Shown piece by piece: positions 1 through 64,000 of a DNA stretch of 64,000 nt. The stretch is from Ptychodera flava (Eukaryota; Hemichordata; Enteropneusta; Ptychoderidae). The position numbers and the translations under genes were made by a program. The stretch is taken from assembly GCF_041260155.1 (NCBI RefSeq), contig NC_091934.1, forward strand, positions 46,332,842 through 46,396,841. The letters are read 5' to 3'. The notes below the pieces were generated by a model, which did no database searches, had not been told where the DNA came from, and worked only from the letters and a program-made list of their open reading frames with translations. How positions within the stretch are numbered: the stretch's first letter is position 1; each line of letters opens with the position of its first letter.

Positions 1-68
1 AAAAATACAACAGCAACAACAACAACAGAATGATCACAAGAACAAAAACACCAACAACAATAACGACA

Positions 69-110
<42 letters not shown>

Positions 111-115
111 TAATA
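1..115. repeat. AAC-rich and (TAA)n microsatellites
   Basis: The window opens with an imperfect CAA/AAC-rich run (about 1-60) followed by an almost pure TAA trinucleotide run (about 73-112). This is simple-sequence DNA with no coding potential. Confidence 0.9.
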
Positions 116-3100
116 GGTACTGACAAAAGTTGTTATTTCAATCATGTGTATTACATTCCTTCCGTGCCTTTTTTGGATATAATATGAAAAGTAACTTGCA
201 GACACCTTGACATGTCTGATGTAGCATGTTGCTATTGAGGAACTACAGAATTATACTCTCACAAAGCTGTGATCTGGAAATCTTACGAAGTCTATCAGGG
301 AGATCTGGAAATCACGAACACCTAGGAGAAAGGTCTTTGAAAGTAAAATTACCTTTCTTTACGCTTCGCTGGATTTTCGAAGTCCCAATACTCACTAACG
401 TGTAAAAAATTAAAGCTAAGCGTAGACACCACTGCAAAACAACCCAGATTTGCTGAGATTTGAACAGCAATGCTGTCTTGATGTAAGATTACTTTAATGT
501 TGAGATAATTCCTCCCTACGGAGCAAACACTCACCAGAAACAACATTTGTAAGGGATGGAACATTCGACTTTTGGAGGGTACATTTGACATTATTTCTCA
601 TGGCATGTATCTTTTTTCCCTAGATCTTCCGCCCTTTTTCGGCCGACCTTCATAGTTCTTTTTGCAAAAATTAGATGGCTACAAGATTATTCTTTTTTGC
701 TCTGTATGATTTAATTCAAGTTGACACCCCTAATATCTAATGGTCGATTCCTTAGCACGGACTCGTGATTCAGAACACTGAATGTTACAATATGTCGTTT
801 CGAAAGATTCGGTCTCTATAGATTTGCACTGTTTTCTATCTTTGCTATGTCTTGTGGTGTTCAAATTTCAGTTCATTTATTCTCCACAGACTTGATTCTT
901 CCTCTTTTACCGCATTGGGGTTTCTATTCAGTCCTTTATTGTTGTTCAGATGTTAACACTATATCGTCAAGACATTACAAAATAATAACTTCAAGATAGG
1001 AATCGTGGTTAACTTCTGAACGAAGCTAAATCTTGTTCAATATATTGTCTGGGTAGACACTTCTCAGTAACATAATTGCTTTCTTTGCTCGGGGAATTCT
1101 CATTGGTTTCCTGGAACTAGCTTTGTCTACGTAGTAGGTTAGGTTTATCTCCTGTATCAAATCGTAATCTAGATCAATTTAACTCATTTCCTTGAGGTAC
1201 AAGGCTGCCGCTGATGGAGTTTTGTGTGCTTACTCGTCACTAATTATCGTTACTGGATGTGGGTATGAGAGTGTAAGTCATCGCTATGGCATTGAGTTCA
1301 CGGACTTCCACGTTCCCTTTGCTATCAGTAATAGAATCAGACGAAGTTTAAATATATGATAAAAACTGAATTCCTAAGGTTTTGCCTCAAAACTCCAATC
1401 AATATATATTTACACCTAGATTTCTCCTTCAAACGTAGTCTGATGATGGTTGCCGGGCATTTTTTCTGAACAATTCTGACTTAAATGAAAATTATAATTG
1501 TTCTATATAGGATAAACATTCGTTGTCAAAAATCTCTGCTGTTAATTCAAATATTAAGGTTTTATGTTTTACTTCAATCTTTTAACAGCGTTGTTCGGTC
1601 GGTTTTAGTAAGTTTTCCTAACTTTCTCTCAATCCTGTTCAATAACAAGAATGTGTTCATTACTTCCCGCAGTCCATTTTGCCATTGCTGTTTTTTTAAA
1701 TTGACGAATTATTTCCTCTTTTAGGAACAGCAATTTATAAACAATGTACTAGAAGAACAGAGATCAAACGTGACTTCATTGAAAACAAAAAAACGACAAA
1801 AACATTATACTTGCAACTTGTTGAATACTCGTCCTTACAGAAACAGAAGCTTGATCAATATTACTTCTAGACATGGAATAAAATAGCATGTTCATCTGAG
1901 AATTCTTATTGACCGAGAAAATGTATAAAATTGCCAAATACTATAGGATTACTGCTGTATCGTTCTTTCATACCGCATTAAGCAACGGATTCTAGCTGAC
2001 CAACTTTATTCCATGAATATATTTTCGATACACTTTTTAAACATTTTCCTGTTTTTCTATACATTTCACTAATTTTGATTTTGAACATTTCCAAAGGAAA
2101 AAAACTCCTTTTCTCCTTTTTTTCGGAAAGTGGGATTTGTTGTTTTTTTGTCTTGTTTGCGATACATTTTGATATACATGTGTTTGCTAAAACGGGGAAG
2201 GAAAACCGAAATCAAATTTATTCAGTCTTCACAGAGTGTTGTTAGCACATAAAGCCGCCTGCATGTGTGGAATGAACGATACACTGACACTATTTCTAAG
2301 ACGGTACTTTTTGAGCTAGATTCTTTTCAACCTACTTTGGTTGCTATGGCGATGACAAGTCTTTACTCCGGCAATGTTCCATCGGAATCAAGTTGAACTC
2401 ATCTCGATGCAAAAACTAAACGGAAATGTGTATTCGGCATGTACATAATGTAATCTGGTCATTATACTTTTATGAGTATTACAAGCAATCCATATAATAT
2501 TGATTCAAATACGATACGACGTAAAAGACAGGACGACATCCTTCATGAGTCGTTAGATTCGAATTTTCAGGTGAAAAAGCACGGCTACAGAGTGTCACAA
2601 AAGACAATTTTAATAACCTTAGAAAACTGAAATGTCATTTTTAAACAAACGCTCTGACGTTGTCCTTGGCAATTCAACACGAAATTTAACTTTCAAGCGA
2701 TCGAGTGATGATAACGATTTGAATAGTAGTAGATACGGTCTTTTTAATCACGACAATGACAGACGCGACGGGGAACTGTGCACAAATACTTGACAGTTCA
2801 ATCGAAAGAATTAACGCTTTGATCTCAAAGCCATCAAATTCAGAGTGGCGTGGCCAAATTCACTCTTTTGAATTTCTTAGGTAAGATATAATAAATTATT
2901 CGCTGATACTTGAATGCAGCTTTTTTGGATTGTTCATCGATCTAATGGTTTATCTCTAGATTAAGCTTCTTATCATCATTGCCATCAACACAACGGCTAA
3001 CCGATACCTTAAGGTTATATTGGTATCTGGGCCAGGTTCTTGACGTCAATGCCCGACAAAACGCATTTGTCTGATATGCTGATTCGGCTTCAAATTCCTA

Positions 3101-3390
3101 ATAGACTGTGAAATTCTTAGTCGTAACGATGACAACAATAACGAATAGACACAGATTCTAGGTCGTATCAACTACAAAACTAACTTCTTAATACTTTTAA
3201 ATACTGAAATTGTAGTCGTTTGAAATGCCTACTATCACTCTGCCAGAGACATCTGACTCACAACTCATCCCGGTATATAGGGTGAACCATATCCCCTCAG
3301 GTTGAATTCTCTAATCCAAGACGCAACCAAACGCTATGGCGTTAAAAGATCTAACACACGTACCTCAAAGTTATCGTGATTTTGTGAGCA
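116..3390. other. Non-coding DNA 3' of receptor gene A
   Basis: AT-rich single-copy-looking DNA with stops in all frames at short intervals. I saw no exon-like open stretch with splice signals, no RNA gene and no recognisable repeat. It is probably the intergenic region downstream of receptor gene A. Confidence 0.5.
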
Positions 3391-3396
3391 TTTATT
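3391..3396 (-). terminator. Candidate polyadenylation signal of receptor gene A
   Basis: AATAAA on the minus strand about 255 nt past the stop codon of gene A exon 3. The position is reasonable for a 3' UTR, but the hexamer is common in AT-rich DNA. Confidence 0.35.
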
Positions 3397-3651
3397 TGTG
3401 TTTACTTTAAAAAAATGGACTCAATGAATGAACCTTACCTACGGGCAAATTCAAAATCACACAGATACAGAATTTGATCTTGGTAAGTAATTGAACAAAA
3501 TAATGATGGCGCCCAGCGTTAAAAAGCCGTTTTAAGTATATTGTCAACTTTATCATGAACGATCCCGAATTATTGAGTCTAAAGATACAACCTCAATATC
3601 GCTTAGGGTGACATTCCTTTTTGAAAAGGCGTTAAAGGGTGAAAAATTATT

Positions 3652-4257
3652 TTACTCATCGCAAATTTTCATCGGGTTACTGATTGATACGTCAGTCATC
3701 GACACATTTTCACTGCTACTCCCTTTCCTAATGATGCAAGCGTTTGTTGACGGAGTTCGATGGACCTTTCCCCTGCACAGCACTAAATTACAGCATTCTT
3801 TGCGAAACTTTGGGTTGAAGAAAGAGTAAATTATGGGATTCATGCAGCTGTTACCGTAGGGCAGAAGTAAACCAACATTTCTTGCGATAGGTCTGATTGC
3901 ATTACCTCTTAGATAAGTCATTTGTAAGTTGTGCGTCATGAATAAAACGTAACTCATGAAGTACGCCATGAATACAATCATCAGCGTACGCCCTACTTTC
4001 CAGTGCGTACGGTCAAATTTTGAGTCAGTTTTACGGCAGTCCGTCTCACCGCCTATCCCCTTGTTACTCTTCCACACCTCGATGACAATTTTTATGTTTA
4101 AAATAAATGTGGCAAGTGAAGGGATGTAAAACAAAACTAGATTGAAATACAAGACTTTGAAATGCGGAAACCAGTCTCCATCGGGCATGTCTAACTTGCA
4201 GGCAAACGCTAGTTTCCCTGTGTACGTGTCGCCAAGGTTACCAGTGTGGTAGATAGC
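3652..4257 (-). CDS. Class A GPCR gene A, exon 3 (TM5-TM7 and C-tail)
   Basis: Last coding exon of a rhodopsin-like G-protein-coupled receptor, a plasma-membrane sensor that probably binds a peptide. The acceptor (TTTTTTTCAG) lies just upstream, at 4258-4260, and the exon opens in phase 0. It codes 201 residues: the second extracellular loop with its conserved cysteine (in FACKLDMPD), TM5 with the usual proline (FYIPS), a basic third inner loop, TM6 (LMIVFMAYFMSYVLF), and TM7 with NPIIY followed by FFNPKFR, the start of helix 8. TM6 lacks the CWxP motif normal for class A receptors. The upstream partners are the exons at 6559-6851 and 14770-15190. Two paralogues with the same exon structure lie further right. 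The exact receptor family is not recognised; an orphan peptide-type receptor is the safest call. Confidence 0.85.
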   Translation of the reverse strand, partial: AIYHTGNLGDTYTGKLAFACKLDMPDGDWFPHFKVLYFNLVLFYIPSLATFILNIKIVIEVWKSNKGIGGETDCRKTDSKFDRTHWKVGRTLMIVFMAYFMSYVLFMTHNLQMTYLRGNAIRPIARNVGLLLPYGNSCMNPIIYSFFNPKFRKECCNLVLCRGKVHRTPSTNACIIRKGSSSENVSMTDVSISNPMKICDE

Positions 4258-4459
4258 CTGAAAAAAATATTCATCTGATTAAAACGAGATTTTATACAGT
4301 ACAATGTAGAGAGGTTATATTGTTTTAAAACTTTAAAAGGTTTTTATGCGTGCAGTTTTGAAATCAGAAAACTCAAGTTCTCTGTGAACACTAAAGGAAT
4401 AGTTTCAACAGCAACAGAAACAGAACATCTAATAAGTGGGTTTCGATAAGTTAATAACA

Positions 4460-4495
4460 CTTAGTATCTGGAAGTATCTGGAAGTATCTGGAAAA
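4460..4495. repeat. Short tandem repeat, 10-bp unit x3
   Basis: AGTATCTGGA is repeated about three times in intron 2 of receptor gene A. Confidence 0.8.
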
Positions 4496-4639
4496 TAGTT
4501 TTATTGAATGGGAGGGATTAAAAATGGATTTCTTTTACCGCCATTTGTTTAATGATTAGGCTAATATCAGACAAAATGAATTAGAATTACTTTTTCTTTC
4601 CTTTAGAGACAATGCATAAACGCAATAACGTATTAACGT

Positions 4640-6060
4640 CTGTCATCGGCAAGGAAACGGTCTGTCACTACCATTTTATAGCCTGTTATTGTTTTAGCCT
4701 GTCACTAATATGCCTGAAGTCTGTCACTGGACTTTTGGTAATCTGTAACCAACATGTCTGGACTATGTCAATGAACCGTTGTGGTCTAACATCAACATAT
4801 CTGGACTGTGTCATGTATGCATTAGTAGCAAGTCACTGGGTTGTCTTGAGTTAGTCATTTGAACCTTCGGTAGCCTGACAATAATATGTCCGTAATCTCA
4901 TATTGAAGTATCAGTAGCCTGTCACTGATATGTTTTGAGCCATTCATTGAATCTTTGGTAGCCTGTCACTTACATACTTTGAGTCTGAAATTTATGCATC
5001 GATAGCCTGTCACTAATATGCAGGGAGTCTGACATTGATGCATCAATAGCCTGTCATTACTGGAATAAGTCATTTAAACTCCAGTAGTATTTCACTAATA
5101 TATCTTGAATCTGTCTTAGACGCATGCGTAGCATGTCATTAACATAGCTTGAATCTGACATTGATACATCTGTAGCATGTCACTAACATGTCTGGGGTAA
5201 GTCATTGGACCTTCAGTAGTCTTTCACTAACGTGCCTTCAGTTTGGCATCGATGCATCACCGGCCTGTCTTCAATATGTCTGGAGCAAATAATTGAACCT
5301 TTGGCAGCCTGTCAAAACATGCCTGGTGTCTAATATTGACGCATCAGTAGCCTGTAACTAGCATGTTTGTAGCCATCCATTGAACTTTGCTCCTCTGTCA
5401 GTCACTTATGCATCTGGGGACAGTCAGTGAACCATTGGTAGCCTACCATTGACATATCTAGAGTCTGTCATTAATGCATCATTAGCCTGTCAGTAACATC
5501 TCTTGAGCAATCATTTGACCATTAGGTAGTCTGTCACTAGTATGCCTTGATACTTTCATTGATGCATCAGTATCATGTCACCAAATTGTGTGGAGTCTGA
5601 CATCGATGCATCAGGAGACTTACATGTCTTGAGTTTGACAAAGACACATCAGTAGTCTGTCATTAATGTGTTTGGAGCCATTCATTGAACCTTTAGTGGT
5701 CTGTCACTAACATGTAGGGAGTCTGACATTGATGCACCAGTAGCCTGTCACTAACATGCTCGGACTCTGTTATTGAACCTTTAGTAGCCAGTCATTGAGC
5801 CCTCTGCTTAGTAGCCTGTAACTACCATACCTGGAGTCTGATATTGATGAACTAGTAGTCAGACACCAAGGCATCTGGAGCCTGTCAGTGAACCTTTTGT
5901 CGCCTGTCACTTACATACCTATAGTCTTTCATTGATGCATCAGTAGCCTGTCACTAACATGCCTGGAGTAAGTCATTGAACCTTTGGTATTCTGTCACAA
6001 ACATGTATTGAGTTTGTGATTGGTTCAATAGAAGCATGTCACTAACGTGCCTGCCCTGTA
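4640..6060. repeat. Degenerate dimeric minisatellite (~88-bp higher-order unit)
   Basis: About 1.4 kb of diverged tandem units of roughly 44 bp. Two subtypes tend to alternate: one reads AGCCTGTCACTAACATG then GAGTCTGACATTGATGCATC, the other AGCCTGTCACTAACATG then AGTAAGTCATTGAACC. Single units differ by many substitutions, so the array is old. It lies wholly inside intron 2 of receptor gene A. Open frames inside it are by-products of the repeat. Confidence 0.85.
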
Positions 6061-6558
6061 GGTTCCAAAAATGTAAATATCCAAAAAAGGAAAAGGTTTG
6101 TTTCTCAACCCCGTGAGAGTCGATTTAGGCTTGCCGAGCAAGCCTTGTTTTCGCTTTTGCGAGAAAAATAAAGTTTAACGTTTTAAACTCACAATATATC
6201 TGCCTGGCAGGAAATGTCAATTTAATTGGCATTACAAATACTCACATTGTGGATCTTTACACTGGATTTTTTTTCAGTCATTTTGCTGTTTGTTACAATA
6301 AACAATGCTTGTGCACATTCGTGTTTTGTTAATAATATCTGACTTGTCGGATCTTATAATATATTGAGCTAAAATCCTAAAATGAAAAAGAAAATATTCT
6401 CCACCTAATCTCTCTATCATGGACATGAGAAGAAAAACAAATACACAATTTTATGTCCTATGTAACGGATTCCTAAGAAATGTGAATCATAAATAATAGT
6501 TTTATAGAACAATGATATTCATGTGAGAATTAAACTCTGGATTCAGCAACAAGCGTAC

Positions 6559-6851
6559 CTTGAACATGAACATCGAAGGAATGGCTGCCGCCAACGACAG
6601 AATCCAGAGAAAGACAAGAATAACCTTTGTCCTCCTCAGTGTGAAACTGGTCTTAAACTTCATTGGATGGCATATCGCAAAGTATCGATCGATTGCTATG
6701 GCAACCATGGTGGACACAGTGATGTTGAAGCCAACGTATCGAAAGTATCGGTGGATGATGCATGATGGGTCTGTTTTCCAGACGAAGGGCCAAGTAGAGC
6801 GATAAAATTCGGTCACGTGAAACGCTGCAACGACCAACGCCAAGAGATCAC
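6559..6851 (-). CDS. Class A GPCR gene A, exon 2 (TM2-TM4)
   Basis: Internal exon of 293 bp. The acceptor CTCGTTTCAG precedes it and the donor AAG|GTACGC follows it. It starts in phase 1, so its first two bases complete the glycine codon begun by exon 1, and it ends in phase 0. It codes TM2 with the conserved aspartate (GDLLAL), the extracellular cysteine before TM3 (KTDPSC), TM3 ending in DRYFAICHP (the DRY switch that couples to G protein), and TM4 with its tryptophan (FLWILSLAAAIPS). The two paralogous exons at 32684-32976 and 63172-63464 have exactly the same length and phases. Confidence 0.88.
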
Positions 6852-7099
6852 CTGAAACGAGACAGAACACTTATTACCAGGCTTATTCTCGAAGCGCTAC
6901 TTTTAAAGGGAGCGTACATCTTGGGAAAGGTTGAGAATTGATCAAATATCACAGTCAGCTTCAATTAAAATACATTGCTATGCCCGGCAGGTTTCTCTGA
7001 CATACCATCTGTCTTTGAATCAATGCATTACCGACAATTAAAGGCCCAATAGCTGTATCTTGTAGCATTATTGTTTTTATTTTACTTCCAAACTAAAAC

Positions 7100-10000
7100 A
7101 AGTTCATGGGAATGTACTTATTGAGGGGTGTTTATACAGGTAGAATATAATGTCCACTAGGACTACATGTGCAATTTTGAGCAAGATAATAATTTTTGCC
7201 CAAACATAAAATGACGCCCCCATGCAAATATAGCAAAAACACAATACGCAGTGCATATATGCATCGGAATCTTCATAGAAACAACTGAGTAGTCTAATAT
7301 AATGCACAGTGCTGACTATTGTCCACTGGGACACCATATGCTATGTTTTCTTTGTAAAATTACCAATTTTTTAAAAATGGCGGGAAATCAAAATACGGGT
7401 AAATTTTAAATTTACTTGTCAAATTTTTCAGTGGTAAAAGACTATATCCTTTAAATCTGTAGAATTTAAAGAAAACCAGAGAAAATAGAAAACCTTTTTC
7501 AGGTCGACAAATTTCAAGAGTTACAGCTATAGGGGCTTTAATGTAAGGCGACGGCAAAAGACAAGCCGGGTGAGTATCTATACAAAGACAGAATGCGGCG
7601 CGGGGGTAGAGATTCTGACTTTTAGTAAAATGTATTGGCTTCATTGTGCAAACGCTAATTGAACATTTAAGTGGACAATCTTCACATTGGAAATAAGTGG
7701 AACTGCAGATATGAAGTACATTAATTCTGCTGATAAGAAATGAATAACACGTGGAAGCATGTACGCAAACATTTGGAAATTTTACTGTACTCGTTCGGTA
7801 CTACCGTTAACCTTGTTCGTCCCAATTTCAACACCTTTAGGGGTCGTAGATAGCTGGCATAAAAAAGGAAATGCATGCTATTAGCTCTCTTCCAATTATC
7901 GTGTGCAAATTCGCATTGTTCAAAATTCTATAACAGTCTAAAATCCTACTTATCCTGTGAGCAGTTTATTTAGCAGGTATTAAATCATAAGATCGTAAAA
8001 AGATTATTTCACTTCCAACTTTGGTTTAGGCGTGGAGAGGTTGTATTTTGCGATTCTACGCACAAAATTTCTTTTGTCAAGCGTGCGTTTATTATCAACG
8101 GTCCCTCAATGCATGGAGTGATAAATATATTTTTTACATCAGATTAATGTCACGATTCAGACATGATAGTCAGACACTAACATCTCAGAAACATAGTGAA
8201 AAGCCAGACAAGTAGAAATTGTAGAATTAAAGATTTCATTATGTACCCTTCAATAATTCTTTGTCAGTTACTATGCGCTCTCTTCATGTAGTTTGAATAT
8301 TTTGAGTTTTAGCCGAAGATTACTTTATCATTGCGATTTGTGCGGATTATTCCACTGGTATTAATAGCTTGGAAATGGATTAAATGTAAATCCTTGAAAA
8401 TACATGAATATATCCCGTCATTTACGTATGGACCTTCAGTTCTTTCGTCTTTTTAATTTTATCTGTCCCATATTTTTCAATTTAAGCATTACTGGACAGC
8501 AAATTGTTTATTTGGCTCGGTTCAGAACGATATCGGAGTATTAAATTATCAAGGCGACGGTTGCTAAGGAAATGTGTAATGTCTGTAAAAGATGACTTAA
8601 TGCGACTTCAGTTGTAAGCGAATACAATATAATCTACTTCAGGGCACACAGACGGCGGGCGCGGTTCTCAGACACAGATATCGTAGAAACGAGAGTTCAG
8701 TTAGTTTTGAAAATGCACTAGCTGCTCTGACTTTCAGTGGAATCATCAGGAAATTGAAGATACCCACCAGTGCCCCTGACTATGGATTCAGAACGCTGTC
8801 AAAGTAACTCACCTTTTCAAATAGCAAATGTACGCATTCCAATTTCGTTAAAATTTGAACAGAGCTCCCGACAAATCTCTAGAAACAAAAATAATTTTCA
8901 AAGCCCTTGTTTGGCAACGTGTTTTATAGGTCACTACCCAACAGTCTAACTATTATACAAACGTTGACAATCTTTGGGATTGAAAGTTTGAGAACGCCCT
9001 CGAAACAAAACATTGTGAAGTATTCTGCTACGTACTAATAAGGTACAAATTTTGACGTGCAAGACTGCGTCTTTTGATAGTTGTTATAGTAACTGCATCC
9101 TACGTTATCGCTTTTTGCTACATTTACAAATAATTGGAAGTGGTGGGGGCTGGAGGAATCTCAATTCTTTTTAGATCCCCCTAAAATACCCTCAAACACA
9201 TTTCAAATCGTCTTCTATATGATCAAAATATTCAAATCCCCCACTATAATATAACCGAACATCTAAAGCCAACAATATTGAACTACAAGTTTCATATCAT
9301 ATTTTTTCAGTACTTTTGCTTTTTGAATCGACCCCAATTTCTTCCTTTTCACTCTTTCATGTTGAAATATTCAGTATTCAGCTTATCAACACCGACCTGT
9401 ATATGTGTAATGCATACTTATATTGCTGGCAGTGCTCTTTCAGTCAAGCTGCAATTAATTGAAATGGCAGTAATATGATAACACTGCTGCATATTCCTGA
9501 GTTTACAGCTTAAAACATTTCAATATGAGTTAGAAAAAATTAAGTCATTCATCTGACAGATTTTCTATGTTTGTATGATACCAGTTGGTTACCAGGCAGC
9601 ACTCTGGGAGTGTGCAAATGTATTTATTGGAGAATTTTCAGTTGTTTGCTGTAAATAGGTTGCTCCACTGTGATCACTCACGCAACGAAACATTGACGTA
9701 CAAAGTTAAAAGTATCCATTTTGTCGCACTACTTTGGTTTCAGTTCCATTTTCAGAAAAAGCTCAACTTGCGAAATGGCAGCAGAGTTTGCAGTTTATCT
9801 TCACTTCAGATGGATAAATCATAGTATTGACCATTGAAATGACATCATCTATATCTCAATGCTGTATCGTATTTTCCTTGGCGAACACGTCTTGTATTGC
9901 TAACTTCTGTACCAATCCTTCAAGCATTCAAGTATAGAAATAAGACTTCACATAGCAATGATAAATCCCCAAAACGTAATTTCTCTGAAAGTGTGTCCTA

Positions 10001-10396
10001 TGAATGAAGAATTTAATAGCTTGAAATGAAAAATTAAAGCACAGCGATGTTTTCTAGAATGTCTGGGAAGTATTTTTCTTAATGCAGCTAACTGTACGTT
10101 CGTCATACTGAGAGCGGTTTCAGTGAACTAAAAGTTGACGAGGAACATTTTAGGCATTCTTTTTAACGGGGTGACTTCCATGTGGTATACTTGAAGAAGA
10201 AAATCAAATGTATGATTTTTGTGCAATCTTGACAAACGATTTGACTTCAAATAAAAATATTCCCGAGAATACTTATTACTTTTCAATATTAATCTTTGAT
10301 TTGTACAACAACCGTTACATTTCCCGCCTTATAAGTTGTTTAACTTCTTTGTGAGTGCATTGAATATGTGTAAGCGGTACCATGATAAGATTAGAG
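7100..10396. other. Intron 1 of gene A, left part; one diverged repeat relic
   Basis: Non-coding. The stretch at about 7340-7660 (AAAATGGCGGGAAATC near one end, GGGGCTTTAATG near the other) resembles 23790-23990 and is probably a diverged dispersed repeat. I saw nothing else that I can name. Confidence 0.4.
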
Positions 10397-12633
10397 ATGG
10401 ACCATTAGACCTTGGGAGGGGGGGGTGGTCACAATGAAATTGTGAAAAAATTTTTTTTACTATTGTAAATTTCTGAAATTTTTTTTTTCCAATTGAGATT
10501 AGCTGTGCAAATTTTTTTTTTCAGAGTAAATTTTCAGATTTATAATTTTTTTTTAGTTCGTCGTTGTCTGAACATAAAGACGGCAAAGATGTGGTGCCAA
10601 GCACCACAAGCGGCCACGCAAGCGGTCACGGAGGGGGGGTGAGGTCAGGAGAGAGGTGTCCCCCTGCTGCTGTCGGAGTTTTTGAAAAATAGAGATTAAA
10701 ATGGTGTTATTTGGTGGCACTTGGGGAGTATTTTTGCGGGGGGTGGTCAGGAGGGGGTGTCCCCCTCGTCGTCTGAACATAAAGAGGGCAAAGATGTGGT
10801 GCCAAGCACCACAAGCGGCCACACAAGCGGTCACGGAGGGGGGGGTCAGGAGAGGGGTGTCCCCCTGCTGCTGTTGGAGTTTTTTAAAAATAGAGATTAA
10901 AATGGTGTTATTTGGTGGCACTTGGGGAGTATTTTTGCGGGGGGAGGTCAGGAGGGGGTGTCCCCCTCCTGCCGTTGGAGCTTTTGAAAAGTAGAGATTA
11001 AAATGGTGTTATTTGGTGGCACTTGGGGAGTATTTTTGCGGGGGGTGGTCAGGAGGGGCCGTTGGAGCTTTTGAAAAAGAGATTAAAATGGTGTTATTTG
11101 GTGGCACTTGGGGAGTATTTTTGCGGGGGGTGGTCAGGAGGGGCCGTTGGAGCTTTTGAAAAGTAGAGATTAAAATGGTGTTATTTGGTGGCACTTGGGG
11201 AGTATTTTTGCGGGGGGGTGGTCAGGAGGGGGTGTCCCCCTCCTGCTGTTGGAGCTTTTGAAAAATAGAGATTAAAATGGTGTTATTTGGTGGCACTTGG
11301 GGAGTATTTTTGCGGGGGGTGGTCAGGAGGGGGTGTCCCCTCCTGCTGTTGGAGCTTTTGAAAAATAGAGATTAAAATGGTGTTATTTGGTGGCACTTTG
11401 GGAGCATTTTTTTCGGATTACACATCTTCCTCTGAAACATGGTCTTCTTGCTCCTCAGTAGCTTCCTATAGTTTTGAAAATTGACTATTTTGGTTTCCTG
11501 GCTTCCCTTTCTACTGCGTGGTGAAATGCCTACATTCACTCCACCAAACATCATGCATATCTCATGATTTACAATTGATTTTGACAAGTGAGAAGCTAAA
11601 ATAAGCTAAATAATATAGTTAAATTTGCATATTTGTGTTTTTAGAGCAATTGTTGCCCTTTTTTGATCAAAACATCTATTTCTCTGTAGCAGCATGTCCA
11701 AATTGATTTGATGTGTATAGATGTGTTGAAATTTCAATATTTGTCTTTTTAGGGCAATTTATGCCATTCATGGTCAAAAAATCTGTATTCTCTGAAAGGG
11801 CTTGTCCAATTTCTTTGAAATTTGCTACACAAAAACGATTATTCATGCAGAGTTATTCAGTATTTGCTATTGAGAAACTTTCAAAGTTCAACCCTTTTGT
11901 GCGTTTTTGTGTTGGGATTTGTTGGATAGATGGCATTCTACGTAGTGTATTGTTGAATGTTAAAACATGTGTTGCTGTTGTTTTTTGAGGCTGTTTTTTG
12001 AGAAAAAAGAATTGAAAATGCCTTTTTAAAAGCAAAATAATACGTAATGACTTGATATGTTGTTTTATCATTATTGACGTGTTTCTACTTGTTCACCCAT
12101 TCTTGCATTCATCATTGCAATAAAATGCTGGGAAAAAAATGAAACTGATGTGGCCTGCATCTGTTTACCTTGATCTTAAAAGGCAAATAAAATTTTCTGT
12201 CTTGACAACCATACCATAGTTTCAATGTTTTACCAGTGTACCTGCTTGGTTTGTACGCAGGAAACAAGTAGAAAACAGGCTCTATAATTTCATAATTTTC
12301 AAGTGATCAGAATACAAAAGTCCTGAAAAGATAAGATAATCACAAATTCCAGTATAAGGGATACAGTCACTCTAAATGTATAAATTAAAATTAAAAATGT
12401 GCCGGGAGGATGTACTAAAAATACAGAAAGTTGCTTTCTGTCGGTAAAATCTAAAAAAATTCAAAATTTTAAAGACTTTTGCAGATTTTTTTTTTACGCC
12501 TTTGTCTTCTTATTTATTTTTTTTTTATTTTGCAAACTAGTTTGAAGATTTTTTTTTTCCTAACTTTCTGCTCTGAAAATTTTTTTTTTCTGTTTTTGAC
12601 CACCCCCCCTCCCAAGATCTAATGGTCCGTCCC
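10397..12633. mobile_element. Non-autonomous DNA transposon, ~2.2 kb, with G-rich inverted ends
   Basis: The left end (GGACCATTAGACCTTGGGAG then a G-run and GTGGTCA, from 10399) matches the reverse complement of the right end (TGACCACC, a C-run, CTCCCAAGATCTAATGGTCC, ending 12628). Both ends continue into long A or T tracts. TTAGAG is present directly outside both ends (10391-10396 and 12634-12639) and is a candidate target duplication. No transposase frame is present; the interior holds a tandem array and AT-rich filler. The family is not recognised. It sits inside intron 1 of receptor gene A. Confidence 0.7.
10575..11410. repeat. Tandem array inside the 2.2-kb transposon
   Basis: At least seven copies of a block containing GATTAAAATGGTGTTATT, GGTGGCACTTGGGGAGTA and TTTTTGCGGGGGG. 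The spacing between copies varies from about 86 to 200 bp because some copies also carry a segment with GTGGTGCCAAGCACCACAAG, itself a short palindrome. Long proline- and threonine-rich open frames here are produced by the repeat. Confidence 0.85.
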
Positions 12634-13109
12634 TTAGAGCTTTTCATCGCTCCTAGAACGACTTTGTTTGTTTTTTGTTTGTTTGTTAGTTTGTTTGTTT
12701 GCCTACTTGTTTTATTGAAAATCGACGCATCCATCACGAACTTGTCCTTGCGAAAACTGAGTAACCAATCACCCCTACAGTTTCCTTGCACAGATTAACT
12801 TGGTCTTGTCCTTAAGATATATCAAATTTAAATCTGACACAAATAGATGTTTTGATAAGAAAGTGTCGATATGTATCTTGTAAATGGATTGTCCTTCTTG
12901 TTTTGCACAAATAGATCGCGCGATCAATATTTAGTCACATAATCGATCCACGTGTTTGACGTGTTAAATACGCTAAGGGACTGGACAGGAATTTGCGTGA
13001 AAATACATCTGTTTCTTGCTTAAACTGCAGAACGTGAATCGTAATTTATGAGAGGTGAACCTTGGCACGTGACGCTTGAATTAGGTTCACACCGTAACTT
13101 TGGGCAGTT

Positions 13110-13141
13110 CGACTCCGGGGTGGGGTGGGGGTGGGGGGTTC
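13110..13141 (+). repeat. G-rich tract, possible G-quadruplex
   Basis: At least four G-runs of three or more separated by single T or short loops (CGGGGTGGGGTGGGGGTGGG). The composition permits a G-quadruplex; nothing shows that it is functional. Confidence 0.5.
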
Positions 13142-13317
13142 GCATAAAGTGAATGTGTCTAATTATTTTATAACCATGGGAACAAATACTTCAACATTAT
13201 ATCCATCAATGTGAAAAAACCAATGGAGTATACAAGAGTGCGCAAATACGACTCCGACCGACTCCGATTGTAGTCCGACCACTGTCACAGCATCAATGTT
13301 TATATTACATGAAGTAA

Positions 13318-13361
13318 TCGCGCGCCCGCGCGCACGGGCACACAAACGCACAAACGCACAA

Positions 13362-13393
<32 letters not shown>

Positions 13394-13416
13394 ACACAAA
13401 CACACACACACACTGT
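13318..13416. repeat. (CG)/(CA)n alternating purine-pyrimidine tract
   Basis: A CGCGCGCCCGCGCGCACG stretch runs into CACAAACGCA repeats and then a long (CA)n. It is a microsatellite with Z-DNA-forming potential, in intron 1 of gene A. Confidence 0.85.
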
Positions 13417-14769
13417 CGCTACACTTTCTACTCTTATTTTTTGAAAAGAAGCTTAGGTAATTGATATACTGCGATTTTTCGTAGCGAAGGCAAAGAAACT
13501 GGTGCGTGCAACAAATTATACACACTTTCAACAGATATAGTTGAGCTAAAATTTGTGAACACTTTCGATCGTTATGAGGTCGTAAGTAGCGCCCATTCAG
13601 TTTGTATTTACGCCGTTTTACACTCAGTTCCCCTTTAAAGGCAAATGTACAGCGTTGCGAAACCTTTTATTTTGCACAGTGTCAAATTTATAAAAATACC
13701 CAATTTTACATGCAAACTATTAGTAAAGGTATTAGTAAATTCAAATGGGTGACTATGATAGTAGTTGTCGTATTTGAGCTGTGTAATTGTAACTTGGAAG
13801 TAGTATACGCAAGTATTCTAATAGGCGTATTATAACCGGCTGAAAGACAAGTAATCTGAAATGATAGATTTATCATGACGAAAACCAAATAGGCAACCTT
13901 CAACTGAGGGAAAATATATTTTTGAACGAATATATCTTTCTTTCCACTCTTCAACTCAAAGTCGCCAAGCACACAGCGTCTTTAATGGACCCATTAATGT
14001 GCATTCTGATCTTTTACCATAATTATCCCAAACAGTTAACATGACAAGAATACAGGTGCAATTGTCGACGCCGTCAAATAAATCAACCATAGCTTTGTGT
14101 TACAGTGATAAGTAACATCATCAAAATGTCAGAGATGCAATTTATTCCAGTTGAGAGCTGCATCGCTGAAATGTCAAGAAAACTGGTATTTCGACAACGC
14201 AATGTTTAACATCCACACAATCGACAGTAACGAACACTCTACTTTCGAGATTAGTTTTTTTTTAAATATCTGTGCCGATTACTGTCAAAACACATCTTTT
14301 ATCAAAACTTTAACTGTTTTGCTTCTTGTGACAAATGTGAGGTGATATTTCTCTTAATAGTGTGAGCCCATTGGACAACTGGCCTGTTTAAAAGAAATTG
14401 TGTGTGTGTTTTGAGATAAACTGAATCAAAAAAAAATGTCAACATTTCAAAGTTTGTTATCAAGGACGGTTTACATGAAAGATCAATACATAAATTAAAC
14501 ACTTCAAAATGTGTGTAACAGATGTTGTATTGTCTAACACACATATCACCAAGAGTCATACAGTTTTTGAAAAGGTATTCGGCAGGTATTAGAAAGTATT
14601 ACATCTCTTTCTATTTATGCAGTTTTACCTGATAAGATAACCCTTATCTGTTTATTTGTATTTGCTTCACATATTAGTTATCATATTTCTATACCGTGCA
14701 TGGTCGTCCTGACGTGTATTCTAAAGTTCTGGGCTGAGGTAAACTCAGCTGTGAAATGTTATACATTAC

Positions 14770-15190
14770 CTATGGCCAAATTCAATATGTACAGTGACGA
14801 ATTGTGCCGTCGCGCCTTTTTCTGAGAATACACCGCCACTACAAGAAGATTTCCGATAAAGCCGACAACACAGACAGTTGTCAGGAAAGGTATTTCGTAT
14901 TGGACGTGTCCAGAAGGAGTTCCTTTTTGTTCAAGAGTTGTCCAGCCCACTGTTGCCATAGCAGATGTAGTGTTAAGGCTTTGCATAGTGGAATTAATCA
15001 TTTCTTCGGAACTTGCTGACGGAATTTCACTCCTTTCGATAATTGTTGTCTGATTGGCATCTACAGTCAAGTTCAACATCTTTCCAACAGCTTCGGATGA
15101 GGCTCGATATTGGTCCGAGTCGAAGACAGTCTGGTCTAATATTGTGATATCTCTGGTATAGTTCATAGTCGATTCAGTTGAACTCAGCAT
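14770..15190 (-). CDS. Class A GPCR gene A, exon 1 (N-terminus and TM1)
   Basis: Codes the extracellular N-terminus and TM1. The N-tail has several N-glycosylation sequons (NYT, NLT, NQT, NST, NTT). It is followed by TM1 (LTTVCVVGFIGNLLVVAVYS) with the conserved asparagine in GNLLVV, and by the first inner loop KKARRHNSSLYILNLAI. The donor G|GTAATG ends the exon in phase 1, matching the phase-1 start of exon 2. I chose the ATG beginning MLSSTEST. An in-frame TAG lies 51 nt upstream of it, the intervening frame has only a GTG, and no upstream coding exon was found. A separate 5' untranslated exon cannot be excluded. Confidence 0.8.
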
Positions 15191-15544
15191 TTGTTCTGTC
15201 TGAGTGTTGTCAGCTTCGTTTTCTCTCACGTCTTTATCCTATTTGTACGTGTTGTTAAGAGTGTCCAATTTCTACAAATTAGAACATCTAAAAGCCCCAT
15301 ATCTACGTAATTAATATTTGGAGAGTATCCATGGCGATGATCAACTCATATTAATTAGTAATGACATTCATTCAAGGACTTTCAACACTTGAAAGTTCAG
15401 ACGAGTCCAACGTAAAATTAAAACAAAATTATTTATCATGGTAATTTGGTTAAATCCCAAGGTACTGCACTCTATGAAGAACAGGTTGGCAGATGTTTGT
15501 CATGAGTCTTGAAGCATCCAATTATTGATACGCTTGAATGTAAA

Positions 15545-15890
15545 AATCGCGCCTCGAAATTGGAAGATTTAAACATTTGCTCAAACTTTCGTAACGGAAA
15601 TTTTAAACCGTTCACTTTAAGAAGCAACAGTCAAAATCAGGGGGAACGTACAAATTTTGGTCCCTGAATAAAATTACCTAAAATTTATTGATATTTAAAA
15701 ATGAGTGGCCACCATCACTATGTTCACTCTATGCATAAAATTAATTTTTAAATTTTTAACAAAAGCAACACGATTTCACTTAAAGTGTGACAAAATCACA
15801 TTAAAATTAAAGGTAATGTCATTTTCATAATATTTTGCAAATAAATTCTTTAATATAGTATCATTTTTAAAATGAAACAAAAAGTAGGAG
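15545..15890 (+). mobile_element. Diverged copy of the TAGTATGCGCC-type MITE
   Basis: Begins GCGCCTCGAAATTGGAAG and carries the family's order of motifs: TTTGCTCAAACTTTC, then an AATCAGGGG-like motif, a TTTGGTCCCTGAATAAA-like motif and an ACTCTATG-like motif. It is diverged compared with the copies at 19805, 57113 and 61636. It lies upstream of receptor gene A. Confidence 0.55.
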
Positions 15891-16120
15891 TCACCGTATC
15901 CCTTTCCATGGAAATTGGATCTGAATAGGGCTCCCTCAGATATGGAAAAATGTCAATTTCAAAATACAATTGATACTGCCGACAACATTGTCAAAAAATG
16001 ATAATAAAAATAAATATCAGTATGATGGGGAAGTAAAGGTTCCATTGTTAGCACCCCATACTTTCTACTAAAAAGTCAAATTCTTGGAAACTCATTAATT
16101 GAAATATAACTGTGCTCTTA

Positions 16121-16386
16121 GGCCAAAGTAATTAAATTCTTTGTTTTGTGTCCACTCTAAATGGGAAAAGGTACGCGTTTAAGCGGCTGAAAAACACACA
16201 TAAGAAAATTAACACAATGTAATTTGATTGCAGCAAATAAAAAATTGTAACAAAATTTTAGTTCAGAAAAGCTAAGCGGTTATGTCCTAAAATTTCCTAT
16301 TCAAATACACTGTGTGTGTTTTTCATGAAAACCTTATAAACCTAAGCGGGTTGGGACGCAAAACAAAGAATTTAATTACTTTGGCC
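16121..16386. mobile_element. Harbinger-like MITE with TTA target duplication
   Basis: A 266-bp element. The left end GGCCAAAGTAATTAAATTC is repeated inverted at the right end, and the inverted match runs for about 30 bp (GTGTCC against GCGTCC internally). TTA is present directly outside both ends (16118-16120 and 16387-16389). GG-starting ends with a 3-bp TWA duplication are typical of PIF/Harbinger. There is no coding content, so it would depend on a transposase elsewhere. Confidence 0.75.
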
Positions 16387-17589
16387 TTATCATTTAGCAA
16401 AATTAAAAACATGACTCCAACTTACTGAACTGCATCGTGTTAACTATTTATTCCATAAACGTTTGCTTGTCTTCAAGAATTCATCCCCCTCGTATTAGCG
16501 CTGTTTTCATCGGAGAATCTGAGCAATGTGCGCATACCCCCCCTATCCCGGCATTCCTTGTGCTCTGTGCTCGCAGAACGATTTTCACATACGAATCATT
16601 TCATCGCAAGAAATCGACAGTTAGACTGTAGGAATTTCCTAGTAACAGTCTAGGACCAGTCCCTGCTGCAGGCCAGCTTTTGCGGCCAGTAGTTTCTGTA
16701 ACCTTGCAGAACCGCATTGGCATGGCCCGGTCTGACAGTACCAAACTCTGTACGTTCAAGTATTTCTGAACGAATCCGATGTTATTCTGTCAGACACGCA
16801 GCTCTCTAAGGTGCTGAATCTGTGGATCCTATGCAGCGTCTGCAGTACATCTCGGTAACAGTTTTAAATCTGAGCACAAGTTGTTTACAATCATGCCATG
16901 TAGCAACTGATACGTCCATTAAATTTGTCCTCAATGATAACTTTTAGAAAGCTCAAGGGATGAAAAATATTTTCGCCAAGTCTATGCGAAAATAGGCAAT
17001 TTCGGCACATCACATGAGAATGAAAGATACGATTTTATCATTTGACGCTCAAAATACCTCAAGACAAAATCAGATAGTGAAGACATGAATATTATTTCAT
17101 CAAAATACTGTAAAAACCGAATGAGTCTTCGATTTCTCGCGTTGTTCATCAAACCAAGCAAATTAGCATTTGACCACAGAAAAATTAAACAAAGTGTCGT
17201 CACTTTCAAAATATTTCTTTTTCAATGTGACTTCCTTAACTTATCCTTTTGTTAAACCTGTAAGAAAGAATAGCAAATGAAAACTTTTTCTTATTGCCTA
17301 CTTTCAATTCAGTTGAAGGAGCGCACACTGGATAGTCCTCGACCTTGACCAAGAACAATGGCCATTTGTTCTCTTTGCATGAATAATCATCTGTATATCG
17401 CAATCAAGCAACAAATTAGCTTGGCATCAATCAGGGATCCTTAGTCCCGAAACTTATAGTATACAAAACATCTGGATAGTAGAGATAATTCAGAAAGTTT
17501 CCGGATACTATAGAGTATAATGCTTCATGCTTGAAATTTTAGATATATATCGATAATGCCATTTCTGTTAAAATATCAATTTCAGCGAT

Positions 17590-18130
17590 TACTTTTATTC
17601 TGGTATATCCCTAAGGAGTGGAAATAAAGAAACTGCCCAATTACTTCCAGCGTTGCATATCCCTCAGGAGTGTATAGAAAAGAAACTGCCAAAGCACTTC
17701 AAGCGTTGCATATCCCTCGGGAGTGTATAGAAAAGAAACTGCCAAAGCACTTCAAGCGTTGCATATCCCTCGGGAGTGGATAGAAAAGAAACTGCCCAAT
17801 CACTTCAAGCGTTGCATATCCCTCAGGAGTGTATAGAAAAGAAACTGCCCAATCACTTCAAGCGTTGCATATCCCTCAGGAGTGTATAGAAAAGAAACTG
17901 CCCAATCACTTCAAGCGTTGCCATCCTTAGGAGTGGATAGAAAAGAAACTGCCCAATCACTTCAAGCGTTGCATATCCCTCAGGAGTGGATAGAAAAGAA
18001 ACTGCCCAATCACTTCAAGCGTTGCATATCCCTCAGGAGTGGATAGAAAAGAAACTGCCCAATCACTTCAAGCGTTGCATATCCCTCAGGAGTGGATAGA
18101 AAAGAAACTGACCAAACGCTTCAAGGGTTG
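17590..18130. repeat. Minisatellite, 53-bp unit, about 10 copies
   Basis: Units contain AAGCGTTGCATATCCCTC, AGGAGTG(T/G)ATAGAAAAG and AAACTGCC. Successive copies start 53 bp apart (for example 17648, 17701, 17754, 17807). Internal copies are almost identical; the edge copies are degraded. Confidence 0.92.
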
Positions 18131-18810
18131 TATATCGATGTTTTTATTTCTTGAATCTGGCATTAATTGTCAGTTCCTCATGTGATTCTCCACAAAACGA
18201 TGGTTTGTGGTATACAGTGTTATCATATTGCACCTACAGAATTCAGTCCCACACCGCAAGCGTCTACAGGGTTTCTTCTGTGATACGCCAAGATAGCGTG
18301 TCGTTCTCCTCGCTGTGATTCGCCGAGATAGCGTGTCGTTCTCCTCGCTGAAATCAGGTCACCCTTGTCTCTTTATCTACTTAGTTGTGTTTTTCTTTTC
18401 TAGGACATATGTTGCCGCTGGTTGTGCTTTCAAAACTGACGTCTGGTAATCTTTACCTCGGTGAATTCAAGTTGTTCTGCCGATGGACGTGTTTCAGTAT
18501 GCCATTACACTTCGTTCAAATTGTTAAGACTCCGTATAGTTTTTCCCATTTTCTTTTAAATCTTGCTTTCCTGTCCCCAAGACAGCTTGAAAGATTTGAT
18601 AACTTTACACTGCGTTGTCAATGGCTACAGAATAATTCCTCTGACGAAATCTTCTGTTTTTTAAATGCATGTGATGTCAAGGTGTCCCCAATATACACGT
18701 CGGCTGCATTTTGTGTACGTCCTAAATCTTCCATCGAAGGTTATTAAAATTTGATAGCTCACTTAGAAATTTTCTCTTTCTCGTTTTAGTAACTTTGCCT
18801 AAAAGGGAGA

Positions 18811-18895
18811 TTCGACAGAATAAATAAATAATAAATAAATAAATGAATGAATAAAAAAGAAATTCATAAATAAATACATAAATAAATAAATACAA
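18811..18895. repeat. (AATA)n tetranucleotide repeat
   Basis: An imperfect AATA/AATG repeat of about 85 bp. Confidence 0.85.
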
Positions 18896-19804
18896 CAGTA
18901 AAACCTGTTAATTCAATGTGAATAATTTCAATTACTGTTTCATAGGTGATGTATGCTCGGTTGTTCGAAATTTCTGGCAGTCGCCAATGTCACACCTAGC
19001 GCATCCTTCATAATCCAAACTTTGATTTCCAATTTTACAACACTCATGTTCTGAAATAAATATTGTCGCTTATTTGGCCACGTGAATTATCTAACGTTAG
19101 TCGTCGCTTTTACAATAAGGAGTTTTTTAGGTTTTTCACGTAACAGGCTAACGTGCCTTCTGAAAATGTATGCTGTAAAGTGATACATGCATGACGTCCC
19201 TCATGATAGATAACAGTTTCAAGTTTCTTTAAGCAAGTCATTAGCGGAATGTCGAATCTGAAGAAAGCTATACTTAATCGTCTTTGATTTACAAAAACCA
19301 TTTAGTTTTCTTAGAGAGCGTCCCATATTTATCAAAATGGACCCCTACAACTATCATGATTAAAAACAAAAATCAGTATAGACCCATTATGCTACATTCC
19401 ACCCGATCGAAGTTAAAAACGTTTGTTTTCGATTTTCATTTACACATCGGGAACGCGAAATCGAGTAGCTCCGAGAGCGCTGGTTGGATTGCCCTGAGGC
19501 AACTCATGGGAAAGGCGGTATGTCCACAGGTTACATGAGTACATGCACGGAAAGGGATAGAAGATATGAAATCAAGGGCTGTGTAATATGACTTCTCAGC
19601 GGTTGAATTGCTATCACGCAGACAGCATAATTGAAACAGCCTACAAGATCACAATTTCAAGGTCACTTAATCAGTGAATATACAATATACTCTTGCCGAT
19701 GAGAATTACCAGGATGCGTTGATAAAATACTGATGTTAAGCAAACATGCTGACTTTTTCGACACATAATACAGGCAAGGAATCAGAAAATGTCTGTAGTT
19801 AAGG

Positions 19805-20175
19805 TTATGTGCGCCTCGAAAGTGAAAGATTTAAAGTTTTGCTCAAACTTTCCTCAATGAAACTTTCGACCATGCTCTTCCCAAAGCAAGATTAAAAATC
19901 AGGGGTCATCTTGCAGACTTTGGTACTAGAGAGACATTACCTATGATTTCCCGATATTTGAAATTCAAAATGGCCGCAATCCCTTTGCTAACTCTATGGG
20001 GAAAATATTATTTTCGATTTTCGAAAAACTAAGACGGTGAACTTTTATTTCATCAAGAGCTTTGACATGAGCACCCACACGTGGTAGGTCAGAAGAGAAT
20101 TGATAAAATTGGAAAGCCCGAATTTCTGCCCCGAGGTGCGTTCTACCTCAAACCATGGAGGTCTCTACTACCTCC
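19805..20175 (+). mobile_element. Copy of the TAGTATGCGCC-type MITE
   Basis: Begins TGCGCCTCGAAAGTGAAAG and carries the family motifs TTTTGCTCAAACTTTCCTC, TCAGGGGTCATCTTGCA, TTTGGTACTAGAGAGAC, TTGAAATTCAAAATGGC and ACTCTATGGGGAAAAT. The right boundary is not clear: it may end near the start of the neighbouring interspersed repeat. Confidence 0.65.
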
Positions 20176-20221
20176 ATGCTCAAACCAAAGGTCCCGTCGA
20201 AAACGAGGCTCTATGGTTAAA

Positions 20222-20410
20222 AAGAGGAATAATAATAATAATTATTATTTCTTACACGCACTACACATACGTCTCAGTGCGATTTACATATTTAAAAGAA
20301 ACAAACAAATACTAAAAACCAGCAATGGCAATAAAAGAAAAACGAAAATAAACAATGTCAAAATCTGTCAGCACCTGTACCATTCTCGTACAATAAACAA
20401 AAGACGGTGA
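20222..20410 (-). mobile_element. Interspersed repeat with (ATT)n tail, SINE/LINE-tail-like
   Basis: On the minus strand it runs CACCGTCTTTTG, TTATTGTACGAGAA, TGCCATTGCTGGT, AAATCGCACTGAGACGTA, and ends in an (ATT)n tail. The same unit lies in the opposite orientation at 23575-23775. A 3' simple-repeat tail suggests retroposition. No reverse transcriptase is present and no tRNA-like promoter boxes were recognised. Confidence 0.6.
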
Positions 20411-20730
20411 CAAAAATTTAAAAAGTTAATTCATTATAAAAATGAAATAAAACAAAAGACGGTGATAAAAAAATATGAAAGCAGTAGAATAAATTAAAAG
20501 TCCCAGTTAAAAGAGGAGCACGCTATTTTCATGTATTTTTACAACATGTGCAAAGAAAACACATTCACAGATAATGAGTTTTGCTTCTTTGTCTGAAGAA
20601 GTCAGATGTAAACGTAGGCATATTGCTTTCACACAGTTCTAGTTCTCAAAGGGTTTAGAGGTTAAATAGCCTGTCTTTCATTTTTTTTCAATAAGCCAGT
20701 TTAGTGTACCATTTTCAATCTTAAGTCTTA

Positions 20731-21328
20731 ATCATCCTGGAAGGTGACCATTGTGATACAGGAACTAGCTCACCCTGTCCTTATCCTGGAAGGTGACCAT
20801 TGTGATACAGGAACTAGCACACCCTGTCATTATCCTGGAAGGTGACCATTGTGATACAGGAACTAGCACACCCTGTCCTTATCCTGGAAGGTGACCATTG
20901 TGATACAGGAACTAGCACACCCTGTCCTTATCCTGGAAGGTGACCATTGTGATACAGGAACTAGCACACCCTGTCATTATCCTGGAAGGTGACCATTGTG
21001 ATACAGGAACTAGCACACCCTGTCATTATCCTGGAAGATGACCATTGTGTTACAGGAACTAGCACACCCTGTCCTTATCCTGGAAGGTGACCATTGTGAT
21101 ACAGGAACTAGCACACCCTGTCCTTATCCTGGAAGGTGACCATTGTGATACAGGAACTAGCACACCCTGTCATAATCCTGGAAGGTGACCATTGTGATAC
21201 AGGAACTAGCACACCCTGTCCTTATCCTGGAAGGTGACCATTGTGATACAGGAACTAGCACACCCTGTCATTATCCTGGAAGGTGACCATTGTGATACAG
21301 GAACTAGCACACCCTGTCATTATCCTGT
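20731..21328. repeat. Minisatellite, 49-bp unit, about 12 copies
   Basis: Units contain TATCCTGGAAGGTGACCATT, GTGATACAGGAACTAGCAC and ACCCTGTC. They are nearly identical, and the main variable position is CCTTAT versus CATTAT at the junction. It is unrelated to the 49-bp array at 60371-61235. Confidence 0.93.
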
Positions 21329-22144
21329 CAAGGACAATAATTAAAGATCCATTTAATTTCACGCTGAAGCATGTTTGTGAAAAGACTGGGGACCTTGCTA
21401 TGGATAGCAGATCACGAGTGATTGAGTTATTGATTAAGGCAATTTCTGACGGTGAGAATCCATTATGCGTACCTTGCTGTTGTGCTAGTATCTCGGGAAT
21501 ATGTTGATTGAATGGTATCTAAGGAATATGTTGATTGATTGGTAACGAAATGGACAACAAGAATAAGGAGTGTCAGATCCAAAATCCAATAATCTTAGAA
21601 GTATATTTACGAGTTCAAGTATATCGCTGATAAATTAAGTAGTTTTTTTTTCCAAAGTACAGATTCGCCTTTTGCTGCCGCTGACATATATTTGAACAAA
21701 TTTGTCTTTTACTCCTTTGCTTGTTACTGCAACTTGTTGTCCAATCATTGGTACGGTTTGTATCATATCACTGGTGCTAACGAGGAACTACTTTGCTTTT
21801 CCCCAGAGTGTCAATTTCGAAAGTCTTTCAAAAACTTGGGGCAGTAAATATTTATTTCTGCATATTAATCATGAAACTAAAGACCTATAGTTTACAACTT
21901 CGATAAAGTTCAAAAAGGTTTGTGTTTCATTGGTTCCAGGAACTTGCTGTAAAAACCTTCATTTCCTCTATGCATCTCTACTGAACAACATACAACTGAA
22001 TTCCCGATTTTCACAAACACAAGTAAAAGCTTCGTTTTCCCATGAGTCTAAAACAGTCTACACAAGTTATAGATTGAATAATTGTAAGACTTTGAGAATG
22101 GAATATCTCTTAGCTAAAATAAATGTTTTTATATGCTTGTGCGC

Positions 22145-22450
22145 ACCTAGAAAGCCTTAGACTTTGGCTTAAACTTTCTGCAAGCAAACTTTAAACAGTT
22201 TCCTTTCCAAATCAACAATAAAACTCAAGGGTCATCCGATAAAATGTGGTACAGTAAAAACAAATTACCCTATAAAACGGACCTTTGAAATTCAAAATGG
22301 CTTCCATTTCAGTGTAGAGAAAAAAAATTTTAGATTTCTAAAAACTTAGCAGGTGAAAACTTGATTCTCTCCACGAGATTCAAAATGAGGCTCCCAAAGT
22401 AGTTGACCAAAACCATGTCATATACGTTTGAAAGTCTAAATGTCTGCCCC
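22145..22450 (+). mobile_element. Diverged copy of the TAGTATGCGCC-type MITE
   Basis: Begins GTGCGCACCTAGAAAGCC and has the family motifs AACTCAAGGGTCATCC, TGTGGTACAGTAAAAAC and TTTGAAATTCAAAATGGC. The boundaries are approximate. Confidence 0.5.
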
Positions 22451-22970
22451 TGTGGCGAATACTAGCCGTAGATTTTCTTGCTTGATACTTGCCTTGTACC
22501 ACGTTGACGCCAGTTGATTTCCTATATTTCATAATTGTAAAATGGTTACTTCTTATTGCACTTAGGCCTAAGTTATTTCAAAACTTTCGCGAGGCAGATT
22601 GTGATTATGGAAGCTCTTGTACGATGACAGATTACTAAGATTAAACTCTTGTTTCCTATTGAATTGCTACACTGTTTGATAAATATCTAATACTATGTTT
22701 TCCCGGTCATGTGTATTACTCATATTCTCTAAGGAAATTCTATGGTTTCTGGCGCACTCTGTTCCCTTTTATTTCCCGTACTTGTCCAACGGTCCATGTG
22801 TGATCACTTTTGCTTTATTTTCCATGTATCCCCCGAATCATCCTAAATTTTCCATGGTATTCCTTGTATGAAAGACATTAAGTGCAGAATTCATGTAAAC
22901 GCGCTAAGTCTAAAACTTGGAAATAAAATTGAAAAGTAATCACACTTGTGAAAATTGAAGTCACCCTTAA

Positions 22971-23153
22971 AGGTATACTGTCACCTGTTCCAGATTTGCC
23001 ACAGTTACCATGAAAAGAGAAAATCTAACCAATCACAGATTTTAAGCGGGTGGCCGCTTTTAAAAACAGCGCGCCCACATGGGCATTTGAATACCAAGGG
23101 ACGCCCCTTCGACCATATATGGGCATATTTAGATTACAAGTGACTGTACATCT
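22971..23153 (+). mobile_element. TTAA-flanked MITE, copy 1
   Basis: About 183 bp. The left end AGGTATACTGTCACCT matches the inverted right end (AAGTGACTGTACATCT, diverged). TTAA lies immediately outside on both sides. The interior includes GAGAAAATCTAACCAATCAC and GACCATATATGGGCATAT. Other copies are at 25695-25878 and 63777-63960. A TTAA target is shared with piggyBac-type elements, but the ends do not start with the usual CCC, so the family is not settled. Confidence 0.7.
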
Positions 23154-23574
23154 TTAAGCCGTTAACAGTAATTTTCGCTACATTTAACCAAATCAGCATT
23201 GGATACTAAGGAGCATTTTGCCCGTATACAATATTGTAGAATTTTCATTCGTTTGAAAACCCAAAAGCTGCGAATTTCATGCATTATTTCCGTAATTTTA
23301 TTTCCTAACCAAAGTTGGTTTATGTAAATGTGCTAATTAAAGGACGTGTGCAGAAGTATCGCTGCTCGCTGATTTGGACCACGGCTACACGTTTTGACAG
23401 GCTGAATAATAAACGAGTGCCACACCCATAAAAGTACAAAACCACAATATTTCCTGCACATACACTTCGTGATCGTACCAGAAATTAGCTATTTACCTAT
23501 ATGCACAACACTGAATGGCCAACATTTTATTGTTGTAATCTTTATTTTATTTTTAATAATTAATTACCTTTTTA

Positions 23575-23775
23575 AAATTTTTATCACCGTCTTTTGTTTA
23601 TTGTACGAGAACAGTACAGGTGTTGACAGATTTTGACATTGTTATTTTCGTTTTTCTTTTATTGCCATTGCTGGTATTTAGTATTTGTTTGTTTCTTTTA
23701 AAATATGTAAATCGCACTGAGACGTATGTGTATAGTGCGTGTAAGAAATAAATATTATATTATTATTATTTATTC
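23575..23775 (+). mobile_element. Interspersed repeat with (ATT)n tail, second copy
   Basis: The same unit as 20222-20410 in the opposite orientation, ending in AAATAAATATTATATTATT. The two copies bracket about 3.2 kb that holds the 49-bp minisatellite and the first TTAA MITE. Confidence 0.6.
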
Positions 23776-23997
23776 TCTCTGTCATATGATCAGTTTTTGA
23801 AAATGGCGAGAAATCTAAAATGGTGTTAAAACGTTTGCATTTACATGCAACTTTCGACACTTATGACAGTGTTATACACTCTTTCAGTCTTGAGTTTAAT
23901 GTGTCTTATTCAAAGAAAAGTGTTGAAAAATTGAGGGTATTTTGAGATCGGTTCATTACACATTCGCATCTATTGGGGCTTTAATGATCTTAAACTC

Positions 23998-24310
23998 GCT
24001 TTAAGGTAGCTAAAGCCATGAAATTGAAAAGACTTAAATTTTTGCTCACATTTTTCCTCAAGTAAACTTACAGCCATTCTGTTTCGTAGTCAAGAATAAA
24101 CATTTGAGGTGACCGTGCAAACTTTGGTACTAGAGAAACAAATTACGTATCCAATACTTAGAGATATTTGAATTCAATACTGCCACCATTTTTGTGTTAT
24201 CTCTGTGGGAATATAGAATTCCCGATTTTCACAAAACTAAGCCGCTGAATATTCTATTTACACCATAAGCTTCAAACAGAGTCCTCATAAGTGGTAAGCC
24301 AAGAGTCCGA
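23998..24310 (+). mobile_element. Diverged copy of the TAGTATGCGCC-type MITE
   Basis: Carries AATTTTTGCTCACATTTTTC, TTTGGTACTAGAGAAAC, TTTGAATTCAATACTGCC and TCTCTGTGGGAATATAG in the family order. The left end is degraded. Confidence 0.5.
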
Positions 24311-24863
24311 CTATCTGTCAAAAGGCGCATTCTATCTTCACTTGCTATTTGTAAATACAATCCCTCAACAACGATAGTGAATATATGTACACTAAAGTAC
24401 ACGTTTCTAACCATCTAATCAATTATTAACACCTGTTTCATTTCAAAAGCTGATTGAATAATTAAAAAGCGCCTTTTCACTGCTCGTGATGGTCGCTTAA
24501 TGAAAATTTAAAGGCACTCGTTTTCATTATATTCTATTTTTTGAGTTTGCTGAGGAACAACTTTTCCAGTCAACACAGGGTGGAAAAGTAATCATTATCG
24601 TGAAGACTGTTTCACTCTAAATATTTAAGCCTGTATGAAATAACATATTAAATTATTGACTTTCCAAGAGCTTGACAAATTCTGTATTGAATGGTATCTT
24701 GTTTTTACTATAGCGGAAAAGAATCCAATTATTAAATCATGTCGTTCTAGGAAAATGATACCCCAACATTTCCCATGTCGATATCTCTTATCACCATGAC
24801 TACTGTAAGGGCAAGGTTACGATACGTTCGAAGCATCTGATAGACGATAAAGACTACCGATCA

Positions 24864-24888
24864 ATGTCTGTCTGTCTGTCTGTCTCCC
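24864..24888. repeat. (TGTC)n microsatellite
   Basis: About six copies of the tetranucleotide TGTC. Confidence 0.85.
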
Positions 24889-25694
24889 CTTCATGTTATT
24901 TATTGTTTACGATAACTCGAGACGAGGAGTTGACATTTTATGTCACGTGATGCCATTGTGCACAAGTTCGGAAGGGGGTATCTGATTGGTAAATGGATAC
25001 CATTTACAAAAAGTTAAGGAGTCTGTAACTAAGGCTAATTTCTGCCTGATTGGCTGTTTGGAAATGATTCAGTAAGGGCAATGAGTTTCAGCCGTCCATT
25101 TGGCTACAGATTCCTTTGTAGCCGTAGAGTTGCGCCCTCAATCCCACTCTTCGGTATATTTGTCGTACATGTCCTTCACATCAGAATCACTTGAGTAAAA
25201 AAAAATGTGCTGTTGCGAGAACCCGACCTACTCAATTTTTTTGACTGTCGACCCTCAACGTTTTAGAGCTACGTAAGCACGGAAGTAAAAAAAAAGAAGA
25301 AAAAACCGTAAAATCACGTGTTCGATACCTGGCATTTGATTTTTGCTTGAACGAGGACGTGTTTATGTGTTTATTCTTTTTATATGTATAACACGTTTTT
25401 CTGGAAATGTTGTGGCCAGTGTTTGATCGCCCTGGACCCCTGAAAATTGCATATTTAAAAATAAAAACATTTTGGAAAAAAAAGTCCATGCCGACCTACC
25501 TACCCTATTTTTGAAAAACCATGTTATCGGAACAGCACAATTTATTACTTTTTTCGCCATATCATGCGCTTGAAACATTCTGTCAGAAACAACTACTTTT
25601 TTCCCAAACAGGTACAAAATGCACTACAACGTCTATAGTCAGTCATTCAAACAAATTTGACAGCATTACGCCTGTACTGAGTTCCATTGGTTAA

Positions 25695-25878
25695 AGTTAT
25701 ACTGTCACCTATTCCAATTTTGCAACAGTTACCATGGAAAGAGAAAATCTAACCAATCACAATTTTAAGCGGATGGCTACTTTTAAAAAACAGCGCCCTC
25801 ACATGGGTATTTTGAATACCAAGGAACGCCCCATTGACCATATATGGGCATATTTAGATTACAGTTGACTGTATACCT
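25695..25878 (+). mobile_element. TTAA-flanked MITE, copy 2
   Basis: About 184 bp. Left flank TTAA at 25691-25694; the right flank has decayed to TTCA. It shares TACTGTCACCT, GAGAAAATCTAACCAATCAC, ACATGGGTATTTTGAATACC and CATATATGGGCATATTTAG with the other two copies. Confidence 0.7.
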
Positions 25879-27219
25879 TTCAGTCACATTTGCACATGCG
25901 TTCGAAATGGCAATAATCCCTTCGATTCTGTCTCGACTGACAAGTTTTGTTTGATTCTGTCTCATACCAAAATTTAGTAGGAGTACACGCTAGAAAGTCT
26001 GTTATTTTGGAAACTTGTTTTGTTGTTCATAATATATTTCTGGTTTTGCGTTATTCGTACACTTTTGAATGAATCGAGTGGGATTTAAAGACCCTGTCTT
26101 TCCACTTCATTTATCAAGTTTCATCTTCATCAACTGAGCTCGTAGCTTGTAAGGATTATTTCTACAATAATTCCCACATTTGAGAGTTTTGAAATTGAGT
26201 CATGATTTTTACGATATGATCTTTTGATCGATTTTAACTTAAAGAACTGTCTTGGTTGTGCAAACAGCATTAACGTTTTTGTTAATCGCTTTTCAGTAAT
26301 CACATCGTGGTTCTGGGACATCGGGAGTCGAATCGGTTTTCCATGAAATGCGATTGCATTTCAGGAATTTGGGAGTTAAGCTGGTAATCTCCCTTACGCA
26401 TATAACACCGAGCAACGCCGACCATTGCCAAACAATGCCGACCAATGCCGAAGTTGGTCGATTGGAGTCATATTTCAATACATTGCCATGACTAACAGCT
26501 TTTAATCTTGTTTTGTATAGCAAGGGATTATAGACATACATGTAACACAGTACGTGTACACAGCAGTACAGGGCTGAAGATTAGTGGGTATGTACAATAA
26601 TCGCTAAAACCGATATTGTCTACGGATGGGTCACACATAGTTGCCTAAGGGGAAACTGTTATTTCACGTCCAAAGATTCAAGTTGCCATTCACTGTCACT
26701 CATTCAGTCTGGACTTTTACAATTTTAAGGATAGAATGTCACTCTATTCGGCTCATCCGAACATCGTCGGCGTCTTTGCTTGGATAGTAATTCATAATAG
26801 AGGGTTTAATATAAGTGGTGTTATTGATTTTGGAAAGCAGAAAGCTGCATGAACTTCTTAAATTGCATACAAAGATTCGAAGAAAAACAGACTAATTTGA
26901 TAGGAACAACATTCCTCGTTAACTCAGTGTGGTCTTTATTAAACTAATCTACAGAAAGTCTATTAAGATCGATTTTGTAAGCGGCGTGCCAGTCAGGACA
27001 TAAGTTAAGGAGACTGCGGTCTCTCAGCACTAATAATACAATGTGGAACATTTCTATACGGACACAAAATGCAATCACAGAGGACTTTTAAGTCACTGCT
27101 CATGTTTTCCCTTCGTCGACGTCAAATACCTACATATTTATAAAAAATCTATACGGTGCGCCAGGGAAATTATAAATCAAAGCGCTTATCATGTATTCTT
27201 TTATTAAAATTCAGATTTA

Positions 27220-27221
<2 letters not shown>

Positions 27222-27278
<57 letters not shown>
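27222..27278. repeat. (GA)n microsatellite
   Basis: A pure GA dinucleotide run of about 57 bp. Confidence 0.95.
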
Positions 27279-27282
<4 letters not shown>

Positions 27283-27299
27283 AGAGACAACAGACAGAC

Positions 27300-30200
27300 A
27301 GAGGCGCAGCAAAATTGCGTTATTGCCTCAAAAAAGGAAGAGATGTTAAGCAAAGGTCTGTTAAATGCTAAAATAACAAGGTTAAATAAGCGCTTAAACT
27401 TAGGCAACACTTGTGGAACCGTGACAACTAACGTGTAAATACAAAATAACCAAAAAGGAGGAATATAGTAAAAACATTACTGCCCAAACAAGGAACTATG
27501 TACCCTGGAGGCAGGAGACCATTTACCCAATGCAAGCCATAATATCTTCGAATTACCAAATATTTGTTACTCTAAGGCGCCCCTGAATTCCAGGAAGGAA
27601 TAAAGTTGGAATCGTGCCAACTTCATTAAACGATGACAGCTAACATTCTCCTTGAGGGCGTCAAATGTGTACTTTACATTTCAGCAGTATGCAAATAACT
27701 TTTGGAGCAATTTCACTTTCAGTTGTCGCGAACGCGCCGGTAGACCATGCATTCGCATGATGCACCGCACTGAATCATTCCTTTGAAAGTGCCAAAATTT
27801 TTACCAAAACATGTCGAAATTTCAGGTTTAGAAACAACAGGTGTATTATGGAAACATAATTATTTACGGTTGTAGGCGGCGACTAGCCAGTCATGACGCC
27901 GTGACGTAAATGACTCTCCTACTTCTTGTCAAATGCGCCATACATCTCTCTCTCGTTCATCAATGACTGTTGTGAACAAATGTACTTATACGCAGGAAAA
28001 TGGATCCATTTTCCATTAGTAATTACCAACTCTCAGAACTGTGGTGATGACAGGTCTAATAGTTTCGCAAACACATTCAGTTTACACGGATATACATCGA
28101 AGAGTGATATAACTTGTAAGGAAGCATTGAGGCTTTTAAGCTGTGTAGACTTGTACATATTCAGGATTAAAAGTCTGACTATATTTGGCGAGTTTCTATA
28201 AACTTCATAAAATTTGGCGATAGCTCGCGGGTCGCCGACAGCAGCAAGGGGCTTGCTAATACGCGTGCGTCACTGCATTACGATAAGGCAATATTTTTGG
28301 CCACATTGTCGCCATATTTTTGCAATCCCATAATGCTTGTCAGTGCGTAACGGCATGACTCAATTTTGTTAACTTTGGTAAAGATTTGCAAGCGATCAAG
28401 TTGACAAGTTACTGAGAACAATTTACAATTTAAAACTAAATAAAAAAAGAAACTAATTATTTGGTGGGATAAAATATACAACATCCTTCCTTATCTGCAC
28501 CGTCACAGCTGCACGAGCTTATTGGCTCAGCCCTATAATTAAAATTTGTGTACACAAAAGTAATTGCATTAATGCTTTTGCTCGATGAAATGCCTATATT
28601 GCCATATTGCCATTCTTTATGGTTTCTGTGACTTTTGATTCGCAACATTATCTTTCTAGTCATGCGACATTTCTGCGGACTAGTGAAAATTGGAACGCTT
28701 GGTTGTAACCCTTTGAGCGCTGCAATTTTTCCCACCAAAATTTTTATGTGCAACATTTTACCAATTTTGTGAATTTTTCTGTAATTTTTTTGACAATTTT
28801 GGATCAAATGAACATCACATTTTATTAGCTTCAGATGTTTAACAAAATTTTAGCAATATTTAGGAAAAAGTTGACTGGTGTATATTTTGATATAGGCGAC
28901 AAAAAACTGACTTTGCCGCTCAAAGGGTTTTAATCAGAAAAGCAGTTGATCGGTACTATAAATACTAAGGTACTCTGAAAGAATTAATACACGTTTTGTA
29001 GTGGGACAAAATAAGTAAACACAACTGGCAACAAAACAATTTTGATGACTAATGATAATAATTAATATTTATTGTGTTCGTAGAGAATAAACTACGTTTT
29101 TGCTCATGCACAAAGTATGTATGTTGATATATTCAGTTACATGAGACACGTATGGAAATAGACATCTTCAAAATGGTAAATATGTAATTTTACCCAGAAA
29201 TTGATGACTTGTCTACAATGTCAATTAATACCAAGAGTCTGAGAACACACAAAGGACAAACAGGATTACACAATATAACTATTATCGACAATGAGAAAAA
29301 TATAACTATTAAAATCTGTACCATAATCTGCTTTAAAGAAATCATAACAAACGATCAGACTGATGTATCTTCCAAACGAAAAATGAAGAATTTTGTCTTC
29401 TTGATGATACGAGGACAACGCTCCTTGGATCCAATTTTGCTGTAAAAGCTTCCCTCACTTCCGTTCAAAGTTTATATCGCTGTACAGGATGGCACAAATT
29501 AGAAGCACGGCGTCCATTCAGTCCAAAGATGATATGAGAAACTATATAGAGACGGTGTCAACATTGGCTAGCGTTTCATTACAATGGATCTTTTCAACAG
29601 TTGCTGCATACAGGGCGACGTTCTTTCCAATTAGAACATATTAAGTGCAATGACACTACATCGTTATAATTCAAAATGCGTCAAAATGGAACAGTGAATA
29701 ACCAATTCACCAGGAATAAATGAAAAATTTTTGGATCAATATCGTCTTTCAATACAGAAGAGTTAGCGAAAATTTCTTTGCCTTCGGAATTCTCGTTCTC
29801 GAAAAATTCTACATAAGTAATTTGTGCAGAAATGCAAAGCCTTTCAAAATACTGAATGTTAATGTGAATAAGTAGCCCTTGGCAAGCTGATAAATGTCTT
29901 TCCATTTTCATTTCAGAATGAATAAATCAAAGAGTGGACGAAAATTTAATGGATCGAGTCACAGAGTGTTCCTAATCTAGAACTCTCACTCATGTAATTT
30001 TAATTTCAATAGAATTTTATCTCTGTAATTAGGGCGCTGTGGTTCCCATATACGGAAACACTGACTTGAGTACCCTTTGTTTGCTGTGCAAACATGTATC
30101 CATAAGCTGTAAGTTTTTACTACGAGTTACACCGCTATAGTGATCAACTTTAGCTTTTCTAAGTTCACTGACAGCAAGTTATAAAAGCCGTGAAATTATC

Positions 30201-31163
30201 TGTATCCTCAATCATCGGCTGTGGTTCACTTTCTAGCTCCACACATCTTTGATTCTGTTGAATCTTTGTGCTCGCTGTCAGTGGTGGAGTACCTGAAAAT
30301 CTGGTGTACTAAAGAATTTCAAGAACGAGCAGGTCAAAGCGAAAACATCAAGTACCTAACAACATTAAATACATTGATATAAGTGGTCTCACATGTGGTT
30401 AGAAATAATACATAAACTTATTTCATATGCTCTGCATCAGAATAATATTCTCAAAAAACAAACACAGGGAAAAAGTTGATGAAAATTAAGAACGCAAATA
30501 CCTATCGATAATGCAAGTAAAATTAAAGCATTTCTAGATGATACAAAGAAATATTAAAGTCACGTGTTCATTACACTTACATTTTTAGTAAAGACAATTC
30601 TATAATATAACTATTTGCCAAGGGAATGTTAAAATGGCGCTTGTATTTTACCCATCGAAACATCTCCATCTAACATTATATAAAAAATATCACCAAGGTG
30701 TTTACAAACAACACAAGTAGTTATCTATCTTATAAGTAGGTTAAGTTTGTTGACCACATTATTTATGATTTGAAAATGTCCCTGGTTTCCTATTGAAAAG
30801 GAGCTGATATGTCTTGGTTGACTCCATGGACATAAAGCTTACGTTTAATACTAAAATTCAGACGGGTTCAAAGGTCAACAGAGTGGAATCTGTCTAACAT
30901 TTACTGAAGAATTGGTGGAGTAATGTTTGTTACAGCAGTAACACTAATCTTATGCATTGGTTTTGGACATATCACACCGAGCATGAATTTTACTGATGAT
31001 TTCCGGATTTTGGCACAGTAGTAATCCTTCAGGGTGGGACCAGTAATAGCACGCATCCGATTTTGGAAAAAACCCATAAACCAAAACCCCAAACCAAAAC
31101 CAAAAACCGCAAAGTCGTTTTTCTGTAATACTGTTAAAGTCCCTATTGTAGAAGGTAAAATTA
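27300..31163. other. Non-coding DNA 3' of receptor gene B
   Basis: I saw no exon-like frame with splice signals, no RNA gene and no clear repeat here. The region probably contains the 3' UTR of gene B at its right end. No strong AATAAA was found close to the stop; a weak ATTAAA lies at 30844-30849 on the minus strand. Confidence 0.4.
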
Positions 31164-31772
31164 TCATTCATCCGTAATTTCAATGGGGTTTCGACTCGAC
31201 ATTTCTTTCATAGCTGAGTTGTCGCCAATGCTGTTCGCTTTGATGCTGTAGATACGTTTCCTTGCCTTGTCACGCTGCCGCTTTCGGCAGAGTAAATTCC
31301 GGCATTCTTCGCGAAAATTTGGGTTGAAAAATGAGTAAATGATGGGATTCATACAGCTATTGGCGAAAGGAAGTAACAAACCAACATTATTTACCATGGG
31401 GTCTACATAATCCTGTATAGGATATGCTAAAGCCAGATTATACGTACTCAACAGGACGTAACTCAAGAAATACGCTATGAAAACTATCATCAGAGTGCGT
31501 GCTACTTTCCAATGTGCGTAGTCAAATTTTGAATTCGAACTTCTTTCATGGCTGTTCCTTCTGCCGACAGGGTTTTTCATTCGCTTCCGGACCTCCATGA
31601 TTATTATAATGTTTAAAATAACCGTAACGATTGACGGAATGTAGAAAAGCACCAGGTTGTAATAGAAGGCTTTGAAATGTGCAAACCAGGGCACGTCAGG
31701 CATGTCGAATTTACATGCGAAGGCGAGTTTTCCACTGTACGTATCTCCAATATCATTACTTCTGTAGAAAGT
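31164..31772 (-). CDS. Class A GPCR gene B, exon 3 (TM5-TM7 and C-tail)
   Basis: Terminal coding exon of the second receptor paralogue. The acceptor is GTTCTTTGCAG and the exon opens in phase 0. It codes 202 residues: the second extracellular loop with its cysteine (FACKFDMPD), TM5 (YYNLVLFYIPSIVTVILNI), a basic inner loop (KRMKNPVGRRN), TM6 (LMIVFIAYFLSYVLLSTYNL), and TM7 with NPIIY followed by FFNPNFREEC, a likely palmitoylation-ready cysteine cluster. The C-tail ends ITDE; genes A and C end CDE and EDE. As in gene A, TM6 has no CWxP. Upstream exons are at 32684-32976 and 34773-35097. Confidence 0.88.
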   Translation of the reverse strand, partial: TFYRSNDIGDTYSGKLAFACKFDMPDVPWFAHFKAFYYNLVLFYIPSIVTVILNIIIIMEVRKRMKNPVGRRNSHERSSNSKFDYAHWKVARTLMIVFIAYFLSYVLLSTYNLALAYPIQDYVDPMVNNVGLLLPFANSCMNPIIYSFFNPNFREECRNLLCRKRQRDKARKRIYSIKANSIGDNSAMKEMSSRNPIEITDE

Positions 31773-32278
31773 CTGCAAAGAACAGCAAACAAATAGAGGA
31801 GTCATCTCTCTGTGGCGAATTTCGAAAGTCTGTAATGTTACGTATTTTTTACGGGCCAACAAAATACTTTGTACGTGGCTTTGGTGTACTTTTATCCCAG
31901 ATCATGTTTCTTCAAGAGATTTTGCGAGCTACAAACAATAGTTACGTGGGTTTGTTTACTTCAAGAAGAATAGCAAATCTTATATGGGTTTTGCCCAGAC
32001 TTCATTTTACCATCAATCCGCGTTTTCAGGTTAACTATTTCTGTGTTCCAATGTCAAAAGCTGATTTACATTTTGTCTATACTGTGAGGTTAGGCAATTT
32101 TTTGTAAGAATTATATTATTTGCAAATGAAAGTTCGAAATGTGTAAAGCAGCAAGCCGTGTTTACGCAGAACAAGATATTCTGAAAACATCTTTGGATTT
32201 CGAAGGGCCGAAAAACTATAATTATTGATTATTTTTTCAATGTTTTACAGTTTTTTTGTCCTATTCCCATAATCATGG

Positions 32279-32325
<47 letters not shown>
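32279..32325. repeat. (TA)n microsatellite
   Basis: A pure TA run in intron 2 of receptor gene B. Confidence 0.95.
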
Positions 32326-32328
<3 letters not shown>

Positions 32329-32683
32329 CTTGTCAACTCAGCCTGTACATCTGTAAACTGCATTGTCATTATTTACAAGTAAATTCTGGTCCGGATTAAA
32401 ATTCAAAGGCAGAACGTAACAGTGCATTGTACTTGCATAGACGCTGTAGTGATTAGATAACTAGTGGGTGTTTCAACTTGCTTTGGGGCAATACAAGAAT
32501 TTGAAAATGATATACAGTGTACAGAAAAAATGAAAAAATCATCAAAAGTTACATCCGTACTTGAAGATAGTATTGTGAGTCTAAATTGCCGAGATTTGGT
32601 GTTCACGAAAGAAACATATATTTATGGTCATTTTAAAGTGATTCACGGTGTTAAGAGATTGTGAATCATGATGATAACGGTAC

Positions 32684-32976
32684 CTTGAACATCAACAGTG
32701 TTGGTGATGCTGCCGCCAACGACAGAATCCAGAGAATGATGATAATGAAGACGGTTCTCTTCAGAGTAAAACTAATCCTGAATTTCACTGGGTGGCATAT
32801 CGCAAAATATCGATCAATTGCTATGGCGACCATTGTCGATACTGTGATATTGAAGCCGACGTAACGAAAGTATCGATGGGCCCTACAGTTGTGGTCGGTT
32901 CCCCACAATATCGGCCAGGTATCACGGTAAAATTCAGTGATGTGAAAAACCACCACACTTAACGCCAGAAGGTCAC
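32684..32976 (-). CDS. Class A GPCR gene B, exon 2 (TM2-TM4)
   Basis: A 293-bp exon with acceptor GTTTTCATAG and donor AAG|GTACCG. It starts in phase 1 and ends in phase 0, exactly as in genes A and C. It codes TM2 (GDLLALSVVVFHITEFY), the cysteine before TM3 (GTDHNC), TM3 with FNITVSTMVAIAI then DRYFAICHP, and TM4 (IILWILSLAAASPTLLMF). It is closer in sequence to gene C than to gene A in TM4 and the TM3 entry. Confidence 0.9.
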
Positions 32977-33363
32977 CTATGAAAACGACAAAGTTAAGTG
33001 AATGACAATAATTGAAAAGTAATGTGAAATAATTATTAAGAATAGATTCAGAACTCTGCTTCATATTTTGATAAAAATTAAGTTATCCAACTTCGATTGA
33101 AATATTGACGGCAGTTCGATTTGTGAGATCGCTTGTCAGGTATTTGCGTCATCTTGCGGGCTCGGCTTTTTGTTTGTTTTTTTGACAGACCATCACCAAT
33201 GGTAACGCAGTAAAATTTCACAGGTGGCAGCTTGGCTTCATTACATTCATCAGAAGGCAGAAATAGTATAAATCGCAGCCAAAATAGCTGATCTGAGCTC
33301 TTTCAAACCACTATTGATGATTCTGGTTCCAGACTGAAGTTGTACATACATACATACATAATA

Positions 33364-33554
33364 AACACCTATTGCCTGGTCATTAGGGCTATAGCGACCG
33401 TCTATTACCCCGAGGGGCCGTGTATTACCAGAAACACATCGCTATTTCCCGAGGCCGTAGGCCGAGGGGTAAGCGATGTGTTTCTGGTAACACACGGCCA
33501 CGAGGGGTAATAGACGAGCGCTATAGCCCGAATAAAGACCAGGCTATAGGTGTT
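33364..33554. mobile_element. Fold-back palindrome, ~190 bp
   Basis: Two arms form a long hairpin: AACACCTATTGCCTGGTC at the left is matched by GACCAGGCTATAGGTGTT at the right, and the match continues through GGCTATAGCG, GTCTATTACCCC, GAGGGGCCGTGT and AGAAACACATCGCT. The short centre is GGCCGTAGGCC. The structure fits a fold-back MITE or a cruciform-forming sequence. No coding capacity. Confidence 0.8.
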
Positions 33555-34081
33555 TTATAACACACCACATGCTCATGTTGTATTGTTATATAGTTGTTAA
33601 TGTGTTTTGATATTTTGCACCGCAACAATCCATTGTGACAAGTTTACTGGGCGATGTTTCCACAGCGCTTTCAGTTGTACGTGGTACCACTTTCTTTCAA
33701 AAAATATTCTAAGCATACCTAGCGACATCCTTAGTTGCACCTTAATCTTTTCCGTCGATGAGCTATTCAAGCTCCTACGCTGTTGGAATGTTGGAAAATG
33801 TTGGAAAATCTGTTTTAGAGAATGTGTCGTCACCTATCCCGGACGCACATCACCTATTAGTCACCCGCCATTGTTGCAAAGCCGCAGACGACACTACGGT
33901 CACGTGACCGGACACTTTTCCAAATTTGGTCAGAACTATTTCCCTAGGGAAATGGCTTTTCAAAAAATACCCTCTGACGTCACTTTTGTCAATATGGTGG
34001 GGACTAGCCGTATCTATTTTCTCGTCACGTGACGTATTCTGGCGAATCGCGACACAGAATGAGCAGGTGGCGTGTTATAAC
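33555..34081. mobile_element. Putative MITE next to the palindrome
   Basis: TTATAACACACCACATGCTC at the left is matched inverted by GAGCAGGTGGCGTGTTATAA at the right, enclosing about 530 bp. The interior holds several CACGTG and TGACGTCA-like sites. There is no transposase. The left end abuts the fold-back palindrome, so the two may be parts of one composite element. Confidence 0.55.
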
Positions 34082-34456
34082 AATATTTATAGAGCGCCTA
34101 GTATCCATCAGGGATGCTCACTGGCGCTTAACAGAATTAATCACAATTAAAGCTCTCTTAAATAGGTAGTTTTTGAGTCTAGACTTAAAGCTTTCTACAG
34201 TTGGAGCACGGGAGTTGTGTAGAATAATCTTATTCACTTATTGTCATTATTGTCTTAGTTCAAATGTGCACATTAGCATCTGCCTCCTGTCTTTCCAGTG
34301 TATTTCCTCCTTTTAAATCAATTATGCAATTTTTAAATCAAATATCTTTTTAGGCACATGTAACCTTATTATTTGAATGTTTAAGATTCAAATATGTAAT
34401 TCATTTTGCATAATCAGGAACAAAATGGATCTTTAGAAATAAGCCACTAATCGATT

Positions 34457-34460
<4 letters not shown>

Positions 34461-34541
<81 letters not shown>
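34461..34541. repeat. (GA)n microsatellite
   Basis: A pure GA run of about 80 bp in intron 1 of receptor gene B. Confidence 0.95.
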
Positions 34542-34542
<1 letters not shown>

Positions 34543-34772
34543 ATTAACAAATGTCCGATCGAACTGCAATCATATTGTGTGACATAATCGTATCATAGCT
34601 ATTTGTGCACAAGGATAATGTAATTGTTTGAGGAATACTTGTACAAACAATTTGCCTTATAATAATTTTATAACTGCTTTCGGCGGCTATCATACAGAAT
34701 TCCTTTTGTGTCCATGACAAACAGTGTATATCAAAATAGGAATGAGTATCGGTGGTTTAAAACAAACATTAC

Positions 34773-35097
34773 CTGCGGCTAAATTCAATATGTAGAGTGA
34801 CGAATTGTGTTGACGAGATCTTTTTTGTGAATACACCGCCACAACAAAAAAGTTACCGATGAAGCCGACGACACATACTGTTGTTAGGTAAGGCACTTCA
34901 TAGCCAAGAATTCCAAAACTAGTCTCGTTTTGGAATAGAGATGTCTGGTTCCAAATGGCATCGCTATATGGAGTGACGTTCAAATCTGGAATAGCTGGCG
35001 TCAGCGTTGATCCATTAGTTCCAGACAACTGCTCACTTTTCTGGCTGACCGTCTGGTTTACTATTGTAACGGTATCAGTGGTTAAGTTCGACATCAT
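34773..35097 (-). CDS. Class A GPCR gene B, exon 1 (N-terminus and TM1)
   Basis: Codes an N-terminal tail with many N-glycosylation sequons (NLT, NQT, NGS, NVT, NQT, NET), then TM1 (LTTVCVVGFIGNFFVVAVYS) and the first inner loop KRSRQHNSSLYILNLAA. The donor G|GTAATG gives the same phase-1 junction as gene A. The start ATG (MMSNLTT) follows TTGCAGAG, which could itself be an acceptor, so a further upstream exon is possible. The Polinton begins 2.7 kb upstream of this exon. Confidence 0.82.
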
Positions 35098-35179
35098 CTC
35101 TGCAACGCTATCAAAAGGAGGACTAAGTTGGTCTATATCTCATGTTTTCGTAACGACTGTCGCCGAATTAATTTATTAG

Positions 35180-37180
35180 CATCTGAAAAGACGTTCAATA
35201 TCTAATTATCAAGACAAAACACTCGAACGCCCTAGGGGCCGTCTATAGTATAAATGAGGCACGACCTACGTTTAAGCTTGCCCCACACGAGATTAAAGAA
35301 GCTGAGCAAACAGCATGGAATGAAATTTCGCTCAGCTAATTTCTCTAGTGCGCGGCAGGCTTTATGCGTAATTTTTCGTACGGGGAAGGGGTAAGCGCTT
35401 CGTCTTGCGTTGGTCTATTTGTCATATTGAAGGATTTTGGTACGGTTTCGGCTTTTCATCGACAACAGACGGACTACAAAATACAGAAACAGCAAAACAC
35501 GAAGAATTCCGAGAAGACCTAAACTAGAAGTTTGAATGCCATGCTTTTACGCCGCAGAAATGTGTTATCTTTTGTTTTATTTTTATTACTTTTGCACAAA
35601 TAACAATCATAAAAAGGGTAAACCGAACAAACACAGGAAAAAGTCAGGAAATTTGATTAATTTGATAGTATAAACTAACACATAGACTAACAGATGAGGT
35701 TTTTGTGCATTGATGGATAACGCACCATACTCATGAAACTTATCTCTTCTAAGGTCTGAGTAAATACACGAGCAAAAATAACACCGAACAAATTAACAAA
35801 TAATGCAAGTAAAATGTCAAAAACACATGATAAGGTTACCGAACTTGTTGTCGGATCTTGATACAACACAGTCCGTCTATCCACTGTGGATACAAGTAGA
35901 CTGTATAAGTTGCTATTTACTTTTGAGGTGGCATCTAGTTACATGTACATGGTAAATTTTTCCATAATTTTGATGAAGAACAAAAACCTATGAAGACACT
36001 TTAGCAAAAAATGGAATATGAAAAGAAAATTTTCCTTGCCGAGTGTTGTAAATGATAGACATTTTTCTACGCAAGAACGATATTAAAATGTCTCAGTCTG
36101 TGAAGGGAATTCATCATGGAGTTTGACTGAAGCGTAGTTGGATTTTATTGTCATGTGTTGACTTGTACGCCATCAGGGAGCTGCCGGAACGTGTGTGCGT
36201 GTAAGCCAAGGCATCATACCGACGTCATTGAGTTTTACATTTCGCATACTAGAAGAATTTTCGTTTTTAGGGGGTTGGGTGGGGTGAAAGGTTATGCAAA
36301 TTACCTGTCACGTGATACTTATGCAAACAATGGTGACACCATGGTAACCAAAATGTTCCCCTATATCTAGGCTTTCCGAAAATGTATAATTTACTGGGGT
36401 TCTGAGCTTAAACTGTAAGTAGTGAGGCTCCCAGTTGATAGAATTAATCTTGGACGACTTCACAGTGATCGTCTGAAATTAATCGACCATGTTCATTTCA
36501 TATCGAACTTTTATGATATTTTTGGTTCATACTGGTTCAACCGTAATATCAATACAGTTAAGTCAAAAATAGATTCATTAATCATGGAAACAATATTGAA
36601 GTCACATTTCACATATTTGTACTGCACCAATGGTATCTCATGTTTCATCTGCTTTCCACTTAATTTCTCAGTGTTCACTAATTCAGAGAATGGATTTTGT
36701 TTAGTAATTCAAAACATTTAGCTCAATAAGTATAAATCCAAAGTTACAATTCAACATACAAAATTTAGAGCGAAGAGAAGTTATCATAAGCTGTCATAAT
36801 CTCAATCAATATCCTTACAGGGGTGAATTAGTAAATACGTGTATTTGGAAGATATTTGTCTCTTAGAGTAAGAAAGAAGGGAGGACTTGAAGAAACCCAG
36901 ATAATATAAAATTGAAAATGCTTTCCAACTTCAGTTTATGTTGCGATTGTAAATTTGTCACGGTTCTCTGAAATTATCGCCATGAGTATGTAACTTCATT
37001 AAAATTGTCAAAAAATAATCGACATCACAAGCAATGTTCATCATGTATGGCTTTAATTGAAAAATTTAAATATAGTTCAGTTCAGCTAGATATCTTTCAC
37101 GGCTGTAATATCAATGTCATTACTTTTACGAAGCAAATCCTAATTCCATCAACCTTTTCAAGTTCTTCCAGCTTTCTTAT
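35180..37180. other. Upstream flank of receptor gene B, no gene seen
   Basis: Non-coding. It should contain the promoter of gene B on the minus strand, but no core element could be assigned with confidence. Confidence 0.4.
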
Positions 37181-37182
37181 GA

Positions 37183-37286
<104 letters not shown>

Positions 37287-37808
37287 CACGATAATGTCAA
37301 GTTATAGTCATAGTTGTTATTGATATTCGGGTTTTAGCGATTGATTACATTTCAGCTAGACTACACTTTTACCAAATAAAGACATATACTGAAAATTGTA
37401 AGTATGACTGACACCAGTCACCACTGATCGCTTTGCAAGTCGTTTGTTTTTATAGAATCGTAGACAGTGCACCGTAGCAGAACTACTCCGAGGTCCCGGA
37501 TAACGAGCCCTACTATCCAGAGGTCAATTACACTAATCAACTTCCAAACTCCGATGGTGCTTGGTACAAAGTTGGAGCATATACCTTCAAAAGTTGTAAA
37601 GTGACTCTGGCTATGGTACTATTTCAGTGTTACACTACAGAATATTACATGGTCTCACCTCAGGAAGCCATACTTTAGTTTTCAGAAGTTTCTCGACCAG
37701 TTACGTGAGCCAGCAACGAAAGTATGGAACAAGACGTGTATACCGTCTAGACCTTGCAAATATTTTATTCGTAATAAACAACTAATAATAATATATGTGT
37801 GAATAAAT

Positions 37809-37814
37809 AATATA
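37809..37814. repeat. Polinton target-site duplication, left (AATATA)
   Basis: AATATA directly before the element, identical to the hexamer directly after it at 54792-54797. A 6-bp duplication is the diagnostic size for Polinton integration. Confidence 0.92.
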
Positions 37815-38168
37815 AGTAGTAAAGAAAGGGTGGACAACTGGGATGAAGTAAGAATTTTTACACCCATTTTATTCATTTATCTACATGAAGTGAAGGAAAA
37901 ATTAACCATCCATGTAACTAAAGTGTGACCCTGACCTATATACGAACTCACGCACGCGCAGCAGTGCATTGTCCTGAACTAAGCGGGGAAATTCCCTTCT
38001 GAGCATGTTTATACACGTTCCGAAGGTGTACGGGAAATTCCGTGTGAGTCATCACCATCAAACTAGCCTATATAAAGGAGCTTTTTTTTTTACCTGTGTT
38101 GTCAGTCCGGCCGGCCGGTCGCGGAGTCTAGCTGATGTTGAACACGAGAGTTCCTATCGGTGCGAACT
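37815..38168 (+). repeat. Polinton left terminal inverted repeat, 354 bp
   Basis: Starts AGTAGTAAAG and ends GTGCGAACT. Compared with the right copy it differs by four small insertions (1, 4, 1 and 1 bp, all extra in the left copy) and a single substitution near the inner end. It contains an AP-1-like TGAGTCA at 38045 and a TATATAAAG at about 38069, both pointing inward. Confidence 0.95.
38045..38077 (+). promoter_or_regulatory. Inward-facing TRE plus TATA box in left terminal repeat
   Basis: TGAGTCA (38045-38051, the AP-1/TRE consensus) is followed 17 bp later by TATATAAAG (38069-38077), a textbook TATA box. The predicted start of transcription is near 38100, reading into the element. The nearest genes point the opposite way, so its product is unknown. 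The same pair is present in the right repeat. Confidence 0.45.
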
Positions 38169-38171
38169 TGT

Positions 38172-39232
38172 TCACCTGATAGATAAAATTTTAGTAATTT
38201 CCTCTGAACTTAAAATGTGACGAAAGACCATTACTTCAAACAAAATGAGTCGTTTCAGATGAATGGTACTGATATCTAAAGTGTTCACTCTTTTATCTTT
38301 ACGTACAAATGTAGTTCCTAAGTCGTTCTCTATTCTATTCCCACCAACAAAACATTCAATACTCATTTCCCCTCCCCGATCTTTATCGATACTTATGATA
38401 ATATCACAAGTTGTTCTGTTATCTGTTTTCATAGCATAATATCCAACCAAATCGTCAAATTCATCTCCCGTAGCTAACTTTACACATCTAATGAGAACTG
38501 TACCATGTTGAAGTATTTTCATATTATCAGTCATCTGTTGATTTACAGTCTGTAAAGTGAGAACAGCTGCCTCATCACCGACACTTTTAAGACCCAGTTT
38601 CTTTAAAGTTGTGTCCCAAATAATCTAACTGGAACTCCGCTAGCTGCATACGAGCAATAATTCTCCCCCTCGTTTATCCACCTTCTTAGTGTATTATCTG
38701 CCTTCATTATTGTATTAAGAGGACTAATTTTAAGGTGAATCGGTATACCAAGAAGTGCAATGTATGGATTCGTAGGAGTAAGCCAACTACGAAAATCTAA
38801 CAATTTATATTTGTTTACATTGCTATCAAAATAAATCACATTCGGAGTTCCTGGTGGTTCAGCAACACCTCCTGCAATTTCACTACCCAATATATCTAAG
38901 ATGTTACGCGGCACATTATAAGGCATGAATTTCTGACTAGCCGAATCCCATGTCAGAGCAAAAGGAGTAGAATCATTCGAAGCCTTTGTGGCGTCAATTA
39001 CAGTTTCATCAATGTCTTTAAGTTCGGAAAATTCTACAGCATGTTCGTGGGGTGGCGCCGCGGCATTGGCTAAAACGAAATATTTTTCGCGGTCTTTATA
39101 ACGAAGGACGTAATCCTTATTATGATTAGCAGCCATCTTAGTATTATTGTTAACTTTAACATCACTCAGATCTTCAAGCTCAAGATTTTGCATACGAATT
39201 GTACCTAGACCGAAGCCACTTGGATCAGACAT
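38172..39232 (-). CDS. Polinton protein with possible lectin-like C-terminal domain (frame broken)
   Basis: Two overlapping frames appear to belong to one gene. The upstream frame starts at MSDPSGFG and ends at a TAA at 38603. The second frame is open from 38624 and ends at a TGA at 38172, three bases inside the terminal repeat boundary. Passing from the first to the second needs a one-base correction (missing-base type). The last ~120 residues (FVGGNRIEND, then VMVFRHILSSEEITKIL) resemble the end of laminin-G/concanavalin-like domains, which would fit a virion attachment or fibre role. That is a weak inference. I chose this start because a TATATAG motif lies 13 nt upstream; an N-terminal extension with a hydrophobic segment (VYCILQGIILIFTVY) is open further up. 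Confidence 0.6.
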
Positions 39233-39245
39233 ACTCCGTAGGGAC

Positions 39246-39252
39246 CTATATA
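39246..39252 (-). promoter_or_regulatory. TATATAG start-proximal motif
   Basis: TATATAG 13 nt before the chosen ATG at 39232. It belongs to the motif found before almost every gene of this element. Confidence 0.55.
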
Positions 39253-39279
39253 CAGTGAAAATTAAAATAATACCTTGTA

Positions 39280-39285
39280 ATATAC
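39280..39285 (+). promoter_or_regulatory. ATATAC start-proximal motif
   Basis: ATATAC 11 nt before the ATG at 39297. A weaker member of the element-wide motif. Confidence 0.45.
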
Positions 39286-39296
39286 AATACACAGTC

Positions 39297-39705
39297 ATGG
39301 CTTCAGCAATAGGAATGACAGTTCTCGGTGCTGTATTAAATGCAACGGCATTCACAGGAGGAAATTATCGGACAAAAGCTTTCCGGTAATGGTGATGCTC
39401 TTATTGAAGAGAAGGTCCGACATGATAAAGCATTAGAAAAATTTGAACATGATCGCAACGTCTGGTCAGAAAAAAGATTACTACAGGCTGACTGGGAAAG
39501 AGAAAATCAAGCAAAGGATGCGCATGCTGCGGCAGAATTAAGAGATACAGATGCAGAAATCCTGGAAGAAGCAGAAGCGGTGCAAAGCCGTTCCGAAGGG
39601 GCAGTTCAATTCTCAGATTATTATCAACCCAGTCCTGAGCAAAAGAAATATGAGATGATCTATATTGCTGGAGGATTGGTCGTGGGATGGTTTATCTTCC
39701 GATAG
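39297..39705 (+). CDS. Conserved Polinton small membrane protein (frame broken)
   Basis: Begins MASAIGMTVLGAVLNATAF, a hydrophobic N-terminus, in one frame that stops at 39389. The rest lies one frame away and ends at 39705. The switch must fall between about 39355 and 39389 and is of the extra-base type. The second part is a charged, probably coiled-coil region (EKFEHDRNVW, KDAHAAAELRDTDAEI), then a short FSDYYQPSPEQ motif and a C-terminal hydrophobic segment (MIYIAGGLVVGWFIF). The layout (hydrophobic start, charged helix, SDFY-type motif, C-terminal anchor) matches a small protein I recall as common in animal Polintons; its function is unknown. Confidence 0.65.
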
Positions 39706-39734
39706 GGTTACACCGGTAGGGACCCGCTTCGGGA

Positions 39735-40465
39735 CTACAATAATTCAATACAAAAGCTAATTGGCCAGTTATTGAAATCGATCATGTTCCCATCCTGATC
39801 TGTTATCCAGATACGCATTGAATTCATGTAATCTCCCCCTTTTCTCAATGGCATAGAAATTGCTCCGTTTTTAAAATCGTAAGTAACCTTTTCACTTATT
39901 TCTCTCGTATCCCGGATGGGAAGTATTGTAAACAGTTCGATACTTTCCCCTGTATGTATCCTCCGGAGGCACCCGAACCAAATGAAACATAATTTCCAGT
40001 AACATCGACTACATCTGAATGAACTATATATTTAGTGACTGTTAAGAAATCCACTTTCTTCGGACTCATAGTACTTTTTATAACTGGGTTGTCCTCAGGT
40101 TTATCTGAAAAGCCGACTACGTTGGCGAAGCTACCTGTGGCATTGAAATAGACTTTAATATCTTTAGCCAAAGTTAGATAAACATGGTTTGTCGGCAGAT
40201 GTTTTTCACAATTAATTTTTTGCTTCAACCCGATTGCTTTGTTTAACGTATCGATATTGTAGTTACCTGGACGTATTGATTTAGTCTTCTTCGGTTGGTC
40301 ACCTTCTTGATATTTTATTACATTATTCGTCGATGTTATGTTATGCCATGAATTATATAGTCCGCACTCTAGCAGTCTTATCTTCGTAAACTGTGTCGTG
40401 TCAATGCAAGGGTAAAAATTAACAGTGACTGGTTCACCTGTTTGGCTTTCAATCCAAATGATCAT
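39735..40465 (-). CDS. Polinton capsid-associated protein, penton/fibre-like (frame broken near C-terminus)
   Basis: The main frame of 189 residues starts MIIWIESQTGEP and stops at 39896. The next frame then stays open from about 39920 to a TAG at 39735 and codes the remainder (PLRKGGDYMNSMRIWITDQ and DFNNWPISF). The break is of the missing-base type. Motifs such as LLECGLYNSWHNI, RPGNYNIDTLNKAI and the C-terminal RIWITDQDGN match a widespread Polinton protein that I associate with the minor capsid or fibre component. Assignment to the penton is inference. A TATATAC motif lies 11 nt before the ATG. It is transcribed with the next three small minus-strand genes. Confidence 0.62.
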
Positions 40466-40476
40466 TGTTGTGCGCT

Positions 40477-40483
40477 GTATATA
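40477..40483 (-). promoter_or_regulatory. TATATAC start-proximal motif
   Basis: TATATAC exactly 11 nt before the ATG of the penton/fibre-like gene. Confidence 0.6.
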
Positions 40484-40528
40484 TTACTAAGTATAAATGT
40501 TCGATGAATAATATTCCGAAGGTGCCCA

Positions 40529-40759
40529 TTACGAAGTATAAGGTTCTGCAGGAATAATATTTTTCTGTTCAAGGAGATCTTTGGTTGCTACCGCGGCAGC
40601 AGTCGCACCGCCTAATTTTGCCAATCGAGTCAAATTTGGACGACTTGGATCGCCAACCTCTATTTTCAGAAATTTGCTGGAGATCATAAGATATCCCATC
40701 GCAAGTCCTGCGATTACAATACCATCGTACATTGTGTTTACAACTGTTTTAATATCCAT
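40529..40759 (-). CDS. Conserved Polinton small transmembrane protein
   Basis: An intact 76-residue protein starting MDIKTVVNTMYDG. One predicted membrane segment (IVIAGLAMGYLMISS) is followed by KIEVGDPSRPNLTRLAKL and a small alanine-rich helix. Proteins of this size and pattern recur in animal Polintons next to the capsid genes; the function is unknown and a virion membrane or scaffolding part is possible. The TATATAC motif is 12 nt upstream. Confidence 0.72.
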   Translation of the reverse strand: MDIKTVVNTMYDGIVIAGLAMGYLMISSKFLKIEVGDPSRPNLTRLAKLGGATAAAVATKDLLEQKNIIPAEPYTS

Positions 40760-40771
40760 GATTGCTGACTA

Positions 40772-40778
40772 GTATATA
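40772..40778 (-). promoter_or_regulatory. TATATAC start-proximal motif
   Basis: TATATAC 12 nt before the ATG of the 76-residue membrane protein gene. Confidence 0.6.
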
Positions 40779-40810
40779 AAATAAAAAATAAAATAAAAAA
40801 ATATGGGGAG

Positions 40811-41344
40811 TTAATCCATCTCATACAATGTAGAGGAGCTGGGAACACCCCCCTCCCCCTCCCCCTCCCCCTCCCCTCCTCTCGGAACCCCTGTCGGAAC
40901 TGTTCCGGATGGAGCTGCTACGTGCTCTGTTTTTTTCGCTTTCTGTGGAGGATCTTTCCGGACGGAACAATAATGTCGAGCACGCCCCCAATATAGCCCT
41001 AATGCAGTCAATGAAACTCCCACAATTCCTAAAACAAGATAACATTTATTATACCAGCGTGAATTATTATCACACTGTTCTTTCATTGTAGGCGGTAGGT
41101 CTGCTACCGCATCGCTCCCCCCTCTCCCCCCCTCCATTGCTTTTAGTTTCTTCTCCTTGTTTTTCCTGTTCCATTCCGCTAATTTCTTGCCCGCAGCAAC
41201 TCTCCCTGGATGCTTCGGCGGTAACGTCACTTTCTCTATGTTGCGCTGTGGCGTAGGGAAGGTCGTCGTTTCCGTTTGCGGTGTGGGCCCCGTCGGCGGG
41301 GCTTCTGACGGAGTCGTTTGCTGAGTCGGCGAAGTTGAATCCAT
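40811..41344 (-). CDS. Pro/Thr-rich single-pass membrane protein
   Basis: 177 residues, not recognised by family. The N-terminus is rich in Pro and Thr (PSEAPPTGPTPQTE). A basic stretch follows (RKNKEKKLKAMEG), then one membrane segment (CYLVLGIVGVSLTALGLYW), a basic patch and an acidic Gly-Glu repeat (GEGEGEGG). The Gly-Glu repeat is coded by a (GGGGAG)n microsatellite at about 40845-40880, so its length probably varies between copies. The Pro/Thr region could be O-glycosylated if exposed. An AATATAG motif lies 12 nt before the ATG. Confidence 0.62.
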   Translation of the reverse strand: MDSTSPTQQTTPSEAPPTGPTPQTETTTFPTPQRNIEKVTLPPKHPGRVAAGKKLAEWNRKNKEKKLKAMEGGRGGSDAVADLPPTMKEQCDNNSRWYNKCYLVLGIVGVSLTALGLYWGRARHYCSVRKDPPQKAKKTEHVAAPSGTVPTGVPRGGEGEGEGEGGVPSSSTLYEMD

Positions 41345-41356
41345 TTATTTCAGGTA

Positions 41357-41363
41357 CTATATT
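41357..41363 (-). promoter_or_regulatory. AATATAG start-proximal motif
   Basis: AATATAG 12 nt before the ATG at 41344. Confidence 0.5.
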
Positions 41364-41382
41364 AAACCCAATTTTTTAAAAT

Positions 41383-41850
41383 TTAATGTTTACCCGTAAT
41401 TAAACCGGTGGAAATTAGAGCAATCACAGGCCCCCACGTGTACGCTATCCGCCCTGATAATCGTTTTATTTCACTGTTTAGAATAAAATCCTTTTTAAGA
41501 TCAGTGGCATAGTTATCTCGATCATCGATTGGAACTACCTGACTTATTGCACGGGCTCCTAGATCTATGAAACTTTGAGTGATGGTATCACTTATAAGAG
41601 AACTGTATTTCGCTTCGTACATTTTGAAGGCTTTAACCACCGTTTCATCTTTCCATTTTTCTACGTCAGCAACTGTAATCTCCTTACCAAAAAATAACTT
41701 ACTTTGACCACTTGCGATGACACAGAGTATTTTTTCACGTTTTGTCTCTATTATGGATTGATTATTGTCCGAAGGCACCGAAGGCGCCGAAGCCCCTTCG
41801 GAATGCGCTGCCATATTTGCCGCTGCTGATGACTTTATTAAATTCTCCAT
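41383..41850 (-). CDS. Conserved Polinton protein of unknown function
   Basis: 155 residues from MENLIKSSAAAN. The frame is open further upstream, but that part is low-complexity and looks non-coding, so I chose the ATG at 41850. The core (KREKILCVIASGQSKLFFGKEITVADVEKW) is helical, and the C-terminus has a hydrophobic helix (YTWGPVIALISTGLITG). I recall similar proteins in other animal Polintons but no function is known. Upstream is only a weak motif (AACATAC, 8 nt before the ATG). Confidence 0.6.
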   Translation of the reverse strand: MENLIKSSAAANMAAHSEGASAPSVPSDNNQSIIETKREKILCVIASGQSKLFFGKEITVADVEKWKDETVVKAFKMYEAKYSSLISDTITQSFIDLGARAISQVVPIDDRDNYATDLKKDFILNSEIKRLSGRIAYTWGPVIALISTGLITGKH

Positions 41851-42005
41851 TGTTTGCAGTATGTTATCTATTCTTAGTAAAAAATAAAAAATTCGTTTAA
41901 ACCTGAATCCGAAATAAAGTATTAACATAGTCTGGAATGTTAGTACCCCTAAAGAATCGTTCCGACAGGGATTCCGAGAAATTCTCCTCCATTTAAATCT
42001 ATCTG

Positions 42006-42012
42006 TATATAG
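42006..42012 (+). promoter_or_regulatory. TATATAG start-proximal motif
   Basis: TATATAG exactly 11 nt before the ATG at 42024. Confidence 0.6.
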
Positions 42013-42023
42013 AAACACGAATA

Positions 42024-43421
42024 ATGAGTACAGACCTATTCCCAGTTGCTTTTCAATTGAATAAGACGAGCGTACCGACAGTACAGCATGCTGATATTCC
42101 TTCCAAACCGGACGGGGGAATAAAACCTATTCTCATGGACTTAGAAATATATGTAACGCCGACAGATAAATTTACTTTTCATCCACGGATGTGTTCAAAG
42201 ATAATGTAATCACTCATAGAACAGCAAAAGAAAGTAATGTCTGGCTGGGCAGCCCAAAGATGAAATACTGGGACCAGCAACTGAATTCGCTGTATGGTGT
42301 AGCACTACTGGTTGTGGTATATCATTCACCCATCTCTTCGATAAGAAATTTCCTCCGCAAATACGATCATTCTGCCGTTTCCATGTATACTTTACAATAC
42401 GTCGGATCCTTCACGAAATGGGCGTTGCACTTCCAGACGATACCCCCACCTTCAAAGCGGGCGACAATCCGTACAATCTCGTCCAATATGAACTTCTCTG
42501 TACAGAATTTGGAAATATAAGTCCAACGAAGTCCGACTTTCGTTATCGAAAGGTCAAAATAAAGGTCTTGGTTATGGTATGAATATTACACTAATCGTGG
42601 GCCCGTTCGACAGCCAAAAGCGATATACAACGGTCGGGACTTTTTCCTCTCCTCTGACGGAGGGTGTTTTCTATACACATACAATTTTTGGAAAGAAAAA
42701 ACATGTACTGCCCGACAAAGACAGACCACACTATTATTTCTTCCGAAATGATGGATCGGAGGGGCAATACAATAGTTTCATTCCTCTGAAGGGAGACTCG
42801 GGACTAACAAAGGCCGGTCTCGCCCGCCTCAATGAAAGCCTTGAAGCCTACGTATATTGCATACTTGGCGCACAAGCAAATATTCGCAGTACCATAGTAG
42901 GTGATACTGGCAGCGCAGAGCAAGTAAGAAAAGAATTCGGCGTTCTCCTCGAAGATGAAATTCGTAATACAGACAAAGTAATTAGTTATAGGCGATATCA
43001 AGACACAATAATGAATACTGGTGTCAAACTTGATATGGCAGTCTCACCCAATTTACTTCTCTTACCGTCTGAGATGGTCATCCTTTCGGGCCCGGCGATC
43101 TCGGGTTATAATAATGAATTGCAATACGCAACAGAATCTATGTCCTTCGGGGTGAACGGTGATATAAACACGGAAGTTCGAGAAAGTGCTGTACATGAGA
43201 TGGAAGGAGGAGGGGAGGGGGGAGATCCTGTGAAGTGGCAGGACGAGCCCGGAGAGTCACCTCACAATGACACGACTCGGGGGCCTCCCCTCCCCTCCCC
43301 AGAACGGGCAGCATCTACGACCAGCGTAGACCCTATTCACGAATATGGTAAAATTGGTTTGTTATCTTTAGCAATATTCATTACTATTGTAGGTACTGGA
43401 ATAAAGTCACTAACTATATAG
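42024..43421 (+). CDS. Conserved Polinton structural-type protein with C-terminal anchor (frame broken three times)
   Basis: About 465 residues spread over all three frames. The first frame (MSTDLFPVAFQLNKTS) runs to a stop at 42209. The second runs from about 42185, the third from about 42300 to about 42560, and the first frame resumes to the end (GLGYGMNITLIVGPFD onward). Each switch is of the missing-base type. Recognisable parts are KMKYWDQQLN, a Cys-containing GCGISF segment, RFHVYFTIRRIL and a C-terminal hydrophobic segment (IGLLSLAIFITIVGTGI) after an acidic/Pro-rich region. This matches a conserved animal Polinton protein of unknown role; a virion or membrane-associated part is likely given its membrane anchor. 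TATATAG lies 11 nt upstream. Confidence 0.62.
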
Positions 43422-43508
43422 TTCATTCAGATGCTGTCGATGTGACTGGGTTTCATCTAACTCGAACCAGTAACTTAAAAGAACTAGAAGAGATTCATTA
43501 ATTTACAG

Positions 43509-43515
43509 TATATAG
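43509..43515 (+). promoter_or_regulatory. TATATAG start-proximal motif
   Basis: TATATAG exactly 11 nt before the ATG of the packaging ATPase. Confidence 0.6.
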
Positions 43516-43526
43516 ATCCAGAGGAA

Positions 43527-44141
43527 ATGTCAATATACGTAACCCCACCATTCAACATGATTATAACTGGACCGACATATTCTGGCAAAACAGAATTTAT
43601 GTTGGACCTCCTCACCGGTCCGTACTTAAGGAAATTCGAATATGTGATATTCATTTGCCCAACATTCATGAATAATAAAGCGTATAATAGAAGATTCATT
43701 TTCACCGATGATAATGTGTTTATATTTCCAGTCGGACTCGATGCAGTGGATGATACATTAACCTACGTGCATAAAGAATGGGCTGGAACGAACACTTTAA
43801 TAATCCTCGATGACTGCGCCTCGTCCAAAGATATGAAGAAGCGCAGTAACGTTTTAGTCCAACTTGGTTTCAGCGCAAGACATGACGGATTATCTGTCTG
43901 GGTTCTGACTCAACAATATACTAGTATTAGTAAACCATTTAGGGAAAACATACAGATGTTAGTACTATTTTACACACCGAACAAGATAGACAACAAAACT
44001 ATTATAAAAGAATATGGAATGGAGGTGTCAGAACGGGAAGCCGTGGGTCTAATCAAGCAATTGAAAAGTAGGCCATTCAGTAAACTAGTATTTCGTTTAC
44101 GGAATCCGTACGACATAAAATTATTCGTATATATAGCAATT
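43527..44141 (+). CDS. FtsK/HerA-like genome-packaging ATPase (in frame with integrase)
   Basis: The P-loop ATPase of the Polinton and PRD1-adenovirus-like packaging group, expected to drive DNA into capsids. Walker A is GPTYSGKT at residues 15-22, and Walker B is TLIILDDCA with the acidic pair at residues 95-96. A polar LTQQY motif near residue 128 fits the sensor position. The domain ends around residue 200 (VFRLRNPYDIKLF). No stop follows: the frame runs straight into the integrase, whose own ATG is residue 206 of the combined 569-residue frame. In Polintons these are usually separate genes, so the continuity is unusual or reflects a lost stop. Confidence 0.85.
44128..44136 (+). promoter_or_regulatory. 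TATATATAG motif before the integrase ATG
   Basis: TATATATAG lies inside the ATPase-integrase frame, 5 nt before the integrase ATG. Its presence argues that the integrase is also expressed from its own start. Confidence 0.45.
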
Positions 44142-45236
44142 ATGGAAGCTGAAGGTACTCTTAGAGAATTATATTACAACCCGAAAACTGGTTTTGGAGG
44201 TGTACAAAAATTGTATGACGCAGCACGGGCCAGCGGACTCCACGTCACTAAGAAAGAGGTGAAGGACTGGTTAAAAATTCAGCTAACTTATAATCTACAT
44301 AAACCGGTACCTCGTTCTCATGCTACGGGCGGCCGGCGCGTTTTTGTAACATCGATAGACTCACAGTGGCAAGCAGACCTTGTGGAATTCCCTGCAGCAT
44401 TCGCAAAAGAGAATCATAACATTCGATACATGCTAACAGTAATCGATGTACTCAGTAAATATGCCTGGGCTAGGCCAATACAGTCAAAAACGGCCGATGA
44501 TACGTTACAGGCGCTACAAGACGTGATTAAGAAATCCGGGAGAAGACCCGACAAACTTCAGACAGATGAGGGGCGGGAATTTACAAATCGAAAAATGCAG
44601 GGGTGGTTGGAGGAGTCAGGCATTCACTGGTTTCACACCTACAGTGACAAAAAAGCTAGCGTCGTTGAACGTTTTAATCGGACCCTCAAGACGATGATGT
44701 GGAAATACTTTACATACAGACAGACACGTGAATGGCTTTCTATTCTACCCCACCTTCTCGAGAATTACAATAACACCGTTCACGGAAGTATCAAAATGAA
44801 ACCCAGGGACGTAACAGAGGAGAACGATTGGCAGGCATTTTATACACTATTCGGTCCTGAGTTGGCAGCCGGGGGAGCCAACCCTGAATTCAAGCCGGGA
44901 GAACGTGTCCGAATTACAAAATACAAGACCACTTTTAAGAAAGGATATTTGCCAAATTGGACAGAGGAGATTTTCGTAGTTTCAAAAGTTGTGTACGCAG
45001 CTGGCTTGGGAACACCACCAGTTTACAAAATAAAAGATCTGAATGGAGAGGAAATACTCGGCACTTTCTATTCTGATGAACTTCAGAGCGCCCTTTCGGA
45101 CGAGCTGTACAGAGTAGAACGAATTTTGAAGACGAAAAAAATTAGAGGAAAGAAATATTATCTGATAAAATGGAAAGGTTATCCAGAAAGTTTCAATAGT
45201 TGGGAGCCGGAGGAAAATGTTATTAGTACTACGTAA
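44142..45236 (+). CDS. Polinton integrase (rve core, C-terminal chromodomain)
   Basis: A retroviral-type DDE integrase that inserts the element and makes the 6-bp target duplication. The N-terminal part (LRELYYNPKTGFGGVQKLY) is the usual Polinton integrase start. The catalytic core has D in QADLVEF, D in LQTDEGREF and E in ASVVERFNRTLK, at residues 284, 347 and 381 of the combined frame. A beta-rich segment (KPGERVRITKYKTTF) follows. The C-terminal ~40 residues are a chromodomain (LYRVERIL, YLIKWKGYPESFNSWEPEENV) with the aromatic residues needed to bind methylated histone tails, which would direct integration to chromatin. The frame is intact. The 3' end overlaps a set of palindromic repeats. 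Confidence 0.93.
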   Translation: MEAEGTLRELYYNPKTGFGGVQKLYDAARASGLHVTKKEVKDWLKIQLTYNLHKPVPRSHATGGRRVFVTSIDSQWQADLVEFPAAFAKENHNIRYMLTVIDVLSKYAWARPIQSKTADDTLQALQDVIKKSGRRPDKLQTDEGREFTNRKMQGWLEESGIHWFHTYSDKKASVVERFNRTLKTMMWKYFTYRQTREWLSILPHLLENYNNTVHGSIKMKPRDVTEENDWQAFYTLFGPELAAGGANPEFKPGERVRITKYKTTFKKGYLPNWTEEIFVVSKVVYAAGLGTPPVYKIKDLNGEEILGTFYSDELQSALSDELYRVERILKTKKIRGKKYYLIKWKGYPESFNSWEPEENVISTT

Positions 45237-45345
45237 GTACTTCGTAAGTTCCTGTGCTGGTACTACGTAAGTACTTCGTAAGTTCCTGTCCATGGTACTT
45301 GTCAAGTACTACGTAAGTACTAACGTAAGTATTTACGAAAGTTAT
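45224..45345. repeat. Palindromic TACTACGTAAGTAC repeats between convergent genes
   Basis: TACTACGTAAGTACTTCG is repeated at 45227, 45261 (34 bp later, nearly identical) and, partly, 45307, with CGTAAGT-type fragments between. Each copy is close to self-complementary. They lie at the end of the integrase gene and before the convergent kinase-exonuclease gene, where a bidirectional terminator or insulating element would be expected. Confidence 0.7.
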
Positions 45346-45393
45346 TCAATAAGTACCATGGAAAAAGTCTTAATTTCTTGAAAGCCGAAAGTG

Positions 45394-46521
45394 TCAGTTT
45401 ACCACCCCACTTCCACCCCCACCTGGCCAAGTATTTATCATGTACTGTCGTAAGTAATGTCCACTTACTGCATCTTTTTCGGCCGTATGTGGATGAGGTG
45501 GTACCCCCTCAGTTCCTGAACATATTAAGTTTGCAAGATCTTCAAAACGACTTCTCATGTTACCACAGTCCGTTCTTTCGAGTCCCCCTTGTTCAGCTTT
45601 ATCGATAAGTTCTGGTTGAAGTATAATGTACACAACTGACATAAGCCATAGACAAGTAACTTCAAAGTCCGGTGTTACAGAACCGTAGGGTTTCATAATG
45701 TCAAGTGCTCGTAGGTCAAACGAAGCATTATAAGCACACACAGATTCACAAGCGTTAAGAAGTTTGTGTAGGTTCTTTAGTGAGACTCGAGGTTGTTCTA
45801 GTTGTTCTTGACCAGGTGGGAAGTACGCTTTTTCAAGTTCCTCCTCCTTGAAACCGTCTATTAAAAATCCCTGGCTGCCGCCGCTCCATGCAATTCCAAA
45901 GTCAAAAGCTCGTGGATATTCTACTGGTCCGACTGTCTCGGTATCAATTGTTGGATTAAGTATATTCTTGAGAACGAGGGGGGTAAGAGCGTTCCGAATT
46001 ACCAAACATGGAAGTCTGTAGTCGTGGCAAATTTCTAAGAAAGTCTGTTTGAACTTATTGTGAATCTCTTCTAGTTCTTCTAAGGCGGCTATTTCGTACG
46101 ACCTGGCTCGAGTCAACACATTCCGCCTGCAATAATCCCAAGGCATATCTTTGAATATGATAATGAAACTGTGTAAATGGTCAAATGCTCTAGAAACAAT
46201 CTTTTTTTCTTCCGACTCCGTGGAAACGCCCCGGATTCGAGAAAAAGTCAGATGTTGAATTATGGAAGAGTCACAAATAATGTATTGTTCTGAAGGGAGG
46301 GGGGTTTCCTCCCTCCTCCTCCCAGCCTGACATTGTAAACTAAGAGTATGTTCTATAAACTGATTCTGAAAATCGGCAATCGAAACGTGGCGCCCATTAT
46401 AAAAGTCGGCAATGTTGCTGGAAAAACTAGTGTCAAATTCTGGTACGTGATACGGATCCAAATTTACTGCATCGTAACTCTTACCACTTCCAGTTGGTCC
46501 ATTTATGAATATGTATGACAT
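45394..46521 (-). CDS. Deoxynucleoside-kinase-like P-loop domain fused to DEDDh 3'-5' exonuclease
   Basis: An intact 375-residue protein with two enzymatic domains. Residues 1-180: a P-loop (NGPTGSGKS, Walker A at 8-15), an ICDSS motif at 82-86 in the place of the kinase ERS/DRY-type motif, then an arginine-rich lid-like stretch (CRRNVLTRAR) and LEELEEIHNKF. That is the order seen in deoxynucleoside kinases, which salvage nucleosides into dNTP precursors. Residues 190-365: a DnaQ-like exonuclease with ExoI IDTETVG (D193, E195), ExoII CAYNASFDLRAL (N265, D269) and ExoIII HTAEKD (H345, D350), the DEDDh layout. All five predicted catalytic residues are present. It lies divergent from an unknown gene next to the polymerase, suggesting a role in supplying or editing replication substrates. 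I know of no such fusion in standard Polintons. The exonuclease call is firmer than the kinase call. Confidence 0.75.
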   Translation of the reverse strand: MSYIFINGPTGSGKSYDAVNLDPYHVPEFDTSFSSNIADFYNGRHVSIADFQNQFIEHTLSLQCQAGRRREETPLPSEQYIICDSSIIQHLTFSRIRGVSTESEEKKIVSRAFDHLHSFIIIFKDMPWDYCRRNVLTRARSYEIAALEELEEIHNKFKQTFLEICHDYRLPCLVIRNALTPLVLKNILNPTIDTETVGPVEYPRAFDFGIAWSGGSQGFLIDGFKEEELEKAYFPPGQEQLEQPRVSLKNLHKLLNACESVCAYNASFDLRALDIMKPYGSVTPDFEVTCLWLMSVVYIILQPELIDKAEQGGLERTDCGNMRSRFEDLANLICSGTEGVPPHPHTAEKDAVSGHYLRQYMINTWPGGGGSGVVN

Positions 46522-46530
46522 TTTGGGATA

Positions 46531-46537
46531 CTATATC
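46531..46537 (-). promoter_or_regulatory. GATATAG start-proximal motif
   Basis: GATATAG 9 nt before the ATG of the kinase-exonuclease gene. A long T-tract (about 46552-46575) separates it from the divergent gene. Confidence 0.5.
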
Positions 46538-46582
46538 ATAGAAATTTTAAAAAAATTTTTTTTTTTTTTTTTTTTATTAAGA

Positions 46583-46589
46583 TATATAC
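46583..46589 (+). promoter_or_regulatory. TATATAC start-proximal motif
   Basis: TATATAC 9 nt before the ATG at 46599. Confidence 0.55.
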
Positions 46590-46598
46590 GATAAGACA

Positions 46599-47353
46599 AT
46601 GACAATCCTTTCTATTTCAGATGCAATAAAAATACTTGAAACCGGAGAAAACATCAAAATTGATGATGGAGGCAAATTAGTATTTGGTGAATATGTAGAT
46701 CCTTTCATATACGTAGACAGTGAGCTAGAAGTAGTTTTCAACATCGGATTTAAGTACGGTTCGGGAGGAGATCCTGCTACATGCGATGGGGTGTGTGTCA
46801 GTTGGCAACTGAGTCTTCAAAAGTTTATCGATTTAATAGTATTCCGTACCTTAGGTGAAAGTTTCGATGCAAGAACTGCTAAAAGTTATGCTGAAAGCCT
46901 GGCCGCTCACTCCAAGAATACTATCGGATTTTACAATCCATCTAAAGTGTATCAGAAGCGAGGGAGCGAGGCACAGCCGGGCATGAGGTATTTTAAATTT
47001 CAGTTTAAAAGAGGGAGAGGGAGAGGGGCTCACGATTTCGCTACATGTATTGATATGGTTCAAGAATTGACTGCGGTTTTAAAACAGTGAGTCCGTTACT
47101 ACCAGTCCGAGAAAATCCTGCTATTGTACCTCGTAATATCAGGAAAGGTAGTAAGATAGAATTCTTAGCATTTAAACCGCGCTTAAGTAAGCGTGGCCTT
47201 TCTTTCACTGTTGAGAGGTTATTTTGTGCTGCGCCTAATAAACCAGAAATTCAAGATGTGGAAGAACTAGTCGACTTAGAAAGATTAGGTGAGATATATA
47301 AACAAATAAATGCTGACAAAAATATTATAGTGGATTTTGATGACCTATCATAG
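46599..47353 (+). CDS. Unrecognised Polinton protein next to polymerase (probable frame break)
   Basis: The first frame (163 residues, MTILSISDAIKILETG) stops at 47090. The overlapping next frame, which has no ATG of its own, stays open to 47353 and reads as a natural continuation (RENPAIVPRNIRKGSKIEF, ending VDFDDLS). The break sits at or near TTTTAAAACAG and is of the missing-base type. The whole would be about 250 residues, with a basic Gly-Arg stretch (KRGRGRG) and several aromatic residues around it. No catalytic motif is recognised. Its place between the kinase-exonuclease and the polymerase suggests an early or replication-linked job, possibly nucleic-acid binding; this is inference only. 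Confidence 0.55.
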
Positions 47354-47390
47354 AATAATTATTTTTCATTTTTAAAAATTTTTAGGATAG

Positions 47391-47400
47391 TATATATATC
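47391..47400 (+). promoter_or_regulatory. TATATATATC motif before polymerase
   Basis: TATATATATC 6 nt before the polymerase ATG. The spacing is shorter than before most genes of the element. Confidence 0.45.
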
Positions 47401-47406
47401 ATAAAG

Positions 47407-50400
47407 ATGGCCAGTTTACATACAGCATTCAAGGGAGCAGTTTTACAAAAAGAATTTCCTGAAGTCAAGCGAGTCGAGGATATCGGGGAGCTGGTGGATA
47501 TTGAAGGTATGGTCCATTCGGAACGAAAGATGTACTCTGTTTATACCAAAATGGAAGTCAAATTATCGGATCCGAAAACTGGTAATACACAACCGCGTTC
47601 ATTGTATGTTAAATTAAATGATACATACACAAAAGATGTAAGAGGATCGGGATCGGATGTGGGGCAACAATTAATAGATCGCTACGATCGTATGCTTGAT
47701 ACAATTGAAAATGTTGAGGGTTCTGGCCTCGTTCTCGAGGAGATACTTAATTTTGAAGTAATTCTAGTAGAAGTTTTACTCGGGGCTGGCCCGGGGGCTG
47801 GCGCAGTCCAACTTCCCAGATGGTTAAAAAATAAGCATTGTGTGAGCGATCTGGTGCTACCTTCGGGCAGCGAGAACTGTTTTCAATACGCCATCGTAGC
47901 AAGTTTAAAGTTGGCCGACCCCGAGTTTCGTGAAAAGAAATGTGGTCAGGTAAGGAGAAAATGGAATACGTACGCCCCATTTATGGCTGACTACTGTTGG
48001 GAAGGTATTCCCTTTCCTACACCCGCCGATCTGACTGTATTCAGGCGCTTCGAACAGCAAAATCCAGGCATCAAACTTCAAGTATTTCAGATCTACGAAA
48101 ATGATCCCGCTCCCCCGTCCGACATAACTGTGTTATATAGTGCCCCTGGCGGAGACGAAGGTGAAGCCGATAGGAATCAAATAGCAAATATCTTACTGAT
48201 AGTTGGTGAAGACGGCGGCCGTTCTCACTTCGTACCAATTACTGCGGAAAATCGCCTTCGTAATTCTCGTACTAATCGAAAGAATGAGCGCAGACGGAAG
48301 TGTATTTGTATGGTTTGTAAAAGAGGTTTTAAGTCAACAGAAGAATTAGAAAAACATCAGGTATACTGTGGAACAGACACTGCCCAGCCAGATTTTCCTA
48401 AGGAAGTGTGTCAATTTGAAGGACATCGGAAGAAGGTTCCTTCTCCCTACGTCGTCTATGCAGATACTGAGGCAATTATTGAGAAGGGGACCGGCCGGCA
48501 CATTCCAATTTGTCTTTCGTATGTTATGGTGGGGAACGGGGGTGGGGACCTTCGGAACGAGGCCCGGGCCGACCCACTGTTTATGGTAAAAGAACATTCA
48601 CAGGTCTCTCCTGTGTTACAGACTTTCTAAAGGATATGAAAGAACGGGCCGAGTATTATTCTAAATCGTATTATTGGAAAATAATACCGATGAGGGATCC
48701 TTCTAATTACCGGCGCGACGGATGTGATCCAGTCTGTATTGCATGTGGAGAGCCGGCAGGATACCGAGTAGTGAAGGAGGAGGCGACCTTCTATTGCGAA
48801 GGATGCCGGCCGTCGAGAACCATTCCTATCTACTTTCACAACCTCAAGGGATACGATGGTTCTTTTATTTTGAAAGAATTACATGAAATCGTTACCGAAG
48901 GAGATGCTGACGCGGAGGGGGTCCGGACCAGAGCCTAAAATCATAGCTAAGACGAGCAATGGAGGAATTATGGGTCTCTCGAAAACATTTATTTTTCACG
49001 CCTCAATTGTTGTTGCCGGAGGGAAGAGGGAGATAAAGAGACGTTTCTTTTCTATAAAGTTTATGGACAGTGCTCAGCTGATGATGGGGTCATTGGCGAA
49101 GTTGGCAAAAACTGTGCCGGAGACCCAGGGGTGGACGGCGGCGCCACTTTCGTACCCGGACATTCAAAGGGCGAAAGGTTTCTTCCCCTACGAATATTTA
49201 GACTCGGTTGACAGATTAGAAGAGGGTGAGCTCCCGGAGAGGGGGGAATTTTATAGCGAATTGACGGAAGAGGGGATTTCAGAGTCTGATTACGAACATG
49301 CATTAAGAGTATGGGACGAAGTTGGATGTAAAACGATTCGTGATTATATGGAATTCTATTGTGAGACTGACGTTCTACTTCTTGCAAATATATTTGAAAA
49401 TTTTCGTGACACATGTTTAGAAGCATATAAGTTAGATCCAGCCCACTATATGTCAGCGCCCGGCTTGACATGGGATGCTATGTTACTTTACACAGGTAAT
49501 AAATTTGGGCTCATTCAAGATGCTGAGCAGATGAATTTCGTACAGAGGGGGATTCGAGGCGGTATCAGCCAGTGTAATATTCATTATTTACAGACAAATC
49601 ATCCTGCTTACGGGAATTACGATCCAGAGAAGCCAGTGACCGAAATAAATATCTCGATGCAAACAATCTCTACGGCTGGGCAATGAGTCAGGCAATGCCT
49701 ACAGGCGGACTTCATTGGATGACGATGAAAGAGTGGGAGGAATGGACCGCCGAGGGGGGAGCGGGGGCGGAGCTGGAGCGTGGGGACCTGGTTCCACCTT
49801 TCCACCAAGTTTTCTAGAAGTAGACTTAGAATATCCCCCCGAATTACATGAAGAACACAGCGATTTGCCATTAGCACCGCATCACTATGAATTTCCGAGG
49901 CAGGGCGGTCGACTGATTACAAGTGTGATGGATAGAGAGTCCTATGTCTTACACTACAAGTTGCTGGAATTCTATCTTCGGATGGGAATGAGATTGAAAA
50001 AGATTTATCGGGTGCTTGCTTTCGATGAAGCTCCATGTCTCGCGAAATATATTGACTTTAACACTAAAATGAGGACAAAGGGGAGGACAGATTTTGAAAA
50101 GAATTTCTATAAGCTGATGAATAATGCAATGTTCGGTAAGACAATAGAAGATGTTCGAAAGTACAGAGACTTTAAATTTGTTTCGGACTGGAACGGCACG
50201 GATAGTGGACGTAAAAAGATTCAGAAGTATAATCCAAAGATGAAACATATAACTTTCATAACTTCCGAAGAGGATGGTGATTCCTGCGACAGTGCCCTAC
50301 TGGAACTGAAAACGGATGAGCATAAATATGTAAAACCAGTTTTCATTGGCGCGGCGGTGCTTGAACTTTCTAAGCTGCTTATGTATGAGACGCATTACAA

Positions 50401-50986
50401 TTACTTTCGGGCCCAGTTCCCTGGAATACGATTAGCCTACATGGATACTGACAGTTTTGTTTACAGTGTACCAATACCCTCCCCGGATCCGGACGTAACT
50501 TTCAATGATATAGTTCGGGAAGATGTGGAAAAGAATGGTGAGAAGTCTATATATGATACTAGTGGGATGAGCGGACCCAACTTTCCGAAGATTAATAAAA
50601 AAGTGATAGGTAAATTTAAAGATGAGTTGAATGGTGAACCTATTCTTGATTTTGTCGGCATACGCTCGAAAGTGTATGCTTTTCGAACTCCAACTTCGGA
50701 GACGAAAAAAAATAAAGGGGTGAAAGATGTTTGTGTTAGAAAACATTTGAACTTTGAAGATTATAAAGATCTGTTTGAAACTGGGAAGAAGCCGGAGCCG
50801 GCACAGTTTGTACAGTTTGTACGGAAAAAGGCTGGAGAAATCCGTAGTGAAAAGCGTAGTAAAATTATGATGGCGCCAAATGATATCAAACGTGTGCAGC
50901 TATACAATCCAGACACAGGCGAATGGCTGGCAGAAACATGGCCGATAGGACGGACGACGGGTCATGGTTACGGTTTAAAATTGTAA
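47407..50986 (+). CDS. Protein-primed family B DNA polymerase (frame broken four times)
   Basis: The replicative polymerase of the element, expected to copy it by protein priming from the terminal repeats. In order: an N-terminal domain with SENCFQYAIVASL and RSHFVPIT, a C2HC zinc-finger-like motif (C301, C304, H317, C321), the exonuclease motifs ExoI (YADTEAI, residues 353/355), ExoII (FHNLKGYDG) and ExoIII (YCETDVLLL), then GIRGGIS, motif A (DANNLYGWAM), motif B (FYKLMNNAMFGKT) and motif C (YMDTDSF). All catalytic motifs are present, but in different frames. Frame changes fall near 48540-48600, 48905-48930, 49630-49680 and 49745-49810, three of them beside runs of four to six G. Three are missing-base and one extra-base type. 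The 3' end overlaps the convergent capsid gene by 12 bp. Confidence 0.9.
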
Positions 50987-52239
50987 AGACATTAATCTAC
51001 TATTTTCAATAGAGACCAGGGCATCACTGATAACAAAAATGTGAGCAAATATATTGTCATCGCGAGCAACATCGCCAACCTTAATTGAGCCATCTTTCTT
51101 CAGGATCTCAAGTTGAATTCCATCCTTTGTGTTCATTACTTTTAAACCATTTCCATGAAACTCAATATCTTTAAAGCTACGCAGATCAATAAACAGACAG
51201 AATTTATTCTTCAAATAATCAACTTCATCTATGTCAATTTCACACCAATCTTTATCTTCAGCAAAATACCGTCGCACCTCTCGCCAAAATTGTCTTGGTA
51301 TCATCTTCTGAGCGTACACTTTATTTGCAATGCCTTCAATCATTACAGACACAGATTCAATGGATGGGTTAAAGAAAAGTTCACTGTTCAGTTCTGTCTG
51401 ATTCTGATTTTTAGTAAAGAGTATGGCGATACCTCTAATGCTACGTCGTGGTACATTTATATTTTCATTGATAACTGTGTCCGATTCTTTGAATGGGATT
51501 GTTCTAAAATAATGTATATGCTCGTAAAGGTAACTTTTTCCACCGTTGTAATAACCAGCAGTTGACCTCGCTAGATCGAGGTCAGAAATTGTCTCGTATT
51601 CCATTTGAATGTTTTTTAATTTATAATTGGTTGTAACAACCTGATTACTGACAAGTAATTGGGGGGCGGGTGCCAACGTAATTTCCCATTCGATATGACT
51701 CCCTAACGCTGATGGATATGCAACTCCATGACCTGTTATGAGGGGATGAGTGAGACGAATAGCATATTTTGTTTATATGTGTCGAAAAGTAACTTATCGC
51801 CCACGACGTTTTGATCTCCATCGGTCGAACCGCTTCTTAATTTTCTTAGATTTTCGTTCTGAATTCCGTACAGTGTCATGTTCGTTCTCTCCTTTTTATG
51901 TTTGAAGAGATCGCGATAACATTCAATAAGGTTATAATTATTCAAATCGAAAAGTGTCTGACCCTCAAATGTGAGTTTCATACGCTCCACCAAATTTTTT
52001 GCAACATTTTGTACTACTCGGTTATATTCATCTCCCATTACTTCGAGATCAAAAACCAGGTCGAAAGTATCTGGAACTAAGAGTACTCCGCTTTCTAACT
52101 TCGGACATCGTATGATAAGTGTCTGGCCTGGATCTGCCTCACTTGGATTATGAGCAATCACGTGATGAGTTCTTTCTGACTTTGTTCCATTCGGTATTCG
52201 GTTGGTGAAAGTCGGTGATAATGTTCTATCGTACCCCAT
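50975..52239 (-). CDS. Double-jelly-roll major capsid protein (frame broken once)
   Basis: The main shell protein of the predicted Polinton virion, related to adenovirus hexon-type and PRD1-type folds. The N-terminal frame starts MGYDRTLSPTF and holds VERMKLTFEGQTLFDLNNYN and ECYRDLF. It stops at 51736. The C-terminal frame carries SVSVMIEGIANKVYAQKM, FCLFIDLRSF and HGNGLKVMN, all typical of Polinton capsid proteins. The switch falls between about 51740 and 51780 and is of the missing-base type. I chose the ATG at 52239 because it is the start supported by a TATATAC motif 11 nt upstream; the open frame continues further up but without similarity. The combined length of about 420 residues suits the family. 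Confidence 0.88.
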
Positions 52240-52250
52240 TTTCGTGTAAT

Positions 52251-52257
52251 GTATATA
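52251..52257 (-). promoter_or_regulatory. TATATAC start-proximal motif
   Basis: TATATAC exactly 11 nt before the capsid protein ATG. Confidence 0.6.
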
Positions 52258-52280
52258 GTAGAAGAAAAAAAGAAAATAAA

Positions 52281-52631
52281 TCACATCTTTACGTAAATAT
52301 TTCCGTCTGACTGAAAGATAAATCGATTGCCTGTGTCGCGAATCAATCGAAGAACCCAATATTCTTGGAGATGATGAGCCTCTTGGTCATCCTCAGTATC
52401 CTGGAATACAGCTATGAATTCTAGTCGCTTAAAGAAGTTAGTCTTCTGACATTCCTTCACGAAAGCTAAAATGTTATGATACAGATTATCATCTTTGAGT
52501 CGGACACCTGGATTTGCTCGAAGTATATGTCGATTTACTCGTCGGAGTTTGCACCATTCCAATTCGACAGAGAAACCAAACAGGTCTTTATTTTTAGAAA
52601 GAAACTTTGCAATATTCTTTTCACCAAACAT
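52281..52631 (-). CDS. Small Polinton protein, unrecognised
   Basis: An intact 116-residue protein starting MFGEKNIAKFLSKN. It is basic in the first half (KLRRVNRHILR) and ends with GNRFIFQSDGNIYVKM. No membrane segment or catalytic motif is evident. It lies between the capsid gene and the long coiled-coil membrane protein, in the same direction, so a virion-assembly role is possible. The upstream motif is weak (TTAATAC, 9 nt before the ATG) and overlaps the probable end of the next gene. Confidence 0.62.
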   Translation of the reverse strand: MFGEKNIAKFLSKNKDLFGFSVELEWCKLRRVNRHILRANPGVRLKDDNLYHNILAFVKECQKTNFFKRLEFIAVFQDTEDDQEAHHLQEYWVLRLIRDTGNRFIFQSDGNIYVKM

Positions 52632-52643
52632 GTTGATGCCGTA

Positions 52644-53926
52644 TTAATACATAATTTTATTTATAATGACTAATGTTAAACCAGTTAAAAATATCCATAG
52701 CTGTTCTCCAACAATCCGACAACCGATCCTGCTGTTTTTAATAGAAAACTGACGAGGGAACCGATTAAACCTGGTATTGCAGCAGCACTTTTTGCAGCCA
52801 ATGTTTTTAACCATTCGCCAAATTGCTTTACAATTTCTTTCGCTTTTGTGTATACTTTGGGCGGACCTGAACCAGACCCGCCAGTTCCTGCTGCTCCCCC
52901 TCCTCCTCTAGTTACAGCCAGGGCAATTGTTGATATTGTCATTCCAAGGGCAGTCAGTATTGCAGCAATTGTAATACCATTTCGTTTAAATAACTCTGTC
53001 AGCTTCAGTCTCAGTGATAATTCTGGATCAGAAATTACATCACGAAGAGACCTAGTCGTAGCCAGTCTTTCATGTGCCTCGCTAATCTTACCATTTTCAT
53101 ATTCAATTCGGTTGTCAATTTTAGCTTCTCTTGTTATTAGTTCAGCTAGTAGTTTCTTGGCTTTTTCTTTTCCTTGGGTGTGATCTTCAGGAATTTCCTT
53201 TAACTGTTTTTCAACTTCTCTTTTCTCTAGCCTTATTTTAACTTTTTCATTGTTAAGGTCGCTAATACGCATATTCGCAATCCTTAATTCATCATTAATA
53301 GCTCTATATTCTGGGTTTAGATTGTTCCATTGTTCGATTTTATTTTCAAAAGCTTGTATTTTGTCTGCATTACCAGAAGCATCTTGCCGTAACTCTGTCA
53401 GTTTATCTTTGTATATACCCATGTCTTCTGGCGTCATCTTCTCAGCCGGTATTTTATCGTTTTCCACATCTACAGAATACAATGCACGACTCACATATTC
53501 GGGCTCTGCGCTGTCCCCCGTCTTACTGTATACTTTAGTTACAAATTCATATCCTCCTGCTTCTTTTTTTACTGTCTTGAGCGATTTAAAACCACTTCCT
53601 GAAAGTTTTGATAGCCTGAGTTCTTTATAATACAGCTTTCCATACCTAATCTTTGCATTCAAAAATAATTCGTTTCGTGCTGCTTCATCAGTAATATTAT
53701 TCTCGTTTAAGAATTTTTCAGCCATTTGTATTTTAAGTTCTACTCCAAATTTAGTCGAAGGATCTACCTGCGGGCTCCGCGCGCTTGAGCTATCCCGGTA
53801 AGGATCGACTTCTGCAAGGGCATTATCATCGTCTATAAAGAATGTTTCAGCAGTAGCGTCATCATCGTCATTTACATTTGCATCATCGAAATCCTGGAGT
53901 GGTATATCTTCTCCTCCTTCTGCCAT
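52644..53926 (-). CDS. Conserved Polinton coiled-coil membrane protein (frame break near C-terminus)
   Basis: 413 residues in the main frame from MAEGGEDIPLQDFDD. An acidic N-terminus is followed by long charged helices with coiled-coil character (about residues 195-290), a membrane segment (GITIAAILTALGMTISTIALAV), a glycine-rich linker (GGGGAAGTGGSGSG), and an amphipathic to hydrophobic end (AAAIPGLIGSLVSFLLKTAG). The main frame stops at 52685. The neighbouring frame continues as a further hydrophobic segment (LWIFLTGLTLVIINKIMY) to a TAA at 52644, so a missing base near 52715 probably removed the last ~20 residues. This is a common Polinton protein of unknown function; a virion-internal or membrane-active role is plausible. 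Confidence 0.68.
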
Positions 53927-53935
53927 ATTGTCTTT

Positions 53936-53942
53936 CTATATT
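53936..53942 (-). promoter_or_regulatory. AATATAG start-proximal motif
   Basis: AATATAG 9 nt before the ATG at 53926. Confidence 0.5.
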
Positions 53943-53971
53943 ACTACAATTATTTTTTATCATCCCTTACA

Positions 53972-53978
53972 TATACAG
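53972..53978 (+). promoter_or_regulatory. TATACAG start-proximal motif
   Basis: TATACAG 9 nt before the ATG at 53988. A divergent member of the motif. Confidence 0.45.
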
Positions 53979-53987
53979 TAAAAAAAA

Positions 53988-54446
53988 ATGCACATCTCAG
54001 TTGTTGAAAGCGTTGAACAATTGGCTGATTACATAGAAAGAACAAGTGCTGCATATCGGCGAAGTTACAAATTAATGGGTCGAATTGATATGGCTCTCAA
54101 TATTACTAAGGGAATTCTTGTAAGCTCTGCTGTAATAGCGGCAATTCCAACAGTTCCGGTACTGTTAGCTTTAACTCCTATACCAGGTGTTATTATTGAT
54201 GTGATACAAGGGAAAACTGGTGTAGCAAAGAGACGAGAGAAATATAAACATTATTATGTTCAATATAAACAGCTGCTTACACAAATACAAGAAAAAGGCG
54301 CAACCCTTCGGAACGAGGAGGCTCCGGGGTCAGAACTTATTCAGGACATATTTCATCAGGCGCTAGAAATTCAAAAACAAGAAGGATTTAGTCCACCTCT
54401 GGAAAGATACCTAAGACATTATGGATTGAATGGATATGAAATTTAG
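53988..54446 (+). CDS. Polinton membrane protein abutting the right terminal repeat
   Basis: An intact 152-residue protein starting MHISVVESVEQLADY. It has helical ends and a central hydrophobic segment (VSSAVIAAIPTVPVLLALTPIPGVI) long enough to span a membrane. The family is not recognised. The TAG stop overlaps the first two bases of the right terminal repeat (54445), mirroring the opposite end, where the last gene stops three bases from the left repeat. Confidence 0.62.
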   Translation: MHISVVESVEQLADYIERTSAAYRRSYKLMGRIDMALNITKGILVSSAVIAAIPTVPVLLALTPIPGVIIDVIQGKTGVAKRREKYKHYYVQYKQLLTQIQEKGATLRNEEAPGSELIQDIFHQALEIQKQEGFSPPLERYLRHYGLNGYEI

Positions 54447-54791
54447 TTCGTACCGATAGGAACTTCGTGTTCAACATCAGCTAGACTCCGCGACCGGCCG
54501 GCCGGACTGACAACACAGGTAAAAAAAAAGCTCCTTTATATAGGCTAGTTTGATGGTGATGACTCACACGGAATTTCCCGTACACCTTCGGAACGTGTAT
54601 AAACATGCTCAGAAGGGAATTTCCCCGCTTAGTTCAGGACAATGCACTGCTGCGCGTGAGTTCGTATATAGGTCAGGGTCACACTTTAGTTACATGGATG
54701 GTTAATTTTTCCTTCACTTCATGTAGATAAATGAATAAAATGGGTGTAAAAATTCTTACTCATCCCAGTTGTCCACCCTTTCTTTACTACT
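54445..54791 (-). repeat. Polinton right terminal inverted repeat, 347 bp
   Basis: The inverted partner of 37815-38168. It ends CTTTACTACT, followed by the AATATA target duplication. It carries the same inward-facing TGAGTCA (54560-54566) and TATATAAAG (54535-54543) on the minus strand. Confidence 0.95.
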
Positions 54792-54797
54792 AATATA
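54792..54797. repeat. Polinton target-site duplication, right (AATATA)
   Basis: AATATA directly after the element, identical to the left copy. Confidence 0.92.
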
Positions 54798-57112
54798 CAT
54801 CAATACCTTTCAAAGCCAAGTACTAAAATTGTACTTACTTCACTTGCAGTCAAATTCGTTCCTGGCCCGCTCACAAGGACAAGGTCTCATCGACGAACAC
54901 TCAATCTTGGCGCCGAGTAGACTAATTGATCCATATAGCCAAGGGGAAAGGTAAATGGGTCGAGTTTGAATGATATTGTACTACGGACTGGATAACTGTC
55001 GTGAAGGGTTGAAATATTTCTTACAAAACGGAAAGTTCCATTTCTTTCTTTCAAATCTATAGTGTACGTTACTAGTCATTTAAATTTTCGAATAAAAGTC
55101 CTTCAAAGTGATAATAGTGGAGTTGGCATCTAAACATTCTATTTTGTCGCATTGAAAGTTCATCAAACCCCTGTCATAAAGTTGTACAGCCCCACTGTGG
55201 AAGAAAAAAAACTCGGTCTTAATTAAGTCGCGAAGCAGGCTGGGCAAGGTTGACTTCTATTTGAGTTTGCTGTTAATTTCCTGAATTTTGTCAACAAAAC
55301 CAGTCATCAAACTATGCAAACTATAACAGACACTGCATATTCAAATCTTCACATGTGATATGTCCTCATTTTGAATTTTGTCTAAGCATCTCGTCAAAAG
55401 ACGGACACATCACGCGAATACGACGCGATATCGGCCAAACTTCGTGTAATGACATAAATTGTATGACAACTTTATTATCAATGCTTGAGTGGCCACATCC
55501 AAAGTCGGCCTGTATTTCATAAATTTTGTCAAATGCATCCGTACAAAAAGTTTTAGCTTTCAAAACGGAAGTAAATATCTTTAAGTAAAATATACAAAAA
55601 TGCCCCAATAACGTCGTGTACAAGTGCGATTCGTGATAAGTCATACACACTAAAATAACTTTGCTGTTTAAAAAAGTGCAAGTGCTCTGAATACATTCTC
55701 CCGACCATGCAAATAATCAATTATTAATATCAATCTACGGTACTTTCGAAAAGATGTTTGAAATCATCAAAGTGACCCTCTATTTCTAATTTACAGTCTG
55801 TATTTCACATTTTATTTATTAGATCAATCTTCTTGCTGTTGCTAAGGAACGACTTTTCCAATCAGCAGTTTACACAGAAATTTAATCATCATTAATAAGC
55901 ATGACTTTTTTGTTAGAGCCTTAAACTACCAGAAATTGGAACAAGATAAGTCACTGTGCTATCATGAAGAACTTGAGACCAGACGTGACACAAATATACA
56001 TATGTACACACATACATAAATGCCTACAGACAAACACATTTAACTATATACAAGTATATATAGTTGTAACTATACTATTTTTGAAAGGTTTCCTATGGCT
56101 TAGTGTTGAATTTTTTGTACAAACTAATGAAGAAAGACACAGAACAACATCTGATTGTCTGTACACTGCAGATATTTTGGGGCTTGAAAAAATGACCAAT
56201 GTAGGATATGAACCCATGAACCTGGAAATCAATATGGATGGTAATACCACTTGTGGACATGGACCAGTTCAAGGTGGGCCACCAGCGCTGTCCTATTGTT
56301 TTTTTTTCTTCCCCTAAGTGGTCTCCGACTTTACAGAATTGTTCTCGCTAGGGAGTTGTTTGTATTAAATGTTAACGGGTCTCACTTGTCTATTAGCTGC
56401 TCTTTCAAAATGTCAGCAAAACAAATGCATACCAATTGAACATTATCTCTTTATCACGGCAAGCAAGAGAAACGCGATAATTTTGAATTCGTGTAACTTA
56501 TATGCAAATCAGATATGTAACCATCAGGTCTGGATAGGGTTGAAAATGGTCTGAATTCTCGGCGATTCATCATTTCTCAATGGTCCAGGTTTTACATGTT
56601 GCGTGGCAGAGGCTATAAAACAAGTCTGGCTTTATGCTTTATCTGTCGATCTGCCCAAATGGGGTAGATACTTTGGAAATCGAGGAGCAGCAGTAAAGTT
56701 ATAAACTAGTACTTGACGGCCTGTGCTCTGTTGTAATACTGACAATAGCGTCGGCACCCTTTTCCATTACTTACTGTCTGGAGTTACTACCGAGGTAGTA
56801 CTAGGACCGAGACACTATTTTCGATGTGATGCAGTCACATGTATTTGGCATGGCTTCTTGATTTAAATTCAGTCTATACTTATGTAAGTACACAATAATG
56901 CCAGGAATATTACATTTTAATGTTTAAATCATAATTTTTTTCATGTAATAAAATGATTTTCACATTTTTGAAATACCATTGCTGTCAAGTTGTAACTAAC
57001 TACTACAGGGCTATTTTTTCTAGGCCCAAAAATAGTTGTAGTGTAGATGATGTGTAGTTTTGTGTTTTTTCTCATCTTTTCCTCATCTTGTTCCCATCTT
57101 TTATGCGTAAAA
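54798..57112. other. Intergenic DNA right of the Polinton, no gene seen
   Basis: Non-coding by inspection. The open frame near 55964-56317 has no start context, splice signals or recognisable protein and contains a T-run, so I do not call it a gene. Confidence 0.4.
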
Positions 57113-57490
57113 GTAGTATGCGCCTCGAAATTGAATGAGTTAAACGTTTGATCACACTTTTCTGAACGTTACTTTCATCCATTCTCTCAACAAAACAACA
57201 GTGAAATCAGAAATCATTATGTGACATTTGGTACCATTGCAACAAATTACCTTACATAAACCGAAATTTGAAATTCAAAATGGCTGCCATCCCTGTATTA
57301 ACTCTATGGGGAAAATCGAATTTCGAGCTTTCAAAAAACTAGGACTGTGATAATTTTATACTCCAAAAGCTTCAAAATAAGTGCCCACCAGATGTTCAAA
57401 AGAAAAGAATTGTAAAAATTTGAGAAACCGAGTATTTGTCCCCGGGGAAGGTTTTACATTCCGGTAGTTTCTATAGAGAGTACAGGGTCC
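57113..57490 (+). mobile_element. Copy of the TAGTATGCGCC-type MITE with intact left end
   Basis: Starts TAGTATGCGCCTCGAAATTG and carries ATTTGGTACCATTGCAAC, TTTGAAATTCAAAATGGC and ACTCTATGGGGAAAATCG. The right end is not recognisable. Confidence 0.65.
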
Positions 57491-58984
57491 TTCATTCCAA
57501 AAGTCGAGGAGGAATGGTAACGTTTGGTACAATATAATTTGTTTTTTAACAGAAGTTAAAGAAACGAAACTAATTCAAATTGATCCAGTCTGAAGATCAT
57601 GTCCGTCATAAAAATCTAAATCATGCCAATAAAACCATTTCATTTGAAAGGCTGATATGTCAGTCATCGCTACAACTGACCGAAATTTCATTGTGTAAAT
57701 AGGGCGGTGAGAATTTCATTGCACAGACGAATTGTCACAGGTAACGAATTCCCTTGTTTGTAAAAATGTACGGATGATTTTACAAGGAGGCTATTGGTTG
57801 TTTTACCGTAAGGTACACTACTATAATGAGATATGCGGCTTATATTTTTTTCACTATAAATATCTGTTTTAAGTGCTGTGGGTTATTTTCACTCATTAAC
57901 TTATCTTTGCCCACTATGAGGTACCCAGCATCGGAAGCATTGACTGCACGAGACGTTCAGAATTCATTTGTATTACATAGACTTTAATAATTCTCGGTAG
58001 ACAGTCTTGACAGTTGCCATAGCCCAAGATACGCTTCTCCCATTGCCTAAATGTGTTGGGTTGCTCGTTGGTCGTTCCGTCCTCCTGCCCTGTCCTTTGT
58101 ATTCCTCTCTCCGTACTGTTTAAGAATGGGATTTTAAACGTATCTGTAAGGCATGGCTTTGATCATACGATAGTAAAGGTACAATAATACATTCATTCAT
58201 AAACATCAATACATTTCTTGAGATTAAATTTACACGTCACGATTAATATTGAAAAGTCAACGTGACACGTTGCAAATCCATCATGATTCTTAATAAAATT
58301 CAAATACATGATTGCTTTCGTCCAGACTTGATAAACATCCTCATAAATTGTAATTAATGTCTTTGAGTATTTTCCGCCAATATTGTTCGTGTGCGCTTTT
58401 GCATGCAAATCAACCTATAATTGAGCTCTTGTTGGTGTAATTCATAATTATACTGGTGCCGACCACGACTTGGTGCATATCTATCTTGCATTACCTTGGT
58501 AACACCACCAGTAACATTAGGCTGTGTAAGCAATTTATGACGGCATCTGGCTATGGTTAGGGAACTATTCAATGTATTCTTACATTTTTTATTTTAAATT
58601 GATTATTGCTGGAATAGTACATGAAAATCGGGATTTAAACATTTATAAAACAGAACTTTCAGTTCACAAAGGTTACGTTCTTAATATATACAATGTAAGA
58701 ATATTTATTTCTTGCATTTACAATTGATTTAAAGGGAAATGGTTCTCCCGTCTGCGGTTGTGCGACTTTCTTTTTGATAAACAGAGCCTCTTCCAAGATA
58801 CTCGCGACGCATGTCCAGAAAATGTGAAGCAAATTCAACATTTGATACATGTTCATAGTTCACCAGTTTTGTAGCTTTCTAATCACTGCAAGACTTTGCC
58901 AAATAAACGTTGGTTGCATCCCTTCGTTTGCATGAAGCTGTCTCGGCCGCGGTCAAGTTTCAATCAAAGGCGCCCGAGCCCTGG

Positions 58985-59190
58985 ATAGTCTGCTAAATCG
59001 ATCGATTTTCTGCTCGATCTATCGAGCCCGTACTCGATCTGCACGCCTCTGCAACCTAAGACCTGCAACCTAAGACCTGCAACCTAAGAATATTTAGGTT
59101 GCAGTGGCGGGCAGATCGAACATCGATCGAGTACGGGATCGATAGATTGAGCAGAAAATCGATCGATTTAGCAGACTACCCAACCAAGGG
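58985..59190. mobile_element. Fold-back palindrome with ATCGATCGAT-rich arms
   Basis: The left arm TAGTCTGCTAAATCGATCGA then TTTTCTGCTC, ATCTATCGA and CCCGTACTCGATC is matched by its inverted copy at the right, ending ATCGATTTAGCAGACTA. The loop contains three copies of ACCTGCAACCTAAG-type sequence. Probably a fold-back MITE. Confidence 0.75.
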
Positions 59191-59256
59191 CGCCTTAGGT
59201 TTCGATACACCATTTCAAAATCTTAAATGAGCACCATCTGATGTTAGGATAGAATG

Positions 59257-59315
59257 TGCATAGCAACAGACCCAATGCATAGCAACAGACCCACTGCGTA
59301 GCAACAGACCCATTG
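59257..59315. repeat. Short tandem repeat, ~20-bp unit x3
   Basis: GCATAGCAACAGACCCA is repeated three times with small changes. Confidence 0.8.
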
Positions 59316-59589
59316 TACAAGTCTTAATGTGCATCTGCACACGGGACGCCCCGATCCCTTCAAGCGTACATGTTACAATAATAACATCAACCAGTTTACC
59401 ATCTCAAAGTTTACCATGTTCAAAGAGACGGATTTCCCATAAGAATATCGGCGACGGCGAACTCACTGCTTTTATTATAAAAGTTAGGGTCAGAAAGAAA
59501 TATAAACACATGAATTATAATTTAAAATAGAATCACATTCAAACTTCAATATACATGAATACACACAAGTATCGAGAATGTCATATATT

Positions 59590-59597
<8 letters not shown>

Positions 59598-59645
<48 letters not shown>
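59598..59645. repeat. (TA)n microsatellite
   Basis: A near-pure TA run embedded in AT-rich DNA. Confidence 0.9.
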
Positions 59646-59650
<5 letters not shown>

Positions 59651-60370
59651 ATATTTATATAATTTACAGATATAATTGCTCTCTACTTGAAGTAATTTGT
59701 GCTATAATATATGAAAACAAGTCAGATTAGTAGTATGCGCACAGTAGTATGCGCACCAGGCAACACGCTTGATATACGTTCAGTATAATACGTAATCGGA
59801 TTAATATATAACACAATATCAGTGGTATATGTAACATATATCTTTGCATATAGAACATACCAATACGTTGGTATACGCAACGTATATCTAAAATGATGTA
59901 GAACGAGAGTATACGTAATGCAGATCTTTTCGGACTAAGTGTGCACAAAAGTACAGAATCAGTATATTGGTGTCTTTTGCCTGTATCAGGCATTTTGCCG
60001 GTGATGATTGATATAATACACGACAAATGAAAGATAATTTGGATGAACGACCTTAAACCATTTCACCATCATGTTTTGGCCCAAACCAATTATCAGTAAT
60101 TGTACTTGAGGACTTGTTGCACGGAACTGTGGCTAAAAGTTCATGTGCGTCACAGTGATACGCTAAAGAATAAGCTAACAAATTTATCATGTCACGTACA
60201 ACGAAAAATCTTATACTTTACTTAATAATGTAAAAACCTTGGTCAATTGGTAATATATGAAATACATGTACAGACGGCAGAATGTAGCAGCAGCGATATC
60301 GAACGAGTATTTTAAAAAGTTTTCTGAGATACATGATATTTTGTATTCACAGTTGTAAATTTACATGAAA

Positions 60371-61235
60371 GCTCGGGTGATATTACATGTTGTGTAAGGG
60401 GTTATCACATACTGGGCTGTGTCGGGTGATATAACATGTTGTGTAAAGGGTTATCACATACTTGGTTGTGTCGGGTGATATTACATGTTGTGTAAGGGGT
60501 TATCACATACTGGGCTGTGTCGGGTGATATTACATGTTGTGTAAGGGGTTATCACATACTGGGCTGTGTCGGGTGATATTACATGTTGTAAGGGTTATCA
60601 CATACTGGGCTGTGTCGGGTGATATTACATGTTGTATAATGAGTTATCACATACTTGGTTGTGTCGGGTGATATTACATGTTGTGTAAGGAGTTATCACA
60701 TACTTGGTTGTGTTGGGTGATATTACATGTTGTGTAAGGGGTTATCACATACTGGGCTGTGTCGGGTGATATTACATGTTGTGTAAAGGGTTATCACATA
60801 CTTGGTTGTGTCAGATGATATTACATGTTGTGTAAGGGGTTATCACATACTGGGCTGTGTCGGGTGATATAACATGTTGTGTAAAGGGTTATCACATACT
60901 TGGTTGTGTCGGGTGATATTACATGTTGTGTAAGGGGTTATCACATACTGGGCTGTGTCGGGTGATATTACATGTTGTGTAAGGGGTTATCACATACTGG
61001 GCTGTGTCGGGTGATATTACATGTTGTGTAATGAGTTATCACATACTTGGTTGTGTCGGGTGATATTACATGTTGTGTAAGGAGTTATCACATACTTGGT
61101 TGTGTCGGGTGATATTACATGTTGTGTAAGGAGTTATCACATACTTGGTTGTGTTGGGTGATATTACATGTTGTGTAAGGGGTTATCACATACTGGGCTG
61201 TGTCGGATGTTATTACATGTTGTGTAAGTATTATC
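60371..61235. repeat. Minisatellite, 49-bp unit, about 17-18 copies
   Basis: Units contain GGGTGATATTACATGTTGTG, TAAGGGGTTATCACATACT and either GGGCTGTGTC or TGGTTGTGTC. The two ending types alternate irregularly, and a few units carry small deletions. It is unrelated in sequence to the 49-bp array at 20731-21328. Confidence 0.93.
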
Positions 61236-61635
61236 ACATGCTTGATTGTGTTTCATATTTGGTATTGAAAGGTTTAAAATTACATTAAAGTTTTTTTTTT
61301 AATTTCTCGTGTAAATATTCATAACGCATCAGGTTGGCTATCTCATATTCAGTTGTACGCACATTACTGTACAGCAACACATCTCAAGATTGTTGAAGCA
61401 GTTACAACAAAATAAGATTCCTAAAAATGATCTGACTCTGACATCATCGGTTACGTAAATAGGATTTCAAAACTGCAAGATGCACGGTTAGGCAATATCC
61501 TATTCGAATATAAGCAGATTGTCTCAGTGTCCAAGGGATAAAAGAGACGAACAATCAACATATTGAAAGCCTCAAAAGTAATAATGACCCGGGCAGCATT
61601 CACAGGAGAGGCCTGAGCGCATTTTCAATTTAACG

Positions 61636-61928
61636 TAGTATGCGCCAGGGAGACAGATCCTCGGACTCTCAAACTTTCAGAGTTTTATTCTTTTCTGATC
61701 TACCACTTTGGGGGCTATTTTAAAGCTTTTGGAGAAAGAAAAAAATCGGCGGCTTTGTATGTTCGAAAATAGATTTCGGTGAATCCTGGGTAATTGTTTC
61801 TCTGGTACCAAAATTTGCACGGTGACCCCCGATTTTTGTATTTTGAAATTTGAAAGAATATAGTTGAAAAATTCCTTGAGGAAAGTTTAAGCACAATTTT
61901 AAGTCTTTAACTTTCGAGGCGCATACTA
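61636..61928 (-). mobile_element. Complete TAGTATGCGCC-ended MITE, 293 bp
   Basis: The only copy with both ends clear: TAGTATGCGCC at the left and GGCGCATACTA at the right. Relative to the other copies it is inverted, so TTTCGAGGCGCATACTA closes it. The interior has GCACGGTGACCCCCGATTTT and TTGTTTCTCTGGTACCAAA, the reverse complement of the family core. Confidence 0.75.
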
Positions 61929-61931
61929 GCT

Positions 61932-62007
61932 TACTGCGCTTGTGTTGGGAATGCCATTATATTCTTGTGTTGGGAATGCCATTATATTCTTGTGTTGGGA
62001 ATGCCAT
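61932..62007. repeat. Tandem repeat, ~24-bp unit x3
   Basis: TTGTGTTGGGAATGCCATTA is repeated three times beside the MITE end. Confidence 0.85.
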
Positions 62008-62158
62008 CGCATATACTCATTCAGGCACAGAAGGGTCGTAGAAATTCTTGTGTAGTCATCTCCAGAATGAAAAAGTGAGAGACATCCGTCCTTTGCTGTG
62101 AATACTGTCCTAGTCCTAAAACTACATTTTTTATAGAAAGTTGTAGTGGATATTAGGT

Positions 62159-62752
62159 CTACTCATCCTCAATTTCCACAGGGTTTCTTTCTGACATTGC
62201 ACCCATATATAAATTTTCGCTGCTGTTTTCTGTCCTGATGGTATAAATACCTGTCGCAGCTTTCTCACGTCTGTGCTTTCTGCACAGTAAGTGCAGGCAT
62301 TCTCTGCGAAACTTCGGGTTGAACAGTGAGTAAATAATGGGATTCATACAGCTATTGGCGTAAGGCATTAATAAACCGACATTTTTCACCATGGGGTGTA
62401 AGGTATTTTCTGGCAAATATATAAATACCAAATTATATGTACTGAATAGAACGTAACTCAAGAAATATGCTATGAAAACTATGAATAGTGTGCGTGCTAC
62501 TTTCCAATGCGCGGAGTCAAATTTTGAAGTTGTTCTCCGATTGTTACGGGCATTTCTTGTACTCCTGCGCACCTCGACGATAACTACGGTGTTCAAAATG
62601 AACGTGAGGGCCGATGGAATGTAGAACAGCACTAGGTTGAAATACCAGGCTTTGAAATGTGGGAACCAATCACCGTCAGGCATATCCAATTTACATACAA
62701 AAGGCAATTTTCCCGTATAGGTGTCGCCAAGATCAGTCTTTTTGTAGACAGT
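62159..62752 (-). CDS. Class A GPCR gene C, exon 3 (TM5-TM7 and C-tail)
   Basis: Terminal coding exon of the third receptor paralogue, opening in phase 0 after the acceptor TTCCTTGCAG. It codes 197 residues with the second extracellular loop cysteine (FVCKLDMPDGDW), TM5 (YFNLVLFYIPSALTFILNT), a basic inner loop, TM6 (LFIVFIAYFLSYVLFSTYNL) and TM7 (MPYANSCMNPIIYSLFNPKF). TM6 again has no CWxP. The loop-2 and TM5 region is very close to gene A, whereas exon 2 is closer to gene B. Confidence 0.88.
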   Translation of the reverse strand, partial: TVYKKTDLGDTYTGKLPFVCKLDMPDGDWFPHFKAWYFNLVLFYIPSALTFILNTVVIVEVRRSTRNARNNRRTTSKFDSAHWKVARTLFIVFIAYFLSYVLFSTYNLVFIYLPENTLHPMVKNVGLLMPYANSCMNPIIYSLFNPKFRRECLHLLCRKHRREKAATGIYTIRTENSSENLYMGAMSERNPVEIEDE

Positions 62753-63171
62753 CTGCAAGGAAAGGCATTTAAAGAAAGATTAATCGCTCAGTGATGGTGT
62801 TAAAGAGCGCCCTCGCTAGCGCTTTGCTTCTGCGAACAAATCGCTGACAAACGACCTAAAAAGGATGTCTGAAGTAACGGTGAGGCTTAGCACATCGTTT
62901 TTAGGGTTTTCGTAAGTTCGACGAGTTTCTTGGGCAAAAGTTACTTGAGTTCTGTTCTCCGATCGATCCGTGCTTTTTTTACCAGGCTAACAATGTCACT
63001 AAGCTGCTTACACGGACCTTTGCTGAGCTCTTCATCGTTTTGTTAGTAATTTGACTGAACGCAAAAGGTTTGAGAGAGTGTTTAATAAAGTAAATTTGAG
63101 TTCAGCAGCCAGCCCTGCAAGATAAATGCCCAAACAGTAAAATGTAGACATACGTGCTTACGTGACTGTAC

Positions 63172-63464
63172 CTTAAACATGAACAATGTTGGCGATGCTG
63201 CCACCAACGACAGAATCCAAAGAAAAATGATGATAAATATGGTTCTCTTCAGAGTAAAACTTATCTTGAATTTCATTGGGTGGCATATTGCAAAATATCG
63301 ATCGATTGCTATGGCGACCATTGTGAACACAGTGATATTAAAGCCGACATATCGCAGGAATCTATGGACCACGCACATCTCGTCAGTTTTCCACAATATC
63401 GGCCAGGTATCATGGTAGAATTCGGTGATGTGTAGCACCATCACGACCAGTGCCAGAAGATCAC
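63172..63464 (-). CDS. Class A GPCR gene C, exon 2 (TM2-TM4)
   Basis: A 293-bp exon with acceptor CTTTCATAG and donor AAG|GTACAG. It starts in phase 1 and ends in phase 0. It codes TM2 (GDLLALVVMVLHITEFY), the cysteine before TM3 (KTDEMC), TM3 with DRYFAICHP, and TM4 (IFLWILSLVAASPTLFMF). Exon 1 is not present in the remaining 500 bp and must lie beyond the right edge, so the gene is partial in this window. Confidence 0.9.
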
Positions 63465-63776
63465 CTATGAAAGTGACAAAATGAAATTCATTTGAAAAGT
63501 ATGGATAACAAATGCCACACTTTTTTCCCGAAATTTTAGATAAACCTTATAGAGGTGGTTGGTTTATTCTTTGTTCAAGGTCCTTGGCCCATAGTACAAT
63601 ATTAATTAAACTTTACAGATAATCTGATAAAACTAATAATCTGATAAAAGCTTATAAACCACAGTGATAATCATTGTTATGTATGTACCATGCACATATT
63701 ACATGCATCGCAGTGCGCGCGTACCATCGGTATTTGCACTGCAGTCCAATACAAAAACATTATGCAATAACCTTAG

Positions 63777-63960
63777 AGGTATACTGTCACCTGTTCCAAT
63801 TTGCTACAGTTACCACAGAAAGAGAAAATCTAACCAATCACAGATTTTATGCGGGTGGCCGCTTTTTAGAAACAGCGCCCTCACATGGGCATTTTGAATA
63901 CCAAGAATCGCCCCTTTGACCATATATGGGCATATTTAGATTATAGGTGACTTTATACCT
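63777..63960 (+). mobile_element. TTAA-flanked MITE, copy 3
   Basis: About 184 bp, in intron 1 of receptor gene C. The left end AGGTATACTGTCACCT (starting 63777) is matched by the inverted right end AGGTGACTTTATACCT. The right flank is TTAA and the left flank is TTAG. It is the best preserved copy at both ends. Confidence 0.75.
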
Positions 63961-64000
63961 TTAAGTTAATAAGAATTCATAACCCAGACTTCTTTTGTTT

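Follow-up and report, generated by a model that had tools for sequence, protein, structure and literature searches.

Polinton/Maverick elements are characterized by AGTAGT/ACTACT ends, a 6-bp target-site duplication and genes for a DNA polymerase (PolB), an integrase with a chromodomain and an A32-like ATPase. In the available text of PMC8097293, ends of the AGTAGT/ACTACT type are the commonest among vertebrate Mavericks. Fused replication-linked enzymes are known from related elements: according to the available text of PMC12721341, in which the word 'kinase' has a count of 0, Polinton-like viruses carry SF1 helicase-PolB fusions. The element described here has the features of a Polinton but differs in carrying a kinase-exonuclease gene, a fusion of other domains than those of the helicase-PolB proteins, and in having its ATPase and integrase in one frame. 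The initial annotation of this gene knew of no described Polinton protein with this pairing, and none turned up in the accessible text of the literature searched. Searches joining Polintons with thymidylate kinase and exonuclease gave no such Polinton gene in the text available. Searches for Polintons with a deoxynucleoside kinase (dNK), for Saccoglossus Polintons with an exonuclease, for kinase-exonuclease or DEDDh-dNK terms, and for a fused adenylate kinase and exonuclease domain in phage gave nothing in the same literature. A term search found neither 'kinase' nor 'exonuclease' in the available text of PMC4642659 and PMC8097293. Among the papers listed, as far as their text is available, dNK appears in Polinton-related literature for algal giant viruses only, with Polintons merely in a reference.

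We analyzed a stretch of 64,000 nucleotides from the hemichordate Ptychodera flava (the window), whose features are listed in Table 1. AGTAGT/ACTACT termini, inverted repeats and a 6-bp AATATA duplication mark out a Polinton/Maverick element, and PolB, an rve integrase and an A32-type ATPase are all present in it (Pfam rve, Chromo, Pox_A32 and DNA_pol_B_2). The kinase-exonuclease ORF thus sits inside a complete Polinton. The left and right inverted repeats align with 346 matching columns, one mismatch and seven gap columns, and the insertion therefore looks young.

Table 1. Features of the Polinton and its kinase-exonuclease gene, in window positions
Feature	Position	Strand	Basis
Polinton/Maverick element, 16,977 bp	37815..54791		AGTAGT...ACTACT ends, inverted repeats, 6-bp target-site duplication
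Target-site duplication AATATA, left	37809..37814		
Target-site duplication AATATA, right	54792..54797		
Left terminal inverted repeat, 354 nt	37815..38168	+	Aligned to right repeat
Right terminal inverted repeat, 347 nt	54445..54791	-	
Packaging ATPase (Pox_A32, residues 7-182) in frame with integrase and chromodomain (from residue 206)	43527..45236	+	Pfam
Conserved C-terminal stretch PWYLLNN, past stop codon, other frame	45326..45382	-	tblastn and sequence reading
Kinase-exonuclease ORF, 375 aa	45394..46521	-	ATG-to-stop frame; relatives P0001-P0004, P0006
DEDDh exonuclease half (predicted), residues 188-375 (D193, E195, D269, H345, D350)	45394..45960	-	Alignment, motif test, PADLOC DEDDh
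dNK-like kinase half (predicted), residues 1-187; P-loop 8-15	45961..46521	-	Foldseek/VIA dNK/dCK matches, AAA_28, phrog_761
Predicted protein-primed-type PolB, several frames	47407..50986	+	Pfam DNA_pol_B_2 on pieces

The polymerase was recognized in pieces. DNA_pol_B_2 matched the piece at 48883-49686 (1e-9) and that at 48510-48938 (0.021), and no PolB-related Pfam match was obtained for 47407-48630 or 49715-50986. Reading by eye, we found the polymerase's own exonuclease motifs, namely Exo I (YADTEAI), Exo II (FHNLKGYDGSF) and an Exo III of the Y-x3-D type (YCETD), in agreement with the earlier statement that Polinton polymerases carry a 3'-5' exonuclease of their own. The DEDDh domain of the 375-residue ORF is therefore a separate exonuclease. 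The ATPase part of the ATPase-integrase frame extends to about residue 205; relatives of the integrase begin to align at residues 206-212, and there is a Met at residue 206. Among the 120 relatives listed of 1613, rve occurs in all, chromo in nearly all and Pox_A32 in none. The single frame reflects either a fusion or the loss of internal sequence where the ATPase ends. Seven ENA relatives of the integrase have 63-68% identity, followed by others at about 50% or less (120 listed of 1613). There is a hint that the kinase-exonuclease gene follows one Polinton sublineage; the two sets of relatives share no contig. No relative was found among IMG/VR viral contigs for the integrase (P0007; eight stretches matched the pattern), for the PolB piece 49715-50986 (six stretches) or for a profile of ten integrases taken from the 120 listed (32 stretches). 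Two minus-strand frames, 50975-51676 and 51736-52359, occupy the place in which one would look for a major capsid protein, and neither has a Pfam match.

Two protein searches identified five relatives of the kinase-exonuclease ORF: P0001 (57% identity over 99% of the ORF), P0002 (57% over 97%), P0003 (53% over 97%), P0004 (46% over 57%) and P0006 (52% over 65%), the last being a 271-residue piece that starts inside the kinase half. The two-domain architecture is thus conserved, and homologues with both domains exist in P0001 to P0003. Three proteins that align over 97-99% of the length at 53-57% identity indicate that the fusion is more than chance. In P0004 all five exonuclease residues (D, E, D, H, D) are kept, but the P-loop is absent and the kinase half is shortened or degenerate. 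The kinase can evidently be lost; it may be dispensable in the P0004 lineage, or the P0004 gene model may be wrong. All five relatives come from short ENA records, the longest of 3756 bases. IMG/VR viral contigs contained no relative of the fusion protein alone (two stretches matched the pattern) or of its profile A1 (59 stretches), and tblastn with P0003 against 50,697 phage records gave no match up to E 10. In an annotated P. flava protein, P0005, some 30 exonuclease-half residues (8% of the query, 91% identity) are joined to a trypsin domain. This is either an artefact of the gene model or an exon derived from the element, and we excluded P0005 from the alignments. Its 91% match points, weakly, to an acorn worm as the host.

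The ORF had been described as one intact frame of 375 residues. An ATG-to-stop frame of 375 codons is present, and the plus strand of the same interval has many stops when read in one frame, but a conserved C-terminal stretch lies beyond the stop codon in another frame. Toward the C terminus the other five members share PW(Y/Q)L(L/F)N(N/D). Residues 358-376 of P0001 matched positions 45382-45326 by tblastn with 63% identity at a weak E of 0.031, in frame -1 as against -2 for the body of the ORF, and the tails of P0001, P0002, P0003 and P0006 all match the window in frame -1 (E 0.012 to 0.52). PWYLLNN past the stop in another frame argues that the ORF ends early by a frame change. This frame change, the spread of PolB over several frames and the frame shared by ATPase and integrase would also be seen in a relic whose function is gone, the element being dead and the gene either an accessory gene in decay or one captured from the host; the short contigs of the relatives show no neighbors, so the gene may have come from a host. 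We consider such a relic unlikely. The catalytic residues have stayed invariant in relatives with 53-57% identity, a sign that purifying selection has long acted on the family, and inverted repeats with so few differences point to a young-looking insertion. We instead read the gene, with slightly less than even confidence, as encoding an accessory enzyme that a Polinton lineage has conserved, with a predicted N-terminal P-loop kinase activity and a predicted C-terminal DEDDh 3'-5' exonuclease activity.

The kinase half carries the expected P-loop, GPTGSGKS, at residues 8-15 of the minus-strand frame. Its predicted structure matched dNK and deoxycytidine kinase (dCK) in Foldseek and VIA, with a dNK fold predicted across the whole half, as the initial annotation had led us to expect. 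A second structure model, of P0003, was poorer in the exonuclease half and was used for the kinase only. Matches of sequence models were fainter. In Pfam the Ptychodera protein gave AAA_28 only (residues 4-155, below its cut-off) and no dNK row, and in PHROG it gave phrog_761, thymidylate kinase, at 7e-7; a PHROG terminase row at 0.5 was weak and was set aside. Whole P0001 to P0003 scored under the cut-off of PF01712, three of the four kinase halves gave some match to it, and the kinase half of P0003 reached 27.4 against a curated cut-off of 27. PDB sequences yielded seven rows for the Ptychodera protein (best E 0.14) and 19 for P0003 (best E 0.21), 12 of them NDUFA10. Compared with the dNK family (dCK, Drosophila dNK and Mycoplasma dAK; PF01712), the protein shares the predicted fold, the P-loop, the Glu after strand 2, the Phe-Gln and the lid arginines. 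The P-loop, E28, Q52 and lid arginines are invariant in the four kinase-bearing members, which argues for catalysis. The family motif is E/D-R-S with an Arg. In contrast, all four kinase-bearing members have D-S-S (located by eye, following the strand at 80-83), so a Ser takes the place of the arginine, and the Polinton protein also has the fused exonuclease.

We also considered, and rejected, packaging or helicase ATPases as the identity of the P-loop half. The structural lists instead gave nucleoside and nucleotide kinases: Foldseek PDB rows 1-36 were nucleoside kinases, thymidylate kinases and complex I chains, and NadR appeared once in each VIA list. The packaging ATPase of the element is, moreover, a different gene. 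The same lists bear on the possibility that the protein processes DNA ends in integration or replication, with the exonuclease trimming 3' ends or flaps at the element termini and the kinase acting on polynucleotide 5' ends. DEDDh enzymes do trim 3' ends, and the PolB and integrase genes flank the ORF. However, the best-50 structural lists, mostly nucleoside or nucleotide kinases, name no polynucleotide kinase, and PolB has exonuclease motifs of its own. We regard end processing as quite unlikely.

The DEDDh motifs occur in the order that had been claimed, as D193-x-E195, N265-x-x-F-D269 and H345-x4-D350, and the D, E, D, H and D are invariant in all six aligned members. E. coli DnaQ, RNase T and ExoX have the same D-x-E-T/S, N-x-x-F-D and H-x-A-x-x-D in the same order and at similar spacing; the Polinton half differs from them in having no family-level sequence match and in the additional conserved PW(Y/Q)L residues that follow. 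A strict ExoI-ExoII-ExoIII pattern was matched by all six family members, and by four of 178 stop-to-stop frames of at least 150 residues from the window and from E. coli and phage loci, namely the window ORF, DnaQ, RNase T and ExoX. It misses E. coli Orn and the exonuclease of Tenacibaculum phage pT24. Shuffles of the exonuclease half matched the strict pattern in 0 of 200,000 cases and a relaxed one in 10 of 200,000, figures that are flattering because we already knew the motifs when we drew up the pattern. Judged on motifs, this test is the strongest evidence for a putative DEDDh exonuclease half.

When both halves were compared by HMM and hhalign with 26 E. coli proteins and the two halves of a pT24 protein, the four E. 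coli DEDDh enzymes were not separable from the 22 controls, which argues against easy family placement. No exonuclease Pfam model matched any of the six members, and no PDB sequence row fell on the exonuclease half at E up to 10. PADLOC DEDDh matched two of four proteins tested (P0002, 6.8e-4; Ptychodera protein, 0.0071), and phrog_17, DNA polymerase, matched residues 191-274 of the Ptychodera protein (6.2e-4) and P0002 (0.034). NCBIfam Pol III epsilon matched P0001 (0.0064; one of four proteins tested) and the Ptychodera protein (0.16), and since an unrelated NCBIfam row for P0001 stood at 0.02, matches at that level are weak. By sequence models the half appears orphan-like, with faint matches that point one way. 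The predicted order of strands and helices fits an RNase H-like fold, with pLDDT mostly <50 at residues 278-348, where the P0003 model is worse. The Foldseek viral list included an exoribonuclease, a polymerase epsilon subunit and an exonuclease (rows 2, 35 and 49), matches that presumably fall on the exonuclease half.

Arenavirus NP and TREX-type DEDDh enzymes remove nucleic acids that alert the cell. The Polinton protein could likewise blunt host defence, its exonuclease clearing cytosolic DNA or dsRNA and its kinase half serving as a regulatory or structural P-loop module. Foldseek returned Lassa NP (3mx5; E 4.8e-4, prob 0.75) and University of Giessen virus NP (E 1.3e-3), P0004 keeps the exonuclease residues beside a degenerate kinase half, and the ERS arginine is missing from the kinase. 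Yet the 3mx5 alignment spans 459 columns at rmsd 22 and is no clean domain match, and the invariant P-loop, E28, Q52 and lid arginines of the four kinase-bearing members count against a merely structural kinase half. We think this role unlikely.

The best viral structural match was the pT24 'adenylate kinase' BPT24_025 (E 3.3e-7, 442 columns). Given its rmsd of 21, we rest the parallel on Pfam domains. This protein of 389 residues (L006:21589-22758) has ADK at residues 6-162 (1.3e-29) and an Rv2179c-like 3'-5' exoribonuclease at 195-383 (7.1e-20); its gene is annotated as adenylate kinase only, despite the second domain. It resembles the Polinton protein in having a kinase followed by a 3'-5' exonuclease, but its kinase is of the ADK and its exonuclease of the Rv2179c-like family, and hhalign finds only the P-loop in common. 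By tblastn the pT24 protein matched 117 of the 50,697 phage records, two of them at ≥80% coverage, both pT24 itself. The two proteins are most simply explained as convergent fusions, and different parts appear to have been joined into a kinase with a 3'-5' exonuclease on at least two occasions. Gp315 of Bacillus phage G was rejected as a second parallel: Foldseek aligned 387 columns, but its Pfam domains are a TMK-like kinase and a uracil-DNA glycosylase. Column counts alone, as this case illustrates, do not prove an exonuclease. Gp315 (L007:15928-16923) has no annotated function; genes for a putative dCMP deaminase and a putative thymidylate synthase are nearby.

DEDDh enzymes work inward from the 3' ends of DNA or RNA and yield 5'-(d)NMPs, and the substrates of ADK are NMPs, the products of an exonuclease of the pT24 type. 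We prefer nucleotide supply mainly because an ADK, as in the pT24 protein, would act on the NMPs that such an exonuclease releases. The exonuclease would release 5'-(d)NMPs from 3' ends of DNA or RNA, and the fused kinase would phosphorylate either deoxynucleosides to dNMP or the released dNMP to dNDP, with the outcome of dNTPs for the element's own PolB in cells with a low pool. It is quite possible, at a little short of an even chance, that the protein is such a nucleotide-supply enzyme; its activity, its substrate, the hand-off and the benefit to replication are what we infer. A stronger version is rather unlikely: that an animal Polinton lineage has a self-contained recycling enzyme in which dNMPs are handed to the fused kinase, so that host nucleic acid becomes a source of dNTP precursors even outside S phase, and that a phage reached the same solution independently with other families.

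The initial annotation is partly confirmed in what it observed and partly supported in how it interpreted the gene. The fusion gene is real and conserved and lies inside a young-looking Polinton. Within the literature searched the accessory gene is new, the kind of system is known, and a supply role would be its proposed function. Such a conserved kinase-exonuclease fusion would offer an answer that is specific and open to test, and the phage parallel, which draws on different families for its kinase and its exonuclease, suggests that joining the two activities on one chain is selected for.
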